Notes under the pieces: generated by a model
Told to the model about the DNA's origin: nothing
Seen by the model: the letters and a program-made list of their open reading frames with translations, nothing else
Databases searched by the model: none
Program-made: the position numbers and the translations under genes
Shown here: positions 1-60,719 of the stretch, piece by piece
Position numbering within the stretch: the stretch's first letter is position 1
How the letters are laid out: each line of letters begins with the position of its first letter
NCBI GenBank assembly: GCA_021733795.1
Contig: JAIPKB010000007.1
Coordinates: 1-60,719, forward strand
DNA from: Akkermansiaceae bacterium
GTDB taxonomy: Bacteria; Verrucomicrobiota; Verrucomicrobiia; Verrucomicrobiales; Akkermansiaceae
Direction of reading: 5' to 3'
DNA: 60,719 nt

Positions 1-2
1 AG

Positions 3-62
3 GCGCTCCCGGCGACTTTCGAGTTGGACGATATTGAGTGGCATGAGTTGATTTCAGGTTAA
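3..62 (+). CDS. C-terminal end of an unidentified protein, cut by window edge
   Basis: The last 19 codons of a reading frame that enters from outside the window and stops at TAA (60-62). The visible tail ends in DDIEWHELISG. It is too short to assign to a family. A strong hairpin terminator begins at the stop codon, which supports a real gene end here rather than a chance frame. Confidence 0.6.
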   Translation, partial: ALPATFELDDIEWHELISG

Positions 63-87
63 CAGGCGCATTATTGCGCCTGTTTTT
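61..87 (+). terminator. Rho-independent terminator
   Basis: A perfect 10-bp stem (61-70 with 75-84, AACAGGCGCA paired to TGCGCCTGTT) with a TTAT loop is followed by a run of T to position 87. It overlaps the stop codon of the partial gene at the window start and is the clearest terminator in the window. Confidence 0.88.
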
Positions 88-190
88 GGAAAAACGCAAG
101 CTGAAAATTCCGGAAAATCCATTTTTTATTTCAAAAGCCGCAATTTCAGGGCTGCAAATCAGCTAAACTGTTACCGAATTTGGTGGCCGT

Positions 191-230
191 GTCTGGGGTC
201 AGTCCTTTATGTCTGGGGTCAGTCCTTTAT
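191..230. repeat. Two perfect tandem 20-bp repeats
   Basis: GTCTGGGGTCAGTCC plus TTTAT occurs twice back to back (191-210 and 211-230). Short duplicated GGGGTCAG motifs of this kind are often seen around mobile or REP-type elements. No transposase gene remains here, so this may be a remnant. The link to a mobile element is inference. Confidence 0.7.
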
Positions 231-730
231 TCTTTCAATTCAGGACCGGGCGTGGCGTCTCCGCATTCCTGCCGTTGTCACAAGTCGCCGTTCTCAATAA
301 GACGCAGCCAAGGGCGTTCCACAGCCCCCGAACCGGTCCGCAAACCACTGTTCAAACCCGGTCTCAATAATAAGATCCGGCCTGTGGAACATTCGCGGCT
401 GAATTGACGCCGTGTTTGAGGCAGGATTGATACGGTCACAATTCGGCCAAACGAACCCCAAAAGCACGATCAGAGGGTGGGCATTCACATCAAAGCCCTG
501 AGAGGCGGGGATGGCGTTTGCAGAGACAGAACCGAGCGGCTCGAGATGGACCGCCCGCAAGCAGCCGGGAGGGTCGGACCAAAACACTAAACCGAAAGGA
601 GACCATCGAAGAGGAAGCGAACGACTGGAAGACCTGACTGATAGAGGGGTTCTCCGAGAAGAGCTCCCGATTTTTGACGGCCTGAATCTCGGGCTGCTAT
701 GACCGGGCGCGATTTCTCGGGCTGTCCATT

Positions 731-759
731 GGCAGGCGCGTTGTGACCAACGCGGCCAC
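731..759. repeat. 29-bp dispersed direct repeat, copy 1
   Basis: GGCAGGCGCGTTGTGACC, then A, then ACGCGGCCAC. The same sequence recurs at 1057-1085 with one mismatch (G for A). The two copies are 326 bp apart in non-coding DNA and in the same orientation. Confidence 0.75.
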
Positions 760-800
760 CGCCCTCCTGCCGACGAACCCAAGACTCCGTATCCCCCCCC

Positions 801-840
801 CGCGACAATCCCGGCGACGATCGTCGTCCCGATTGTCGCG
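801..840. repeat. 40-bp near-perfect palindrome
   Basis: Outer arms CGCGACAATC (801-810) and GATTGTCGCG (831-840) are perfect complements. The interior carries a second palindrome built on CGACGATCGTCG. The whole can fold into one long hairpin. There is no T tract, so it looks more like a REP-type element or a protein-binding site than a terminator. Confidence 0.7.
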
Positions 841-874
841 TTTCGGGTGGCGGCGTTCGTGCCATGCCGATTGG

Positions 875-898
875 TCTGGGGATTCTTCTGGGGATTCT
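875..898. repeat. 12-bp tandem duplication
   Basis: TCTGGGGATTCT occurs twice in tandem (875-886, 887-898) and is followed by a partial third copy beginning TCTG. No reading frame uses it. Confidence 0.7.
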
Positions 899-1056
899 TC
901 TGTGGACTATTGCGGCGTACCCGGGTCCCCTCGCTGGACTGTCCTGCTGGATCAAGCGTTCGTTTTCATGCTGGCCATCCCCCTAGATGGAAACCGTACG
1001 GGTAGGGGTTCATGGCGGCGACGAGCATGAAACGAGAGCCGGACGGCCAAAACGAG

Positions 1057-1085
1057 GGCAGGCGCGTTGTGACCGACGCGGCCAC
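1057..1085. repeat. 29-bp dispersed direct repeat, copy 2
   Basis: This is the second copy of the repeat at 731-759, with a single substitution. It ends about 120 bp upstream of the start of the NlpC/P60-like gene. Confidence 0.75.
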
Positions 1086-1203
1086 TGGAGATGCAGACGC
1101 TTTGAGCCGGGTGAGAGGTGGCTCGGCGGATGGTGTTCATTCGTCCGCTTCGCGTGGTCGCTTCGCGCTTGCCCGCCCTGCCGTGGGTGGCTACCATCGA
1201 GCC

Positions 1204-1983
1204 ATGCGCAAATGGCTTTTGCCGGGTATTCTGGGTTTGTTGGTGGCCGCTTTCTGGGGGGGCTGGTTCTGGCGTGCGCCGCTCACCGCCTGGCTCCGCG
1301 CCACTTTTCCCAAGGTGATCTCCGCCCGGATCAGCGAACCCCGGCCCGACCCGGAGAAATACCGCTCCCTCAAGCGCGACCTCGAGGCCAGACGGCTCTA
1401 TCTGGGCGCCCAATACCGGTCCGCCACCACCCCGGTCGCCCGCGCGGCGATCGAGCAGCAGGCGCGACAGTCGCTGGAGACCACCCTGCCGGAAATGATG
1501 CGCTGCTGGCTTGGCACCCCCTGGGATTTCAACGGCACCGCCGAGGCTCCGGGCTCCGGCAAGATCGCCTGCGGCTACTTCGTTTCCACCGTGCTCAAAG
1601 ACGCGGGGTTCAAAGTGAACCGCTACAATCTCGCCCGCCAGGCCTCAGGCAACATCCTTCAGTCGTTTCTGCCGGCGAAGGCGTGCACCCGCCTCGTCGG
1701 CAAACCCTACGCCGAGTTCACCGCCACCCTCGCCACCCGCAAACCGGGGATCTACGTGGTGGGCCTCGACTCCCACGTAGCCTTCATCGTGCTCGGCAAG
1801 GACGGCTTCCGCTTCATCCACTCGTCCGGGGCCAAGCCCTGGTGCGTGGTCGAGGAAGGCAGCGCCGAGGCCGGCGTCCTCCAACGCTCCAACTGGCGGA
1901 TGTTCGGCAACCTAACCGCCCACCCCGATGTCCTGAAACGCTGGCTCAACGGCTCCAAAATCAACATCAAGGGCAACGAATGA
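1204..1983 (+). CDS. Membrane-anchored NlpC/P60-like cysteine peptidase or amidase
   Basis: 259 residues. The start at ATG 1204 was chosen because it gives a hydrophobic N-terminal segment (residues about 4-20, WLLPGILGLLVAAFWGGW) that would act as a membrane anchor or signal; the frame upstream is repeat DNA. The second half resembles the papain-like NlpC/P60 or CHAP fold. A Cys sits at the start of a helix (C123 in KIACGYFVSTVLKDAG), followed by a His in a hydrophobic strand (H191 in DSHVAFIVLG) and a further His at 206. Such enzymes cleave peptidoglycan stem peptides or amide bonds outside the cytoplasm, so a cell-wall role is plausible. The family match is by motif only and the substrate cannot be read. 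The aldolase gene follows after 59 bp on the same strand. Confidence 0.65.
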   Translation: MRKWLLPGILGLLVAAFWGGWFWRAPLTAWLRATFPKVISARISEPRPDPEKYRSLKRDLEARRLYLGAQYRSATTPVARAAIEQQARQSLETTLPEMMRCWLGTPWDFNGTAEAPGSGKIACGYFVSTVLKDAGFKVNRYNLARQASGNILQSFLPAKACTRLVGKPYAEFTATLATRKPGIYVVGLDSHVAFIVLGKDGFRFIHSSGAKPWCVVEEGSAEAGVLQRSNWRMFGNLTAHPDVLKRWLNGSKINIKGNE

Positions 1984-2042
1984 CACGCAGCCGCCAGATT
2001 CGGACTTGCCATCCCGGCCCGATCTACCTAAAATCACCGCCG

Positions 2043-3029
2043 ATGAACGACAGAGCCCCTTGGATCACCTATCGCCCGGAACTGAAAGTACTGGATTGCA
2101 CCATCCGCGACGGCGGTTTGATCAATAGTTCCCAATTCACCGACGAACAAGTGCGGGCGGTTTACCAAACCTGCTTGGCGGCAGGGATCGACTACATGGA
2201 AATCGGCTACAAAAACGCCCCCGCCCAATTTCCGAAAACCAAATTCGGCCCCTGGCGGCACTGCGAGGAGGAAGACATGCGCCGGGTGGTGGGCGACCAC
2301 ACCTTCGAAGCCACCGGGTTGAAACTCGCGGCGATGGCCGACGCCGGCGGCAAGTGCGATTGGAAACACCAGATCATTCCAGCCAAAGACAGCGTGCTCG
2401 ACGTGATCCGGGTGGCGTGCTATGTCCACCAGATTTCCGAGGCGGTCGACATGGTCGAGCACTGCCACGCGCTGGGCTATGAAACAACCCTCAACATCAT
2501 GGCCATCTCGGTGGTCGCCGATGCCGACATCGACCAGGCGCTTGAAATCGGCGCCAAATCCTCCGCCGGCACCATCGTGGTGGTGGACAGTTACGGCAAC
2601 CTGTTCCGCGAGCAAATCGACCATCTGGTGCGCAAATACACCAAGGCGGTCGAAGGCACCGGCAAGCACATCGGCATGCACGCCCACAACAACCTGCAAC
2701 TGGCCTTCGCCAACACCGTGGAAGCCATCATCCTCGGTGCCAACCGCGTCGATGCCACCCTCATGGGTCTCGGCCGGGGGGCCGGCAATTGCCCGATGGA
2801 GATCCTGCTCGGCTTCCTGCGCAACCCGAAGTTCAAACTCCGCCCGGTCCTCGACGCCATCCAGCACACGATCCTGCCCATGCGCCAGCAGTTCGACTGG
2901 GGCCCGTCGGTCCCCTACAACATCACCGGCCAGATGAACCGCCACCCGAAATGCGCCATGGACTGGCGCGAAGGCCCCACCCCCGACGACTACCTGTCCT
3001 TCTACGATCAAGCGGTGACCGACTTCTGA
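2043..3029 (+). CDS. DRE-TIM (HMGL-like) aldolase, 4-hydroxy-2-oxovalerate aldolase type
   Basis: 328 residues. The protein opens with the DRE-TIM metallolyase signature LDCTIRDGG (residues 17-25), with the Asp-x-x-Arg-Asp pattern that binds the divalent metal and the enolate. It also carries the metal-binding HAHNN motif (GMHAHNNLQLAFAN) and the typical GLGRGAGNCPME strand near the barrel end. Members cleave or form C-C bonds between a 2-oxo acid and an aldehyde or acyl-CoA. This one is closest in style to MhpE-like aldolases rather than LeuA, and it lacks the long C-terminal regulatory domain of isopropylmalate synthases. The start at ATG 2043 precedes MNDRAPWITY. The frame stays open far upstream but that part reads as the NlpC gene in a shadow frame. 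Its substrate is unknown and no pathway partner adjoins it. Confidence 0.75.
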   Translation: MNDRAPWITYRPELKVLDCTIRDGGLINSSQFTDEQVRAVYQTCLAAGIDYMEIGYKNAPAQFPKTKFGPWRHCEEEDMRRVVGDHTFEATGLKLAAMADAGGKCDWKHQIIPAKDSVLDVIRVACYVHQISEAVDMVEHCHALGYETTLNIMAISVVADADIDQALEIGAKSSAGTIVVVDSYGNLFREQIDHLVRKYTKAVEGTGKHIGMHAHNNLQLAFANTVEAIILGANRVDATLMGLGRGAGNCPMEILLGFLRNPKFKLRPVLDAIQHTILPMRQQFDWGPSVPYNITGQMNRHPKCAMDWREGPTPDDYLSFYDQAVTDF

Positions 3030-3065
3030 GTCCGCACGCCCGTGCCTGCATAAGGGGCGACGACC

Positions 3066-3311
3066 TTATTGTGGTCGTGCGACAGCAACGCCCATGAACA
3101 AGCGCTTGCCAGCGGACTGCCCCGGGATTTGGCCACGCTCGGCCAGCGGTGCCACTGCCACGGTGGCCTTCAAATTCCTCGCACTCCAAATCACTCCTGC
3201 GATCTCCGCTGCCTCCTGCTTCATTCCCTTCCGCACCACTTTCACCTGCAACCTCCCCTCCGCGTCCACCTCCTCCCGCAGTTCCTCCATCCCCTCGGAC
3301 AACAAAATCAT
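3066..3311 (-). CDS. Possible small hypothetical protein
   Basis: An 81-residue minus-strand frame beginning MILLSEGMEELREEVDAEG. Its amino-acid composition is mixed, charged and plausible (EELREEVDAEGRLQVKVVRK), unlike the Ser/Pro-rich opposite strand. No family is recognised and no clear ribosome-binding site was seen. It lies convergent to the aldolase gene in otherwise non-coding DNA, and may be a decayed or chance frame. Confidence 0.28.
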   Translation of the reverse strand: MILLSEGMEELREEVDAEGRLQVKVVRKGMKQEAAEIAGVIWSARNLKATVAVAPLAERGQIPGQSAGKRLFMGVAVARPQ

Positions 3312-3420
3312 CCGGAATTGACTCGCCCAGGTCGTGCATCCGGTAGGAGCGAGGTCCGGGACACCCGGGGACGCTTGGCGCAATTTCGCGGACGAAAACC
3401 GCAAAAAAGAGAAGAATCCG

Positions 3421-3467
3421 TGCTTTCGGGGCGTATGCATTGTGCCTTGCTTTCGGGGTCTATGCAT
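3421..3467. repeat. Degenerate direct repeat pair
   Basis: TGCTTTCGGGG, two variable bases, then TATGCAT occurs at 3421-3440 and again at 3448-3467, so the copies are 27 bp apart. With the doublet at 3488-3518 it forms a non-coding repeat patch. Paired short repeats occur at the ends of some insertion sequences, but no transposase is present. Confidence 0.6.
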
Positions 3468-3487
3468 CAGCCGTAACGCCCTCAATC

Positions 3488-3518
3488 AATGAACACTCCC
3501 GGTGAGACAATGAACACT
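3488..3518. repeat. Repeated 10-mer AATGAACACT, 21-bp phase
   Basis: AATGAACACT is present at 3488-3497 and 3509-3518, exactly 21 bp apart (two helical turns). It could be a tandem operator or an insertion-sequence end remnant. It lies 91 bp upstream of the sulfatase start. Confidence 0.5.
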
Positions 3519-3608
3519 TCGAACAAATTTTCCCGGTGCCAGATGCTTCAAGGTCTGACAGGCACCTACCGCGCCCCGCGGAAGCTCTGAAGCCGGCATG
3601 TGGAAATC

Positions 3609-4976
3609 ATGAACACCACCAAACTCACCTGTATCGTCCTGACTCTGGCGGTCGGCCTGACCACCGCGACCCCGGCCAAGAGCCCGAATATCCTCTTCAT
3701 TCTGATCGACGACATGGGGTGGATGGACCTGGTCTGCCAGGGGAATCCGAACCTGCACACGCCGCACGTCGACGCGTTTGCCGCGCAGGGGATGCGCTTC
3801 ACGGACGCCTATGCGCCGGCCCCGGTGTGTTCGCCGACGCGGGCCGCCATCATGACGGGCCAGTCGCCGGCCCGCCTGCACATTACGAACCACCTGCCGC
3901 ACCAGGACCGGTTCACGCCAGAGGAATCGAAGCTGCTCCCGGCGGAGATGCTCGACCACCTGCCGCTTGAGTATGTGACCATCGCGGAGCGTTTGAAGGG
4001 GGACGGCGGCTACGCCACGGCCTTCATCGGCAAGTGGCACCTCTACAAGGACGGCGACCCGCAGTTCAACCCGCTTGCCCAGGGATTCGACATCAACATC
4101 GGCGGTTGTTCCCTCGGCGGGCCGCCGACCTTCTTCGACCCCTACCGGATCGATTTCCTGCCAAACCGCAAGACGGGCGAATACCTGCCGGACCGCCTGG
4201 CGGACGAAACGATCGCCTTCATGAAGGAGCAGAACGAGCAGGGGAAGCCGTTCTTCACCGCGCTCTTCAACTACACCGTGCACTGGCCGATGGAGGCCCC
4301 GGAGGAACTGGTGGCAAAGTACCAGGACCGTCCGCTGAAGGGATACCACGATCACCGCTACGCCGCCATGATCGAGGCGATGGATGTCGCCATCGGTCGC
4401 GTCCTCGCCGCGCTCGACGAGATGGGCATCGCGGAGGAAACCTTCGTGATTTTCACCTCTGACAACGGTCCCTACGGCGGGGTTGGGGACTGCCGCCCGC
4501 TGCGGGCCGACAAGGGACACCTCTACGAAGGGGGAATCCGCATCCCGCTCATCGTGCGCTGGCCGGGCAAGGTGAAGGCCGGGACCGTTTCGGCGGAGCC
4601 GGTGATTCTGACCGACTTCTACAGCACCATGCTCGAGGTGGCCGGTCTCAAGCCGACTCCCGGCGTGCCGGCCGACGGCGAGAGCCTCATCCCGCTGCTC
4701 AGTGGCAAGGGCAAGCCGCAGCGCAAGGCCCTCTACTTCCACTATCCCAACTTCGCCTTCCACAAGGAGAACCGGCTCGGCAGCGCGATCCGGATGGGCG
4801 ATTACAAGCTGATCAAGTTCTTCGACGACGACTCGGTCGAGCTTTACAACCTGAAGGAGGACCTCAGCGAAACGAAGGACCTCGCCAAGGAGATGCCCGG
4901 GCGGGCCACGAAAATGCGAAAACTCCTCGTGCAGTGGCTCGAGGAGTCCGGTGCGAAACTGCCCCAGCCGCGTTGA
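3609..4976 (+). CDS. Secreted arylsulfatase-family sulfatase
   Basis: 455 residues from ATG 3609; an in-frame ATG at 3600 would add three residues. The N-terminus (MNTTKLTCIVLTLAVGLTTATPA) is a Sec signal peptide. The mature part opens with SPNILFILIDDMGW, where the paired Asp (34 and 35) bind calcium. The catalytic signature CSPTRAAIMTG follows with Cys74, which is oxidised to formylglycine in this family (C-x-P-x-R). FIGKWHL carries a further active-site Lys and His, and TSDNG a later metal-site Asp-Asn. It hydrolyses sulfate esters, probably on algal, plant or host polysaccharides; specificity cannot be read from sequence alone. No formylglycine-generating enzyme gene is in the window, so maturation must be encoded elsewhere. 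It is a single gene with repeats upstream and no operon partner. Confidence 0.9.
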   Translation: MNTTKLTCIVLTLAVGLTTATPAKSPNILFILIDDMGWMDLVCQGNPNLHTPHVDAFAAQGMRFTDAYAPAPVCSPTRAAIMTGQSPARLHITNHLPHQDRFTPEESKLLPAEMLDHLPLEYVTIAERLKGDGGYATAFIGKWHLYKDGDPQFNPLAQGFDINIGGCSLGGPPTFFDPYRIDFLPNRKTGEYLPDRLADETIAFMKEQNEQGKPFFTALFNYTVHWPMEAPEELVAKYQDRPLKGYHDHRYAAMIEAMDVAIGRVLAALDEMGIAEETFVIFTSDNGPYGGVGDCRPLRADKGHLYEGGIRIPLIVRWPGKVKAGTVSAEPVILTDFYSTMLEVAGLKPTPGVPADGESLIPLLSGKGKPQRKALYFHYPNFAFHKENRLGSAIRMGDYKLIKFFDDDSVELYNLKEDLSETKDLAKEMPGRATKMRKLLVQWLEESGAKLPQPR

Positions 4977-5156
4977 GGACCTTTCTTGACACGGTCTGGA
5001 TCCCGGTTTACCCAATTTCCCGGCACATTTTAGTGAAAGATCAGCATTTCTCCAGCGATATTATCGGTTCCCAAATGATATCCTCACCAGGAAACAAGGT
5101 GTCCGGCAGCCTTGCTCCATGATCCACCCGGCCGGCTTTTCCAAAAACTGACCACC

Positions 5157-5474
5157 ATGAAAACATTCCACCATATCGGCATGCCCACCACCAAACAGCG
5201 CCCCGGCGAAACCTTCCTCGATGAGGCCCGGCTCCACATCACCGACCCCGAAGCGAGCGCTTATCGGATCGAGTGGCTGCGCTTCGAGGACGACAGCCCG
5301 CTTCCGGAAATATTGAAGACCACCGCCCACCTCGCCTACGTGGTCGATGATCTAGATTCCGCCCTGGTCAACCAGGACGTGCTCCTCGAGCCCTTCACCC
5401 CCATGGAGGGAGTGCGGGTTGCATTCATCCTGGATGATGGTGCCCCGATCGAGCTCATGCAGCTTAATTCCTAG
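5157..5474 (+). CDS. VOC (glyoxalase/bleomycin resistance-like) family protein
   Basis: 105 residues starting MKTFHHIGMPTT. The shape is that of a vicinal-oxygen-chelate protein: an early His (FHHIG), a middle HLAYVVDDLDSAL strand-helix and a C-terminal GAPIELMQL strand with a Glu, the usual metal ligands of the fold. It is shorter than a full two-module glyoxalase, as single-module VOC proteins are. It lies 46 bp upstream of dhaK on the same strand, so it may act on a keto-sugar or aldehyde in the same pathway, possibly as an epimerase or isomerase; this is inference from context. ATG 5157 was chosen over an upstream in-frame codon because the family starts with the first strand. Confidence 0.7.
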   Translation: MKTFHHIGMPTTKQRPGETFLDEARLHITDPEASAYRIEWLRFEDDSPLPEILKTTAHLAYVVDDLDSALVNQDVLLEPFTPMEGVRVAFILDDGAPIELMQLNS

Positions 5475-5520
5475 GAAGAGTCTCCAAACCAAACACTACC
5501 ACAATCACAATCACAATATC

Positions 5521-6522
5521 ATGAAGATGAAGAAGTTTATCAACGATCCCACACAGTTGACCTCGGAATTGCTGGAGGGCTTTGCGCTGGCCCACGGGGA
5601 CATGATCGCAGTCAGCCCGGAACGCTTGGTGACGCGAGTGCGGCCGAAGTCCCCGGACAAGGTGTCCTTGGTCACCTTGGGCGGAGCAGGCCATGAACCC
5701 GCGCTCAGCGGGTTCGTGGGAGAGGGCATGCTCGATATCAGCGTGGTGGGCGATATTTTCGCGGCACCCGGGCCGCCGGCGGTCCTCGAGGCCTTGCGGC
5801 AGGCAAAACGGGATGCGGGAGTGCTCTTTGTGGTGTTGAATCATGCCGGGGATGTTCTGAGCGGCAATATGGCACTGCAAATGGCGGAGTCTGAGGGGAT
5901 CAAGATCACCAAGGTCGTGACGCACGAGGATATCGCCGCAGGCCCTGGAACTCCGGACGCGGACCGACGCGGGCTGGTGGGCTGCGTGGCACTTTACAAA
6001 ATCGCGGGCGCCGCGGCGGAGGCCGGGAAAAGTCTCGAGGAAGTCGCAGCCATTGCGGAGCGCCTCAACAACAACATGGCAACCCTTGCCGTGGCCATGA
6101 AGGCCGCCACCCACCCCGCCACCGGCGAGGCCCTGTTTGAACTCCCCGATGACGAGATGGAAATTGGGATGGGCCAGCACGGAGAAGCCGGTACCGGCCC
6201 CTCCCCCATCCGCAGTGCCGACGAGACCGCCGCCATCATGATGGAGAACCTCGTCAAGGCCATCGGGGCCAAAGCCGGAGACCGTCTCCTGGTGATCCTC
6301 AATGGCGCGGGAGCCACCACCCTGATGGAACTCTACATCGTCTTCAGGGGCGTGAAAAAGTACCTCGACCAGCACGGGATCACGATCGTGGCCAGCCACG
6401 TGGGGGAACTTCTAACGGTGCAGGAGATGGCGGGCTTCCAAATGTTTGCGGCCAAGATGGACGACGAGCTGCTTGACCTCTGGAAGGCACCCTGCAACAC
6501 TCCGGCCTGGGCCGTGAAATGA
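5521..6522 (+). CDS. dhaK: Dihydroxyacetone kinase, DhaK-type substrate-binding subunit
   Basis: 333 residues from ATG 5521; ATG 5527 is possible. The DAK1 domain spans the protein. It carries the GGAGHEP loop (His58), the LVTLGG strand, and GMGQHGEAG with His220, equivalent to the His that forms the covalent hemiaminal bond with the ketone substrate in characterised DhaK proteins. The stop overlaps the next start by four bases (ATGA), so DhaK and DhaL are probably translationally coupled. No DhaM (PTS) subunit is adjacent, so the phosphate donor may be ATP or an unlinked PTS protein. DhaK homologues also act on erythrulose and other keto-tetroses. The neighbouring sugar-isomerase-like gene makes a substrate other than dihydroxyacetone plausible. 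Confidence 0.9.
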   Translation: MKMKKFINDPTQLTSELLEGFALAHGDMIAVSPERLVTRVRPKSPDKVSLVTLGGAGHEPALSGFVGEGMLDISVVGDIFAAPGPPAVLEALRQAKRDAGVLFVVLNHAGDVLSGNMALQMAESEGIKITKVVTHEDIAAGPGTPDADRRGLVGCVALYKIAGAAAEAGKSLEEVAAIAERLNNNMATLAVAMKAATHPATGEALFELPDDEMEIGMGQHGEAGTGPSPIRSADETAAIMMENLVKAIGAKAGDRLLVILNGAGATTLMELYIVFRGVKKYLDQHGITIVASHVGELLTVQEMAGFQMFAAKMDDELLDLWKAPCNTPAWAVK

Positions 6523-7184
6523 TCGGCACCACCGGAACTCCGCACATGAAAGACACCGTCAACCCGAGCCAAGTAACCGCCATGCTTCGCACGGCGGCCG
6601 GGCAGATCCGCGCCCGCCACCAACTTCTCACCGATCTCGACAGCGTCACCGGCGACGGGGACCACGGAACCGCCATGCTGCGATCCATGGATGCCCTTGA
6701 GCAGACGATGGACGCCATGCCCGAGGCGGAGCTCAAGGAGGTCCTCGCCAAGAGCGGCTGGGCCGTGATGTCTGCGGCGGGCGGCTCGACCGGCCCGCTG
6801 CTCGGGACCTTTTTCATCGGGATGGGAGCGAGCCTCGGCGAAGCCGGGCAACTCGATGGGGCCGCCCTGTCCGCAATGATCCGGCGCGGCGTCACCGAGA
6901 TGCAAAAGCACACCCAGGCGCGGATCGGCGACAAGACCATGATGGACGCCCTGTTGCCGGCGGTCGCCACCCTCGAACAGCACGATGAGTCGACTCCTCC
7001 CGCCCGGCTCCTGCAACTGGCGGCGGAATCCGCCGCCCTCGGTGCCGAACAAACCAAGGACATGCTGGCCAAATTCGGCCGCGCCAGGAACCTGGGTGAC
7101 CGCGTCCTGGGCCATGCCGATCCCGGTGCCACATCGATGGCCCTCATCCTGGCCGGCTTTGCGGAGGCCCTGAACGAATCCTAA
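6519..7184 (+). CDS. dhaL: Dihydroxyacetone kinase, DhaL-type nucleotide-binding subunit
   Basis: 221 residues. This is a DAK2 domain with the Mg-nucleotide signature TGDGDHGTAM (Asp-x-Asp-x-x-His), the SAAGGSTGPLLGTFF glycine loop and the GDKTMMDAL strand typical of DhaL. It overlaps the end of dhaK by four bases, so the start at ATG 6519 fits coupling; ATG 6546 is an alternative. DhaL holds ADP or ATP and transfers phosphate to the ketone bound on DhaK. Together the pair would phosphorylate a small ketose in the cytoplasm. The C-terminus ends in GHADPGATSMALILAGF, also typical of the family. Confidence 0.9.
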   Translation: MIGTTGTPHMKDTVNPSQVTAMLRTAAGQIRARHQLLTDLDSVTGDGDHGTAMLRSMDALEQTMDAMPEAELKEVLAKSGWAVMSAAGGSTGPLLGTFFIGMGASLGEAGQLDGAALSAMIRRGVTEMQKHTQARIGDKTMMDALLPAVATLEQHDESTPPARLLQLAAESAALGAEQTKDMLAKFGRARNLGDRVLGHADPGATSMALILAGFAEALNES

Positions 7185-7253
7185 AACTTCAAAATCGACC
7201 TGCCGGGACAATTTTTGTGAAAGAATCAGCCGGCGCACAACGAATCCCAAGTG

Positions 7254-8012
7254 ATGAAAGAACAACCAACTTCCAATCTAATGAGCCGCCGGGTCTGTCT
7301 CAAAACCGTAGGCGGGGCAATGTTGCTATCGACCGGAGCGGGGGCGGCGGCTGCCGACGTGTCGAAGAGCGAGTTTTACCAAAAGGGAGCCTTTGATGCA
7401 AAGGCGGCAAAGGCCGCCTGTTTCAAGATGATGGAGCGGTTCGGCTACCCGATTCCGGAGATTCTGCGGGGCGATGCCCTCTGGGTCTGCGATTTCCTGC
7501 AGGGGGCCTACGCGAAGCTCGGGATGGGCGGAGTGTTCTGGATGAATGAAAAGGGGAACTACGGGAAAAACGGGGGAGGACATTACCAGGGCAAGTTCAA
7601 AGACACCGATTTCGGGTACCTCGGCCACGAGATTTTCCTGTTGCCGGGCCAGATGCTGCCCGAGCACCGGCACATCGGCGGTCCCGAAGGATACGGACCG
7701 AAAATGGAAGCCTGGCAGGTGCGCTACGGAGAGGTCGAGTTTTTCGGCGAATACAAGCGGGCCGGGGATGAAACTCCGATCGCAGAGATGCCCCGGGAGC
7801 AACAACCGTGGGGCTGGGGCGAGGACTGGTTCAAATCAAAATTCGTTGCCAAACGCACCGCGAAATCGGGACAGCTATACACCCTCGAGGATCCCGAATC
7901 GTGGCACTTCCAGCGTGCCGGTGCCAAAGGTGCCATCGTCACCGAGTACGCCACTTATCACAACCACGTCGAGTTCAGCAAACCGGGAATGGCTTTCGAC
8001 AGCTCGAAGTGA
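7254..8012 (+). CDS. Tat-exported D-lyxose isomerase-like cupin protein
   Basis: 252 residues from ATG 7254; GTG 7251 and ATG 7281 are alternatives. The N-terminus carries SRRVCLKTVGGAMLL, a twin-arginine type signal, followed by an Ala-rich cleavage region. The mature part is a cupin barrel with GQMLPEHRH (His138, His140) and KMEAW (Glu152), and a later His near 236-238. This matches the metal-binding pattern of the D-lyxose/D-mannose sugar isomerase family. That family interconverts aldoses and ketoses, so with dhaK-dhaL (66 bp upstream) it suggests a pentose or tetrose route. The export signal is odd because kinase and isomerase would then be in different compartments. A non-enzymatic or redirected role is possible. 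Confidence 0.7.
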   Translation: MKEQPTSNLMSRRVCLKTVGGAMLLSTGAGAAAADVSKSEFYQKGAFDAKAAKAACFKMMERFGYPIPEILRGDALWVCDFLQGAYAKLGMGGVFWMNEKGNYGKNGGGHYQGKFKDTDFGYLGHEIFLLPGQMLPEHRHIGGPEGYGPKMEAWQVRYGEVEFFGEYKRAGDETPIAEMPREQQPWGWGEDWFKSKFVAKRTAKSGQLYTLEDPESWHFQRAGAKGAIVTEYATYHNHVEFSKPGMAFDSSK

Positions 8013-8038
8013 CGCCCTGCCCTCTGGGGAATCGAACT

Positions 8039-8100
8039 TGATTGCTAGGGAATCGCTTTTCGGGGTTGGCGCGCATGGGGCAGCGAAAGCGGGCCTCGGA
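8039..8100. repeat. Dispersed imperfect repeat, copy 1
   Basis: The segment begins TGATTGCTAG, contains TTTTCGGGGTTGGCGCGCATG and ends CTCGGA. A diverged copy lies at 13278-13336. Both sit in non-coding DNA just outside a gene end. The stretch 8013-8226 holds no convincing gene. Confidence 0.6.
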
Positions 8101-8226
8101 ACCCGGGTGTGACCTCGAACGAGCCGAGATCTCGAGCAAGTTGGATTCCCGGTAAAGGTTGGGCGTGGCGGCGACGGTTTCCCAAGGGCCGCCGGTTCGG
8201 GGGCGAAAACGATCAGAAGCAGGTCC

Positions 8227-8634
8227 TCACAGCCCGATCAGACAGACCAACTCGGAATCGGTGAAATCATCCAAATGGTCCACTGCCGCGCTGAGGGTCT
8301 CTTCTTCTGCCAACTCCTGGAGTTCGGCAAATGGATTCTGCGGGGATGGATCCTGAATGATCGGCGATCCTGCCACGCCGCCCACGGGAGCATTTTGGCT
8401 CAGGGAAACGAAGGCAACGACCATGGCAGCGGCGGCCGCCGTGACTCCCGCCAGCGAAACGGGAATCCACAACCGCCCCCACCATCCGGGCGCGGCCTGC
8501 CCGGAAAGCCGTGCCGCGCGCACGGCATCATCCACGAACCGGGGACCGGCAGCCCGGGACGCTGCTTGATCAAGCAGTTTCCAAACGGCATCAGACTCCA
8601 AAGAGTCGTCCTGTGAATGAGGGTGGCGTTTCAT
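8227..8634 (-). CDS. Single-span membrane protein, unknown function
   Basis: 135 residues from ATG 8634. The N-terminal part (1-54) is hydrophilic and begins MKRHPHSQDDSLESDAVWKLLDQA. One transmembrane segment at about residues 55-78 is rich in Ala and Val (WIPVSLAGVTAAAAAMVVAF). The C-terminal tail is acidic and ends LDDFTDSELVCLIGL. The layout resembles small anti-sigma-like proteins that follow an ECF sigma factor, but there is no sigma factor here and no zinc motif, so no function is assigned. It is divergent from the adenosyltransferase gene, with 86 bp between the two starts. Confidence 0.6.
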   Translation of the reverse strand: MKRHPHSQDDSLESDAVWKLLDQAASRAAGPRFVDDAVRAARLSGQAAPGWWGRLWIPVSLAGVTAAAAAMVVAFVSLSQNAPVGGVAGSPIIQDPSPQNPFAELQELAEEETLSAAVDHLDDFTDSELVCLIGL

Positions 8635-8720
8635 GGCTGGCGGCGAGGTTCTCATTGATGGAACCACGTGGCGATGAAAAAGTTGCAAAATCCGGAGACA
8701 TCACCCTAGACTTGTCGTGC

Positions 8721-9239
8721 ATGAGTATCATCACAGGACGCGGAGACGAGGGGGAAACGGATTTGTTGTTTGGCCGGAGGATCGCCAAAACCGCGGTGCG
8801 GATGGAGGCGCTCGGCTGCGTGGATGAGGTCAACGCCGCACTCGGAATGGCCCGTGCGGCCACCACCGAACCCGCCATCATCGCGCTGGTGGACGCCATC
8901 CAGGAGCGTTTGATCGGGCTGATGGGCCAACTGGCCTGCCTGCCGGAGGACGAAGGCCGCTACCGCCTCGCCGCGGTGGGACCGGCGGATGTCGAGTGGT
9001 TGCTGGCCCAGGCACACGGCTACGAGGCGCGCGGGATCAACTTCACCGGCTGGGCGAAACCGGGGGCGGAGGGCTCGCTGTCCCGGGCCGGCCTGGACTT
9101 CGCCCGCACCATGGCCCGCCGGGCGGAACGGGCGGTGCTGGCCGTCCACGAGTCCGGCGAGCCGGTGCCTGAAGCCGTCCGCCTGTTTTTCAACCGCCTC
9201 TCGGATCTGCTCTGGATCATGGCGCGGGTGGCGGAGTGA
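8721..9239 (+). CDS. PduO-type cob(I)alamin adenosyltransferase
   Basis: 172 residues from ATG 8721 (MSIITGRGDEGET). The ATP-binding N-terminal signature TGRGDEGET matches TGxGDxGxT. EALGCVDEVNAALG is the second conserved block and FNRLSDLLWIMARVAE the C-terminal block of the family. These enzymes transfer the adenosyl group of ATP to cob(I)alamin, making coenzyme B12 in the cytoplasm. No B12-dependent enzyme or other cobalamin gene is nearby, so it probably serves salvage for enzymes encoded elsewhere. The acylphosphatase gene converges on its 3' end, 13 bp away. Confidence 0.9.
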   Translation: MSIITGRGDEGETDLLFGRRIAKTAVRMEALGCVDEVNAALGMARAATTEPAIIALVDAIQERLIGLMGQLACLPEDEGRYRLAAVGPADVEWLLAQAHGYEARGINFTGWAKPGAEGSLSRAGLDFARTMARRAERAVLAVHESGEPVPEAVRLFFNRLSDLLWIMARVAE

Positions 9240-9252
9240 TCCCGCTGTTTCT

Positions 9253-9531
9253 TCAGGACCGGATGATCCGAAACCCGTTCACTCCGGTCAGCGGCGGAAT
9301 GATTTCCACGAAGTGGGACTTGAGATGATGGGCCACGCTGGACTCTTCGACGATCTCCCGGATGAAGCCGTTGACTTCGCCCGGCTCACCCGTCACCTGG
9401 AGCTCGACTGTGCCATCCGGCAGATTGCTCACCCAGCCGCAGACGTCGAAGGACCGGGCGAGATTCTTGACGGCGTAGCGAAAGCCCACCCCCTGGACCC
9501 TACCGCGGAAGATGACCCGTTTGGCAATCAT
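9253..9531 (-). CDS. acyP: Acylphosphatase
   Basis: 92 residues, the normal size of the family. The two signatures are intact: GRVQGVGFRY with the phosphate-binding Arg18, and GWVSNLPDGTVEL with the catalytic Asn36. It hydrolyses acyl phosphates such as acetyl phosphate or 1,3-bisphosphoglycerate in the cytoplasm. Acetyl phosphate would also be made by the pta-ackA pair in this window, but they are 13 kb away and no direct link can be shown. The gene stands alone, and the next minus-strand gene starts over 130 bp downstream. Confidence 0.92.
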   Translation of the reverse strand: MIAKRVIFRGRVQGVGFRYAVKNLARSFDVCGWVSNLPDGTVELQVTGEPGEVNGFIREIVEESSVAHHLKSHFVEIIPPLTGVNGFRIIRS

Positions 9532-9668
9532 CGCGGGAGATCGAGCACGAGGAACAAAGTGAGGGCGATGGAAGCGAGGTGCATGGCGTCACGGGCAATT
9601 AGTCACCGATCTCTCGCGAAGATCAAGCCCAGTCGGAAAAACCCGCCGGAAAACCGGGCGTTCCCCGG

Positions 9669-10994
9669 CTATTTCCATTTGGCCGCCGTGTCCGGGGTGG
9701 CGGTGTTGAGAATGCGCAACCGCCCCGGCGCGGGGCGGGAAAGTTGCAGGTGGCGGCCGCCCGGGGTGGTGAGCGCCACCCCGGGAGTGGCGGGTGCGGC
9801 AGCCCCGGCCAGGGCACCAAGCCGGGCCAGCGCCGGCGGCAGCAGGCGGTCCACCGCCTCCGGCCTGGCCAACTCGATTTCCCAGATGACTGCCACCTCG
9901 GTTTCGCCGACGGCAAACAACTGGTAGCGGTCGTTGACCCAGTGGGCGGCCACCCCGGCGGCATCCGGCGACTCGCCGGCCGGGTCCAGCCAGAGCCGCA
10001 GGCCGAGTTCACCGGCCGATTCGCCCAAATAGTCGCCACCGGCCGGATCGTCGGGCGCAACCACCGGCGGCAGCTCGAGCGGCGGCGGCGCGGCGGGCGG
10101 CGTGGCGGGTTGCAGAATCGCCCGGGTGGTCTGCGGTGGATTGCGGAATGCCGCGAGCAACGGCCCGCTGCCCTTGACGTAGAGCGCATCGGCATATCCC
10201 TTCCCGGCGGTGGCCGCAAACAGGCTCAAATTCCGCACAAATGGTGCCAACGTGCCGAACGTCCGCACGGCTTCGGCGTCCTGTTTCATCGGCACAAACC
10301 CGATCGCCCGGGCGCTGGCCGCATAGTAACGAGCCTCGCTCCCGGCCGCCGTCCCCTGATGCAACGCCACCCGCGCACGGTCGGCATCGTCGCCCGGATA
10401 TGCGGGAGGAGGAGGAAAATGCTGGCGCAACAGGATGCGGGTGAGCAAGCGGACCAGGGCGGCTTGATCCGGGATATCCTCGATCCGGAAGCGATCGGTC
10501 ACCCAGCCCTCGCCAGACACCTCATCGAACCATCCGCGCACGCCCACCGCCTGCACGGCGGTCAACTCCGGCAGCAGCGGATGGTCTCCAGCCAGCCAGC
10601 CTAACAATGTGTAGGCCTCCTGGCGGTCGTCAATCCCGGCCGGACCGAACCGGCTTTCCACCGCAGCCCCGATCCTATCCCGCAGTTCCTCGCCGGCGAT
10701 CCGGTGGATCACCGGACTGGAAAGAAAATCGAGGCTCAGGTCCTTCTCCACGCGATCGATGAATTCCTGGGGCACCGGCATCTCGCCACCGCCCTGGGCC
10801 AGCGAGCGCAGCGATTCGTTTTCACGCTTGAGCGCCGCGTTCTCCTCGCTGGCGATCCGGAGTTGGTTTTCCAGTTCCTCCGCCCCGGCAGGCCCGGCGG
10901 TCCGCCGCCAGTGCAGCCCCTGGATGATGCCGCCCGCTCCCACGGCCGCACCTAACAACAACGGCAGCAGCTTGTCGGCGGAAAGCAGGGCCAC
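9669..10994 (-). CDS. Hypothetical protein with N-terminal membrane segment and short coiled coil
   Basis: 441 residues. The N-terminus (MALLSADKLLPLLLGAAVGAGG) would be a signal or anchor. Residues about 38-68 (AEELENQLRIASEENAALKR and on) have the heptad and Glu/Leu pattern of a coiled coil. The rest has no recognised motif; it includes a Pro-rich linker near residues 305-325 (TPPAAPPPLELPPVVAP). The product is likely exported or membrane-attached. It follows the 194-residue secreted protein upstream by eight bases on the same strand, so the two are probably co-transcribed. No function can be assigned. Confidence 0.7.
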   Translation of the reverse strand: MALLSADKLLPLLLGAAVGAGGIIQGLHWRRTAGPAGAEELENQLRIASEENAALKRENESLRSLAQGGGEMPVPQEFIDRVEKDLSLDFLSSPVIHRIAGEELRDRIGAAVESRFGPAGIDDRQEAYTLLGWLAGDHPLLPELTAVQAVGVRGWFDEVSGEGWVTDRFRIEDIPDQAALVRLLTRILLRQHFPPPPAYPGDDADRARVALHQGTAAGSEARYYAASARAIGFVPMKQDAEAVRTFGTLAPFVRNLSLFAATAGKGYADALYVKGSGPLLAAFRNPPQTTRAILQPATPPAAPPPLELPPVVAPDDPAGGDYLGESAGELGLRLWLDPAGESPDAAGVAAHWVNDRYQLFAVGETEVAVIWEIELARPEAVDRLLPPALARLGALAGAAAPATPGVALTTPGGRHLQLSRPAPGRLRILNTATPDTAAKWK

Positions 10995-11002
10995 GGCTCG
11001 GA

Positions 11003-11587
11003 CTACTTGGCAGGTGGGGTTCGGCGCTCGGTCGCCGGGACCGGCTCGTCGAACATCTTCGGATCCATCGCCGAAGTGGGCGATCCGTAATCACGTTCAA
11101 ATTTCCCCCCCTGCAGCTTGTCTTCCAGGTAGTTGCGGATCACCGGCTTGCTCGCCTTGCCCTGGGGGTCGATCAGATACTCCACGATCTGCACCGGCAT
11201 CTCCTCGGCGGGATTATTTTTCCAAACCCGGCGGACACGGCAGTCCCACATCCGCTCCATGACCAACTGGCCATCCTCCTTGCGGTAGCCGTAGTCGACC
11301 TTGTAGAGCTGGGTTTGCTGGGCATCGAAAATCTCACTGGCCAGCGGATTGCCATTGGCATCCATCCGGTAGATCGTCACCAAGGTGAGGCGGCCGGAGG
11401 CGGAATAGGTTTTCTTGGTCACTACCTTCCCGTCCGGGCTGCGGGTGAACACGCTCTTCCGCCCGTCCTCATGCTGTTTCACCCGGACGTTGGGTCCATC
11501 CACCATGTCCAGCCCATCCGCCCGCGACTGCGGCGCGACCAGCAAACCCAGCACGGCGAGGATCATTCCAATGACAGCGGCTCTCAT
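11003..11587 (-). CDS. Secreted protein of unknown function
   Basis: 194 residues from ATG 11587, which begins a Sec signal peptide (MRAAVIGMILAVLGLLVAPQSRA). The mature protein has repeated short beta-strand phrases such as GRKSVFTRSPDGKVVTKKTY and GRLTLVTIYRMDANGNPLASE. These resemble the DGK/NGN turns of MORN-like or antitoxin-like secreted repeats, though too weakly to name a family. It lies eight bases ahead of the coiled-coil protein gene and probably shares its transcript. Confidence 0.7.
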   Translation of the reverse strand: MRAAVIGMILAVLGLLVAPQSRADGLDMVDGPNVRVKQHEDGRKSVFTRSPDGKVVTKKTYSASGRLTLVTIYRMDANGNPLASEIFDAQQTQLYKVDYGYRKEDGQLVMERMWDCRVRRVWKNNPAEEMPVQIVEYLIDPQGKASKPVIRNYLEDKLQGGKFERDYGSPTSAMDPKMFDEPVPATERRTPPAK

Positions 11588-11716
11588 GACCGGGATTCTA
11601 CCCCCATCCCGGCTCCCGCGCAAGCACGCATTTGCAACCACGGGACAAACACCATGGCGGATTTTTGCACGAGACACATGAGCAATCGATGATTGGTTCC
11701 GCACCGGTGAGATTTG

Positions 11717-11800
11717 ACCGCTGATTGCGCTGAGAACCGCTGAGACCGCTGTGGGTATTTGATTTCAGCGAAATCAGCGGTCCTCAGCGTTTCAGCGGTT
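11717..11800. repeat. Inverted repeat built from short CAGCGG-type units
   Basis: The left arm (about 11717-11751) strings together ACCGCTGA, GCGCTGAGAACCGCTGAG and ACCGCTG. The right arm (about 11764-11800) reads the complement: TCAGCG, ATCAGCGGT, CCTCAGCG, TTTCAGCGGT. The two arms can pair imperfectly around an AT-rich loop. It lies in the gap between a secreted protein gene and the porin gene. Confidence 0.65.
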
Positions 11801-11861
11801 CATTACTCCTCAATTCCCTCGTCCTACGATTCTGAAAACAGACTCTCTGCTCTGCAAATCA

Positions 11862-12032
11862 ATGCTTTGCGAATTTCCAAAAATCCGCCATGGGACAAAC
11901 ACCCTCAAGGAAACCGCGCTGCTCCCGGACTCCGGCGAATGCCACTTCGACGAATTTTTCCGCCAGTCCGAAACCGTGCGCCGGAAACTGTCGGAAATGC
12001 CTTCGCCCGGAATGCCCGGCATGAAGGGCTGA
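11862..12032 (+). CDS. Short GC3-rich reading frame, possible gene remnant
   Basis: 56 codons from ATG 11862 to TGA 12030-12032. The middle part (KETALLPDSGECHFDEFF and on to KLSEMPSP) has strong coding-like third-position GC and a charged, mixed composition, unlike the surrounding repeat DNA. No family is recognised. It may be the 3' end of a lost gene or a genuine micro-protein. It stops 17 bp before the 3' end of the convergent porin gene. Confidence 0.35.
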   Translation: MLCEFPKIRHGTNTLKETALLPDSGECHFDEFFRQSETVRRKLSEMPSPGMPGMKG

Positions 12033-12049
12033 AAAGAAGCCGCGGCGGA

Positions 12050-13273
12050 TCAGAACACGTAGTTCAGTTCCACGGAAGCGCGGGTGGTGGTCTGGTAGCG
12101 TTTGTCGTCGCTATCGAACGTGGCCACCTTGAGAATGCCGGTGAAGTGCTCGTCGAATTTTTTCAAGAGCATGGTGTCGTATTCCCAGCCGAGGCTGGCG
12201 TCCAACGAATTGTCGCCGAACGCGTGCAGGACATTGGTCCACTTCATGTCCCAACAGACCGGCAGCATGTAGCTGAGGTAGCCGTCGGTGATGCCGCCGT
12301 GGGTGCCGGCCGTGCGTCGGCCGACGAAGGCATCGGCCCAACCGTTGAACGCGTGCAGGGTGGCCAGCGGCGTCTGGAAGCCGCTACCGAGGAATTCCAC
12401 GCCGAGAGTGAGGGATTGCTGGTCGAAGGCCTTGGTGATGGTGCCGTGGGCGTACCACGCCTGGTCGTTGTTGAGCGGTCCCGCCTTTTCCTGATAGGCC
12501 ACTTCCCCGTAGAGGGTAAAGCCGCCCACATCCCCTTTGGCGCTGGCACCATAGGTGTCGTTGTCCCAGCCGGTGACTCGATCGAAGTCCATCAGATAGA
12601 CATAGCCGCCGAGCGTCACCCCCTCAAGGCCGGTGTAGGAGGCGTTGAACAGATGGGTGTTGGAGCCGATGTCCTGGACGTTGGGGGAGGCATTGGTCGC
12701 CGGACCGTCCGCTGCCGACCCGAAAATCCGGTTTACCTGGTTGACGTAGGCATAGTTCAGGGTCAGGCTGTCCACGCATTTGTTGGCCAGCGTGAGGGCG
12801 TCAAAGGTCTGTTCGTTCTGGCGCCAGCCGACGTTGCCGATGTAGTTGGCGCTATCGTAAATCAGGCGCTGGCGGCCGACGCGGAGCAGGTTGTGGTGGC
12901 CGCTATATTGCAGGTAGCCCTGATTCAGCTCGTTGGTCTCCGGATCGGCGATGAGGGAGTTGTTGGGGTCGAAGGGATCGGCACCGGGAGCGCCGCCGTT
13001 GTAGTCGTCGATGATGGCTTGGGAGAACTCGCCTTCGACCAAGGCGCTGAAGCCGTTCCACTCGGTGGTTTTAAGGCCGACCCGCTCACGGCTGGTGAGC
13101 GCGTGTGACACGTCATAGCCATCCACGTCGGCGAATTCGTAGCGCACGCGGATGTCGAGGAAGGGGACGATCCAGGAGCTGGCGGCGGGAACCAGCGGAG
13201 CGGTGGCCAAGTCTGGAGTGCCGGCCTGAAGCAGGGTGGCGCCGGATAACAATAGGAGGGTGGTGTTTTTCAT
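12050..13273 (-). CDS. Outer-membrane porin-like beta-barrel protein
   Basis: 407 residues from ATG 13273. A Sec signal peptide (MKNTTLLLLSGATLLQAG) precedes a chain of alternating hydrophobic and polar strands, with the aromatic girdle and short turns of a barrel. The C-terminus is RASVELNYVF, ending in Phe as outer-membrane proteins usually do. Internal phrases such as RERVGLKTTEWNGFSALVEGEFSQ and LLRVGRQRLIYDSANYIG resemble alginate-export or OprD-like porins. It probably lets small solutes cross the outer membrane. It is transcribed away from the nitrate-reduction operon, whose first gene starts 478 bp further on. A role in nitrate or nitrite uptake is only a guess from position. Confidence 0.75.
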   Translation of the reverse strand: MKNTTLLLLSGATLLQAGTPDLATAPLVPAASSWIVPFLDIRVRYEFADVDGYDVSHALTSRERVGLKTTEWNGFSALVEGEFSQAIIDDYNGGAPGADPFDPNNSLIADPETNELNQGYLQYSGHHNLLRVGRQRLIYDSANYIGNVGWRQNEQTFDALTLANKCVDSLTLNYAYVNQVNRIFGSAADGPATNASPNVQDIGSNTHLFNASYTGLEGVTLGGYVYLMDFDRVTGWDNDTYGASAKGDVGGFTLYGEVAYQEKAGPLNNDQAWYAHGTITKAFDQQSLTLGVEFLGSGFQTPLATLHAFNGWADAFVGRRTAGTHGGITDGYLSYMLPVCWDMKWTNVLHAFGDNSLDASLGWEYDTMLLKKFDEHFTGILKVATFDSDDKRYQTTTRASVELNYVF

Positions 13274-13277
13274 CGGA

Positions 13278-13336
13278 TGATTGCTAGAACGTCTTTTCGG
13301 GGCTGGTGCGCATGAAGGGCTAAAGAGCGGCTCGGA
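13278..13336. repeat. Dispersed imperfect repeat, copy 2
   Basis: TGATTGCTAG followed by TCTTTTCGGGGCTGGTGCGCATG and ending CTCGGA; it is the diverged partner of 8039-8100. It directly abuts the start of the porin gene, so it lies in that gene's 5' leader. The rest of 13337-13751 holds no clear gene; it presumably contains the nap-operon promoter, but no box was convincing by eye. Confidence 0.6.
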
Positions 13337-13751
13337 GACCGGGAGAAAAAGAGGCAGGAACAGGGCTCCCGGCACCCTGACGGCAGGTGGAAGGCGGGCC
13401 TTCCGGGGGCATTGGTCCGGAAATGGCTGGCATGGTGTCAAATCCTCAAGCGCGAAGGTATGGTGTTTCCTTCCCATGCCAAGGAAAATCGGAGGGAGGG
13501 CCAGATCGAGTGCCTTGCTCCAAAACAGCAATTCATGCGCATTCTTCGCAACTTGATGCGCGGCAAATGTTCTGGACTCGGGCCCTCGAAATTGTTATCT
13601 TAGGCATTCAAGAAATCATTAACCTCTTTTCTTTATTGATCCGCCCGCTGACCTGATCCGCGTGAATTTCCCAACCCAGCTTTCATCATCCCATGCGCAC
13701 CCGCCTTCACTCCCCCTTTCCCGCAACCGTTGACTGATTGCCTGACGATCC

Positions 13752-14435
13752 ATGAGCACCTCCCCAGGAAAGATCCGGATGATTTTGGCGCTGGCCCTCT
13801 GCGCCACGGCAGGCGTTATCCTGCTCGCCAAGGGTGCGGGTGAGTCGGCGGCCGCCCCGGCACCTGATGATGCGAAGCTACCGGACGTCGCCCGCCCGTC
13901 CGCCAGCCAGCCGGTGACCGGCCTGGTGGGGGGCACCCACCTGGACAAGACTCCGCCGCGTGAGACGAAGGGCCTGGATCTGGTGAAAATGGGCTGGACC
14001 TACAATTGCATGGAGTGTCACAAGCTGTTCCCCGCCAAGTGGCACTATGACCGACCCATGAACGAGCACAAGGATCTCAAGCTCGATCACGGCAACAACC
14101 GCTTCTGCCTCAACTGCCACCATCCCACCAACCGCAACGCGTTCGTCGATTACGATGGCGCCGAGATCGCCCAGGCCAACGTGGTGGAACTCTGCGCGAA
14201 ATGCCACGGCACGACCTACCGCGATTGGAAAGCGGGCGTCCACGGCCGCCAGAACGGTTTCTGGGACGCCGACAAGGGCGAGAAAACCAAACTGAAATGC
14301 ATCCAGTGCCACGACCCCCACAGCCCCAAGTTCAAGGCGATGGCACCGCTCGCGCCGTTGCGTTACCCACCCCGCGCCGCCCATCCCCCGGGCGCTGACC
14401 ATTCCGAACCCGCCGGTCATACCGACGAACCCTGA
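13752..14435 (+). CDS. Exported tetraheme c-type cytochrome (quinol-module electron carrier)
   Basis: 227 residues. An N-terminal hydrophobic segment (residues 9-26) is an export signal or uncleaved anchor. Four CxxCH heme sites follow: CMECH (86), CLNCH (119), CAKCH (148) and CIQCH (183). The C-terminal tail is Pro/His/Ala rich. It is the first gene of the nitrate-reduction operon, 6 bp before the ferredoxin-type subunit. By position it plays the part of the multiheme cytochrome found with NrfC/NrfD-like pairs, as in NrfBCD or Qrc-type complexes, passing electrons from the membrane quinol site to periplasmic reductases. It is not NapC/NrfH-like: it lacks that family's short anchor plus close-set heme layout. 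Confidence 0.8.
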   Translation: MSTSPGKIRMILALALCATAGVILLAKGAGESAAAPAPDDAKLPDVARPSASQPVTGLVGGTHLDKTPPRETKGLDLVKMGWTYNCMECHKLFPAKWHYDRPMNEHKDLKLDHGNNRFCLNCHHPTNRNAFVDYDGAEIAQANVVELCAKCHGTTYRDWKAGVHGRQNGFWDADKGEKTKLKCIQCHDPHSPKFKAMAPLAPLRYPPRAAHPPGADHSEPAGHTDEP

Positions 14436-14441
14436 CGTCCG

Positions 14442-15416
14442 ATGAACCACGACCCGCAAGACACCGTCAGCCCCCGCACCATCGAGCAGGTTTACAAACC
14501 CATCGACCGTCGCACCTTTCTCAAGGGCTCGGCGGTGGCGATGGTCGGCGTGGCCGGCCTGATGGCCGCGCTCAAGCCACTGCTCGCGCTCGAATCCGGC
14601 GAAACCACCCTCGACGACCTGCTGCAAAAACACTACCGCGAGCTGAAACCCGAGGATTTGAAGAAAATCATGGCCGCGCTGGAGGCCAAAACGGAGAAAC
14701 AATACGGCGTCCGCCCGACCATCCGCGATCTCAAGCCGATCCCTGGCGTGGAGTTCGGCTACGCGCTGAACCTGACCCGCTGCATCGGCTGCCGCAAGTG
14801 CGCCCACGCCTGCCTCAAGGAAAACAACCAGTCGCGCGATGACGCCCAGGACATCGAAATGTCCTACATCCGCGTGTTGGAGATGAACAAGGGCGCGATC
14901 AATCTGGAGACCTCCTCGGTTTACTACGATCCGGAAACCGTGCCGCAAAAGGGCAAATATTATATGCCGGCCCAGTGCCACCAATGCCGCCAATCGCCCT
15001 GCACCAAGGTGTGCCCGGTGCAGGCCACCTGGCAGGAACCGGACGGTGTGGTGGTGGTGGACTACAACTGGTGCATCGGCTGCCGCTACTGCATGGCCGC
15101 CTGCCCCTACGACGCCCGCCGTTTCAACTATAAGAAACCGAGTCTCACCAAGGACCAGATCAATCCCAATCAAAGTTACCTCAGCAACCGCATCCGGCCC
15201 AAGGGCGTGGTGGAGAAGTGCACCTTCTGCCTGCACCGCACCCGCGATGGCAAATACCCGGCCTGCCTCGAGGTCTGCCCCACCGGCGCAAGGGTCTTCG
15301 GCAACCTGCTCGACCCCGACAGCGAGATCAACTACATTCTCAACAACAAGCGCGTCTATGTCCTCAAGGAAGAAGTCGGGACCCTGCCGCGCTTTTACTA
15401 CTTCTTCGATAAATGA
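14442..15416 (+). CDS. Tat-exported 4x[4Fe-4S] ferredoxin subunit, NrfC-like
   Basis: 324 residues. The Tat signal is DRRTFLKG at residues 22-29, followed by a hydrophobic stretch. Four iron-sulfur cluster motifs are complete: Cys114/117/120/124, Cys179/182/187/191, Cys211/214/217/221 and Cys260/263/275/279, with one Cys shared between clusters in the usual ferredoxin manner. The architecture matches periplasmic electron-transfer subunits of the NrfC/HybA/DmsB group. It overlaps the next gene, the NrfD-type membrane subunit, by four bases (ATGA), which implies coupled translation and a stable complex. It would relay electrons from menaquinol at the NrfD site to the tetraheme cytochrome encoded just upstream. 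Confidence 0.9.
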   Translation: MNHDPQDTVSPRTIEQVYKPIDRRTFLKGSAVAMVGVAGLMAALKPLLALESGETTLDDLLQKHYRELKPEDLKKIMAALEAKTEKQYGVRPTIRDLKPIPGVEFGYALNLTRCIGCRKCAHACLKENNQSRDDAQDIEMSYIRVLEMNKGAINLETSSVYYDPETVPQKGKYYMPAQCHQCRQSPCTKVCPVQATWQEPDGVVVVDYNWCIGCRYCMAACPYDARRFNYKKPSLTKDQINPNQSYLSNRIRPKGVVEKCTFCLHRTRDGKYPACLEVCPTGARVFGNLLDPDSEINYILNNKRVYVLKEEVGTLPRFYYFFDK

Positions 15417-16639
15417 GGGACTACTTCACATTCCTGTTCCGCGTCTGGCGGCTCTCGTTCCAGGGCAGTTGGAAATTCTACGCCTGGATGACGCTGCTGT
15501 CCGTGGTCTCACTCATCGGCCTCAACGCCTGGGCGCACCAGATCGTCGACGGCCTCCAAACCACCGGCATGACCAACCAGGTCAGTTGGGGCGCCTACAT
15601 CGCCAATTTCACCTTCCTGGTCGGCGTGGCGGCGGCGGCGGTGATGCTCGTCATCCCGGCCTATATTTATAAGAAGGAACACATGCACGAGGTGGTGCTG
15701 TTCGGCGAGTTGCTGGCGATCGCGGTCATCGTCATGTGCCTGCTGTTCGTCACCGTGGACCTCGGGCACCCGGAGCGTTTCCATCACATGATTCCGCCGT
15801 TCGGGGTGTTCAACTTTCCGGGTTCGATCCTGTCGTGGGACGTGATCGTGCTCAATGGCTACCTGTTGTTGAACCTGCACATCGCCGGCTATCTGCTCTA
15901 CTGCCGCTACCGCCACCGCGAGCCGACCCGGATGTTCTACATCCCGTTCGTGTTCCTCTCCATCGCCTGGGCGGTGAGCATCCATACCGTGACGGCCTTC
16001 CTTTACGTCGGATTGGCCGGCCGCAGCTACTGGCACAATCCGCTGGTGCCGTCGCGCTTCCTGGCATCGGCCTTCGTGGCGGGCCCGGCGCTGATGATCC
16101 TCACCTTTCAGATCGTGCGCAAGGTGACCCACTATTTCATCGGCGACAAGCCGATCTTCACCCTGCGCATGATCATGACCGTGGCGATGATCATCAACAT
16201 GTTCCTGCTCGGCTGCGAGTTGTTCACCGAGTTTTACTCGCCCACCCAGCATGCGGCCGCCGCACACTATCTGTATTTCGGGCTGCACGGCCACAGCGGA
16301 CTCGTCCCGTGGATCTGGACGGCCATCGCGCTCAACACCATCGGCCTGGGGCTGCTGATCTCACCGTTCAGCCGCCGCATCGTGGGCCTCAACCTCGCCT
16401 GCGGCACCTGCTTCATCGGCATCTGGACCGAGAAGGGCATGGGCCTGATCATCCCCGGCTTCGTGCCCTCGCCGCTCGGCCAGGTGGTCGAGTACCTCCC
16501 CACCGTCAACGAAACCCTGGTCTGCCTCGGCATCTGGTCGTTTGGCGCGCTGCTGTTCTCGTGGATGCTGCATGTGGCCATCCCGATCATGAACGGCAGC
16601 CTGCGTGAGAACCCGGAATTCGCCACTTCCCAAGATTAA
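15413..16639 (+). CDS. NrfD-type integral membrane quinol dehydrogenase subunit
   Basis: 408 residues with about ten hydrophobic spans, the size and pattern of NrfD/PsrC proteins. Conserved-looking phrases include TFLVGVAAAAVMLVIPAY, VDLGHPERF in the loop before a helix, and FPGSILSWDVIVLNGYLLLN. This subunit has no cofactor of its own but holds the quinol site. It should oxidise menaquinol and hand electrons to the ferredoxin subunit, whose gene it overlaps by four bases. The octaheme cytochrome gene follows after 53 bp. A menA gene 13 kb away is consistent with a menaquinone pool. This module appears to replace NapC or NapGH, neither of which is in the window. Confidence 0.9.
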   Translation: MRDYFTFLFRVWRLSFQGSWKFYAWMTLLSVVSLIGLNAWAHQIVDGLQTTGMTNQVSWGAYIANFTFLVGVAAAAVMLVIPAYIYKKEHMHEVVLFGELLAIAVIVMCLLFVTVDLGHPERFHHMIPPFGVFNFPGSILSWDVIVLNGYLLLNLHIAGYLLYCRYRHREPTRMFYIPFVFLSIAWAVSIHTVTAFLYVGLAGRSYWHNPLVPSRFLASAFVAGPALMILTFQIVRKVTHYFIGDKPIFTLRMIMTVAMIINMFLLGCELFTEFYSPTQHAAAAHYLYFGLHGHSGLVPWIWTAIALNTIGLGLLISPFSRRIVGLNLACGTCFIGIWTEKGMGLIIPGFVPSPLGQVVEYLPTVNETLVCLGIWSFGALLFSWMLHVAIPIMNGSLRENPEFATSQD

Positions 16640-16692
16640 CCCCCACCATCTCCCAACCCCACCCGATCTCCAGAACCTAACCACAACATTCC

Positions 16693-18135
16693 ATGAAAAC
16701 ACGGATCATCAACCTAACGCCGTTCATCGCGCTGCTAACGGTGGCGCCCCTCGCCCAGGCCGGGTTCACCCTGGCGGAAATGTCGCCGCAAAGCAAAGCC
16801 TGCGTCGCCTGCCACAAGAAGGAGAGCGCGGCGGTGTACGAGCAGTGGGGCTCCTCCAAACATTTCCGCGCCAACGTCGGCTGCTTCGAGTGCCACACCG
16901 CCAACGAAACCGACAAGGACGCCTACGAGCACTACGGCCAGTTCATCGCCACCATCGTCTCGCCCAAGGACTGCGCCCGCTGCCATGAGCACGAGGTGCA
17001 GGAGTTCAACGACTCCCACCACGCCAAGGCCGCACGCATCCTCGGCTCGCTCGACAACACCCTTGCGGAAGTCGTCGAGGGCAACAACGGCTTCAAGACC
17101 GATGGCTTCCCCCAGGGCGTGAGCGCGGCGGCGGTCAACGGCTGCTGGCAGTGCCACGGCTCGGAAGTCAAGGTGCTGGAAACCGGCCGCCTCGATGCCG
17201 CCACCTGGCCTAACACCGGCATCGGCCGCATCAACCCCGACGGCAGCGAAGGCTCCTGCACCGCCTGCCACTCGCGCCACTCGTTCAGCGCCGCCCAGGC
17301 CCGCACCCCGGACACCTGCGGCAAATGCCACATGGGGCCGGACCACCCGCAGATCGAAATCTACAACGAGTCGAAACACGGCATCGCCTACCGCGCCAAC
17401 ATCGACAAGATGGCGCTCGACAACGAGAAGTGGATTGTCGGCGAGGACTACAGCGCCGCGCCCACCTGCGCCACCTGCCACATGAGCGCCACCAAGGACC
17501 AGCCGGTCACCCACGACGTGGGCATGCGGATTTCCTGGAACAACCGCCCCGCCATCTCGGTGCGACCTGAGGTTTCCGACGCCAAAATGGGCCTGCCCGG
17601 CAAGGATGTGCCGTGGGAAAAACGCCGCGCCAACATGGAAAACGTCTGCATCACCTGCCACAACATCAACATGGTGGGCGCCTTCTACAAACAGTATGAC
17701 GCCCTGATCGACCTCTACCACGACAAGTTCGCCAAGCCCGGCCTCAGCTTGATGGAGGCCGCCGCGCCCCTGCTCAGCAAACCCGGGTTCAGCAACAAGA
17801 TCGACTTCACCTGGTTCGAACTCTGGCATCACGAAGGCCGCCGCGCCCGCCACGGAGCGAGCATGATGGGACCGGACTACACCCACTGGCACGGCACCTA
17901 TGAAGTGGCCAGGAATTTCTACTCGGAGTTCGTCCCCGAACTGCGCGAACTCGTCGAACACAACCTCAAGTCCGAGGACCCGGTGAAAAAGGAAGCCGCC
18001 GAGAAACTCCACAAGCTCCTCGATGAAACGCTCAACAGCGACAACCACAAGTGGTATCTCAACAAGATGGACCCCGCCGAAAAGGCACGTCGTGAAAACG
18101 CGGTGAAGGAGTTCCAGCAACGCTATTCCAAATAA
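16693..18135 (+). CDS. Octaheme c-type cytochrome, hydroxylamine oxidoreductase (HAO) family
   Basis: 480 residues with a Sec signal peptide (cleavage near AQAGF). Eight CxxCH motifs start at Cys37, 64, 94, 151, 189, 209, 259 and 319, and there is no CxxCK. The count, order and the long helical C-terminus fit the HAO family rather than NrfA (five hemes, CxxCK) or tetrathionate reductase. In HAO the fourth heme is catalytic; here that is CWQCH at 151. Classic HAO needs a Tyr cross-linked to it; Tyr396, Tyr403 and Tyr410 in the C-terminal region are candidates, but the assignment needs an alignment. HAO relatives lacking the cross-link in some Epsilonproteobacteria are thought to reduce nitrite or hydroxylamine. 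Lying between the NrfD-type gene and napD, it probably handles the nitrite made by NapA. Confidence 0.88.
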   Translation: MKTRIINLTPFIALLTVAPLAQAGFTLAEMSPQSKACVACHKKESAAVYEQWGSSKHFRANVGCFECHTANETDKDAYEHYGQFIATIVSPKDCARCHEHEVQEFNDSHHAKAARILGSLDNTLAEVVEGNNGFKTDGFPQGVSAAAVNGCWQCHGSEVKVLETGRLDAATWPNTGIGRINPDGSEGSCTACHSRHSFSAAQARTPDTCGKCHMGPDHPQIEIYNESKHGIAYRANIDKMALDNEKWIVGEDYSAAPTCATCHMSATKDQPVTHDVGMRISWNNRPAISVRPEVSDAKMGLPGKDVPWEKRRANMENVCITCHNINMVGAFYKQYDALIDLYHDKFAKPGLSLMEAAAPLLSKPGFSNKIDFTWFELWHHEGRRARHGASMMGPDYTHWHGTYEVARNFYSEFVPELRELVEHNLKSEDPVKKEAAEKLHKLLDETLNSDNHKWYLNKMDPAEKARRENAVKEFQQRYSK

Positions 18136-18150
18136 CCGGACCCGGACCCC

Positions 18151-18420
18151 ATGCCCATCTCCTCCTACGTCGTTCGTTGCCTGCCGGCGGATCAAGCCGC
18201 CGTGCGCGAGGAACTCCTCGCCCTGCCCGGCGTCGAGCTGGGCGAGGCCACGGAAAAGGGCTTCCCGGTGGTCACGGACACCCCCACCACCCGCGCCGCC
18301 ACCGAGCTGGGCGAGCGCTTGCAGGACCTCCCCGGCGTTCAATCCGCCGTGCTCGTCTATCACAACTTCGAGGACGTGGCCGATGACCTGGCCGCAGCCG
18401 CCACCCCTCCCAAACCTTGA
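18151..18420 (+). CDS. napD: NapD-type chaperone for NapA maturation
   Basis: 89 residues, typical for NapD. It starts MPISSYVVRCLP and has the ferredoxin-like alternation of strands and helices: SYVVRCLPADQAAVREELLALPGVELGEATEKGFPVV, with the VLVYHNFED strand at the end. NapD proteins bind the twin-arginine signal of NapA and hold back export until the molybdenum cofactor is inserted. Here it directly precedes napA, with 23 bp to the ATG used for napA; an in-frame TTG would overlap its stop. It acts in the cytoplasm. Confidence 0.85.
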   Translation: MPISSYVVRCLPADQAAVREELLALPGVELGEATEKGFPVVTDTPTTRAATELGERLQDLPGVQSAVLVYHNFEDVADDLAAAATPPKP

Positions 18421-18443
18421 ACATCCAACGATCCAGTCTTCCC

Positions 18444-20804
18444 ATGCCTCTCGCCAACCGCCGCCTTTTCATCAAACAAGCCGCCCTGTCCTTCGCCTCC
18501 TGCGTGATGGCCGGCAGCCTGCCGCGCAACCTGACCGCCGCCACCACCGTGGAAGGCGAGGACGGCCTGACCTGGCAAAAGGCACCCTGCCGCTTTTGCG
18601 GCACCGGCTGCGGGGTCATGGTCGGCGTCAAGGATGGCCGCGTCGTCGCCGTCCAGGGCGACCTCGAAAATCCGGTCAACAAGGGCCTGCTCTGCGCCAA
18701 GGGTTACCACGCCGGCGTCGCCCTCTATGGCAAGGACCGCCTGACAACCCCGTTGATCCGCAGGGATGGCAAACTCCAACCGGTTTCCTGGGAGGCGGCG
18801 ATCGACACCATCGCCAGCGAAATCCACGCCCGCCCCGCCACCTTCGGCTTCTACGGCTCCGGCCAGTGGACCGTGATGGAGGGCTTCACCGCCATGAAGT
18901 TCATGAAGGGCGGCCTCGGCAACAACCATGTGGACCCGAACGCCCGCCTCTGCATGGCCAGCGCCGTGGTCGGCATGATCACCACCTACGGCGTGGACGA
19001 ACCGAGCGGCTGCTACGATGACTTCGACCTCGCGGACACCGTGATCCTCTGGGGCAACAACCCGGCGGAAATGCATCCGGTCCTCTGGTCCCGGATCATC
19101 GACCGCCGCGCCAAGGGCCAGCAGGTGGAAGTCATCGACATGGCCACCCGCCGCACCCGCAGCACCGAGCAGTCCGACCACTACATCGAGTTCACCCCCC
19201 AGGGCGATCTGGCGATCGCCAACGGGATCTGCCACCTGCTGGTGAAATCCGGCAAATACGACAAGGAATGGGTCGCCAAACACTGCAATTTCCGCCAAGG
19301 CGCCGACGCCGACGGCGAGGCGATGACCTTCGAGGAATATGCGAAGTGGCTGGAAACCTACACCCCGGAATATGTCCAACAGGTCGCCGGCGTGCGCCCG
19401 AAACAGCTCCAGTTGTTAGCCGACCGTTTCGCCGATCCCGATCGCAAGGTCGTTTCGCTGTGGTGCATGGGGATGAACCAGCACACCCGCGGCACCTGGA
19501 TCAACAACCTGGTTTACAACGTCCACTTCCTCAGCGGCAAGTTCGGCAAGCCCGGCAGCACGGCATTCTCGCTCACCGGCCAGCCCAGCGCCTGCGGCAC
19601 CTGCCGCGAAGTCGGCACGCTCGGCCACGCGCTGCCCGGCGGCCGCATCGTCGCCAATCCCGAGCACCGGCAACAGTGCGAGGAACTCTGGAACGTCCCG
19701 GCGGGCCGCATCAACTCGAAACCCGGTCATCACGCCGTGGCCTTGTTCGAGGCCTTGCAAAAGGGCGACATGACCGGCTGCTGGGTCCAGGTCACCAATC
19801 CCGCCCAGACGATGCCCAACCTCAACGCCATGACCAGCAAGCTGCGGGATCGCTTCCTGGTCGTCTCCGACATCTATCCGACCGTTACCACCGACCTCGC
19901 CACCGTGGTGCTGCCATCCGCGATGTGGGTGGAGAAAAACGGGGTCTTCGGCAACAGCGAACGCCGCACCCAGCAGTGGTTCAAGATGGTCAATCCGCCG
20001 GGCGAGGCACGCGACGACGTCTGGCAGGTCATCGCCGTGGCCCACAAGCTTTTTGAAATGGGCCACCCCGGCATGAAGAACAAGGACGGCGAGTTCCTCT
20101 TCACCTTCAAGGACCAGGACGGCAAGCCGCTCGAGATTTGGAAATGGGAGGTCTTCAACGCCCACAATGTGGACGAGATGTTATATAATGAATACCGGCC
20201 GTTCACCATGATGAAGCACAAGGACGTGGCTCCCTATCAGGAATTGGTCAATAGCCGCGGCATGCGCTGGCCGGTGGTCAAAAACAGCGACGGCATCTGG
20301 CAGGAAACCCCGCGCCGCTTCGTCGAGGGCGAGGATCCCTACGTCAAACCCGGCACCGCAGTCGATTTCTACTGGGGCAAGCTCAAGGACCACAAGGCGC
20401 TGATCTGGGCCCGTCCCTACGAGCCGCCGCCCGAGGTGCCGGATGACAAATACCCGTTCTGGCTCTGCACCGGACGCGTGCTCGAGCACTGGCACAGCGG
20501 CACCATGACCCGCCGCGTGCCGCAATTGCACCGCGCGATGCCCAAAGCCTACGTCGAATTGAATCCCGAGGATGCCGCCAAGATGAACATCTCCACCGGC
20601 GACCCCGTGAAAATCACCTCCCGCCGGGGCACCCTGACCTTGCCCGCCTGGATCAACGGCCGCTCCACGCCGGCCAAGGGTGCCGTCTTCGTGCCGTTCT
20701 TCGCCGAGGAGTCCCTCATCAACCTGGTCACGCTCGAAGCCTTCTGTCCGCTCTCCAAACAGCCGGACTACAAGAAATGCGCCGTGACCATCACCAAAGT
20801 CTGA
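18444..20804 (+). CDS. napA: Periplasmic nitrate reductase catalytic subunit
   Basis: 786 residues from ATG 18444, chosen so that the Tat signal NRRLFIKQAALSFASC sits at the N-terminus; TTG 18417 is possible but less likely. The [4Fe-4S] motif is CRFCGTGCG plus a distant Cys (Cys49, 52, 56 and 84). The expected molybdenum ligand is Cys170 in ARLCMASAVVG. Further molybdopterin guanine dinucleotide blocks (GNNPAEMHPVLW, TGQPSACGTCREVGTLGHALPGGR, CTGRVLEHWHSGTMTRRVPQL) follow in the usual order of the DMSO reductase superfamily and are NapA-like. It reduces nitrate to nitrite in the periplasm, fed by NapB encoded 10 bp downstream. The length is near the usual 720-830. Confidence 0.95.
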   Translation: MPLANRRLFIKQAALSFASCVMAGSLPRNLTAATTVEGEDGLTWQKAPCRFCGTGCGVMVGVKDGRVVAVQGDLENPVNKGLLCAKGYHAGVALYGKDRLTTPLIRRDGKLQPVSWEAAIDTIASEIHARPATFGFYGSGQWTVMEGFTAMKFMKGGLGNNHVDPNARLCMASAVVGMITTYGVDEPSGCYDDFDLADTVILWGNNPAEMHPVLWSRIIDRRAKGQQVEVIDMATRRTRSTEQSDHYIEFTPQGDLAIANGICHLLVKSGKYDKEWVAKHCNFRQGADADGEAMTFEEYAKWLETYTPEYVQQVAGVRPKQLQLLADRFADPDRKVVSLWCMGMNQHTRGTWINNLVYNVHFLSGKFGKPGSTAFSLTGQPSACGTCREVGTLGHALPGGRIVANPEHRQQCEELWNVPAGRINSKPGHHAVALFEALQKGDMTGCWVQVTNPAQTMPNLNAMTSKLRDRFLVVSDIYPTVTTDLATVVLPSAMWVEKNGVFGNSERRTQQWFKMVNPPGEARDDVWQVIAVAHKLFEMGHPGMKNKDGEFLFTFKDQDGKPLEIWKWEVFNAHNVDEMLYNEYRPFTMMKHKDVAPYQELVNSRGMRWPVVKNSDGIWQETPRRFVEGEDPYVKPGTAVDFYWGKLKDHKALIWARPYEPPPEVPDDKYPFWLCTGRVLEHWHSGTMTRRVPQLHRAMPKAYVELNPEDAAKMNISTGDPVKITSRRGTLTLPAWINGRSTPAKGAVFVPFFAEESLINLVTLEAFCPLSKQPDYKKCAVTITKV

Positions 20805-20814
20805 CGGAACCGCC

Positions 20815-21438
20815 ATGAAACCGTTCCACAACCTCGCCGTGCCCATCCTGCTGGGTGGTGCCAGCCTATGGTGGCTCAGCGCCGCTGACGAACCGGCCGC
20901 AGCGGTCACCACCCCCCCGGCCTACAACGAACACCGCTCGTTCGCCCAGCCCGTGCGCCCCGATCCGGTGGGCACCAAAATCAGTGCCAACCGCGCCTTC
21001 TGGGGCGCGCCGCCGCCGATGCCTCACAGTTTTCCCGAAGCCCGCGACGACGGCCGCCTGTGCCTCACCTGCCACGCCCGTCAAAACCGCATCGAGAAAC
21101 GCCAGCAGGCGATCGTGCCGGTGCCCCACGCGGAGTTCTCCCAATGCCAGCAATGCCACGTCCCCAAGGGCGATGGCAGTTCGTTCTTCCGCGCCTCCGG
21201 GTTTGTGGGTCTCGATTTCCCCGGCAAGGGAACCCGCGCCCATCCCTACGCGCCGCCGACCATCCCGCACAAAACCTTCATGCGCGACAACTGCCTGTCC
21301 TGCCACGGCCCCGCCGGCAAACAGAAGATCGCCTCGCCCCACCCCTTCCGCAGCCAGTGCCAGCAATGCCACGTCTCGGACGCCACCAAGAACTACGACC
21401 GACCCGTACCGTGGAAAACCCTCGACGGCAAACTCTAA
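20815..21438 (+). CDS. napB: NapB-like cytochrome with duplicated diheme unit (tetraheme)
   Basis: 207 residues, exported (signal-like segment at residues 5-23). NapB normally carries two hemes. This protein has four CxxCH sites: CLTCH (83), CQQCH (111), CLSCH (160) and CQQCH (182). Each half repeats the same layout, with PPxxPH ahead of the first heme and a CQQCHV motif at the second, so the second pair looks like an internal duplication. The first half (HAEFSQCQQCHVP) is the more standard NapB. It is placed directly after napA and should be the electron donor to NapA. The extra hemes may let it bridge to the octaheme cytochrome or the tetraheme carrier. Heme ligand His residues were not mapped one by one. 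Confidence 0.82.
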   Translation: MKPFHNLAVPILLGGASLWWLSAADEPAAAVTTPPAYNEHRSFAQPVRPDPVGTKISANRAFWGAPPPMPHSFPEARDDGRLCLTCHARQNRIEKRQQAIVPVPHAEFSQCQQCHVPKGDGSSFFRASGFVGLDFPGKGTRAHPYAPPTIPHKTFMRDNCLSCHGPAGKQKIASPHPFRSQCQQCHVSDATKNYDRPVPWKTLDGKL

Positions 21439-21447
21439 CCCAATCTG

Positions 21448-21963
21448 ATGGACTCCGAGTTGAGGAACGCGGCTGATATCCGCAAACTGTCCCCCGCGGA
21501 GCTGGAGGCGCTCGGCCAGCACAGCCTGCGCGGGCACTTGCAGGCGCAGGCCGAGGTGGCGCACCTGAAGCACGGCCCCCTAACCGCCGATACCCTCGCC
21601 GCCTTGCTCCAGGACCCGGAATGCCTGCGCCATCCCGTACGCCTGGTGTTCGAGTTCGGCCAAATGGCAATGCATCAGTTCGCCCATCCGGACATCGACT
21701 GGCGCAACCCGGACCAGGACGGCCGCGTCCTCTATCTCCGCCCGCTGCTCAGACAGAGCCCGCACCTCCTGCCGCTGGCGGTTGCATATATGATTCCGCT
21801 CATCAACTATGGCGACGTCGTCACCGACGGGCACTGCCTGCTCTACGGCGCCACCTTGCTGGGAATGACCGAAGACGAATACTACAACGACCTCTGCGCC
21901 CTAGCAGACAACCTCGGCGCCGAAATCCGGAGTGGAGGGTATGGCATCGAGGGCCAGGGCTAG
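21448..21963 (+). CDS. Hypothetical protein at the end of the nap operon
   Basis: 171 residues, starting 9 bp after napB and so almost surely co-transcribed. There is no signal peptide, so it is probably cytoplasmic. The sequence is helix-rich, with conserved-looking stretches such as RLVFEFGQMAMHQFAHPDID and a C-terminal LLGMTEDEYYNDLCALADNLG. No family is recognised. By position it may help NapA, cofactor or cytochrome maturation, but nothing in the sequence shows it. An imperfect hairpin without a T tract (21995-22020) follows. Confidence 0.7.
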   Translation: MDSELRNAADIRKLSPAELEALGQHSLRGHLQAQAEVAHLKHGPLTADTLAALLQDPECLRHPVRLVFEFGQMAMHQFAHPDIDWRNPDQDGRVLYLRPLLRQSPHLLPLAVAYMIPLINYGDVVTDGHCLLYGATLLGMTEDEYYNDLCALADNLGAEIRSGGYGIEGQG

Positions 21964-21979
21964 TTCCTCGCCCCCCGAC

Positions 21980-22153
21980 TCAGAGCCCCGCTCTCTTCCT
22001 CCCTGAAGTCAGGAGGGAAGCGATGAGCGGCAGGATGCCGGAAAGCGCGAGCACCGACGCGGCGAGGCACATGGTCCTGAGGGCGAGGCTGATGTGACCG
22101 GCGAGTGATGCGGGATCGGCGGTCGTTCGGATTGCTTCGTAGTCCGTTAGCAT
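21980..22153 (-). CDS. Possible small membrane protein
   Basis: 57 residues from ATG 22153: MLTDYEAIRTTADPASLAGH, then a hydrophobic segment (LRTMCLAASVLALSGILPLIASLL) and a basic tail (TSGRKRAGL). The composition suits a small single-span protein with the positive end inside. It lies downstream of the pta terminator, so it would need its own promoter. No family is recognised and no strong ribosome-binding site was seen. Confidence 0.38.
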   Translation of the reverse strand: MLTDYEAIRTTADPASLAGHISLALRTMCLAASVLALSGILPLIASLLTSGRKRAGL

Positions 22154-22174
22154 CGCCACCGGGAAGATCCGGAT

Positions 22175-22206
22175 GAAAAATCCGCTTGGCCGAGGCTGCA
22201 AGCGGA
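22175..22206 (-). terminator. Rho-independent terminator of ackA-pta
   Basis: Read on the minus strand, TCCGCTTG (22206-22199) pairs perfectly with CAAGCGGA (22188-22181) around a 10-base loop, and a TTTTT run follows (22180-22176). It lies about 60 bp after the pta stop codon. Confidence 0.8.
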
Positions 22207-22264
22207 CCTATCCGAGGCCGGGCGATTTTCCAATGAATGCGTCTCCGCGATCAGCTCGCGGGGA

Positions 22265-24397
22265 TCACTGCCCGTCTGCCGCCACTTCCCGGGCCTGGAT
22301 CGCGGTGATGGCGATGGTGTAAACGATGTCCTCCACCAGGGCTCCGCGCGAAAGATCGTTGACCGGGCGCTTGAGGCCTTGCAGCACGGGGCCGATGCTG
22401 ATGACGTGGGCACTGCGCTGCACCGCCTTGTAGGTGGTGTTGCCGGTATTCAGATCCGGGAAAATGAAGATCGTGGCACGGCCGCCGAGCGGGCTGTTGG
22501 GAGCCTTGGTCGCGGCAACCCCGGCGATGGCTGCGGCATCGTATTGCAACGGACCGTCCAACAACAGGTCAGGGCGCTTGGCATGGGCGAGCCGGGTCGC
22601 CTCGCGGACCTTGTCCACATCCACGCCGTAGCCGGATTCACCGGTGGAGTAGGAAATCATCGCTACCCGCGCGGGAATCCCCAGGCTGATCGCCGAGTCC
22701 GCGCTCTGCAGGGCGATGTCCGCCAGCATCTCGGCATCGGGGTCCGGGTTCACCGCGCAGTCCCCGTAAACCAGCACCTGGTCCGGTAAACACATATAGA
22801 AGATCGAGGAAACCACCCTGGCATCCGGCTTGGTCTTGATGATCTGGAGCGCCGGGCGGATGGTGTTGGCGGAGGTGTGGAGCGCGCCGGAAACCAGGCC
22901 GTCCACCTCCCCCAGGGCAAGCATCGTGGTTCCCAGCCAGACGTTGTCCTCGAGGAAATCCGCCGCATTCTGGCGGCTGATGCCCTTGTGCCGGCGCATC
23001 TCGAACAACGGGTCCAAATAGCGCTCGCGAACCTCGGCGGGATCGATGATCTCGACTTCCTCGGGCAACCGGATTTCCAGGCCTTTGGCCACCCGCAGGA
23101 TCTCTTCACGATTACCTAACAAAACACTGCGGGCGATCCCGCGCTGGGCGCAGAGGACGGCCGCGCGGATGGTCCGCGGCTCGCTGCCCTCGGGCAGCAC
23201 GATCCGTTTGTTCGCCTGCCGGGCCAGCTCGACCAGACGGTAGCAGAACGCTGCGGGCGACATCCGCGCCTCCACCGGCGCGGAACACCTTTCCGCCAGC
23301 CAGACGGCATCGATGTGGGCCGCGACAAACTCCATCGAATCACGGATGCGCTCGATGTCATCGGCGGCCACCTCGCGGCTCAGGTTGGTCAGGTTGGTGG
23401 CGGTCTGCCAACTGTTGGTCTGGACCTTGAGGATCGGCAATCCGCCTTCCAGGGCAGGCCGGCAGAGTTCGTAGATCTGGGGCGGCAGTTCGGTATCGCC
23501 GGTGAGCACCAAGCCGGCGAAGGAGGTCTTGTTGACCGCCGCCATGGCGACCGCCACGAACACGTCCGCGCGATCGGCGGGTGTGACCAGCAGGTAGCCG
23601 GGTTTCAAGGAAACCAGCATGTTGGGCACGGTGCGGGCGAGCAGGGTGAAGTTCTTCACCCGGCGGGTGTGGATTTCGCCCTCGTTGATGATCCGTGCGC
23701 CCAGGTGGTGGGCGATGTCCACGGTTCGCGGCGAGGCGAGGTCCGGATTCTCGGGCACCGTGCCAATGATCGGAAACCGGGTGCGGTTGAACAGCGGGCA
23801 ACGTTCCAGTAATCCAGCCCGGATTTCGTCCAGCGATGTCCCGAGCGACTCGGGAGTATGATTGATGATACAGCCGAGGATATTGCCCGCCTGGAGTCCG
23901 CCGAATTCGCGGATCGAAAGCTCCATCCCCGCCGCAAAATCCCCGAAATCCCCCGGTTGATCCCCCCGGATCCTGCCCGCGAGGATGACGTGGGCGCTGA
24001 GAGTGCTAGCCAGACTTGCGTTGATCGCCGCCGCCGTGGGCCATTCCTGAGAATAGACAATGCCCTCCACCACCACCACATCGGCATCCCGGCAGCTTTC
24101 GTGCAAGCCCGCGACCACCCGCTCCATCAACTGCTCTTCCTGACCCGCCGAAATGAGCCGCGCCGCCTCGCTTTGGGGAATCGGTGAAACCGGCTCGAGC
24201 TGGGTGGTGGAACGGATGAAATGGGTTGACCGTTCGGGACCGTCATCGTGGCTGAATGATTGGCCGATGGGCTTGTAGAATGCGACCCGCACGCCGCGGG
24301 CGTCGAGTGCGCGGACCAACCCGAGGGCAAGCGTGGTAAGGCCGACCCGGCTGCCGCTCGGAGCCAGAAACAGGGTGCGTGGGGTGTGGGAATTCAT
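22265..24397 (-). CDS. pta: Phosphate acetyltransferase, long form
   Basis: 710 residues from ATG 24397. This is the three-part Pta of the E. coli type. It has an N-terminal P-loop ATPase-like domain related to dethiobiotin synthetase (LAPSGSRVGLTTLALGL, residues about 11-27), a middle DRTGG domain, and a C-terminal catalytic domain from about residue 385 (RIVLPEGSEPRTIRAA, MISYSTGESGYG, FPDLNTGNTTYKAVQR). It converts acetyl-CoA and phosphate to acetyl phosphate in the cytoplasm. The ackA gene lies just upstream, 17 bp away on the same strand. Together they form the acetate overflow or acetate uptake route. Confidence 0.95.
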   Translation of the reverse strand: MNSHTPRTLFLAPSGSRVGLTTLALGLVRALDARGVRVAFYKPIGQSFSHDDGPERSTHFIRSTTQLEPVSPIPQSEAARLISAGQEEQLMERVVAGLHESCRDADVVVVEGIVYSQEWPTAAAINASLASTLSAHVILAGRIRGDQPGDFGDFAAGMELSIREFGGLQAGNILGCIINHTPESLGTSLDEIRAGLLERCPLFNRTRFPIIGTVPENPDLASPRTVDIAHHLGARIINEGEIHTRRVKNFTLLARTVPNMLVSLKPGYLLVTPADRADVFVAVAMAAVNKTSFAGLVLTGDTELPPQIYELCRPALEGGLPILKVQTNSWQTATNLTNLSREVAADDIERIRDSMEFVAAHIDAVWLAERCSAPVEARMSPAAFCYRLVELARQANKRIVLPEGSEPRTIRAAVLCAQRGIARSVLLGNREEILRVAKGLEIRLPEEVEIIDPAEVRERYLDPLFEMRRHKGISRQNAADFLEDNVWLGTTMLALGEVDGLVSGALHTSANTIRPALQIIKTKPDARVVSSIFYMCLPDQVLVYGDCAVNPDPDAEMLADIALQSADSAISLGIPARVAMISYSTGESGYGVDVDKVREATRLAHAKRPDLLLDGPLQYDAAAIAGVAATKAPNSPLGGRATIFIFPDLNTGNTTYKAVQRSAHVISIGPVLQGLKRPVNDLSRGALVEDIVYTIAITAIQAREVAADGQ

Positions 24398-24414
24398 GGT
24401 TGGCAAATGGTCGG

Positions 24415-25632
24415 TTAGAGTGATAGAAAGCGTGCCGCCTCGCGGGCGATGACCAGTTCCTCGTTGGTGGGCACCACCAGCACGAGCAACCCGCTTTCCG
24501 GCCGGGTGATCCGGCCACCGCTCGGGCGACCGTGGTCTTGATTGAGTGCCGGATCGAGCGCGGGCCGGAGGATCCGCAGGTGGTCCAGGGTCTTTTCCCG
24601 CACCGGGGCCGAGTGCTCGCCGATCCCGCCGGTGAACACCAGGGCGTCGATCCGGTCGAGCCCGGCAGCCAATGCCAGCAGGCCTTTGGCAAGACGGTAG
24701 CAGAACACCTCGATCGCAAGTTGGGCGCGTTCGTGCCCGTCCGCCGCGGCGGCGGCCAGCGTGCGCATGTCATTGCTGAGACCGGACAAGCCTAACAACC
24801 CACTCTCACGATTGAAGATCCGGGTGATTTCCTCCAGTGGCCTGCCCAGCGCGCGGGCCAGGAACTCGTGGAGATTGGGATCCAGATCCCCGCTGCGGGT
24901 ACCCATCACCAACCCCTCCAGCGGGGTGAAACCCATGCTGGTGTCCACACTCCGCCCGCCCTTCACCGCGCAGGCGCTGCAACCGTTGCCGAGGTGGGCG
25001 GTGAGCAACTGGAGGTCAGCCGGCTCCTTTCCTAACAACCGCGCGGCCTCGGCCGCGACAAACCGGTGGCTGGTGCCGTGAAACCCGTAGCGGCGGACCT
25101 GGTGGCGTTCATACAACTCGTGGGGAATGGCATACAAAAACGCCCGGCGCGGCATGGTCTGATGAAACGCCGTGTCAAACACCGCAACATGGGGCAGCGC
25201 GGGAAAGCGCTCCCGGGCGGCCTCGATGCCGGCCAGGTTCGCCGGATTGTGCAACGGCGCCAGCGGCACGCAGTCGCGGATCACCGCCAGCGACTCCGTC
25301 CCGATCAAGACGCTTTCTGAAAACGCCTCCCCGCCGTGGACCACCCGGTGCCCCACCGCGGCCACCGGCGTGCCATCCAGATGGTCAAGCACCGCCGCCA
25401 TCGCCTGCGAGTGGTCGGCACCCGGGATCGGATGGCTCGCCTTTTCGCCGCCGGTCGGCGACAAGTGGAGGATCGCCTCCCCGGTGCCCAGCGCCTCGGC
25501 CAAGCCCTGGATCAACACCGCCTCGGTGGCGGCATCAAGCAGCGAGAATTTCAGCGAGGAACTACCGCTGTTGATGACCAGCACGGTGGTTGGCTGGGCG
25601 GATGGGGACGTGGACGAAGGACGGGAAGACAT
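24415..25632 (-). CDS. ackA: Acetate kinase
   Basis: 405 residues from ATG 25632; an upstream in-frame ATG would add eight residues. All acetokinase blocks are present: VLVINSGSSSLKFSLLD at the start, GHRVVHGGE, VAVFDTAFHQTMP, HGTSHRFV, the catalytic and ATP site stretch AHLGNGCSACAVKGG followed by SMGFTPLEGLVMGTRSGDLD, and FTGGIGEHSAPVRE near the end. It interconverts acetyl phosphate plus ADP with acetate plus ATP. It forms an operon with pta; the stretch upstream (25633-25964) holds REP-like hairpins but no gene. Confidence 0.95.
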   Translation of the reverse strand: MSSRPSSTSPSAQPTTVLVINSGSSSLKFSLLDAATEAVLIQGLAEALGTGEAILHLSPTGGEKASHPIPGADHSQAMAAVLDHLDGTPVAAVGHRVVHGGEAFSESVLIGTESLAVIRDCVPLAPLHNPANLAGIEAARERFPALPHVAVFDTAFHQTMPRRAFLYAIPHELYERHQVRRYGFHGTSHRFVAAEAARLLGKEPADLQLLTAHLGNGCSACAVKGGRSVDTSMGFTPLEGLVMGTRSGDLDPNLHEFLARALGRPLEEITRIFNRESGLLGLSGLSNDMRTLAAAAADGHERAQLAIEVFCYRLAKGLLALAAGLDRIDALVFTGGIGEHSAPVREKTLDHLRILRPALDPALNQDHGRPSGGRITRPESGLLVLVVPTNEELVIAREAARFLSL

Positions 25633-25758
25633 GGCGAACGACGGAAGAGTGAGCACTGTGCCGGACCCACCGGATTTTGCAAAGCGTTTTCCCAGCTGCG
25701 CGGACTTATCCTCAATAAACGTCAGCGGGGCGGTCGCAGCGGTTTGATCTGGGGCCCC

Positions 25759-25801
25759 GCCATTTTTCAGGCAGCCACTAAGAACCTGTCTGAAAAATGG
25801 C
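25759..25801. repeat. 12-bp perfect inverted repeat
   Basis: GCCATTTTTCAG (25759-25770) and CTGAAAAATGGC (25790-25801) are perfect complements separated by 19 bp. The flanking GGCAG/CTGTC extends the pairing imperfectly. It adjoins the REP-like pair that begins at 25798. A weak terminator role is possible for rightward transcription, but no gene ends here. Confidence 0.65.
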
Positions 25802-25824
25802 AGGGACGCTTTTCCGAAGCGTCC
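25798..25824 (-). repeat. REP-like hairpin, member 1 (inverted)
   Basis: TGGCAGGGACGCTTTTCCGAAGCGTCC. The arms GGACGCTT and AAGCGTCC pair. Its reverse complement aligns with the element at 25885-25911 (GGACCGTT, CGGAA loop, AACGGTCC, then CTGCC), so the two form a head-to-head pair about 60 bp apart. Confidence 0.7.
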
Positions 25825-25884
25825 GGGTGAATGAACTGAGAATAAAAATGCCGTATCGACCGTTCATTCGCTACCCATTCTCGC

Positions 25885-25911
25885 GGACCGTTCGGAAAAC
25901 GGTCCCTGCCT
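25885..25911 (+). repeat. REP-like hairpin, member 2
   Basis: GGACCGTT (25885-25892) pairs with AACGGTCC (25898-25905), followed by the conserved tail CTGCCT. It is the partner of 25798-25824 in opposite orientation, the arrangement of BIME-type REP pairs. Confidence 0.7.
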
Positions 25912-25967
25912 GAAGGATTTTCCTGACCGGCTCTAAGAAATCTGTCCGCCCATCCGTCGACTGGGTG

Positions 25968-26423
25968 ATGGTTAAGATTTACGGACTAGCCGGGGCGTCG
26001 GTGCTGATGCTGGTGCAGTTGCTGATGCTGCAAGCCGGGAACGGATTTCGATTCATCTCTCGGTTCAGTCCCGACTATCCGCAGGTTCAACTGCCGATCG
26101 CGGAGAAGTCGCGCCGCTATGAATGGTTCTACGCGCCTGCGCAGTTCAGTTGGACCCGCAGGGCTGGCTGGGTGATCACCGATGCCGGGGCGGTCAAAGA
26201 CGAAGAGGTGGAATCCCAACTGCGCCAGATCGTTGAGCGGGCGCGGGGTAAAGGGAGGGTCTCCGTTGTCCGGCTCAGGATGCCGGCGGATGCTTCAGCG
26301 GAACATTTCATGACCATGGCGCGGCGTGCGGAGCGCGTCGGAGTGGAGACCCTGGTGGTTGCAGTGTTCCAGCCTCCCGTCCGGCGTTCTCCCGAACCCG
26401 CTTCAAGCCAGGCTGGCGGGTAG
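25968..26423 (+). CDS. Membrane-anchored protein with ExbD/TolR-like periplasmic region
   Basis: 151 residues from ATG 25968; GTG 25965 is equally possible. The first 24 residues (MVKIYGLAGASVLMLVQLLMLQAG) form a single hydrophobic segment. The C-terminal half has a pattern like the periplasmic domain of ExbD/TolR: VESQLRQIVERARGKGRVSVVRLRMPADASAEHFMTMARRAERVGVETLVVAV, a strand, a helix and a second strand. No ExbB/TolQ or TonB gene is adjacent, and the usual N-terminal cytoplasmic stub of ExbD is missing. The match is weak and the function unknown. Confidence 0.5.
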   Translation: MVKIYGLAGASVLMLVQLLMLQAGNGFRFISRFSPDYPQVQLPIAEKSRRYEWFYAPAQFSWTRRAGWVITDAGAVKDEEVESQLRQIVERARGKGRVSVVRLRMPADASAEHFMTMARRAERVGVETLVVAVFQPPVRRSPEPASSQAGG

Positions 26424-26583
26424 GTGGAAACCATTCGGTTCGTGGGTGGATCATGAGGCCTTTCCGGATGGTAGCAACCGGGGGTGCATGACAAATAGGT
26501 CAAACGCCCCGCCACCCCGGGAACCGCAGGCAGGGGCCGACCTCCGGGCGGTCCGGGCAATACCGGCCACTTAAGAATTTTTG

Positions 26584-26661
26584 ACCACGGATGACACGGA
26601 TTGGCACGGATAGCGCTCCGCGTTTTCTCTTTTATCCGTGTACATCCGTGTAATCCGTGGT
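26584..26661. repeat. Inverted repeat built from CACGGAT units
   Basis: The left arm (26584-26612) contains CCACGGATGACACGGATTGGCACGGATA. The right arm (26633-26661) is close to its complement, TATCCGTGTACATCCGTGTA then ATCCGTGGT. Each arm is made of three CACGGAT-like units. It lies in a 535-bp stretch (26424-26958) with no convincing gene. Confidence 0.72.
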
Positions 26662-26833
26662 TGAATTTATCTGTCCTTCGCGCCTAATTGAACAGTCTTG
26701 GGCGGTCCGGGTGGGAACAGTCCCGTGCGCTGGAAAAACGGCGTGGGATCGCCGACATCCCGATCCTGAAATGGGGGCGGGCGGACGGTCCGGGTGGCTT
26801 GGGATTGGATGGAAGTGCAGCCTCGCCCCCGCC

Positions 26834-26861
26834 GGACCGCTCGGAGACCGGTCCCTGCCTG
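26834..26861 (+). repeat. REP-like hairpin, member 3
   Basis: GGACCG (26834-26839) pairs with CGGTCC (26849-26854) and is followed by CTGCCTG, matching the tail of the element at 25885-25911. It shows that this hairpin family is dispersed rather than unique to one spot. Confidence 0.65.
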
Positions 26862-26958
26862 TGCCTGCGAAATTTTGACTTTATGGTCATGCACCCGGCA
26901 ACCGGGTGCGTCTTACCGGATGCTTGACAAGTAAGGCAATATCGTCGATGGTCACCGC

Positions 26959-27204
26959 ATGACCTCGCTGAAATTGACTTCAAAGCGGCAAGCGACGTTC
27001 CCGAAGGAAACCTGTGAGGCGCTTGGCGTGAAGCCGGGTGACGTGATCGAGCTTGAGGCTCGCAACGAGGGCGGGGTGAAGATCTGGGTGTTGCGACCTC
27101 AAGCGGCTCACACCCGCGAATGGGTGGGCTGCCTCGGATCGCGCGCCGGGAAAGTCGCGGATCATTCGCTGGCGGCGATCCGCGAGAGCATTGCGACCGG
27201 TTGA
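26959..27204 (+). CDS. AbrB/SpoVT-type antitoxin, DNA-binding protein
   Basis: 81 residues. The N-terminal swapped-hairpin AbrB domain is evident: LKLTSKRQATFPKETCEALGVKPGDVIELEAR, where the first strand is followed by FPKETCEALGVKPGD. Members of the VapB/MazE class bind their own promoter and neutralise a toxin. The C-terminal part (AAHTREWVGCLGSRAGKVADHSLAAIRESIATG) would be the toxin-binding tail. A PIN-type toxin would be expected directly downstream, but only a short piece in a shifted frame remains at 27207-27290. The antitoxin may therefore be an orphan kept for regulation or protection. Confidence 0.75.
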   Translation: MTSLKLTSKRQATFPKETCEALGVKPGDVIELEARNEGGVKIWVLRPQAAHTREWVGCLGSRAGKVADHSLAAIRESIATG

Positions 27205-27206
27205 TT

Positions 27207-27290
27207 CATGGAGCATACACCGGCGCAACCAGTGAGATGGTCACTTTCGAGAAAGCCGGCAGGAAGTTGAAGTCCGTCCGGGTGCTGTGA
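27207..27290 (+). pseudogene. C-terminal remnant of a PIN-domain (VapC-type) toxin
   Basis: Three bases after the antitoxin stop, one frame reads HGAYTGATSEMVTFEKAG, then RKLKSVRVL and TGA (27288-27290). The phrase VTFEKAGRKLKSVRVL resembles the last strand and tail of PIN toxins (TFDKKAAKL followed by a hydrophobic strand). An ATG at 27208 (MEHTPAQ) lies in another frame. The N-terminal three quarters, with the catalytic acidic residues, is missing. The likely event is an internal deletion plus frameshift; the match is by eye over a short stretch. Confidence 0.5.
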
Positions 27291-27492
27291 CCGATGGCCA
27301 GCGAGGGGTCTCCTGTGACTTTTCCGGAGGCCCCGCACCGCCCGGCGCGGGAGCCGGTCGGCACAAGCGAGGGCGCGCGTGCCCTCACTCAAACGCATGC
27401 TTTACAAAATATGGCACATTTTTCTGTTGACACCACCAGATGTTGGCCCAAAGTCGCCCGGTAAGCACCTCCCCCGTCTGCCTTTCCTGCTA

Positions 27493-27984
27493 ATGCGTTG
27501 CGTCCAATGCGGTTCCCAAAACGACAAAGTCCTCGATTCCCGCTCATCGAAGGATGGCACCTCCATCCGGCGCCGGAGGGAGTGCCTGGCCTGCGGCTAC
27601 CGCTACACGACCTACGAGCAGATCGAACGCACCGAACTCCGGGTGGTCAAGCGCGACGGCACCCGCGAATCGCTCAACCGGGAAAAGCTGATGAGCGGCC
27701 TGGTCAAGGCCTGCGAGAAGCGCCCCGTCCCGATGGACCGGCTCGACCGCGCGGTGGAGGAAATCCTAACCGACCTGCACAAGGATCATCTGTCCGAGGT
27801 GCCCTCGGCGGTGATTGGCGGCAAGGTGATGGACAAGCTGCACCAGATCGACCCGGTGGCCTACGTCCGCTACGTTTCGGTTTACCGCCAGTTCGAGGAC
27901 GTGAACGAATTCATTCAGGAAATCCAATCCCTCTCACGGCGCGCCGCCCGGGATCCCATGCAACGCCGCCTGTTCAAAGACTGA
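27493..27984 (+). CDS. nrdR: Transcriptional repressor NrdR
   Basis: 163 residues from ATG 27493 (MRCVQCGSQNDKVLDSR). The zinc ribbon has Cys3, Cys6, Cys31 and Cys34, with the basic DNA-contact stretch IRRRREC. An ATP-cone domain follows (RVVKRDGTRESLNREKLMSGLVKACEKRPV and on to YVRYVSVYRQFEDVNEF). NrdR senses ATP/dATP and represses ribonucleotide reductase genes. No nrd gene is in the window. A -35-like TTGACA lies near 27428, but a -10 is not clear. The length is typical (150-165). Confidence 0.96.
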   Translation: MRCVQCGSQNDKVLDSRSSKDGTSIRRRRECLACGYRYTTYEQIERTELRVVKRDGTRESLNREKLMSGLVKACEKRPVPMDRLDRAVEEILTDLHKDHLSEVPSAVIGGKVMDKLHQIDPVAYVRYVSVYRQFEDVNEFIQEIQSLSRRAARDPMQRRLFKD

Positions 27985-28057
27985 CTCTCTCCCCCACCCC
28001 CAATTGCCGCACCCAACCCTTACCCTTAGAACCCAACCGCCAACCTATTCCTCTCCA

Positions 28058-28636
28058 GTGATCTCCTACATCGGCAACCGCCCCGCGCTTCAGATCGGAC
28101 ACTATCAAGTCACCGATTACGATGGGGCGTGGCTGGACGACGCGTTGCGCCGCGCGGCCCAGGCGGCGGATCATGACAATTTCCCCTTCGTCGAGGAAAT
28201 CTGCGCCGGGATCCTGCAGTACCTGGAAACCAAATGCCCGCTGAAGCTGATGCGTCTGGACGACCTCTACGAACGGCTGCGCAAGATGCTGGTGAAAATC
28301 GGCTGCCAGCCGATCGCCGAAAAACTCGAAACGGTGGCCCCGCCGGTGACCCTGTCATTGGTCAGGCACGCGCTGGAGGCAACCAGCAATTTGGGGTTTG
28401 AGCTGACGTTTTTCGAACGGCTGCGGACCGAACTCACCGAACTCCACGAGGTGGGAGCGGAGGAAGTCCGCTTCGTGGGCCTGCGCCGCAGTGTGTTGAT
28501 CCTGCGCGGCACCGAATCCTGGGACAAACGCTGCGAAGCCCTGCTTCAGGAAATCCGCTCGTTCATCGCCGCTTGGGATCACGAGCAACACGACACGCCC
28601 CACCCGCTCAAGGTGGTCATCGAACGCACCGCCTGA
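28058..28636 (+). CDS. Hypothetical protein downstream of nrdR
   Basis: 192 residues from GTG 28058 (MISYIGNRPALQIGHYQVTDYDGAW); an earlier TTG gives a Pro/Thr-rich extension that looks untranslated. The protein is soluble and helix-rich. The segment DNFPFVEEICAGILQYLETKCPLKLMRLDDLYERLRKMLVKIG reads like an ATP-cone-like or helical DNA-metabolism domain, but no catalytic motif stands out. It starts 73 bp after nrdR on the same strand and may be co-transcribed. Function unknown. Confidence 0.7.
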   Translation: MISYIGNRPALQIGHYQVTDYDGAWLDDALRRAAQAADHDNFPFVEEICAGILQYLETKCPLKLMRLDDLYERLRKMLVKIGCQPIAEKLETVAPPVTLSLVRHALEATSNLGFELTFFERLRTELTELHEVGAEEVRFVGLRRSVLILRGTESWDKRCEALLQEIRSFIAAWDHEQHDTPHPLKVVIERTA

Positions 28637-28663
28637 AGTTCCCAGGGGAGCGGAAACCGGGGC

Positions 28664-28794
28664 GTCGGCATGCTGCCGACTATGTGGGGCCGACATTCTG
28701 TCGGCTTGCTCTTGATGGAGGACTGGAGAAGCGCAGGAACGCGGACAGAATGTCCGCTGGGGGTAGCGTTCAGAATGAACGCGCTCCGGAGCGC
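28664..28794. repeat. Cluster of four 17-nt triloop palindromes plus one 14-bp palindrome
   Basis: Four hairpins share a 7-bp perfect stem and 3-base loop: GTCGGCA-TGC-TGCCGAC (28664-28680), GCCGACA-TTC-TGTCGGC (28689-28705), GCGGACA-GAA-TGTCCGC (28741-28757) and GCGTTCA-GAA-TGAACGC (28766-28782). GCGCTCCGGAGCGC (28781-28794) abuts the last. The cluster fills the gap between a plus-strand gene and the 3' end of menA, which converge here. It looks like a REP array; a transcription-stop role for both genes is possible. Confidence 0.8.
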
Positions 28795-28795
28795 C

Positions 28796-29710
28796 TCAGC
28801 CCCCGGTCGCCAGCAGGTGGAACATGCCTGCAAACAGCAGCAACTGCACCCCGGCCAACGCCAGCAACCGGTTGTAGGCCCCCCCCGGAGGCAGCGTGAC
28901 CAACCCACGGAAAATCACCGCCCCGAGCCCCACCACCGGCAACCCGGCCAGCGCCAGCCACGGCCGCCCGCAGGCCAGCCAACCGCCCCCCGCCAGCACC
29001 GCACCCGCGAGTTCCACCCCGATCACCGCCAGCGCCACCCGCGGCCCACACCGCACCGCCAGCGTCCGCTTGCCGGTTTGCGCATCCTCCTCCCGGTCGC
29101 GCAGGTTGTTGATCGAAATCAGCACTGCGGAAAGCAGGCCGACCTGCCATCCTAACAAAATCGCAGCCCCCGGCCAGCCCCCGGTCTGGATGAACACCGT
29201 GCCCGCCACCGCCAACAGCCCGAAAAACAACACCACGAACAACTCCCCCATTCCCCGGTACGCCAGCGGAAACGGCCCGCCGGTGTAGCCATACGCCAGA
29301 AACAACGAGGGCACCCCGATCACCACGATCGGCCAGCCACGGGCCTGAAAGAGCACCACCCCGCAGCCGCAGGCGATCCCCAGAAACGCCACCGCCGCCG
29401 CATACACCGCGGCCGGCGGCATCATCCCCGCCGCCGTCACCCGCACCGGCCCCAGCCGCCGCTCGGTGTCCGCTCCCTTGCGCGAGTCGATCGCGTCGTT
29501 GAAAAAATTCGTGGCGATCTGGATCGCCACCGCCCCACCCACCGTGGCCAACGCCAGCGCCAGATCAAACACCCCGGCAAAACTCCACGCCAGCACACAC
29601 CCGGTCCACACCGGCACGATCGCGGCGGGCAAGGTTTTCGGACGCGCGGCGAGCACGATCGCTTTGGCGGAAACAGGCACGGGCAGGAGTGAACCAGAAA
29701 TCCCCGGCAT
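28796..29710 (-). CDS. menA: 1,4-dihydroxy-2-naphthoate prenyltransferase
   Basis: 304 residues from ATG 29710; upstream in-frame starts exist but add an Arg/Pro-rich stretch. It is a UbiA-superfamily membrane protein with about eight to nine spans. The first Asp-rich motif is NFFNDAIDSRKGAD and the second NNLRDREEDAQTGKRTLAVR, the latter characteristic of MenA. RPKTLPAAIVPVWTG at the N-terminus is also typical. It attaches the polyprenyl tail to dihydroxynaphthoate in menaquinone synthesis, so the organism should have a menaquinone pool. That suits the NrfD-type quinol module in this window. The gene stands alone. Confidence 0.92.
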   Translation of the reverse strand: MPGISGSLLPVPVSAKAIVLAARPKTLPAAIVPVWTGCVLAWSFAGVFDLALALATVGGAVAIQIATNFFNDAIDSRKGADTERRLGPVRVTAAGMMPPAAVYAAAVAFLGIACGCGVVLFQARGWPIVVIGVPSLFLAYGYTGGPFPLAYRGMGELFVVLFFGLLAVAGTVFIQTGGWPGAAILLGWQVGLLSAVLISINNLRDREEDAQTGKRTLAVRCGPRVALAVIGVELAGAVLAGGGWLACGRPWLALAGLPVVGLGAVIFRGLVTLPPGGAYNRLLALAGVQLLLFAGMFHLLATGG

Positions 29711-29906
29711 GCGCCACCCATTGTTCCGGGGCCTGCCAGCCGGCCGTGCCATACTATCTACGTTCCATGAATTTCAGAAAAAACTCGGCATATCCTGTGA
29801 TTTTGAGGTTAGAAATTGCCCCGACCGCCGGCTCCCTCATTTTAAAGGGGTAGCCGCCTCAAGCAAGCCTGTTGCACACCCGCAAAAACAAGTAGAAAAC
29901 CGAATC

Positions 29907-31289
29907 ATGAATACAAACTCCCGCCTCACCACGATCAACTGGATCACCAAACCCCTGCTCGCCGTCATGAGCCTAGGGCTATTCGGTTCCAGCGCATTCG
30001 CCGTGTCCACACCAGGCAGCGTGAAATTCAACGTGACTCTCAGCGACTACACGGGAAAATCGGGATCATCGCACTGGACAGTAGCGTGGGTCACCACCGG
30101 TTCAGGGACCTTCGGCAAGACGGTTCGGTTGCAGGGGACCAAATACTCAGTGACCAGTAGTCAATGGAACTCCCACTGCCCCCAGTGGTGGGCCGCCAAA
30201 CAGAACACCGCCAACGGCGGAAACAACATCGTTGCAGATGGTTACACCAGCGCCACAGCGAGCAACTACTCCGCCGGTGCCAACAATCCGATCAGTCCGG
30301 TTTGGGACTGTCGGGATGCCAATAACAACCTGGTTCCCGACGGAGACTACAAATTCTGGATTCAATACGCGGAAGACAGCGGAGCGGGGCCAGTCCTCAC
30401 CACCGGCTTGCTTTGGACCAAGGGAGCCACCTCGTTTTCACAAAGTTACCCAGCCCAAGGCTCCACGGGTAGCCCGGTGAATACAAACAGCTTCACCAGC
30501 ATGTCCATCATCTGGACCCCCACCGCCCCGGCCGCCCCGGAGATCGCCGTGGAGCAACCGGCCGGCACCGACCTCACCAATGGCAGCGCGACGACCGACT
30601 TTGGCACCGTCACCCTCGGGGCCTCGCCCAGCCTCCTGACGTTTACCGTGAAGAACACCGGCACCGCGAACCTCACCGGATTGTCCATTTCCAAGGACGG
30701 CAGCCACAAGGACGACTTCACCGTCGGCAGCCTCGCCACCTCGGTAGCCGCCGGTGGCAGCACCACTTTCACCGTCAGCTTTTCACCCGGCGCGGAGGGA
30801 GCGCGGACGGCCGCCATCCACATCGCCAGCAATGACAGCGACGAAAACCCGTTCGACATCAATCTGACCGGCAGCGGGATCACCTCCTTCGGGGCGTGGG
30901 CTTCAAGCGCCGGCTTGGGAACCGATGCCAACCCGGCGGCCTCGCCCCAGTACGACGGAGTGACCAACCTGGAGAAATTCGCCTTCAACCTGGATCCCTC
31001 CAAGCCCGATGTCCGGAAACTCACCGTCGGTGCCGAAGATTCCGCCGGTCTGCCGGGAACCACCACGCTCGCCGGCCCCGTCCTCCAAATCGAGTTCATC
31101 CGCCGCAAGGCAACCACCACTCCGGGCATCACCTACACCGCCCAGGTCGGCTCGGACCTCAGCGGTTGGACGAATGTCACCGGCACCGCCGTCTCGATCG
31201 ACAGCACCTGGGAGCGGGTCACCGTCACCGACAGCCCGCCGCCCGGCTCCACCAGACGCTTCGGCCGGGTGCTCGTCTCGCAGCCCTGA
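29907..31289 (+). CDS. Secreted DUF2271-like protein with choice-of-anchor D-like domain, candidate flavoprotein
   Basis: 460 residues from ATG 29907. A Sec signal peptide ends near SSAFA (residue 32). Residues about 38-175 resemble DUF2271, a domain often encoded beside ApbE (KFNVTLSDYTGKSGSSHWTVAWV at the start, PDGDYKFWIQYAEDSG at the end). It holds DGYTSAT (111-117), close to the Dxx(S/T)GAT flavinylation consensus, with Thr117 the expected FMN site. Residues about 205-320 form a beta-sandwich like choice-of-anchor D or ASH domains (NLTGLSISKDGSHKDDFTVG and SFSPGAEGARTAAIHIASND). The C-terminal 130 residues are of a type common in secreted verrucomicrobial proteins. The apbE gene is 132 bp downstream. 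A role in extracytoplasmic electron transfer is inferred. Confidence 0.7.
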   Translation: MNTNSRLTTINWITKPLLAVMSLGLFGSSAFAVSTPGSVKFNVTLSDYTGKSGSSHWTVAWVTTGSGTFGKTVRLQGTKYSVTSSQWNSHCPQWWAAKQNTANGGNNIVADGYTSATASNYSAGANNPISPVWDCRDANNNLVPDGDYKFWIQYAEDSGAGPVLTTGLLWTKGATSFSQSYPAQGSTGSPVNTNSFTSMSIIWTPTAPAAPEIAVEQPAGTDLTNGSATTDFGTVTLGASPSLLTFTVKNTGTANLTGLSISKDGSHKDDFTVGSLATSVAAGGSTTFTVSFSPGAEGARTAAIHIASNDSDENPFDINLTGSGITSFGAWASSAGLGTDANPAASPQYDGVTNLEKFAFNLDPSKPDVRKLTVGAEDSAGLPGTTTLAGPVLQIEFIRRKATTTPGITYTAQVGSDLSGWTNVTGTAVSIDSTWERVTVTDSPPPGSTRRFGRVLVSQP

Positions 31290-31324
31290 TCCCCGATGTT
31301 GATCTCCGGGTCAGGCCGCGTGCC

Positions 31325-31405
31325 GGAGCGCTGGCTTCAGCCGGCGTGTGAAAACGGTGAGTTCCCGAGACTCCGACCACACTCGCCGGCTGAAGCCAGC
31401 GCTCC
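31325..31405. repeat. 22-bp perfect inverted repeat, hairpin
   Basis: GGAGCGCTGGCTTCAGCCGG plus CG (31325-31346) and its exact complement (31384-31405) are separated by 37 bp. The inverted repeat lies between the DUF2271-like gene and apbE and ends 16 bp before the apbE start. It could act as an mRNA stability element or attenuator between the two genes. Confidence 0.8.
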
Positions 31406-31421
31406 GTTAGAAAAACCTCCC

Positions 31422-32486
31422 ATGCCCCGCGGCCTTTACCCCACATTGGTGTTGCTTGCCGCGATGATCGGCATGGCCGCTTCCGGCCACGGCCAAAACC
31501 TGCCGGTGCTCCTCCCGGTGACCGCCTGGCAGGGCCGCACCATGGGCAGCGATTACACGGTCAAGATCGTGGATGACAAACTCGCCGAAGCCCAATTGAC
31601 CGCGCTCAAGGCGGAGCTCGAAGCCACCCTGATAGAAGTGAACCGGCAGATGTCGAACTACCTGCCCGATAGTGAGTTGTCGCGCTTCAACAAAACTCCG
31701 GAAAACACTCCGTTCAAGGTTTCGCCGGATTTCACCAAGGTCACCCGGTGGGCATTGGAACTCAGTCGGTTGTCAAACGGGGCGTTTGATCCGACGCTCG
31801 GGCCGTTGATCAATCTGTGGGGCTTTGGTGAAACTTCCGGCAACCACGCGGTGCCCTCCGCCGAGGCCCTCCGCACGACCCTGGCCAAAACCGGGTGGCG
31901 GCATCTGACCATCAATGCCGACGGCTCCCTCACCAAGGACCTGCCCGGCCTGGCCCTCGACCTCGGAGCGGTCGCCAAGGGCTTCGGCGTGGATCAGATG
32001 ATCCGCGTGCTGCAGGCCCACGGCCTGGCCAACTGTTACGCCTCGATCGCCGGCGAGGTCAGAGTCACCGGCCACAATCCACGCGGCACCAAATGGGTGC
32101 TCGGCATCTCCGTGCCGACCGACCACTGGCGCGAGGACAATCCGATGGCGACCCAAGTGTCCATTTCCAACCAGGCGCTCGCCACCTCCGGAGACTATCA
32201 GAAGTTCTTCCGCGACGCCTCCGGCCGCCGCCTCAGCCACCTCATCGACCCGCGCACCGGCACCCCGGTCCAGCACCACGTGGCGGGCGTCACCGTCGTC
32301 GGACCGGACAGCATGACCGCCGACGGCTTGTCCACCACCCTCTACGTGCTCGGTCTCGAAGCCGGGCTCAAGTTCATCGATGCCCGCGAGAACGCCGCCG
32401 CCCTTTTCATCCTGAGGGAAAACGATGGCACCTTCAGGCAGGTCGCCAGTTCCAGATTCGCCAAACTCACAGGGACCGCCCCCTGA
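31422..32486 (+). CDS. apbE: FAD:protein FMN transferase (ApbE)
   Basis: 354 residues from ATG 31422 with a Sec signal peptide (LYPTLVLLAAMIGMAASGHG). Family blocks are in order: GRTMGSDYTVKIV at the start, MSNYLPDSELSRFNK, ALDLGAVAKGFGVDQM (the usual DLGGIAKG block), YASIAGEVRVTG, ATSGDYQKFF, LSHLIDPRTGTPV, and MTADGLSTTLYVLG with the metal-binding Asp and Thr. It uses FAD to attach FMN covalently to a Thr or Ser in target proteins outside the cytoplasm. The DUF2271-like protein encoded just upstream is the obvious candidate target. No Rnf or Nqr genes are present. Confidence 0.92.
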   Translation: MPRGLYPTLVLLAAMIGMAASGHGQNLPVLLPVTAWQGRTMGSDYTVKIVDDKLAEAQLTALKAELEATLIEVNRQMSNYLPDSELSRFNKTPENTPFKVSPDFTKVTRWALELSRLSNGAFDPTLGPLINLWGFGETSGNHAVPSAEALRTTLAKTGWRHLTINADGSLTKDLPGLALDLGAVAKGFGVDQMIRVLQAHGLANCYASIAGEVRVTGHNPRGTKWVLGISVPTDHWREDNPMATQVSISNQALATSGDYQKFFRDASGRRLSHLIDPRTGTPVQHHVAGVTVVGPDSMTADGLSTTLYVLGLEAGLKFIDARENAAALFILRENDGTFRQVASSRFAKLTGTAP

Positions 32487-32558
32487 CGGCTGACCGCCGC
32501 TTGAATCATGGGATTTCGGTGCTTGACCCATCCACGGGCCTTCCTTAGTTTGTCAGCC

Positions 32559-33065
32559 GTGAGAGCCATACCATTCGCATTTATTGTCTCGCTGCTGGCC
32601 GCCATGGCGGGCTTTGCCAAACCTGCCGCTCCCGCCGCCCCGCCCGACGTGCGGATCACCGTGAAGGCCGTCACCGCTGGCACTGATCACAAAGGCAAAA
32701 CCACCGTCTCATCCCGCCGCCTGCAAATCCAGCTCGAAAACCGCGAACACCGGGATCTCAAAGGATTGCAACTCGAATGGAAAATCGTCGGTGAGGATAT
32801 CCAAAACCACCGGAAGAGCATCACCGCCAAAGGCAACAGAACCGTCAATCTCGATGCCGACGGCAATCTGGACATCGAATCGGACGTCGCCCGGTTCTCC
32901 AAAACCGAAGGAGGAGTCAAAACCATCGGCAGGGGGAAGAACCGACGAAGGGTCGGCCAGCCCGACACCGGTCACCGCTACGCCGGTTATGTGGCGGAGC
33001 TCAAACAGGGTGGCAAGGTCATCGCCGAGGCCTCCACCAACGGCATCCAAAAACAACTCAAATAG
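32559..33065 (+). CDS. Secreted protein of unknown function
   Basis: 168 residues from GTG 32559, which gives a clean signal peptide (MRAIPFAFIVSLLAAMAGFA); ATG 32508 adds 17 residues and is an alternative. The mature part begins KPAAPAAPPDVRITVKAVTAG and is beta-rich and basic (GRGKNRRRVGQ, KGKTTVSSRRLQIQLENREH). It reads like a single immunoglobulin-like or adhesion-type domain. It follows apbE by 72 bp on the same strand. No family is recognised. Confidence 0.65.
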   Translation: MRAIPFAFIVSLLAAMAGFAKPAAPAAPPDVRITVKAVTAGTDHKGKTTVSSRRLQIQLENREHRDLKGLQLEWKIVGEDIQNHRKSITAKGNRTVNLDADGNLDIESDVARFSKTEGGVKTIGRGKNRRRVGQPDTGHRYAGYVAELKQGGKVIAEASTNGIQKQLK

Positions 33066-33134
33066 CGGCTGGAGGTAGCAGCTAGGCCGGCCCCGGTGTT
33101 TTTTCAAACCCGGGCTTGTCGAACGGGGCGCACC

Positions 33135-33914
33135 GTGCCTACCATCGCCCAGCCTACTGCCCGCGTGACCCAGCCAGCCCCAGCCAGCCACCTCATTGGT
33201 ATCCTCCCAGCCCGCTGGGGGTCCACCCGCTTCCCCGGCAAGCCCCTCCACCTGATCGCCGGCAAACCCCTCATCCAGCACGTCTGGGAACGCTGCCAGG
33301 CCTGCTCCAACCTCGATGCCGTCATCGTCGCCACCGATGACCCCCGCATCCGTGATGCCGTCATTGCCTTTGGCGGCAGGGTCGCCATGACCTCCCCCCA
33401 CCACCCCACCGGCACCGACCGCATCGCTGAAGCGGTCGCTGCCATCCCGGAAGCCACCCACATCATCAACATCCAGGGCGACGAACCACTCATCGATCCC
33501 GCGCTGATCGATCAACTCGCCACCGTCATCCGGGCCGATCCCACGCTGGACATGGCCACCGCCGCCAACCCGATGGACCCCGCCGACCCCGCCGTCCACG
33601 ACCCCAATGTGGTGAAAGTGGCCACTGCCCTCAACGGCCGGGCGCTTTATTTTTCCCGCTCTCCGCTGCCGTATTTCCGCACCCCGGTGCCCGGTCTGAT
33701 GGTCCTCCGCCACAAGGGCATCTACGCCTACACCCGCACCTTTCTCGAACGCTTCGTCACCTGGCCGCCATCGCCGCTGGAAACCGCCGAATCCCTCGAA
33801 CAACTCCGCGCCCTCGAAAACGGCGCGGCGATCCTCGTCATCACCACCACCGACTCCTCCCCCGGGGTGGACACCCCGGCCCAGGCCGCCGCCATCGAAC
33901 ATCTTCTAACTTAA
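33135..33914 (+). CDS. kdsB: 3-deoxy-manno-octulosonate cytidylyltransferase
   Basis: 259 residues from GTG 33135; GTG 33096 and GTG 33165 are also in frame and no ribosome-binding site decides between them. Motifs are complete: IGILPARWGSTRFPGKPL (CTP-binding loop), VIVATDDPRI, HPTGTDRIAEA, INIQGDEPLIDP, LYFSRSPLPYFR and LRHKGIYAYTRTFL, then ETAESLEQLRALENG. It activates KDO with CTP for lipopolysaccharide inner-core synthesis, so the cell makes LPS. pyrG, encoded 43 bp downstream, would supply the CTP. The same gene order occurs in Chlamydiae. Confidence 0.94.
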   Translation: MPTIAQPTARVTQPAPASHLIGILPARWGSTRFPGKPLHLIAGKPLIQHVWERCQACSNLDAVIVATDDPRIRDAVIAFGGRVAMTSPHHPTGTDRIAEAVAAIPEATHIINIQGDEPLIDPALIDQLATVIRADPTLDMATAANPMDPADPAVHDPNVVKVATALNGRALYFSRSPLPYFRTPVPGLMVLRHKGIYAYTRTFLERFVTWPPSPLETAESLEQLRALENGAAILVITTTDSSPGVDTPAQAAAIEHLLT

Positions 33915-33957
33915 AACCAATAACTGCTAACCGATCATCACCACCTCCTCCTCCACC

Positions 33958-35568
33958 ATGAAATATATCTTCGTCACCGGCGGCGTCGTCTCCTCCCTCG
34001 GCAAGGGCCTGGCCGCGGCCTCCATCGGCACCCTGCTCGAACACCGCGGCCTCAAGGTCCTGATGCAGAAGTTCGACCCCTACCTCAATGTCGATCCGGG
34101 CACCATGTCGCCATTCCAGCACGGTGAGGTTTATGTGCTCAACGACGGAGCCGAGACCGACCTCGACCTAGGCCACTACGAGCGTTTCACCTCCGGCGAG
34201 CTGACCCGCCTCAACAACCTGACCTCCGGCCAGGTGTTCGACTCGGTCATCAAGAAGGAACGCAGGGGCGAATACCTCGGCTCCACCGTGCAGTTCATCC
34301 CCCACGTCACCGACGAAATCAAGATCCGCCTCCGTGAGGTCACCAACAAGAACCCCGACGTCAAGGTGCTCATCACCGAAATCGGCGGCACCGTGGGTGA
34401 TATGGAAGGCCTGCTCTTTATCGAGGCGCTCCGCCAGTTCGCACTCGAAGTGGGCAAGGAAAACGTCTGCTTCATCCACGTCACCCTGCTGCCCCTGATC
34501 AAGGCCGCCGGCGAAGTCAAAACCAAACCCACCCAGCAATCCGTCGCCAAACTCCGCGAGCTGGGCATCCAGCCGGATATCATCATCTGCCGCACCGAGG
34601 CCGACCTCGACGAAGCCAACCGCAGCAAGATTGCGATGTTCTGCAACGTCGAGGTCAAGAACGTCGTCGCCTTCCGCGACGTGGCCCACACCATCTACGA
34701 ATGCCCGCTCGACCTCCGCCGCGACAAGATCGACCGCCTGGTCGTGGATAAGATCGGCCTCGGCGACACCCCGGCCCCGGTGCTTGAGGACTGGGAGCGC
34801 TTCGTCCAGCGGATCATCCACCCCAAGCACAAGGTCACGATCGCCGTGGCCGGTAAATACGGGTTGCAGGACGCCTACAAGTCGATCTACGAGTCGCTCA
34901 TCCACGCCGGAGCCCTCCACAACTCCAAGGTCAAGATCCTCCGGGTCGAGACCGAGGACATCGAAAAACGCGGGGCCGCCGAAGTGCTCGACGGAGTGGA
35001 CGGCATCCTCGTTCCCGGTGGTTTCGGCGAGCGCGGCATTGAGGGCAAGATCAACGCCGTGCGCTACGCCCGCGAACAGGGAATCCCGTTCTTCGGGATC
35101 TGCCTCGGCATGCAGGTGGCGGTCATCGAGTTCGCCCGCAACGCGTGCAAACTCCCGGGAGCCAACTCCACCGAGTTTGAAAAAGAAACCCTTTACCCGA
35201 TCATCAGCCTCCAGGAAGAACAGCTCGGCGTGGAGGACATGGGGGGGACCATGCGCCTCGGGGCCAGCGATTCCTACCTGATCGCCGACACCCTGGCCCA
35301 CCGGCTTTACGACGGCGCCAATATGATCCGCGAACGCCACCGCCACCGCTACGAGTTCAACGCCGACTTCCGCGAGCGGGTGGAGGAGAGCGGCATGGTG
35401 ATTTCCTCACTCTCGGCCAAGGAGGGATTGGTGGAAATCATCGAGATCCCGGACCATCCGTTTTTCCTCGGAGCCCAGTTCCATCCCGAGTTCCACTCCA
35501 AGCCCAACCATCCCCACCCGCTCTTCGCCGGCTTCATCGCCGCCGCCCTCGAGTATTCCCGGACGTAG
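33958..35568 (+). CDS. pyrG: CTP synthase (glutamine hydrolysing)
   Basis: 536 residues, the normal length. The N-terminal amidoligase domain opens with [17 protein letters not shown] (P-loop) and [20 protein letters not shown]. The C-terminal class I glutamine amidotransferase domain has the catalytic triad Cys382 (GICLGMQVA), His509 and Glu511 (AQFHPEFHS). It makes CTP from UTP, ATP and glutamine. It lies 43 bp after kdsB on the same strand and is probably co-transcribed. No anomaly was seen. Confidence 0.97.
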
Positions 35569-35779
35569 GCCGGGTATAAGGGGCGACAAATGGATGATAA
35601 AGGACTTGGGGGATGCCCGTATCCGCGCGTGAACATTCGGAAAAATCTGATGCCGGGGCTTTTTGATTGACAGCAGAGCCGCCCGCCGGGCAGATTTCCT
35701 TAACCAAGCCGCCCGGGATTGTCTCAATCCGGACGGCTGATCGGTTGAAGAACGTTTCATCGCAATAACCAAAAACAAC

Positions 35780-37231
35780 ATGAGCAATCCAAGTAACCTC
35801 CCATCCTACATCTCCGGGGCCGTTCCCAATCCGCAGGCAAACCGGGCCCCGTGGTATAAAAACATCGCCCCCACCTACGCGGGCATCTTCCTGTGGTTCG
35901 TGTTCTGGCAGGACGCGGCCAACGCGCCCAACCAGGGCGGCCTGCTGTCCTGCGGCATCGGCTGGGCGTTGCTCAGCCTGGTCGTGGCCGCGCTGGTCTG
36001 CCATTTCCTCTTTTACATGGTGCCCGGCATGTTGGGCATGCGCACCGGGCTGCCGCTCTACATCATCGGCACCTCTACCTTCGGCGCCACCGGCGGCTTC
36101 CTGCTGCCGGGCTTCCTGATGGGCGTCCTGCAATTCGGCTGGCTCGGCGTCAACGTGTATTTCTCCTCGGCTTTGATCGGAATGTTCTGTTTCCCCGACG
36201 CGAACATCAACCCGATGGATGTTTCCACGATTCCCATGGCGGTCAAAGGAATCATGGTCCTGTGGGGCGTGCTGGCCGCCATCGTCGGACTCAAGGGCAT
36301 CCAATACGTGGCCAAGGTCGCCACCTACCTGCCGCTCATTCCGCTGGTCATCTTGCTCCTGCTGCTGGCCAAAACCGCCGGCGGGCTCGCCACCTTTGAT
36401 TCGCAGGCATTCATCAAGCTGACCGCCGACGCCGCCCCGACCTCCCCGGCGGCGCTGGGCAGCTTCGGCGTGCTGGCCTTCATGCTGACGTTCGTGGTCG
36501 GGTTTTTCGCCACGGCCGGAGCGGCGGGGGTAGACATTGCCAGCAACGGGCGCAACCAAAGCGACGTGAGCAAGGGCGGCCTGGTGGGGATCGCGCTGGC
36601 GATCATCGTCACGGCGGGTATTTCGCTGCTGATTGTGGCGGGCACCTACGGCTCCCCGGAGTTGAGTAAAGCGGCGATCGCCGAGGCTGCCGGCAAGGAC
36701 GGCTTGATCCTCCAGACGCCGGGGCTCATTCCCGTCATCATGGGTAAGAGTGCGGGGCTGATCATGTTCCTACTGGCCATTGCGGCGTTCCCGCCGGCCT
36801 GCTTCTCCTCGTTCATCGCCGCCAACAGCTTCAAAACCACCCTGCCCAACGTGAATCCCTTCATTTCCGTGGGCATCGGCGCCGCCGTGAGCATTCTGCT
36901 GGCCGTCACCGGCCTGGCAGGCAAGGCGATCATCGTCTTCGTCATCATCGGTGCCACCTTCGGCCCGATCCTGGGCGCGATGCTGGTGGAATACCTGTTC
37001 AACGGCGGCAAGTGGAGCGGCCCGCGCGCCGGCTTCAATCCCGCCGGCTGGATCTCCTGGCTGCTGGGTGCCATCGTCGGCGTGATGCCGATCCTCAACA
37101 TTTACCCGGTGCCGGCCGCCCCGGTGGCCGCCTTCCTCGTCGGCGCCGTGGTTTATGGCGTGCTGGCCAAGCTTGGCATGCAGTCCGCCGTGCTCCCACT
37201 GCCCGCCTCGCTGGCGGACACCACCAAGTAA
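35780..37231 (+). CDS. NCS1-family purine/cytosine permease-like transporter
   Basis: 483 residues with about 12 hydrophobic spans. The N-terminal cytoplasmic stretch leads into PWYKNIAPTYAGIFLWFVFWQDA, like the start of CodB-type proteins. FGATGGFLLPGFLMGVLQFGWLGVN fits the NCS1 helix 3 region. The fold is LeuT-like, and members take up cytosine, purines, allantoin or related compounds with cations. No nucleobase deaminase or salvage gene is adjacent, so the substrate is open. It is a single gene, with a hairpin terminator 25 bp downstream. The 211-bp gap before it has no gene. Confidence 0.85.
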   Translation: MSNPSNLPSYISGAVPNPQANRAPWYKNIAPTYAGIFLWFVFWQDAANAPNQGGLLSCGIGWALLSLVVAALVCHFLFYMVPGMLGMRTGLPLYIIGTSTFGATGGFLLPGFLMGVLQFGWLGVNVYFSSALIGMFCFPDANINPMDVSTIPMAVKGIMVLWGVLAAIVGLKGIQYVAKVATYLPLIPLVILLLLLAKTAGGLATFDSQAFIKLTADAAPTSPAALGSFGVLAFMLTFVVGFFATAGAAGVDIASNGRNQSDVSKGGLVGIALAIIVTAGISLLIVAGTYGSPELSKAAIAEAAGKDGLILQTPGLIPVIMGKSAGLIMFLLAIAAFPPACFSSFIAANSFKTTLPNVNPFISVGIGAAVSILLAVTGLAGKAIIVFVIIGATFGPILGAMLVEYLFNGGKWSGPRAGFNPAGWISWLLGAIVGVMPILNIYPVPAAPVAAFLVGAVVYGVLAKLGMQSAVLPLPASLADTTK

Positions 37232-37255
37232 TCCCAACCCTCAAAACCCAATCCT

Positions 37256-37289
37256 CAACCCGCCTCGCCGCTCGTCGGCAGGCGGGTTG
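37256..37289 (+). terminator. Hairpin after the NCS1 permease gene
   Basis: CAACCCGCCT (37256-37265) pairs perfectly with AGGCGGGTTG (37280-37289) around a 14-base loop that is partly self-complementary. The tail TTGTTGCGTT is only moderately T-rich. The position just after the stop codon, and ahead of the convergent minus-strand operon, supports a terminator. Confidence 0.65.
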
Positions 37290-37360
37290 TTGCGTTCCGC
37301 TCTGCGTCCATCCAATCCCTGCAATCCATAACTAACAGTAATGATCAGGCATTTTGTTGC

Positions 37361-40216
37361 TCAACGGGCGAGCTCGGTGGTGAATTCGGCTTCGACGTTT
37401 TCCAGGAACAAGCCCTGGAACTGGCCGGGTTGGAGGCCTTGGGGAAGGGTCACTTCCAGCGGGTGACTGGCTTCTGGAGTGAGTTTCGAGACATCGACAT
37501 AGAAGCCGGTGAAGGTGCGCTCACGTCCTAACGGAAACACATCGCTGTAGGCCTTCTTCACCTCGATCGGCTTGTCGTCGATCTTCAGACCCACGTTCCA
37601 GTCGTCCTTGGGATCGGCGATTTGGATGAACAGCAGCAGGCGGTCGGACCCGCGCCAGGTGGCCAGCAGTTCCTCCTCCGTGTATGGCACCGGCCAGCTC
37701 TTGCGGCGCGCTTCGAGTTGGCGGAACACCGCTTGCGGAATCTTCAGCTCGGCCCGGAAAACGGGTTCGGCGAAAGCGGGTTCGATCAGCCCGACCTGCG
37801 GACAATGGTCGCAGCGGGTGCCGGCGAAGGTGACGGAAGCCGTCGCCACGCCGTCCGCAGTATGGAACGAAGGCCGCTCGCTGCCGTTGACGGTGCTCTT
37901 CGCAACCGTCTTGCCCTCCGGCAACAGCACGCCGAGTTCGACCTCACGGCCGACGGGACCGGAGACATTCGTCAGTTTGAGTTGGTCGCCGACCAGTTCG
38001 ACGGTTCCGGTGGCCCCCAGCAACGCGGGCCGTTTGACCGCGCTGGCTGGCACCAGTTCGAGCACCAGCGCCTCCGGGCCTTTGAGCGGCAGACTCACCT
38101 TGTCGCCGCGCTGCCAGAGGCCCTTGCCAGCCTTTCCGATCAGGCGTCCCGCCTGCGGATAGAGTTCGCGCAGCAGAAAGGCGTCGCCGCCGGTGACGCC
38201 AAGGCTGGCATCAAGGGTGAACTCGGCGTTGTGCTCGCGGTAGTTCGGGTTGAACAGGAACACAAAGCCATGGTCGCCGTCGATGGCGGCGGTGCCGTCG
38301 ATCCGGCCGAGCACCGGCGGGCCGATGATGGGGCGGAGTTTCTTGAGCAGCGCCCGGTTGGCATCGGTCCAATCCATCCAGCCTTTGAGCCACTGCTGGT
38401 CGTCCTTGCTGAAATGTTGGACTTCGGTTTCGTCGCGGGCGGGCAGCAGATCGACGACATGATTGAACGGCGCGGTACCGACCGAGGAGACCACCGAGTA
38501 ACGCCATCCTAACAAATCCCAATCCCGGGTGTGGAAGGGACGGTCGCGGACGCACTGGCCCTTGGCATCATTGCGCGGGGTCTGATGGGTCATGTAGCCC
38601 GGCACCAGTTCCCACGGGGTGAATTGTTCCATGTGAAAATACCAGGTCGCCCAGCGCTGGCGGTTGCCGGAGACGCGGCTGAAGTGCAGGTCCGGATAAT
38701 TTTCGAAGCTGCCGGGTTGTTCGTCGCTGGTGGTGGGATGCGGATAGGATCCGCCGAGCCAGGTCCAGGGTCCGAACCATTGGTATTGCTGGCGGCCATC
38801 GATGATGATCCCCGGGCTGCGGCGCTGCAATTCCTCAAGGATCCGGCGGCAGCCATACCACTGGGCGTATTTGCTGGTGGGATGGGCACCTTCCTTGGTC
38901 GGTTCATAGGCGATCCACCAATGGTCGAAGCTGTAGCCGCTGATCCCGGTGCGTTTTTGAAAGGCGACCAATTGATCGACAAACCAATCCTGGAAGCTGC
39001 GCACGCCGGTATCGACGCCGACGTAGCCGCCGGTCTTGCCGCCGCACCATGCGGTCCACTCGGGATTCTGTTTCCAGCCGAGGGTCGGGTAAGCGTAGGC
39101 GATCAGCTTGACGTTCTTGGCTTTGGCATAATCCAACATTTCCTGGATTGACGGCGGGATTGGATCCTTGGCGATGTTCCATTCACCCGTGCGGATTTTC
39201 TGCCCGAGGCCGAGCCACAGGCAGTTTTCCCAGCCCCAGGCGTCGGCATTGTCCTTGAGCGGGGCCACCTCGCTGTTGGCGGGAGTGAACAGCGTGTCGG
39301 TCACGCCGACGGCCGCGCATTGGTCGAGGATGCGCTTCCACTCGGTCCGGCCTGCGGCGGTGGCGACATCGATCTGATAGTCGTTTTCGCACCACGGCAC
39401 ATGGACGCGCAGGCTCTTCTCCGGTTTGAAGATCGCGAAGGCCGCCACGCATTGGCGGATGGCCTCGAACTCGGCGAGGTCGAGAGTGGGCAGGCGGTCG
39501 AGGGCCTGGGCCGGTTCCTGGGCGTATTGCCACTCGGGCAGGTTCCGCAGCGGATACTCGGTGCCGACGCGCTGGCAAAGACCGATGCAGACCCGATCGG
39601 ATTCGAAGGGGCCGTAGGCCGCGCGCCATTCGAGATCGGGCGTGTAACCCAGGGCAACGAGTTCTCCTTTGCGCTCCCACTTGGGAAACGGGTTTTGGAC
39701 GGTTAGAAAAGCGGTGTTGGCGGTCTCACCGAGGCGCAGGAAGAACGTGCCGGTAGTGCGGTTGGCGGCGATTTCACGGCCGACCGGCGTCTTGAGGTTG
39801 GCGCGGAAGGCGTTGACCGAGCCGATCCTCGCGGTCGAGCCTGCGGGCAGGGTGAGCCGCAGTTGTTTGCTCACGAACCGCCAACTTGGTTTGAGCTGAT
39901 AGACAACCTCCAACTGGCGGTTTCCCGCGGCATAGCTGTAGGTGAGGCTTTCCTTTTCCTCTTTCATACCCGTGAGCTTGAGGCCGGCGACTTCGAGCCT
40001 CTCGCCGGCGACTTCGAGCGCCGCCGAGTCGTTGGCGAACTCCAGCACGGCGGGAGCGCCTGCAGCGGCTAAACCGGTGAGCCCGTGATCATCGAATTCG
40101 GCGGTCAGCAGGCCGTTATCGAGTCGGAATTGTCCGCCGGAAGCCAACGGTGCAAACAGGAATAGTCCGGCGGTGAGGGACAAACAGCGGGGTAGGTTCA
40201 TGGCAGATAGGATCAT
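37361..40216 (-). CDS. Secreted glycoside hydrolase-like protein, probable alpha-galactosidase-type barrel
   Basis: 951 residues from ATG 40216. ATG 40201 also fits the signal peptide (LPRCLSLTAGLFLFAPLASG). ATG 40315 would overlap the previous stop as ATGA but adds 33 Pro/Ser-rich residues. The N-terminal 250 residues are a beta-sandwich (FRLDNGLLTAEFDDHGLTGL). The middle looks like a TIM barrel: WENCLWLGLGQKIRTGEW, LIAYAYPTLGWKQNPEW, and GISGYSFDHWWIAYEPTKEGAHPTSKYAQWYGCRR, where an Asp or Glu cluster may be catalytic. C-terminal beta domains follow. It resembles clan GH-D type enzymes, but the catalytic pair was not fixed. It is the last gene of the minus-strand locus and probably cleaves a glycan outside the cell. 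Confidence 0.65.
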   Translation of the reverse strand: MILSAMNLPRCLSLTAGLFLFAPLASGGQFRLDNGLLTAEFDDHGLTGLAAAGAPAVLEFANDSAALEVAGERLEVAGLKLTGMKEEKESLTYSYAAGNRQLEVVYQLKPSWRFVSKQLRLTLPAGSTARIGSVNAFRANLKTPVGREIAANRTTGTFFLRLGETANTAFLTVQNPFPKWERKGELVALGYTPDLEWRAAYGPFESDRVCIGLCQRVGTEYPLRNLPEWQYAQEPAQALDRLPTLDLAEFEAIRQCVAAFAIFKPEKSLRVHVPWCENDYQIDVATAAGRTEWKRILDQCAAVGVTDTLFTPANSEVAPLKDNADAWGWENCLWLGLGQKIRTGEWNIAKDPIPPSIQEMLDYAKAKNVKLIAYAYPTLGWKQNPEWTAWCGGKTGGYVGVDTGVRSFQDWFVDQLVAFQKRTGISGYSFDHWWIAYEPTKEGAHPTSKYAQWYGCRRILEELQRRSPGIIIDGRQQYQWFGPWTWLGGSYPHPTTSDEQPGSFENYPDLHFSRVSGNRQRWATWYFHMEQFTPWELVPGYMTHQTPRNDAKGQCVRDRPFHTRDWDLLGWRYSVVSSVGTAPFNHVVDLLPARDETEVQHFSKDDQQWLKGWMDWTDANRALLKKLRPIIGPPVLGRIDGTAAIDGDHGFVFLFNPNYREHNAEFTLDASLGVTGGDAFLLRELYPQAGRLIGKAGKGLWQRGDKVSLPLKGPEALVLELVPASAVKRPALLGATGTVELVGDQLKLTNVSGPVGREVELGVLLPEGKTVAKSTVNGSERPSFHTADGVATASVTFAGTRCDHCPQVGLIEPAFAEPVFRAELKIPQAVFRQLEARRKSWPVPYTEEELLATWRGSDRLLLFIQIADPKDDWNVGLKIDDKPIEVKKAYSDVFPLGRERTFTGFYVDVSKLTPEASHPLEVTLPQGLQPGQFQGLFLENVEAEFTTELAR

Positions 40217-40311
40217 CGGTGGTTGGGATTCGGGATGGGATTGATAGGCGGGGCGGCTCCGGGGCGCAGTTCCTTGAGTTGTTGGCAGGTGACAGCTGGG
40301 CGGAAGGTGTT

Positions 40312-40485
40312 TCATGGTCGGGGTTTCAGCATCCAGAATGGGGCCACCACAAACCAGGCCACTGTCGCTCCGAGGAGAATCAGTTTGTTGGTCTCAGCGG
40401 TGATTCCACCATTGGCGCAAGCGATTGAGGACCCCAGAGCTGCGGCAAGCGCCAGCATCGATACGGTGATGAGAAGCGGTTTCAT
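40312..40485 (-). CDS. 57-residue two-span membrane protein coupled to the NCS1-like transporter
   Basis: Begins MKPLLITVSMLALAAALGSS and ends KLILLGATVAWFVVAPFWML, so two hydrophobic segments are joined by a short polar loop (CANGGITAETNK). Its ATG overlaps the stop of the upstream transporter gene by four bases (ATGA), and its stop overlaps a possible ATG of the next gene in the same way. AGGAGGTCC lies six bases before the start, a good ribosome-binding site, which makes this a real gene despite its size. It may be a small subunit of the transporter. No family is recognised. Confidence 0.75.
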   Translation of the reverse strand: MKPLLITVSMLALAAALGSSIACANGGITAETNKLILLGATVAWFVVAPFWMLKPRP

Positions 40486-41888
40486 GGTTGGACCTCCTGG
40501 ATAACATGATTCTGCGCGGCTTTGCTCATGAAGAAATAGAAGACTCCGGCCATGATCCATCCGGGCAAACCCAGGAAAAAGATCTGGGTGCCGAATCCGA
40601 TATTCATGGCGACACAACCAACAAGTGCCAACACCCAGGCGGCGAGCGGTGGCCACCAACTGGTAAGACCGGCCCGCTCGGCATAAAAGTCGCGCAGCTT
40701 GAACGGGCGCATGAAATAGTGATCCACAAAAATGATCGCCCCCATCGGGCACAACGCCAGCCCGTAAAGCGCCGCCATCTCGAGAAACTTCGAGCACAGC
40801 CCGGGGAACATCCCTAACATGCTGGCGACCACTCCGGCAGCCACCGTGACCCTGAACCGCGGCCATTTCGAATGCAGCGATTGAAACGCCAGCCCGGCCC
40901 GATAGAGAATCGGATTTGCGGTGGTCCAGCCAGCGATGAAAACCAGCGCGATGCCGGCCCACCCGGCCACCCCCGAGGCCAGGGCCCCCGGAGTGATGGC
41001 CGTATCGGCACCATTGCGGGACACCTGGACGGCATACAGCAAGCCGGCACAGATCCATGCCATGTAGTGCCCGAACAACATCCCCGCGGCTGAAGCAAAA
41101 CCGTAGCTTGATTTCTTCGCGTACCGGAAAACCGAAAGATCGCCCATCCCCCAGTGCCATGCCATGTTGCCGAACCAGGAGAAAAACATGACATGCCAGA
41201 AGGTGAATTGGACCCTGCCGGGGGCGGCATGGCCCGGCCAAATCGACTGATTCGCGGCAGTCCAGAAGTCCGCCAGTGAATGGATCCCGAGTTCCGGCAG
41301 CGCCGCCAGGCCGAAGACCGCAAACATCACCACCATCCACGGGGCCGCGACGTTGGCAAACCGCGAGAGAGCCTCGTAACCACGGGCCGCCACATAGGTG
41401 AACAGCAGGCCGGTCAGAAATACCGTGACCGCCAGTCCGGGACCGGGCGGCAGCCAGTCATCAAGCGCCGGCATTTTGACCTGCAACGGCACCGCGACCG
41501 CAGTTGCGGAAACATAGATCATGGCGGCGGCAACCGCACACCAGAGCACTCCGTTGGCCAAATTGTAGATCTTCACCAGCGAACGACCGCCGATCTTTTC
41601 CAATTGAAAATACAACGTGAACCGGTGCCTGACCGCAATCGGAGCGGTCACATAGGTCCAGGTAAGCACCGCGAGCAGATTGCCGACCAACAACCCGACC
41701 AACAGATCAAACGCGGTGACACCATGAATGACGAAAAGCGGGCCGATGAGCAGTTCGGTGCCGGCCACGTGCTCACCGGCGAACATTCCGAGGAAGCTGC
41801 CCAGTCCCCGGGTCGCGCGGTCCGGCACACGTTCCCGCTCGAATTCCTCGACCGGACCGGCAGTTTGGTTGGAGACATTTTCAATCAT
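40482..41888 (-). CDS. NCS1-like (cytosine/purine permease superfamily) transporter
   Basis: 468 residues from ATG 41888. A hydrophilic N-terminus of about 30 residues is followed by roughly 12 membrane spans with the NCS1 style: FLGMFAGEHVAGTELLIGPLF, AWHWGMGDLSVFRYAKKSSYG, and GWTTANPILYRAGLAFQSL, all resembling CodB-like transporters. The sequence differs clearly from the permease at 35780-37231. Within a glycan-degradation locus it may import a product other than a nucleobase, but this is inference. It is followed directly by the 57-residue protein (ATGA overlap) and preceded by the UroD-like gene with a 20-bp gap. Confidence 0.8.
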   Translation of the reverse strand: MIENVSNQTAGPVEEFERERVPDRATRGLGSFLGMFAGEHVAGTELLIGPLFVIHGVTAFDLLVGLLVGNLLAVLTWTYVTAPIAVRHRFTLYFQLEKIGGRSLVKIYNLANGVLWCAVAAAMIYVSATAVAVPLQVKMPALDDWLPPGPGLAVTVFLTGLLFTYVAARGYEALSRFANVAAPWMVVMFAVFGLAALPELGIHSLADFWTAANQSIWPGHAAPGRVQFTFWHVMFFSWFGNMAWHWGMGDLSVFRYAKKSSYGFASAAGMLFGHYMAWICAGLLYAVQVSRNGADTAITPGALASGVAGWAGIALVFIAGWTTANPILYRAGLAFQSLHSKWPRFRVTVAAGVVASMLGMFPGLCSKFLEMAALYGLALCPMGAIIFVDHYFMRPFKLRDFYAERAGLTSWWPPLAAWVLALVGCVAMNIGFGTQIFFLGLPGWIMAGVFYFFMSKAAQNHVIQEVQP

Positions 41889-41908
41889 GGCAGGGCATCG
41901 GTATCAAT

Positions 41909-42985
41909 TCACCAGCGCTTGACTTTGTTCAGAATCTCCGCCTGGTCCGCGGGTTCCGCATTGATCCAGCACAGGATTCCGGCCGGATCCACCTGTTTCA
42001 TGAATTCGTCAAGCTCTGCGGGCTGCAGATCCACCACCACGCTCTTGCCCGCCTGCTGGATTTTCCTGATCAACGGCACCCACTGCAGGATCGGTTGGTC
42101 CGGGCCATAGCCCTGAACCCATTGGATAGCCGCAAGATTCGGCAAGGTTAGAATGGAGTCGAGGTTTTTCGCGACCCCCTTGCCATCAACATGGAAAACA
42201 TTGTGGACATAACATTCCGCTTCGCGGCGGATCACCGGAAGGCAGAATTCATCGAAATGAGCGGGTGAGATGTTGACCGCGAAATCGCATGCCAGCACAT
42301 TGAACGTTTCGAATGAGGGGATGTTCATCCAAGTGACCGATAGCTGTCCGTGAGATTTGAGAACCGCATCAAAGTGGCTGTAAACCTCCGCATACTCGCT
42401 GAATGCCGCGTCGATCAGCCGCTGCAAGCCCGCCGGATCCATCAGCAGGTCAAGGCACATCTGTTCCGCGCCACGCAGCGATGCGGTGCAATCAATGCCG
42501 GCGTACATATCGGTATACCCGACCAGGAATTCCCCCTCGGCAAGCGCCAGCGCCCGCGCCGTCAGTTGCTCGACCACCCGGTAGAACCGATTGTCCCGCT
42601 GAACCCGCAACGGCGGCAACCGGTCGAGCTCGTTGACGCAGGGATGAACCCAGGCGGTCACGTCGTCGAAATCCGCCTCCTGCCCGAGAAAGAGGTTGTA
42701 CACCAACGCGCTCAGATTCGGCCAGAAGACCGGAAAGGTCTCGCCAAGAAACTTCGCCCCCTGCAACGAATCGGTGAATGTCTTGAGCTGAAAATCGACA
42801 TCCAGCCAACGGTCCTCGGCGGATTGCCAGGGACCGGCAAGAACCCGGTGTTTTTCATATTCCACATTGTGATGATGGAACCTCACCGGCGGCCGGTCGA
42901 TGACCCGCTGTTGATACCAGGCATAAATGCGGGCGATGGATTCATCGAAATCCGGCTTGGCGCGGTAGGTTCTTGCAGGCAGCAT
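41909..42985 (-). CDS. Uroporphyrinogen decarboxylase (URO-D)-family protein, non-heme context
   Basis: 358 residues from ATG 42985. The URO-D/MtaA-like barrel shows in GYTDMYAGIDCTASLRGAEQMCLDLLMDPAGLQRLIDAAFSEY, HFDEFCLPVIRREAECYVHNVFHVDGKG and PNLAAIQWVQGYGPDQP. The N-terminus lacks the RQAGRYLPEY substrate loop of true HemE. The VFHVDGKG and CWINAEP segments recall corrinoid methyltransferases, where His and Cys bind zinc. Such paralogues are common in carbohydrate or one-carbon loci and are not heme enzymes. No corrinoid protein is adjacent, so the reaction is unknown. There is no signal peptide. Confidence 0.7.
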   Translation of the reverse strand: MLPARTYRAKPDFDESIARIYAWYQQRVIDRPPVRFHHHNVEYEKHRVLAGPWQSAEDRWLDVDFQLKTFTDSLQGAKFLGETFPVFWPNLSALVYNLFLGQEADFDDVTAWVHPCVNELDRLPPLRVQRDNRFYRVVEQLTARALALAEGEFLVGYTDMYAGIDCTASLRGAEQMCLDLLMDPAGLQRLIDAAFSEYAEVYSHFDAVLKSHGQLSVTWMNIPSFETFNVLACDFAVNISPAHFDEFCLPVIRREAECYVHNVFHVDGKGVAKNLDSILTLPNLAAIQWVQGYGPDQPILQWVPLIRKIQQAGKSVVVDLQPAELDEFMKQVDPAGILCWINAEPADQAEILNKVKRW

Positions 42986-43044
42986 GACTGAAGCGGGGGG
43001 GGGTTGACGGCGTTTGATTCGGTCCGTGGGAGGGAGGATGATCT

Positions 43045-44772
43045 TCAGCGGTCTTGGAACACCGCGAGTTCCGCCAGGCCGATGTTTTGAGTGCTGGGTT
43101 TCACTTCGTCGGCGATGAACACCAACCATTTCACGCGCTTGGTGGGAAACCTGACCTCCAGCCCCTGCCGGGCGTTGTCGGGCAGTTCGCCCGTCTTGAT
43201 TGTCGTCCCGTCACTAAAGACCAAGAGACCGGAGCGGACTTGATCGAGGTCGTTGGGGCGATCAAACAGCCAGATCCGGTCGATCGCCTGGGCCTCCGGC
43301 CAGGTCAGGCGAATGGTCGCGGTCTCACGCTCGCCAGCCGTGCACCACTCGCGGTGGATGTCGCCGGGAAAGCCATCGACCATGCCGTCGGTCAGACCGC
43401 CGACCGAATAATCGGGGTGGGTGGAGCTGACCGTAAGCACCGCCCGCGGCGCGATGTTGGCCGACGAGGTAAGCGGACTCGGCGGCAACACCGGATCGGT
43501 CGGTGCGAGCAGGCGCACCTCTTGCAGGCACATCGTGTAGCGGCTGCCGGGTGGTCGCGAGAGGAAGGTGGTGCCGCCCCACCCGGAACTGAAATTCGCC
43601 GAGTAACAGAGCCATAGGGTACGACCGTCATTGCCGATGAACTTGGACGGAATGTTGACAAAATATGCCTGTTCGCCGAAATGGTTGAGATAGGCGGCCA
43701 GTTTCCACGGACCGGTGACCTGGTCCGACTCCAGGATATACGTGTTGTAGCGCGACACCGTGTTGCCACCGTCCGTCACACACATCAGGTATTTCCTGAG
43801 CGGCGCGTTGTAGGTCATGGTGACACAACCCGCATGGTCGCGCCATTCGGCGATGGGCTTGATTTTCGTGAAATCGCTGGTCCAACCTGCCTCGCCATCC
43901 GCTTGATGGCCGGCGAAAAACTCATATTTCGAGGCATCATTCATGTTTTCGATGCCTGGCGTCACCCGCGTCAGGTACGCCTGATCGGCGGTAACCCAAC
44001 TGTTGTAGGCGAACCGCCGGTTTTGACCGTCACTCGCGCCTTGGGCAACCAGATAGGCCTTGCCATCCGGCGAATGCTCCATCGCTTTGCCGAAATCAAC
44101 GAAATGCGGTGCGCCGATTTTGACCGGCTCTCCCTTCAACGCATGCTCACCGAACAGCGGCTTGGCCGGTGTGCAGGGTGTTTGGGTCCAGGTCTTCCCC
44201 AGATCCGTGGAGTACCTGAAACCGACGAACGGCCCGAGCCACGGCCAATTGTAGAGGATGCCGTCGTCGCGGCGGATGCCTCCGCTCGGATGCAAACAAT
44301 AGGTGCCGTAATACCACACCCCCTCATGCACCAGGCTGCCGCACGGGTAGCGGCCCTCGTAGGGGCGCGGACTGGACTTGAACACCCCCTGGTCGGCAAC
44401 GGTTAGTTTGAGTGGATCATCGCCAAGAATGGTGGCGTGGCCGGTGGTGGCTCCGTCCCCGCCGGAACCGGAACCGAGACCGTTGACGTTGCCATCGGTC
44501 CACGGCGAATAGAGGTTGCCGTCCGCCGCCCACGAGGGGTACCAGGTATCGGCACCGGTGTATTCGGCATGGCGGCCGGTAAAGGACAGGCCGGTCACGA
44601 CGGCGGATTTCGGATAGGGACAATCCTCCGGAACCCGGCTTGGCCAGGGCGTGAAAACATTCGCGGGCGGAGCCGGCGGCGCGTCGATCAGGGTCGCGAC
44701 CACCGATTCAGCCGACAAGGCGCAAGCGGCGGACCCCAACAGGAAAAGCACGGAATTCGCGGGATGATTCAT
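43045..44772 (-). CDS. Secreted five-bladed propeller-like glycosidase with C-terminal discoidin-like domain
   Basis: 575 residues from ATG 44772. The signal peptide is MNHPANSVLFLLGSAACALSA. Residues about 50-440 alternate WYPSWAADGNLYSPWTDGN, HFVDFGKAMEHSPDGKAYLV and TYILESDQVTGPWKLAAYL phrases, the style of GH43/GH32-like or DUF4185-like propellers, where an Asp ends early strands. Residues about 455-575 (LTVSSTHPDYSVGGLTDGMVDG to the end) resemble an F5/8 type C (discoidin) carbohydrate-binding domain. The exact family is not certain. It is the third gene downstream of the Gfo/Idh/MocA gene. Confidence 0.6.
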   Translation of the reverse strand: MNHPANSVLFLLGSAACALSAESVVATLIDAPPAPPANVFTPWPSRVPEDCPYPKSAVVTGLSFTGRHAEYTGADTWYPSWAADGNLYSPWTDGNVNGLGSGSGGDGATTGHATILGDDPLKLTVADQGVFKSSPRPYEGRYPCGSLVHEGVWYYGTYCLHPSGGIRRDDGILYNWPWLGPFVGFRYSTDLGKTWTQTPCTPAKPLFGEHALKGEPVKIGAPHFVDFGKAMEHSPDGKAYLVAQGASDGQNRRFAYNSWVTADQAYLTRVTPGIENMNDASKYEFFAGHQADGEAGWTSDFTKIKPIAEWRDHAGCVTMTYNAPLRKYLMCVTDGGNTVSRYNTYILESDQVTGPWKLAAYLNHFGEQAYFVNIPSKFIGNDGRTLWLCYSANFSSGWGGTTFLSRPPGSRYTMCLQEVRLLAPTDPVLPPSPLTSSANIAPRAVLTVSSTHPDYSVGGLTDGMVDGFPGDIHREWCTAGERETATIRLTWPEAQAIDRIWLFDRPNDLDQVRSGLLVFSDGTTIKTGELPDNARQGLEVRFPTKRVKWLVFIADEVKPSTQNIGLAELAVFQDR

Positions 44773-44945
44773 TTTGATACTTATTTCGGGTTTCCTATCA
44801 TACAATTCCATCGATCCTGGCAATCATTATTCGCACGCCTGACGGCAATGAAGACAGCCAATCCGGCACCCTTGCTTTGGGTTCGGCACCACGTGGCCCC
44901 ATCCGCCCGACTTATCTTCAGTGGTCACAGGGGAAGCATTCACAG

Positions 44946-46991
44946 TTACTGGCTCGCATGGATCGATTTCATCTTCCAACTTTCAAACTGCTTCACCACG
45001 CAGTCTCCGCCTTGGCTGAAAAGACTCACCCCAAGATTCTCCGGGGAATACTTGACGGTCGACACGGCGGCTTGGCGGTCGTTGGCAAAGACTTCCACGA
45101 GATTCTTGTCGATGAACACCCGCAGCAAGAGGTCCTCGCCATCTTTGAGCTCGAACGGTGCCCGGACGGTGCCGACCTTGAGGATTTTATCGGCCGGAAC
45201 ATAGGCGACCCTCAAACCATTGTCGCCGTCCTGGTCGCACAACACGTCGATGCCAACCTCGCTGGCGACAGGCCGTTCGAAGACGGCCCGCATTTCCAGG
45301 GCGTTGCCGCGAACCTCCTTGAGCGGGTGTACCATCCCGCTCTTGAGCGTAACCGGTTGCACCTGGATCCCGTCATGCCGCAGGCATTCGAGTTCACGCA
45401 GCGGACGAATCCGCAGGACCCCGTCGGCGGGGAGTTCCAATTCGCGGGGCAGCGACTGGACGCCGCAGGGGGCGACCGGCAGGTTGAGCAGCCACGCCCA
45501 CATCACGCGTCGCCCGTCTTTGGTTAGGACCGACTCCGGCGCGAAGAAGTTATTGCCGTTCCAGCTCATCATGGACTGGAATTCCGGGAGGTATTTTTCG
45601 TCCTTGAAGTCACCGAGATAGTAGCGGCAGCCCAGGCCGTGGCTGATGCAGAGCAACATCCACTTATTGCCGATCCTGAACATGTTGGCGCAGGAGATGT
45701 CCTCGCCCTTGGGCATGCCGAGGTCGGCCGGATAGTCGTCGCTGAGCAACTGCCCGAGGAACCGCCAGTCCTTGAGGTCGGGGGATTTCATCAGGCTCGG
45801 GTTGCCACCGCCGCTCAGGGCGTAGTAGGTGTCGTTCATCAGCCAGCAATCCGGGTCCCAATTATTCATCTTCGCCTCCTGCCCGGCGGCGTCCTTCGGA
45901 ACAATCGGTTCGGGTTTGCTCCACTGCTCGAGGTTGTCATCGAGGGCGACGGCGATCTGGTTGCGACCGGACCCCTGGCCGTGATAGATGATGGCGGGTT
46001 TGCCCTCCTTGGTGATGAAACCGGTACCGCTGAACATGCCATGGCCGGTGGTTCTGGGCGTGAGGGTGGTGGGGTGCCACTTCCAGTGTACCAGATCATC
46101 GCTGGAGACATGGGCGAAGGCAAAGCCGGCCCGGTGGTTGTAGATGTAGTGCAAGTGATAACGGCCTTTCCAGAAGAACGCGCAGTTGGGGTCTCCGGGC
46201 ATGGCGCCGCCGGGGCCGGGATGGAGCAGATGGTAGGTCAGCCAATCATCCGGCGGGCTCTCGGGCATGGCGGGAGTTTCGGGTTCATCGGAGTTCACGG
46301 GCATGGCTTTCGCCGCCGCCACCAAGGTGGCACCGTTGGCATCGAGCACCAGGCGACCGCCTTCGATCCTGGCGCCATTGCTGAGGGTGTTGATCGGAAA
46401 CCTGCCGGTGACGTCCGTCTCCCGACCCTTTTCAAACGTCCAACACGCCCAGGGTTTGATTGCGGATGGCTCGTTCGGCCCGAGCTTCTTCAGTTCTTCC
46501 AACGTCAACGCCCGGTCGTAGATCCGGGCCTCCTCGATCGCCCCCTGCAACGTCTGACCGGTGGCCGCCCCGACATGCCTCAAGCCAAAAACGGCGATGT
46601 TGTCCTTGGGGCTCAGCAGGTCGATATTGGCGGCTTCATAACTGGCGTAGTGCTCGCCATTGCGGCAAATGGAGATCCGGTTGCCCTGATAGACAATCGC
46701 CATCTGGATCAGCGTCCCGCGGTCGGCTTGCTCGACCGCGTTGGCCTGCTGGTCCTGCTGGATCCGGGAGAAGTTCTCACTCCCGGCCATCCACTTGGCG
46801 GCCGCCGTTTCACCGAAAACGATCCCGTCGAACCGCTGGCCGCTCTGGATGGTGAGGGCACTCCCCCCCTGTGGGGTGGTGTTGGCGAGCGCCAGCCAAG
46901 AGACCAGGGTCTTGTCGGTGCCGGCGCTCGCCACGCCACAAAGAGCGAACGCGGAAATACCAATGCGAAACGTTGTCTTTAGTTCTTTCAT
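44946..46991 (-). CDS. Secreted GH32-family enzyme (levanase/invertase-like) with N-terminal LamG-like domain
   Basis: 681 residues from ATG 46991 with a Sec signal (FRIGISAFALCGVASAG). A LamG/concanavalin-like domain covers about residues 30-190 (LQGAIEEARIYDRALTLEELKKL at its end is typical). The GH32 propeller starts near 250: AMPGDPNCAFFWKGRYHLHY carries the nucleophile Asp267 in a variant of the NDPNG motif, and MNNWDPDCWLMNDTYYAL is the counterpart of the RDP block. The C-terminal beta-sandwich follows (LRVFIDKNLVEVFANDRQAAVS). Family members cleave fructose linkages in sucrose, levan or inulin. The transporter in the same locus could take up the product. Confidence 0.85.
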   Translation of the reverse strand: MKELKTTFRIGISAFALCGVASAGTDKTLVSWLALANTTPQGGSALTIQSGQRFDGIVFGETAAAKWMAGSENFSRIQQDQQANAVEQADRGTLIQMAIVYQGNRISICRNGEHYASYEAANIDLLSPKDNIAVFGLRHVGAATGQTLQGAIEEARIYDRALTLEELKKLGPNEPSAIKPWACWTFEKGRETDVTGRFPINTLSNGARIEGGRLVLDANGATLVAAAKAMPVNSDEPETPAMPESPPDDWLTYHLLHPGPGGAMPGDPNCAFFWKGRYHLHYIYNHRAGFAFAHVSSDDLVHWKWHPTTLTPRTTGHGMFSGTGFITKEGKPAIIYHGQGSGRNQIAVALDDNLEQWSKPEPIVPKDAAGQEAKMNNWDPDCWLMNDTYYALSGGGNPSLMKSPDLKDWRFLGQLLSDDYPADLGMPKGEDISCANMFRIGNKWMLLCISHGLGCRYYLGDFKDEKYLPEFQSMMSWNGNNFFAPESVLTKDGRRVMWAWLLNLPVAPCGVQSLPRELELPADGVLRIRPLRELECLRHDGIQVQPVTLKSGMVHPLKEVRGNALEMRAVFERPVASEVGIDVLCDQDGDNGLRVAYVPADKILKVGTVRAPFELKDGEDLLLRVFIDKNLVEVFANDRQAAVSTVKYSPENLGVSLFSQGGDCVVKQFESWKMKSIHASQ

Positions 46992-47042
46992 CGGGCTCTT
47001 TTCGGATATTTGACTCAAACAGGGGGGGCAGGCTGGCAGGAT

Positions 47043-48422
47043 TCACACGAGATCCTCGACCCGCCAGCCCTTGCGGGCCTCCGGATTGATCAGTTTCGCG
47101 GCTTCCGGGTTGCCGGTGATCTCCAGTTTCTCCGTGTTCCACTTGACCGTCTTGCCGGTGCGGATCGCGAGCGTTCCGAGCAGGATCGCTTCGGTGAGCG
47201 GTCCCGAATAACTGAAATCGGAGCAGGACTTCTTGCCGTTCTTGATGGAGTCCACCCAGTCGCGATGGATTCCGGGGATGCGCGGGATGGTTTTGGGAAC
47301 CTGCTTGTCGCCACTGGCCCGGTAGGCTTCCCATTTGGCCTTCGGATAAAGCCGCGGGCTGTCCGGGCGCATACCCGGGTGAAAAATCCCGCCTTTTTCG
47401 CCGACCATGATCATGCCACCCTCGCCACCCGGCGCGCCCAGGTCGAAGCCAGCGGGTGCTTCCGGCACACTGGGACCTTCATACCACTTCACCCGCACCG
47501 CCGGTTTTTTGCCACGCGCGGGGAAGTTGAAGGTGACGATTGATCCGTTCGGCGTGTGAATCGGATTCACCTCCCCTTTCATTTCCACCTCCACACTATC
47601 GGGTGCGCCGAGGTCGAGCGCCCAGAAGGGGGTGTCGATGGTGTGGCAACCGATGTCGCCGAGACCACCGCAGCCGAAGTCCCACCACGGACGCCACGTC
47701 GTCGGGTGCAGCGCGGGGCTGAAGCCGACCTTCTTGCCGACCGGCCCCAGCCACAGGTCCCAGTCCATGCCCTTCGGTGGAGGTGAGGCTTGGGGAAACT
47801 CGGTCATCACGTTGCCGTTGAAGCCCCAACCCGACTTCGGACGATCGGTCCAAGTGATGACTTCCCTGACCTCACCGATCAGGCCTGCCTGGTACCACTC
47901 CTTGATCAGGAGCGCGCCTTCGAAAGCGTGACCTTGGTTGCCCATTTGGGTGACGAGACCTTTCTTGGCGGCAAGCTGGCGCAGGGTGCGGGCCTCCCAG
48001 AGCGTGTGCACCAGCGGCTTTTCGACAAACACATGCTTGCCGAGGCTCAGCGCCAGATAGGCGATGGCGAAGTGGGTGTGGTCGGGAGTACCGATGCCCA
48101 CGGCGTCGATTTTGTCGCCCATCTCCCCGAGCATCTTGCGGAAATCCAGATAGAGCTTTGCCCCGGGGAATTCTTTCTTCGCGCGATCCCAGTAATTCGG
48201 GTCACAGTCACAGAGGGCGACGACGTTGTTGCCGCCGGCGCAGGCACACAGGTCACCCCAGCCTTGGTTGCCGAAGCCGACCCAGGCGATGTTGAGTTTC
48301 TCGTTGGCCCCTGCCACCGGCTTGGCAAGGATCAATGGGGCGACCAGCGGCGCGCCCAGCACGGCCGCGGATTGTTTGAGGAACGTACGTCTAGACGGGT
48401 TGTTCATTATGGTTTGGTTCAT
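47043..48422 (-). CDS. Tat-exported Gfo/Idh/MocA-family oxidoreductase
   Basis: 459 residues. The Tat signal is SRRTFLKQSAAVLGAPLVAPL (residues 10-30). The Rossmann fold starts at LNIAWVGFGNQGWGD, a variant GxGxxG. GIGTPDHTHFAIAYLAL and HVFVEKPLVHT (the EKP motif) follow. The C-terminal half is the GFO_IDH_MocA_C-type sheet, including WWDFGCGGLGDIGCHTID, a block common in the exported planctomycete and verrucomicrobial subgroup. Enzymes of the family oxidise or epimerise sugars with bound NAD(P), which would be tight in an exported form. It sits 51 bp upstream of the GH32-like gene on the same strand and probably shares the glycan pathway. Confidence 0.88.
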   Translation of the reverse strand: MNQTIMNNPSRRTFLKQSAAVLGAPLVAPLILAKPVAGANEKLNIAWVGFGNQGWGDLCACAGGNNVVALCDCDPNYWDRAKKEFPGAKLYLDFRKMLGEMGDKIDAVGIGTPDHTHFAIAYLALSLGKHVFVEKPLVHTLWEARTLRQLAAKKGLVTQMGNQGHAFEGALLIKEWYQAGLIGEVREVITWTDRPKSGWGFNGNVMTEFPQASPPPKGMDWDLWLGPVGKKVGFSPALHPTTWRPWWDFGCGGLGDIGCHTIDTPFWALDLGAPDSVEVEMKGEVNPIHTPNGSIVTFNFPARGKKPAVRVKWYEGPSVPEAPAGFDLGAPGGEGGMIMVGEKGGIFHPGMRPDSPRLYPKAKWEAYRASGDKQVPKTIPRIPGIHRDWVDSIKNGKKSCSDFSYSGPLTEAILLGTLAIRTGKTVKWNTEKLEITGNPEAAKLINPEARKGWRVEDLV

Positions 48423-48630
48423 GATGGTTGTTGGTAATGACTCTCAGGTATACACCGGCAGCAAGTGCTTCGTTGCAAAAATCCGCTCCCGGGGGTGAAA
48501 AAGTTGGAGACACCACGTCCTGCGGACGGCATGAGTTCCACGCCCCGGAGGGGCCCAGGGCGACGACCCGGGAGGACATCAGGTTCCAAATCCGTCTTGA
48601 AAGGCTCATGATTGAAGTTTCACATTTTTG

Positions 48631-51396
48631 TTACGGCGAGTCTGGCGGCATTCCGGCGGGCAGGGTCACCGGACGGATGAGAATGTGCTGTCCACAGGAT
48701 ACCTCTGGAAGATCCAAAGTAAATGCCCCGTCTTCCCTCATGACGAACACCGCGCATGGCCGGTCGTCGGCAAGCACCGAGTAGGCCCCAGCCTTCAGGC
48801 CCGCTAGATGGAGGACCAGCGGATGCGCCGCCGGGTTGTCGCTTTCCAGTCGGAAGCCGACACCGGAAAAATCCGTGGCAAGCTCGATGGGCTGCGCCGC
48901 CGAAAAACGGTCATTGGCCAACATCAAATCGAATTTGCAGCTATCGATCCGGGCGTGAAAGCGCTGGCGAACACCGTCGCGCGGGATGACCTCGATGCGT
49001 CCATCGCCGGTCCGCACCTCCCCACCAAAACAGAAGCGACCGAAAATCGGGTCGTCGGCCAGCACGGTGGCGGCGGTGCGCAGCGCGGCGCAATAGCCGA
49101 GGTCGGTCTCGCAGGCGTAATACCAAGACCCGCGGTGGTGGGGTTGCTCTAACCAGGTCGTGCCGTAAGGCGCAGGTTCAAAGCCGCCACCCGCGGCGCC
49201 GTCATTGCCACGCCCCGGATACCAGTAGCCGTAGTTGGAGTCCGCAGTGCCGGTATTCATGAGCGCCCAGGCACTCAGGTAGGACGCGTAGCCGAGTCGC
49301 AAATACCGGGCGGGACTGGCCGCGAAATTCAGTGCATAATCGAGCACCGCCCCGCCACCCATCTGCGACATGTAGCTGAGGGTGTAGCCATTGCCGGCAC
49401 CGCCGCGATAGTCGCTGCCGAGATAGTAATAGGCGGGTTCGATGCCACCACGGCAGAAGAGGTTGGCGGCCATCTGGGATTCCATGAAGCGGCCCGCGCT
49501 GGCAGCGGAAACACCGATCCGGGTATCATCCGTCCCGGCGGCGTGCAGCATCGCATATTTCGCGATCGCATGGGTGGATTCAAAGCCGGTGGAGTCGAAC
49601 GCATACTCGGATTGGAACAGGTTGGGCTTGCCGTTGACAAAGTATTGCACCTTGCGCTCCCAATGCCCCCGCAGCATTCCCGCCTCGGCTTTCATGCCGG
49701 CGCACTCCAATTCCCGGATCAGATCCACGATCACCAACTCATTGTACAAGCCCGTTTCGTAAGCCGACCAACTGGCGATCTCCATCGGCACGGTGTACAT
49801 GGCCAGCGCGGTGCCGTAGGCCCGTTGCAGATATTCCGAGGCGGTCAAGGCGGTCTTGATCTGCGGATGATTCCTGGCCATCTGATACATGCTGAAGTAC
49901 ATCAGGACCACATGAGGGTAATCGTAAATCCGCCACAAATGGAGTTTTCCCTTTGATCCCGGGTCGCTGCTCTCGCGGTTGGTTTTCCAGTCGGGAATCC
50001 CGTAAATCCCATACGGATGGCTCTCGCCGGTGGTCTGCTGCAAACCACCCCAGACGAAATGCTCCAGATAGTAGTCCAATGCCTCAACCTCGGCGGGCAC
50101 CGGAAACCGGGCGTTTTTCGCCGCCAGAAACGCCGGCTTGCTCAGTCCGGGATCATCGCAGGAAACCTCATAGATGCGCCAACCTTTGATCCGATCGTAG
50201 TTGTCCGGGCCAAGCAGAACCTGGGTCTCCATGTTCCACTCGGAGAACAATCCGTCATACCACTGCTGCGGGTCCCGGTGTTGGCAACGGTTGATAAATG
50301 CCGCCCGTTTGCGGATCAGGGTCTCCAGCGGTTCGGTTGAGAAAAACTCCAACACCAGGTGGCGGCCATCACCATAGTTGACGGTTAGACGATGCTCGCC
50401 GAGCCTGCCGAATCCGACCTGATAAATCCGGTATTCCCCGTTGGTCCCGAGATCGGTGATCCGGGTCGTCGCCGGATGCTCGGCTTCAATCGACCGGATA
50501 TCCCACTGGGTCCGCAGGGCGAACCTGGCGGAAAGGTCCGAGGGCACCGTCATGCCCGGGACCACCTGCACGTCAACCCCACCCTCCTCGACCAGAATCC
50601 GGCGGACATCCTCATGCCCGTCGGCCCAGCGGAACTTGAGGCCGTAGCGGTGCGAGTCACCCGCCTGTCCGTGGGGGGCGAGCGTCAGGCTGGTGTGAGC
50701 CTGCCGCCAGTGGGTCCCGTGCTCGCTGGCCTCCGCGCCTGCCGCCAGGGAATGGATGAAAATCCGGTAGCCGCCATGCGCTTCCCAGAATTCAAAGTGG
50801 GTGTCTCCGGTTGGGACCAAGGTCAAATAGGGGACAGCGCTGTCCGGTCGCAGCCAATAGAGAAACGACCCATGGCCGGAAATGAAGCTATGTTTCAACA
50901 CCGCCGACGTACTCCGCCTGAATGACGAATTCATCGGCAGGGGCAACGCCAGGTCACCGATTTCCAACGGCCCGCCGCTCACGTTCCCAAGGCCGACCGT
51001 CCAGGTCAATGATTCCTCTTCAATCCGGAGTCCGATTTGAATCTCCAACGCTGGGGCGACCCCATCGGTGACCGGATAGCAGGTCAAGACCTCCGAATGA
51101 TCCGCGTTCCAGGTGACGACCGCCTCCTTGCGCAGATCGGCCGTATTCACTGAACACCAGTCGCCACCACGATGGCGAAACCGCGCGGTGACCTCTCCCA
51201 ACCGCGCTCCGGCAGCAAGATATTCGGTATCAAATCGATCACGCGTTGACCGCAGGCTGGCGACCGCTCCACCGTCAAACTTGAGTTCAAACTGCGGGGG
51301 AGCGGACCCGGCGTCCGAACCCGCCACCACCACCATTCCCGCCGAGCCAATCAGCAGCGCTCGCAACAGGGGAACCCAACGGTGATGGTACATCAT
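48631..51396 (-). CDS. Large secreted protein, six-hairpin-like, DUF5695-type
   Basis: 921 residues with an N-terminal signal (VPLLRALLIGSAGMVVVAGS). The first 330 residues are beta-rich (FELKFDGGAVASLRSTRDRFDTEYLAAG and HFEFWEAHGGYRIFIHSLAAG). The middle is alpha-helical, with the regular spacing of an (alpha/alpha) toroid: LHLWRIYDYPHVVLMYFSMYQMARNHPQ, VPMEIASWSAYETGLYNELVIVD and YYYLGSDYRGGAGNGYTLSYMSQMGGG. A C-terminal beta-sandwich follows. It looks like a DUF5695-type protein, found among polysaccharide-degrading loci, but no catalytic residue could be assigned. It lies 31 bp downstream of the GH127-like gene and is probably co-expressed with it. Confidence 0.6.
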   Translation of the reverse strand: MMYHHRWVPLLRALLIGSAGMVVVAGSDAGSAPPQFELKFDGGAVASLRSTRDRFDTEYLAAGARLGEVTARFRHRGGDWCSVNTADLRKEAVVTWNADHSEVLTCYPVTDGVAPALEIQIGLRIEEESLTWTVGLGNVSGGPLEIGDLALPLPMNSSFRRSTSAVLKHSFISGHGSFLYWLRPDSAVPYLTLVPTGDTHFEFWEAHGGYRIFIHSLAAGAEASEHGTHWRQAHTSLTLAPHGQAGDSHRYGLKFRWADGHEDVRRILVEEGGVDVQVVPGMTVPSDLSARFALRTQWDIRSIEAEHPATTRITDLGTNGEYRIYQVGFGRLGEHRLTVNYGDGRHLVLEFFSTEPLETLIRKRAAFINRCQHRDPQQWYDGLFSEWNMETQVLLGPDNYDRIKGWRIYEVSCDDPGLSKPAFLAAKNARFPVPAEVEALDYYLEHFVWGGLQQTTGESHPYGIYGIPDWKTNRESSDPGSKGKLHLWRIYDYPHVVLMYFSMYQMARNHPQIKTALTASEYLQRAYGTALAMYTVPMEIASWSAYETGLYNELVIVDLIRELECAGMKAEAGMLRGHWERKVQYFVNGKPNLFQSEYAFDSTGFESTHAIAKYAMLHAAGTDDTRIGVSAASAGRFMESQMAANLFCRGGIEPAYYYLGSDYRGGAGNGYTLSYMSQMGGGAVLDYALNFAASPARYLRLGYASYLSAWALMNTGTADSNYGYWYPGRGNDGAAGGGFEPAPYGTTWLEQPHHRGSWYYACETDLGYCAALRTAATVLADDPIFGRFCFGGEVRTGDGRIEVIPRDGVRQRFHARIDSCKFDLMLANDRFSAAQPIELATDFSGVGFRLESDNPAAHPLVLHLAGLKAGAYSVLADDRPCAVFVMREDGAFTLDLPEVSCGQHILIRPVTLPAGMPPDSP

Positions 51397-51427
51397 GACG
51401 GCAATCCGGGAAGCGGGGGAAATTAGC

Positions 51428-53866
51428 TCACTTCGCTCTAACCATCCTCAAATCGTAGATGGCCGGTGTGGGTTTGCCCGGCTGGGTCTGGATGCGCACG
51501 ATCACTTTATCCTTCGCCTCCAACAAGGCGGCCGGGATCGGATACTCGACACCATAGTAATCCTCCTCGCCGGTGGCTTCCGCCTTGGCCGTGCCGATGA
51601 CCGTACCGTCAATCTGCAAGTCGAACTCCGGGCCATTGTCACGCCCCCAGTAAACGAGGCGCACTGCGGATTTGCCGCCTGCTGGCGGTAGTTTCAGCTC
51701 GAAACTGAACCAACCACCGTCGTCGGCCACCCGGAAGTGCTTGCCTAACGGGCCGTATCCGGTGCGGGACTTTTCAAACAGCAGTTGGTGGTCGGTTTCC
51801 GGTTGTTGTTCGCCGAGGCGCACGCGGTCGATGGTATTGGCCTCAAGTTCCTGTTCCCGGCGTTCGGCTTCGGCGACCTGCCGTTGCAGTTCGGCGGCGT
51901 GGGCTGGATCACTCAGTTGCCAATAAATCGCATAGCGCTGGAAATGGAGATCATAAAACGGTGCGAGAGTGATGTCATTCGGCTTGGTCAAATCGCGGGT
52001 GCGGAAGACCCCGGGACGGCCGGGCACCGGGGCAATATGAGCCAGCACCTCCTCGTCGCTGTTGGCGACGAACAGCGGCGCGCGATTCAGCGGACGGAAA
52101 GCCTTGATCGGCGTGTAGGAGCCGATGTAGTCCCTTTGTTGGAGTCCTTCACTGCCCAACTCGCCGGCCAGCAGGATCGGCCCGTTGAACACCGACACCC
52201 ATCCGGGGCACTGCGCCTGGCGGACCACCCGCGGCTTCATCGGCAACGCCACGCGAATGCAATCACCCGCCTGCCAGGAGCGCTTGATTTCGGCGAAACC
52301 GCCCGGCGCGGAGGTCACGGTGACCGGCTGATCGTTCAACGTCACCGCCAGCTTGCCGGCCTCCACCCAGAACGGATGCCGAACGCGCAAGGTGACAGGC
52401 TCGGACGAAGCCTTGGTGATGGTCAACGTGGTGCCCCCTTCGGCGGGAAACCCTGTGTTCTGGCGCAGCGCGAAACCGTGTTCCGGCCACTCCAATTCGG
52501 AGGCGATAAACAGGTTGACCGACAGCGAGTCCGCGGTGTGGGTGTAGATCAGTTCGCCATAGCGGGCGTGGTTTTCCATGCCGGTGCCGGTGCAGCACCA
52601 GAACGAGTTGAAGTCAGTGCCGTAGCTGCGCGCATAGTCGGGCCGCAAGGGCGTATAATAGACAAACGCCCCCGCCCCCGCCAACGGAGCCTGGGAGGTG
52701 AGGATGTGATTGAACAACGCGTTCTCATAATAGTCGAGATACGCGGTCTCCGGCTTCTCCTGATAGAGTGCGGCGGTGAGGCGCAGCATGTTATAAGTAT
52801 TGCAGGTTTCCGGGCCACCATCATGGGTGATGTCACCGCCCATGTTCTCGGGCGGGGAGAAATGTTCGTGGATGCTGTTGCCGCCATTGACCCAGGAGCG
52901 GTTCCTAACCACCGTCTGCCAGAAAAACGCGGCGGCCGCGCCGTAGGCCGGATCACCGGCCAGTTGATGGACGCGTTGGAAGCCGATGAACTTGGGCACC
53001 TGGGTGTTGGCGTGCTTGCCGGTTAGATCATCCTTGCCGGCGGCGGCCGGGTCGAGCAACGCATGATGCGAGTAAAGCCGGGCGTAATCCAGAAAGCGCT
53101 TCTCGCCGGTGATCGCATAAACATCGGCCAGCACCTCGGCCATCCCGCCATGTTCGCAGTTGAGCATCCGCTCGCGGCGTTCGTCGGGAAGGTCCTTCAC
53201 CACCGATCCGCACCAATCGGCGAAGCGGACGAGCACCTCCTTGGCGGTGGTGTCGCCACAACAAGTCCACGCGTCGCGCAGGCCGGCCAGCTGCTTGTGG
53301 ATGGTATAGAAGGGAGCCCAATAGTTGTCGATGGTTTCGACCTTTCCCGCACGGATGTCCGCCTCCAGTTCGCGGGCGAAGGGAAACGCCACCAACGAGC
53401 CGTCACCGCGCTTATCCTGGCATTCTTTCCATTCCCGGGTGATGTAGGCGACCCGCTCGCGGAGTCGATAGTCATCGGTGACCCGGTACATCAGGCTGAT
53501 CGCGCTGAGATAATGGCCGAGGCTATGGCCGGCGAGCGAGCGGGTGGTGCCCGGCGCGGCGGGCGATTCCCAACCCCCGTAGGGTTTCGCCTTCGGCTCC
53601 AAGCCTGCCTCGACGCGGAACTGGGCCAACAAGCGATCCGGCTCCAAGCGGATGAGATAGGCGTGATCGACCTCCTGCATGGTCTTGAATGGACCATTGA
53701 GCAGGCGCACCGCACCCTGGGAAAACAGGCTCTGGCTCGCCGGGATGGCGGGTTTGACCAACGACGGACCGAGCTCCGCGGCAGTCGTGGAGCAGGCGAT
53801 GGCGACCATCGGGCAACAGAGTGCCCGCATGGCGAGTCGGGAGTGAGCAAAGGGGGATCGATTCAT
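51428..53866 (-). CDS. GH127-family enzyme, probable beta-L-arabinofuranosidase
   Basis: 812 residues. An N-terminal export signal (about residues 12-29) precedes an (alpha/alpha) barrel that starts near GAVRLLNGPFKTMQEVDHAYL and contains SLAGHSLGHYLSAISLMY. Family hallmarks are intact: GGPETCNTYNML with Glu353 and Cys355, and SFWCCTGTGMENHARYG with the vicinal Cys424 and Cys425, matching the Glu/Cys and Cys-Cys zinc site of characterised GH127 enzymes, where a Cys is the nucleophile. C-terminal beta domains and a sugar-binding-like segment (PGKPTPAIYDLRM end) follow. It would release beta-L-arabinofuranose from plant glycoproteins or glycans. Its spacing and length are normal for larger members. 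Confidence 0.9.
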   Translation of the reverse strand: MNRSPFAHSRLAMRALCCPMVAIACSTTAAELGPSLVKPAIPASQSLFSQGAVRLLNGPFKTMQEVDHAYLIRLEPDRLLAQFRVEAGLEPKAKPYGGWESPAAPGTTRSLAGHSLGHYLSAISLMYRVTDDYRLRERVAYITREWKECQDKRGDGSLVAFPFARELEADIRAGKVETIDNYWAPFYTIHKQLAGLRDAWTCCGDTTAKEVLVRFADWCGSVVKDLPDERRERMLNCEHGGMAEVLADVYAITGEKRFLDYARLYSHHALLDPAAAGKDDLTGKHANTQVPKFIGFQRVHQLAGDPAYGAAAAFFWQTVVRNRSWVNGGNSIHEHFSPPENMGGDITHDGGPETCNTYNMLRLTAALYQEKPETAYLDYYENALFNHILTSQAPLAGAGAFVYYTPLRPDYARSYGTDFNSFWCCTGTGMENHARYGELIYTHTADSLSVNLFIASELEWPEHGFALRQNTGFPAEGGTTLTITKASSEPVTLRVRHPFWVEAGKLAVTLNDQPVTVTSAPGGFAEIKRSWQAGDCIRVALPMKPRVVRQAQCPGWVSVFNGPILLAGELGSEGLQQRDYIGSYTPIKAFRPLNRAPLFVANSDEEVLAHIAPVPGRPGVFRTRDLTKPNDITLAPFYDLHFQRYAIYWQLSDPAHAAELQRQVAEAERREQELEANTIDRVRLGEQQPETDHQLLFEKSRTGYGPLGKHFRVADDGGWFSFELKLPPAGGKSAVRLVYWGRDNGPEFDLQIDGTVIGTAKAEATGEEDYYGVEYPIPAALLEAKDKVIVRIQTQPGKPTPAIYDLRMVRAK

Positions 53867-54042
53867 TGGTGGATGGGGTCAGGAGGGCAAGGGACCGCAG
53901 CGATTCATGTCAACACGGTCGTTGGGACATTACGATCTTCCGCGTAGCGCGATTTCACCCGTTCGCAACATGATCAACTCGCTTCGCAAAATAGACACAC
54001 TACCCGGATCCCCGATGAATTCAAAGGTAGTGTCGCTTGCAA

Positions 54043-56538
54043 TTATCGGTCGGTATCGATGCGGAAGATGGTGAGCGAATACGGCTTGAGGGTATAGTTG
54101 AATTCCGGCGCGATCCCATCGAACATGGATTCCACCGGGATGACCTTGTTGGGTTCATCGAGCGTGTTTTCGTCGGTCGGCTTATCGCTGGCCAGCGTGA
54201 TGACCTGGGCTTGGGACTGGAGTTTCACCGCCCCATCGATGCGGATCGTGGTATCCAGCGGAGCCGGGCCCGGATTCACGGCCTTGATGATGATCTGGCC
54301 GGATTTGTCGTCCCTGCCACCGAGTGCGAAGATGCCCGGTTTATGAGCGGGCGGCGGGAGTTTTGCGGATTGGGCGGGCTTGCCGTCGAGGAAGCACTCA
54401 ACCCGATCTCCCTTGACTTGGATTTTGATATCATACCAGCGGTTGGTCTCGATCCGCAGGTCCCGCCCCTTGGCGACTTCCCGATTGGATCCGCCTTCTT
54501 TCACTTCCACCGTGGACCGCGTGTTATTCCAGCCGCCGATATTCCAATGTGCCATATTCTCGGCGTCCTTCACCGCAAAGAGAATCAGAAACCCCTCGTC
54601 GCCGCCGGTTTTTCGGGCCTTTAGCGTCAGGGTATAATCCGTCCACGAGCGGCTTTCAGCGATGGCCAGCAGGTTGGTGCCCGCGGCTGTCTGCCTCAGC
54701 GCGCCATCCCGCGCCTTCCAATCGCCACTGACCAGTTGCCAGCCTGCGGCACCGTTGGTGAAGTCGCCCTGATAAAGGGTCTTGCCGTTATGCTCGACCT
54801 TGATGTCCTTGTATTCCGCCTGGGTGTTCCAGGTGCCGACACCGATCCCGCCGCCCGGATTCGGCGCGGGCGGGTCGGGCTCGCTGACCGCTGTCTTGAG
54901 CGTGACATCGGGACGGTGCGCGCTGAACATCGTCTGGACATGATAGGAAGAGCGCCCGCTGCTGCGGGAGCTGTCGAAACGGATCAGATTCACCGGCCAT
55001 GCCCGGTTGTTGACATTCTCGAACAGCGGCGCGTAGGAGGCCATGGTGACGATGTCCGAGTTGCGCTCCATGCCGATCATAAAGGCGGCTTCGGACAGCG
55101 CTCCCAACAAATTTCCGGAGCCGACGTTGTTGTTCACCGCGTATTCCCCAACGTAGATTTGGGGTCCCTTGCGGTCGTATGTGTCGTATTTCCTCTCGTT
55201 GGCGAAGAACCAATGAGGGGCGACGTAATAATGCTCGTCGATAATCTCCACCGGCGCATCCGGGATGGGGCAATCGGCGATGGTGATGACGTCTGGATAT
55301 TTCGCTTTGATCGCCTCATAAAACGGCCGGTAGTTCTTGAAATACTTCGGGCCGAAATTCTCGTTGCCGATTTCGACATATTTGATCTTGAACGGCTCCG
55401 GGTGTCCGTTCTTGGCTCGCAGCGCGCCCCACTGGCTGGTTGCCGGACCGTTGGCATATTCCAATGCGTCGAGAGCGTCCTGGATGTACGGTTGCAGGTC
55501 CTCCGGGCGGGTGACGGCCTCTTCGCTGCGATAAGCGCAGGAGAGTCCGGCATTGATCACATACATCGGCTCGGAGCCCAGATCCTCGCAGAGTTGCAGG
55601 TATTCATGGAAACCCATTCCCTCGGTGTTGTGATAGCCCCAAAGGTCCCAGCGTCCCGGGCGGCTGGCGATATCGCCGATGGTGTTCTTCCACTGGATGC
55701 GGTTTTCCAAAGTAACCCCCTCCACCACGCAGCCACCGGGAAACCGGAAGAAGGCGGGCTTGAGCCCTTGCAGCAGATGGACCAGATCCGGGCGCATGCC
55801 ATTGGGACGATTCTGATAGGTCGGCGGAAAAAGCGAGACCACGTCGAACCAGATCGTCCCCGGTGTGGACACGCAGAGCGTGAGGCGCGCTTGGGGATCG
55901 GTGCCGGTGGCGACCAGCTTGCAGGCGTAACGCCGCCATTTTCCGGAAACTCCGGTCACCTCGCTCTTGCCGTGGATTTTGGTCCCGTCGGCGCTTTCGA
56001 GTTGTGCGGTCACGGTCTGGGCATCCTCGGTGCGGGCGTAGAAGGACAACTCGTAGGTTTCACCCTCCTTGACGGACATGCCCCAGTAGCCTTCGTTGGC
56101 CACCCCGGCGCGCGCGCCAACCTGCTGGACCTCAAGCCTCATCGAATGCGGCGTCCGGTCATTGAGTGGATTGGCATCATCCAAATAGATCGCCGCCTTG
56201 GTATCACCGGCCGCGACCAGCGACCATGCGTGCAGGTCGTTCTGATACCATTTGCCATGTTTGAAGCCTTTCGGTGTCACCATCTGATCGCCGTCCATGC
56301 TGGCCCCCGCGGCAACCTGCATTTCCTCGAAGGCGCGGTTCTGCACCAACTCGGCATAGATGCCGCCGTCACCGGCGTGGTTGATTTCCTCATAGAAGAT
56401 ACCCCACAACGTGGGACTGACCTTCACCCCGGCTTGATCGGCGGCGACGGTAATGGCGGCGGACTCGGCCGATGCGGCGACTGGCCATGCGGCCATCACC
56501 CCGGACATCAACAAACCAATTCTTGTGACTGTTTTCAT
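54043..56538 (-). CDS. GH51-like alpha-L-arabinofuranosidase with an inserted LamG/DUF1080-like domain
   Basis: 831 residues with a Sec signal (RIGLLMSGVMAAWPVAASA). GIFYEEINHAGDGGIYAELV (residues 46-65) is the GH51 N-terminal signature. A carbohydrate-binding-like domain covers about 80-235, and FRFPGGCVVEG starts the barrel. The acid/base is Glu393 in VEIGNENFG and the nucleophile Glu465 in YVGEYAVNNN. The C-terminal beta domain of GH51 is interrupted: residues about 565-735 (GTWNTQAEYKDIKVEHNGKT to the FALGG turn) resemble LamG or DUF1080, after which the remaining strands resume (IRIDGAVKLQSQ). It removes alpha-L-arabinofuranose side chains. It is the second gene after the GH127 fusion, 44 bp downstream of it. 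Confidence 0.82.
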   Translation of the reverse strand: MKTVTRIGLLMSGVMAAWPVAASAESAAITVAADQAGVKVSPTLWGIFYEEINHAGDGGIYAELVQNRAFEEMQVAAGASMDGDQMVTPKGFKHGKWYQNDLHAWSLVAAGDTKAAIYLDDANPLNDRTPHSMRLEVQQVGARAGVANEGYWGMSVKEGETYELSFYARTEDAQTVTAQLESADGTKIHGKSEVTGVSGKWRRYACKLVATGTDPQARLTLCVSTPGTIWFDVVSLFPPTYQNRPNGMRPDLVHLLQGLKPAFFRFPGGCVVEGVTLENRIQWKNTIGDIASRPGRWDLWGYHNTEGMGFHEYLQLCEDLGSEPMYVINAGLSCAYRSEEAVTRPEDLQPYIQDALDALEYANGPATSQWGALRAKNGHPEPFKIKYVEIGNENFGPKYFKNYRPFYEAIKAKYPDVITIADCPIPDAPVEIIDEHYYVAPHWFFANERKYDTYDRKGPQIYVGEYAVNNNVGSGNLLGALSEAAFMIGMERNSDIVTMASYAPLFENVNNRAWPVNLIRFDSSRSSGRSSYHVQTMFSAHRPDVTLKTAVSEPDPPAPNPGGGIGVGTWNTQAEYKDIKVEHNGKTLYQGDFTNGAAGWQLVSGDWKARDGALRQTAAGTNLLAIAESRSWTDYTLTLKARKTGGDEGFLILFAVKDAENMAHWNIGGWNNTRSTVEVKEGGSNREVAKGRDLRIETNRWYDIKIQVKGDRVECFLDGKPAQSAKLPPPAHKPGIFALGGRDDKSGQIIIKAVNPGPAPLDTTIRIDGAVKLQSQAQVITLASDKPTDENTLDEPNKVIPVESMFDGIAPEFNYTLKPYSLTIFRIDTDR

Positions 56539-56581
56539 GGAATCTTTCTGGTGGTGGTTTCGATTGTGGTCATGCGATTAC

Positions 56582-59500
56582 TCATTGAGCCCCCTCCGGC
56601 AAGACGACGACGTCGTCGAACCAGGCGGCCCGGTCGCTCACGCGCAGGCCGACCGCGCCTTTGAGGATGGGATTGTCTTCGTCCCTGACGTCGAGCAAAG
56701 GCCGGGTGTCATCGTGCAGCGGGTTGAGCCAGGCGCGGATGCGGTTGCCCTCCACGACGACCCGCAGCAGGTTCCACGTGTCGGTTTCCACTTTGTTCGG
56801 CCGATCAGCCAAAGCCACTGCCGCCATCTGCTTCCATCCGATTTCCATCTTGCCGAGGTAGAGGGAATGGGTATCGATGCCCAGATAATACCCGCGCATT
56901 TGATCGGTGCCCGGGCCGGGGTCATTGACCCGGAAACAAATCCCGGCATTGCCTATCCCGTCCTTGAGCATCACGGTTGCCTCCAGCAGATAGTCGCCCC
57001 ACGCGTTTTCGCCCGCAACCATCTTGGACTGGCCGGAGAGTTTCAGATAACGACTGCCGCCGGGCTCCGCGCTCTCGCCGTAAGCCGTCCAGCCCGGTAC
57101 TGGATCCACCTGCGGCGGCGGAACGGACTGGAAATCTTCAAACAACAGCGCCTGTTTCTTTCCGGTCGCATAACTGCGCACGGCTTCGGCTTCGGCATGA
57201 CTGACCGGCGTGCAATCCGGCCAGAGCAGCCCGCACCACGGAATGGCCGGTTCCGGAGCCCCGTCCGGAGTGCCCCAATACCAACGGCAGTTGGAATTGC
57301 CAACCATGAGCTCCCAGCACAGATAGACGCCCGGCACGGACTTGTTCCCCGCCTTGCGCGTTTTCAGCCAGTTGATCACCTCGATCGGCGAACCCGCGCT
57401 CGACGGTTTCTTCCCAAACCAGCGGGCACCCGCTTCGGTGAAGACCGTGCCCTTGGTTGGATTCATGTTTGCCTGCCGGTCCCAAGCCGCCCAATCAACC
57501 GAGTAATTGTGCGCATCGACGATATCGGTCCACGGGTGATCATCCCAGCAGGCGATGACCGGTTGGGTTGGTTTCATCTCCTTGGCCCAGCCGTATCCCG
57601 CCTCGCGGAGTTTAAGCGTGAAGGCGTCTCCCATGTTAGGCTCGTTGTAGATCTCCCACCACAGCACGCGCTGGTCGTCGCGGTGGGCGGCGATCACCGC
57701 CTGGACGTAGGCCTTGAACTTGGGCAGATTCTCATCCTTGCGTTCGGCGTCCTGCAAGGCCGCCCATCTCCCGTTGTGTCTGCCATCCACGGGTGGCGGC
57801 GTGTCGATGGTGATGCCCGCATGATTCCAGCAGTCGTCAAAAAACACGAACCCGGGCTTGATGCCATGGCGGTCACAAATTTCGAGAAATGCCTCGATCC
57901 GTTCGAGAAACACCTGCTTTTCGGTGTCATAGACGATGTTGTGGAGGTAAACGCGCAGGGTGTTGATGCCGAAGTATTTGACCGCCGCCGTCAGTTCACG
58001 CTCGATCACCTCCGGTTTGAACTCATGCCACATCTGAATCTGGTTGGCTGCGTAGGCGGGTGTGTAGTTGGCCCCGATCCAGGCGGAGGTGTCGTGAGGT
58101 TCCGGCTGGACGGCTTCCGGTGTGCGGGCCAGCCAGACCCGCATCCCGCCCGCGCCGCGATAGTTCCAGGCGTAGTAGGGAATCAATGTCATGGTGTCCT
58201 TCGCGGAGGTCTGTTGGCGGGTGTCCACACGCAGCGCGTCGGCTTTGATGATCCGGATGCCGTTCACGAGAGCGGGGCGGCTCTCAAGCGTTGTTGCGGC
58301 GGAATCGGCCAGGACCAGATCGGTCACCTTGTCGGCGTTATCAATGCCCTCCGCACAATAGACGAGCGGTCCGCGCTCGACCGCGACTTTTCCGTTTGCG
58401 GCCGCGACCTTCTCGTGGGCGACGACATGACGGATGGGCATGGGCAAAGCGAATTCGACGCGATCGCCTGCCTTCCAAGTGCGCTGGATCACGGCATAGC
58501 CCTTTTCGCGCGGCGCGGCGAAGTCCACCCCGTTGACTTGCAGCGCGACCTTCCCGCCTGCCGGGTCGGTGTAGCGGTAGAGGTCGGACGGCAACGGCTT
58601 GCCCTCAGCCCAACCGGGGATGCGGATGCGCAGCGCGAAGGGCTGCGGCTTCTCGGGGGTCACTTCCAGCGCCACGCGGCCGTCCCACGGATAGTCGGTC
58701 TTCACGCGCAACCGGACGGTCGTTCCCGCGACGGATGCGCTTCCCTCACAGGCAGCGAAAAGATTCACATAGAGATCGGAGGAACCGACGGCAAAAACAT
58801 ATTCCGACAATCTGGGCCAGAACCGCACCAGGTTGGCGGGACAACACGGGCATTGATGCCAGGACCACCGCTTGACCGGCTTCTTCCGCCGATCCGCCGC
58901 GAGCGGATTGGCGTAGAAGAACCGGTCACCGCTCAAACCGGATCCGGCAGCCAGCGCGTTGTAGAGCACCCGCTCAATCACGTCGTAGTATTTGGATTCC
59001 CCTTGGAGCCGGAACATGCGGCCCGACCACAACACATTGGCAATCGCCGAACACGTTTCGCAATAGGCGAATTCCTCATCCGGCAGCACATAGTCGTCGG
59101 AGAACCCCTCCGAATGTTGGCGATGCCCCACGCCGCCGGTGACATACATTTTCCGGCCGACCACCCGCTCCCACTTCCTTTCCAGCAAGTCGATCAGGGC
59201 CGGATCGCCCTTGATGGCACCGACATCGCAAGCTCCCGCGTAGAGATACATCACGGCCACGGCATGCCCGATCACGTCATCATCTGCCATCGCCGGTTTG
59301 CCGTGTGACCACATGCTCAGGTGGGTCTTGTAGCCCTCGACAAGTCGCTGAGCCAAGTCCAGGTAGGCCTGCTCACCGGTGGCCTTGAACAGCTTGACCA
59401 GACCGATCTCGACCTCCGGATGACCGGACACCTGGAGTGCCTTGCCCTCCTGGTTCACCTGGACCATCAGATCCGCCGCCCGCCGGGCGACCTCGAGATA

Positions 59501-60202
59501 GTTGGTGCGCCCGGTTGTTTTGAAATGTTCGACCGCCGACTCCATCAGGTGTCCCATGCTATACGACTCGCAGGTGCCGCTGGTTTCCCGTTCAAACAAT
59601 GGATACTTGGGTTCCGTGATTTGAAGGTGCGGGAAAAGGAAACCGCTCGGAGCTTGCGACCTAGCGATTTGCGAGATCAGCGTTTCAAGTTTTTTTTCCA
59701 GTTCCGGGTCGGGTTGCGTCCGCAGCAGATACTGCGCACCCTCGATGGCTTTATAAACATCCGAATCTCCCCACATGTAGCCGTGATATTTCTCCGACGA
59801 GTCGCCGGAAAGGATCCGGAATCCGCCGAGCGAGCCCTGCTTTTCCATTTCGCTGAAATTATGCGCGACTGTCACCTGCCGGTTGGTCGTTTGCCGTCCG
59901 GCCCAAAACGAATCGGTCAGTTTCACATCCGTGAATGGCACAGGTGTGAGCGGGTACTCCGCCGCAGACAGCGGCTGCACAAGCGCCCCCACTGCCAACA
60001 TCGCCGTCAACCGAATCAACGTGCGTGCCCGCCTGTATCCCTGGTTGTTGCCCTTGCGCTCGCAGCCCCTCGCTCCGCTTTCCCAACTGGCAGGCCTGGG
60101 TCCACCACCTGCGGCTTGCCCCCGGGCCCGGGGTGAACCCAAGGGGGGACCGGAGAGCGGGAAAATGGAGGTGGGGCGTCTTGGCTTATTGGAGGTTTTC
60201 AT
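56582..60202 (-). CDS. Three-module secreted protein: GH127-like, GH5-like and LamG-like
   Basis: 1206 residues from ATG 60202. A GC-rich stretch of about 60 residues precedes the signal peptide (LIRLTAMLAVGALVQPLSAAEY). Module 1 (about 80-690) is GH127-like, with Glu382 and Cys384 in FAYCETCSAI and the vicinal Cys453 and Cys454 in QCPCCPANL. Module 2 (about 700-1010) is a TIM barrel of GH5 or related type: WWEIYNEPNMGDAF with the acid/base Glu854 and FTEAGARWFG with the nucleophile candidate Glu923. Module 3 (about 1015-1206) is a DUF1080/LamG-like sandwich (LLEATVMLKDGIGNAGICF). The fusion suggests joint attack on one arabinose-bearing polymer. The frame is continuous through all three, with no stop between modules. 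Confidence 0.82.
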   Translation of the reverse strand: MKTSNKPRRPTSIFPLSGPPLGSPRARGQAAGGGPRPASWESGARGCERKGNNQGYRRARTLIRLTAMLAVGALVQPLSAAEYPLTPVPFTDVKLTDSFWAGRQTTNRQVTVAHNFSEMEKQGSLGGFRILSGDSSEKYHGYMWGDSDVYKAIEGAQYLLRTQPDPELEKKLETLISQIARSQAPSGFLFPHLQITEPKYPLFERETSGTCESYSMGHLMESAVEHFKTTGRTNYLEVARRAADLMVQVNQEGKALQVSGHPEVEIGLVKLFKATGEQAYLDLAQRLVEGYKTHLSMWSHGKPAMADDDVIGHAVAVMYLYAGACDVGAIKGDPALIDLLERKWERVVGRKMYVTGGVGHRQHSEGFSDDYVLPDEEFAYCETCSAIANVLWSGRMFRLQGESKYYDVIERVLYNALAAGSGLSGDRFFYANPLAADRRKKPVKRWSWHQCPCCPANLVRFWPRLSEYVFAVGSSDLYVNLFAACEGSASVAGTTVRLRVKTDYPWDGRVALEVTPEKPQPFALRIRIPGWAEGKPLPSDLYRYTDPAGGKVALQVNGVDFAAPREKGYAVIQRTWKAGDRVEFALPMPIRHVVAHEKVAAANGKVAVERGPLVYCAEGIDNADKVTDLVLADSAATTLESRPALVNGIRIIKADALRVDTRQQTSAKDTMTLIPYYAWNYRGAGGMRVWLARTPEAVQPEPHDTSAWIGANYTPAYAANQIQMWHEFKPEVIERELTAAVKYFGINTLRVYLHNIVYDTEKQVFLERIEAFLEICDRHGIKPGFVFFDDCWNHAGITIDTPPPVDGRHNGRWAALQDAERKDENLPKFKAYVQAVIAAHRDDQRVLWWEIYNEPNMGDAFTLKLREAGYGWAKEMKPTQPVIACWDDHPWTDIVDAHNYSVDWAAWDRQANMNPTKGTVFTEAGARWFGKKPSSAGSPIEVINWLKTRKAGNKSVPGVYLCWELMVGNSNCRWYWGTPDGAPEPAIPWCGLLWPDCTPVSHAEAEAVRSYATGKKQALLFEDFQSVPPPQVDPVPGWTAYGESAEPGGSRYLKLSGQSKMVAGENAWGDYLLEATVMLKDGIGNAGICFRVNDPGPGTDQMRGYYLGIDTHSLYLGKMEIGWKQMAAVALADRPNKVETDTWNLLRVVVEGNRIRAWLNPLHDDTRPLLDVRDEDNPILKGAVGLRVSDRAAWFDDVVVLPEGAQ
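60016..60199. other. GC-rich segment between start codon and signal peptide of the GH127 fusion
   Basis: Directly after the start codon at 60202, codons for an Arg/Gly/Pro-rich stretch (PLGSPRARGQAAGGGPRP, ESGARGCERKGN) precede a normal signal peptide. The DNA is strongly palindromic (CCCGGGCCCGGGG near 60120-60132) and all frames are open on both strands, as in inserted GC-rich repeats. It may be an inserted element that moved the original start, or a non-translated leader with the true start at a TTG or ATG (MLAVGALVQPL) further in. Confidence 0.45.
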
Positions 60203-60279
60203 TTGATTTCTGGTTTCAAGGAAGCGGTTTCCGGCCATTAACCCACGCTGTGAGCAATCTTCGCATGTTGTAGTTTCTG

Positions 60280-60719
60280 TTAGATTGTAGCCTCCCCGAC
60301 CAAAGACCACAGCGGCGATGCGGAGGAGGAGTTCCTCGGTCTCGTCATGATCCTGTCACCTTCCCAATCGAGGGCTTCTCCGCTGGCTTTGTGGATGATC
60401 ATGAGTTTCGCGCCTTCTTTGCGCAGCAGCCACCGCTGGGTATCGGCCTCGCTGTCCCAATTGATGAATACGGATGAGGCCCCTCCTTCGAAAGGCAGCC
60501 CGGCATTGAGCTTGATCATGCGGTATTCATTGTTACCCAGATGATAGAACCAGATCAGGTTTTCGAGTGCGCCGGAATCCCGCGTCAAAACCGCCGGTGA
60601 CTTCAGGTCGCGGTTTTCGGCGACGCCAAGCATCCGGCCGTCGGAGGCGACCACCTGGTAGGCGCCGTCCCTGATCCATCCGCCGGCAATGGTGGGTGCC
60701 TGCCCTTTCAGCACCCAGG
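60280..60719 (-). CDS. C-terminal part of a secreted protein with a ricin-type lectin-like domain (truncated by window edge)
   Basis: 146 codons are visible, open to the right edge. The sequence shows three related blocks with Gln/Arg-Trp or Leu-Ile-Trp phrases: AYQVVASDGRMLGVAENRD to ENLIWFYHLGNNEYRMIKL, then FINWDSEADTQRWLLRKEGAKLMIIHKASGEALDW, then SASPLWSLVGEA. This is the pattern of RICIN or RicinB_lectin_2 beta-trefoil carbohydrate-binding domains. It is probably the C-terminal binding module of a glycan-active enzyme, the first gene seen of the minus-strand locus. It ends 77 bp before the GH127 fusion start. Confidence 0.65.
   Translation of the reverse strand, partial: WVLKGQAPTIAGGWIRDGAYQVVASDGRMLGVAENRDLKSPAVLTRDSGALENLIWFYHLGNNEYRMIKLNAGLPFEGGASSVFINWDSEADTQRWLLRKEGAKLMIIHKASGEALDWEGDRIMTRPRNSSSASPLWSLVGEATI

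Follow-up and report, generated by a model that had tools for sequence, protein, structure and literature searches.

Organisation of the Operon

Within the window, by which we mean the whole 60,719-nucleotide stretch of DNA that was analysed, eight tightly spaced genes lie on the + strand at positions 13752-21963 (Table 1). The intergenic gaps are, in gene order, 6, −4, 53, 15, −4, 10 and 9 bases. An earlier note on this DNA had described a packed eight-gene operon with a four-base overlap between the Fe-S and NrfD genes; every gene was found at the claimed place and strand, the overlap is present, and a second four-base overlap joins the NapD and NapA genes. The tetraheme cytochrome has four CxxCH motifs, the octaheme eight and the NapB-like protein four, and the absence of napC, napG, napH, nrfA and nrfH among the eight genes held when these were searched with the Pfam and NCBIfam libraries. 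By the same searches, DsrM and DsrK are absent among the eight genes. As a whole, the observation is confirmed, and the interpretation that accompanied it is partly supported.

Table 1. Genes of the operon, with positions in the window and identifying features.
Gene product	Position	Strand	Features
TetH, tetraheme c-type cytochrome	13752..14435	+	4 CxxCH, N-terminal hydrophobic segment
Fe-S protein, DsrO/NrfC type	14442..15416	+	four [4Fe-4S] motifs, twin-arginine signal
NrfD-superfamily membrane protein, DsrP type	15413..16639	+	PF03916, DsrP NF045798; predicted quinol-oxidising subunit
HAO-family octaheme cytochrome c	16693..18135	+	8 CxxCH, PF13447; predicted ammonium-forming nitrite reductase
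NapD, NapA chaperone	18151..18420	+	PF03927 62.8 bits
NapA, periplasmic nitrate reductase	18417..20804	+	TTG start, NF010055, motifs
Double NapB, four hemes	20815..21438	+	PF03892, 4 CxxCH, alike halves
X171, conserved protein without named family	21448..21963	+	model like IrrE-type zincins

The Octaheme Cytochrome

Membership of the HAO family is borne out by a PF13447 match of 84 bits, the HAO fold and the eight hemes. The closest solved relative, by sequence and by fold, is IhOCC of Ignicoccus hospitalis (4qo5), an archaeal protein in which Val takes the place of the clade's pocket His218. The earlier note had asked whether the cross-linking Tyr of oxidative HAO is present, and in the alignment Trp399 occupies its column. 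The octaheme therefore lacks the hallmark of oxidative HAO/HDH, a Tyr seen in 9 of 106 aligned rows, one of them an HDH over its cut-off; some of the 106 rows are repeats (L103, L104, L105 and L113 equal L023, L057, L060 and L071, and L084 resembles L010), and L094 and L097 are weak rows from other multiheme proteins. The pocket retains its Asp-His pair and is of the reductive type. All eight heme motifs are CxxCH and none is CxxCK, so the active-site motif of NrfA and ONR is absent.

Trp399 and Met391 occur in this octaheme and in 79 of 79 relatives, with L019, an octaheme split over two frames, excluded from residue counts and trees. A Trp at the Tyr site and a Met eight residues before it are described as the marks of epsilonHao (PMC8940962), and this octaheme carries both, a likeness of residue marks, the octaheme tree being one without Campylobacterota sequences. 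Arg285 aligns to Tyr334 of Nitrosomonas HAO and occurs beyond the octahemes with an NrfD partner, since the partnerless L086, L114 and L115 also have it. In MccA, a long motif takes the place of CxxCH at one heme. This octaheme has no such motif, and an MccA-type sulfite reductase was rejected because both fold and heme motifs disagree. In the source annotations, close relatives of the octaheme are called 'formate-dependent nitrite reductase c552' or 'hydroxylamine dehydrogenase', names that, with a membrane subunit passing the DsrP model, hide the system.

The Predicted Electron Transfer Module

The Fe-S protein and the membrane subunit had been labelled "NrfCD-like", but family scores place both nearer DsrO and DsrP. 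The Fe-S protein scores 187.4 bits with the NCBIfam DsrO model NF045797 (cut-off 200) and 110.4 with NrfC TIGR03149 (cut-off 377.6), while the membrane subunit, which has a PF03916 match of 124 bits and eight hydrophobic segments in a simple scan, scores 409.6 with DsrP NF045798 (cut-off 350) and 24.4 with NrfD (cut-off 347.6). True NrfCD identity was rejected, as both scores fall far under the NCBIfam NrfC and NrfD cut-offs.

No HaoC-type gene adjoins the octaheme; the upstream genes encode TetH, the Fe-S protein and the NrfD-type subunit, and TetH, whose hydrophobic segment spans residues 8-26, has no NapC/NrfH domain (PF03264) in the Pfam search. Its weak PDB matches are to designed proteins only and were taken as compositional noise. 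Four CxxCH motifs are present in 59 of 60 TetH ORFs of relatives, counted without this operon's TetH and the NapC-type L088 and L089, and the exception (L009) is a 60 aa piece. TetH probably relays electrons between the Fe-S protein and the octaheme. That one quinol module serves both reductases stands insofar as a single module is packed with both, with the correction that it is DsrOP-like by family score; it is plausible that it shares electrons between NapA and the octaheme.

Nap Genes and a Doubled NapB

The NapA equivalog match (NF010055, 930.9 against a cut-off of 904) and the twin-arginine export signal place the sixth gene product in Nap, and the N-terminal Cys cluster and NARLC motif are also present. 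It scores 910.1 with TIGR01706, just under a cut-off of 930.55 that only 4 of 51 genomes pass in one match. The nearest solved NapA is 3ml1 (762 bits). Instead of the two hemes of a diheme NapB, the NapB-like protein has four CxxCH motifs in two alike halves; it matches PF03892 at 30.5 bits, and the halves align at a score of 85, where shuffled sequences reach at most 47, indicating internal duplication. The same duplication occurs in 13 of the 14 relatives scored, for ORFs at ≥150 bits only; NapB-like ORFs at 25-29 bits have two CxxCH in L030 and L044 and four in L054 and L075. A phrase-based literature search found no earlier description of a tetraheme NapB. Elsewhere in the genome, contig C123 encodes a six-heme protein of 518 aa with a NapC domain, which was dismissed as a stand-alone NapC (TIGR03153 51 vs 134).

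X171

X171 has no hydrophobic N-terminal segment. Its structural model resembles IrrE-type zincins; Foldseek alone gave no match at E up to 0.001. Kinship with the IrrE/ImmA zincins (PF06114) is possible, and plain membership of peptidase family M78 was not established. Among the best 120 of 530 homologues (E up to 0.001), none has a Pfam domain, and those that are named are called 'hypothetical'. Half of the loci, 40 of 80, carry the gene downstream of the octaheme. Because some of the loci in which it sits next to the octaheme yielded no nap, a role as NapA chaperone is disfavoured, and X171 would be a cytoplasmic assembly or regulatory partner of the octaheme module rather than of Nap.

Distribution and Other Nitrite Reductases

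In 59 of 80 relatives the tetraheme-FeS-NrfD unit sits next to the octaheme (L116 and L110 stand outside this neighbour survey), and because these four genes stay together their grouping is not chance. Of the 64 relatives whose sequence reaches 3.5 kb or more upstream, 10 lack the unit. Records labelled with at least seven phyla have such a module next to such an octaheme gene. On the octaheme tree the NrfD partner arises once, and of eight deeper loci that were inspected, five carry a partner of the NapC/NrfH type. This tree has 49 rows, 47 chosen by hand from the alignment together with L125 and L126; 11 of the 49 have no label, and the partners of L087-L089 were assigned after the tree. L094-L101 were excluded from trees, and L112, L117 and L118, which are Scalindua places that are short, broken or duplicated, were unused.

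The nap-octaheme hybrid that the earlier note described is not the conserved unit, nap being the variable part: NapA was found near the octaheme in only 15 of 80 loci, counting matches at 1300 bits or cut by a contig end (L008 and L051) and leaving lower NapA-like matches (L020, L030, L033, L044, L054 and L075) uncounted, and Nap was rejected as the core of the system. L033, outside this count, has a NapA cut by a contig end and a NapB with four hemes. The octaheme gene is patchy and occurs in none of 24 other genomes from the same genus. Among 387 Verrucomicrobiota genomes, own included, 19 match the octaheme profile, three above 900 bits and four more at 290-490 bits; a phylum-wide co-occurrence analysis was dropped, there being too few octaheme genomes.

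The proposal of a route without NrfA stands for the genome itself, where no NrfA, NirS or NirK was found, these absences being weak because the MAG is only 86% complete, but it does not carry over to the nearest relatives. In the five nearest same-order loci, the genomes of L004, L005 and L008 (the last cut off inside NapA) encode NrfA and those of L006 and L007 NirK, and in these genomes the octaheme may therefore have another function. NirS was searched in the own MAG only. Across 50 octaheme-bearing genomes, NrfA is present in 7 and NirK over its cut-off in 5. PF02335 matches occur in 31 of the 50, with 23 passing the low cut-off of 24.1 bits; the seven counted as NrfA score ≥290 bits, and the rest are partial and below 34 bits.

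Proposed Route and Alternatives

We read the operon, with a probability of roughly 0.58, as a periplasmic nitrate-to-ammonium respiratory chain fed by quinol through a DsrOP/NrfCD-type module and comprising NapA and a reductive octaheme. NapA would make nitrite from nitrate; the membrane module would take electrons from quinol and hand them, by way of the tetraheme cytochrome, to the octaheme, which, as an enzyme of the reductive HAO kind, would convert nitrite to ammonium. The same module would supply NapA through the four-heme NapB. The sequence itself shows the gene order and spacing, the heme and Fe-S motifs, the export signals, the family assignments, the Trp, the Asp-His pair and a tetraheme-FeS-NrfD unit that stays paired with this clade of octahemes. 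We infer that electrons run from quinol to nitrite and that ammonium, rather than NO or hydroxylamine, is the main product. By analogy with NrfA, which is paired with NrfH or with NrfBCD, an epsilonHao-like enzyme would here be paired with tetraheme-FeS-NrfD instead of HaoC.

The octaheme might instead stop at NO like anammox HAOr, and the operon would then feed a denitrification-type or NO-based route. HAOr is also without the Tyr and forms NO (PMC12758564), NO or ammonium has been suggested for Phycisphaerae octahemes (PMC11266412), and some carrier genomes have NirK, as above. However, a HAOr-like Scalindua paralog (L110, labelled by residue pattern) falls on a long branch on the Tyr-bearing side and has His at the position of the clade's Met391, and the only two COX1-family genes found in the MAG are one cbb3 and one divergent, with NO reductase identity established for neither; we consider this outcome unlikely. 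In the reverse-HURM route, proposed for Nautilia (PMC3701875) and Deferribacter (PMC6896113), the octaheme would take nitrite to hydroxylamine and Hcp would complete the reduction to ammonium in the cytoplasm. An Hcp-family fragment (248 bits) does lie on contig C217 of the MAG, but it is unlinked to the operon, and Hcp may also serve NO defence. EpsilonHao proteins, moreover, were reportedly found by Haase in 2017 to form ammonium directly, and such a division of labour seems quite improbable here.

The NrfA or NirK genes in all five nearest same-order genomes and the patchiness of the gene would also suit a module that mainly detoxifies nitrite, NO or hydroxylamine alongside another respiratory nitrite reductase, whereas the tight clustering with genes for a quinol dehydrogenase and with napDAB points to respiration, and NrfA, NirS and NirK were not found in the own MAG; we rate detoxification as rather improbable. 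Very improbable, in our estimate, is that the module and octaheme act on sulfur compounds such as sulfite or tetrathionate with nap as a chance neighbour, a reading that draws on DsrP and DsrO being the best NCBIfam models, on the pairing of an octaheme with an NrfD-type subunit in MccACD (PMC8076601) and on the scarcity of NapA near these octahemes.

Building on nitrate-to-ammonium respiration, we tentatively suggest, as a possible but doubtful history, a single partner switch. An epsilonHao-like octaheme with a gained pocket Arg285, in the role of the NrfA catalytic Arg, would have swapped a NapC/NrfH-type dehydrogenase for a possibly proton-translocating DsrP/NrfD module, giving a second energy-coupled ammonifying nitrite reductase that spread to at least seven phyla, often with X171 as a dedicated pseudo-zincin factor; here, the doubled NapB would share electrons with the nitrate reductase. 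DNRA is usually scored by nrfA counts. If this octaheme clade ammonifies with its NrfD-type module, many genomes, those of Planctomycetota and Verrucomicrobiota among them, would hold a nitrogen-retaining route that goes uncounted, and this route may include a site of energy coupling, which NapC/NrfH-type partners are not believed to offer. The cultured planctomycete Poriferisphaera corsica encodes such an octaheme (PMC11266412) and may render an experimental test feasible.

Comparison with Known Systems

MccA is an octaheme, a count also given in the title of 4rkm, and the MccACD sulfite reductase resembles this operon in joining an octaheme to Fe-S and NrfD-type subunits. DsrJOP of DsrMKJOP likewise combines a small c-type cytochrome with DsrO and DsrP, and the cut-off of the DsrP model is passed here; unlike DsrMKJOP, the operon has neither DsrM nor DsrK, its cytochrome has four hemes rather than three, and the partner is an octaheme. 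In NrfABCD of Gammaproteobacteria, a small multiheme carrier, a four-cluster Fe-S protein and NrfD similarly feed a multiheme nitrite reductase, but NrfA is a CxxCK pentaheme and NrfB has five hemes (PMC12285233), and the NrfC and NrfD scores differ as described. Like epsilonHao/HaoCA of Campylobacterota, which is found in nitrate ammonifiers that use Nap, the operon has an octaheme that lacks the cross-link Tyr and bears the Trp and Met marks (PMC3701875, PMC8940962); the quinol dehydrogenase of HaoCA is a NapC/NrfH-type tetraheme (CycB/HaoC), whereas here it is tetraheme-FeS-NrfD.

For the octaheme with its tetraheme-FeS-NrfD unit, the closest published match we found, by gene content, is in Thermosulfurimonas dismutans and Dissulfuribacter thermophilus, where nap lies beside a four-gene HaoA-like, NrfD, 4Fe-4S and cytochrome locus, likewise with no NrfA, and where nitrate reduction to ammonium was demonstrated in culture (PMC5276818). 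According to that paper, the strains showed no growth with nitrite and sulfur, and its authors consider a sulfur-related role of the locus possible. NrfD operons are also described in PMC11896075, where they are read as sulfur-related. The thermophiles' nap genes are napMADGH without napB, two genes away and in another order, and the published description names no X171 (PMC5276818). Because that cluster was published in 2017, the present operon is a variant of an already known kind; what is new here is the four-heme, duplicated NapB and the presence of X171 downstream of the octaheme.

Layout and composition of the operon

The eight genes lie on a contig of a 6.07 Mb draft MAG (318 contigs, 86% complete, 2.6% contaminated), and both of their neighbours sit on the opposite strand. 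The gene before them encodes an outer-membrane-type protein (Alginate_exp, 24.7 bits, slightly below the cut-off of 25.2), and the gene after them, judged by eye, looks like a phosphate acetyltransferase. Because the genes are tightly spaced and isolated, the layout is consistent with a single predicted operon. The closest named relatives of the octaheme are mostly from Verrucomicrobiota, and the genome probably belongs to that phylum too.

Genes of the predicted operon
Feature	Coordinates	Strand	Characteristics
Eight genes	13752-21963	+	successive gaps of 6, -4, 53, 15, -4, 10 and 9 bases
TetH		+	tetraheme cytochrome; four CxxCH; hydrophobic segment at N-terminus
Fe-S protein		+	four [4Fe-4S] Cys motifs; twin-arginine signal
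NrfD-type protein		+	NrfD-superfamily membrane protein
Octaheme	16693-18135	+	HAO-family cytochrome c; eight CxxCH
NapD		+	identified in operon
NapA		+	twin-arginine signal
NapB-like protein	20815-21438	+	four CxxCH
X171	21448-21963	+	no family assigned

Among NCBIfam models, the Fe-S subunit is closest to DsrO (187.4 bits, cut-off 200) and the membrane subunit to DsrP (409.6 bits, cut-off 350), while the NrfC model scores 110 bits against a cut-off of about 378 and the NrfD model 24 bits against about 348. NapA is above the NF010055 cut-off (930.9 vs 904) and slightly below that of TIGR01706 (910.1 vs 930.55), and the closest solved protein is the NapA of 3ml1 (762 bits). The NapB-like protein, with its four hemes, is an internal duplication, and 13 of the 14 relatives scored show it too. 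X171 is conserved together with the octaheme module; its model suggests an IrrE-like zincin fold that lacks a conserved HExxH.

A conserved quinol module and octaheme

The tetraheme-FeS-NrfD genes and the octaheme constitute a real, conserved and well-defined system. A scan of genome contigs for the octaheme gave 446 relatives, and among the best 80 the three genes share the octaheme's strand and lie no more than 6 kb from it in 59, counting one locus (L009) whose tetraheme is a piece of only 60 aa. They precede the octaheme in 54 loci and come after it in five (L039, L046, L049, L060, L072). Of the remaining 21, 11 have less than 3.5 kb of upstream sequence, and several of these still show NrfD; among the 64 loci whose upstream sequence reaches 3.5 kb or more, 10 lack the unit (L023, L027, L028, L031, L036, L041, L059, L073, L074, L077), and nine of these 10 carry Planctomycetota or Phycisphaerae labels. 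By record labels, the cassette occurs in Verrucomicrobiota, Planctomycetota (including Scalindua), Hydrogenedentota, Myxococcota, Bdellovibrionota, Latescibacterota and Thermodesulfobacteriota, the last three each represented by one MAG contig.

Within the same best 80 of 446, X171 is downstream in 40, while NapA lies within 9 kb of the octaheme in only 15 (same strand in 12). On these counts, what stays constant is the pairing of quinol module and octaheme, often joined by X171, with nap added in a minority of loci. This revises the earlier note's view of a hybrid operon centred on nap. One locus (L013:8297-9791) has napD and a three-CxxCH napB ORF downstream of the octaheme, with no NapA found between them. 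In a Planctomycetota MAG (L019:381-1988), the octaheme gene is broken across two frames, reflecting decay or an assembly error.

A proposed single change of partner

We placed 49 hand-picked octaheme rows on a tree (IQ-TREE quick mode, SH-aLRT support only). A single change suffices for the 30 NrfD-linked rows (support 100), against a mean of 7.4 after shuffling, and they fall in a clade of 33, whose other members are two loci without the unit (L028, L036) and one cut by its contig end (L053). Deep in this tree, which holds no Campylobacterota sequence, the branching order is unsure, as L116, L110, L090 and L111 sit on long branches near the root.

In five of eight deeper loci examined (L087, L088, L089, L125, L126), a NapC/NrfH-type tetraheme gene is directly upstream of the octaheme, the same arrangement as in HaoC. 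Four of these genes match PF03264 at 80-123 bits (L088, L089, L125, L126), and that of L087 was typed by similarity to the L125 gene (94 bits). In the other three (L086, L114, L115), no further multiheme gene was found within the 13-14 kb covered at each locus. The octaheme genes of Desulfobaculum (L125) and Desulfosarcina (L126) are plasmid-borne. The Desulfosarcina ovata plasmid is typed as mobilizable, and its NapC-type and octaheme pair (L126:6329-12689) has norR and a gene for nitric oxide reductase close by.

The nitrite step

The earlier note also proposed a route from nitrate to ammonium without NrfA. Neither NrfA, NirS nor NirK (best 32 bits, cut-off 296) was found in the 86%-complete MAG. 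Its sole PF02335 match is a 764 aa protein (L120:3263-5554, contig C1) that carries eight CxxCH and has TPR repeats at its C-terminus. It scores 22 bits in the genome scan and 29.7 on the whole protein (low cut-off 24.1), over only 45 of 438 positions; such partial matches are common in relatives. The MAG also contains a single PF13447 protein, an Hcp-family fragment, a cbb3 oxidase and one divergent member of the COX1 family. A second NrfD-type cluster (L119:1746-6444, contig C123) encodes a six-heme protein with a NapC-type domain, a three-heme protein, a DsrO-like Fe-S protein and NrfD.

We scanned 50 relatives' genomes, taken from the first 50 of the 80 loci. NrfA scores at least 290 bits in seven (L004, L005, L008, L027, L029, L030, L052); the low PF02335 cut-off is passed by 23, those beyond the seven being partial matches below 34 bits. 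NirK is above its cut-off in five (L006, L007, L010, L024, L044), with L004 slightly below (294.3 bits) and L053 at 226.9 bits. Reckoning these two as NirK, 37 of the 50 have neither enzyme. Every genome of the five nearest loci with the same gene order (L004-L008; L008 is cut off inside NapA) carries NrfA or NirK, which counts against the simple reading of the octaheme as a replacement nitrite reductase. A NapA-type protein, read by eye from split matches, is present in about half of the genomes, and only 4 of 51 pass the NapA cut-off in one match.

Proposed function and comparison with known systems

Electrons would most likely pass from quinol through the DsrP-like subunit, the Fe-S protein and the tetraheme to the octaheme, and on to nitrite, while NapA and the doubled NapB would most likely add nitrate reduction to this chain. 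What makes the system interesting is how widely it occurs, the single change of partner on the tree, the octaheme's pocket arginine (Arg285), the doubled NapB and the X171 partner.

T. dismutans and D. thermophilus, reported to lack NrfA, converted 10.00 mM nitrate to 9.85 and 9.91 mM ammonium, and nitrite given instead of nitrate is reported not to sustain growth (PMC5276818). Both have an 11-gene cluster of napMADGH and a four-gene locus (HaoA-like, NrfD, 4Fe-4S, cytochrome), for which the authors tentatively suggest a link with the reduction of nitrite, or with sulfur compounds (PMC5276818). Further ammonifiers with Nap plus Hao are described (PMC3701875, PMC5317091, PMC6896113). As nap-hao clusters and this nap/HaoA-like/NrfD cluster are already in print, the operon is a variant of a published type.

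HAO-like octahemes of Phycisphaerae are suggested to stand in for NirK/NirS, and P. corsica has one (PMC11266412); a reductive role is predicted for most HAO-like proteins found outside anammox (PMC12758564). The NrfD clusters reported for Planctomycetota are described with no HAO-type enzyme within them (PMC10732223). A review of NrfD-type complexes covers NrfABCD, DsrMKJOP and MccACD, and the words octaheme and hydroxylamine have 0 occurrences in its text (PMC8076601). NrfA pairs with either NrfH or NrfBCD (PMC12285233), and these two partner types closely parallel the NapC/NrfH-type and NrfD-type partners of the octaheme.
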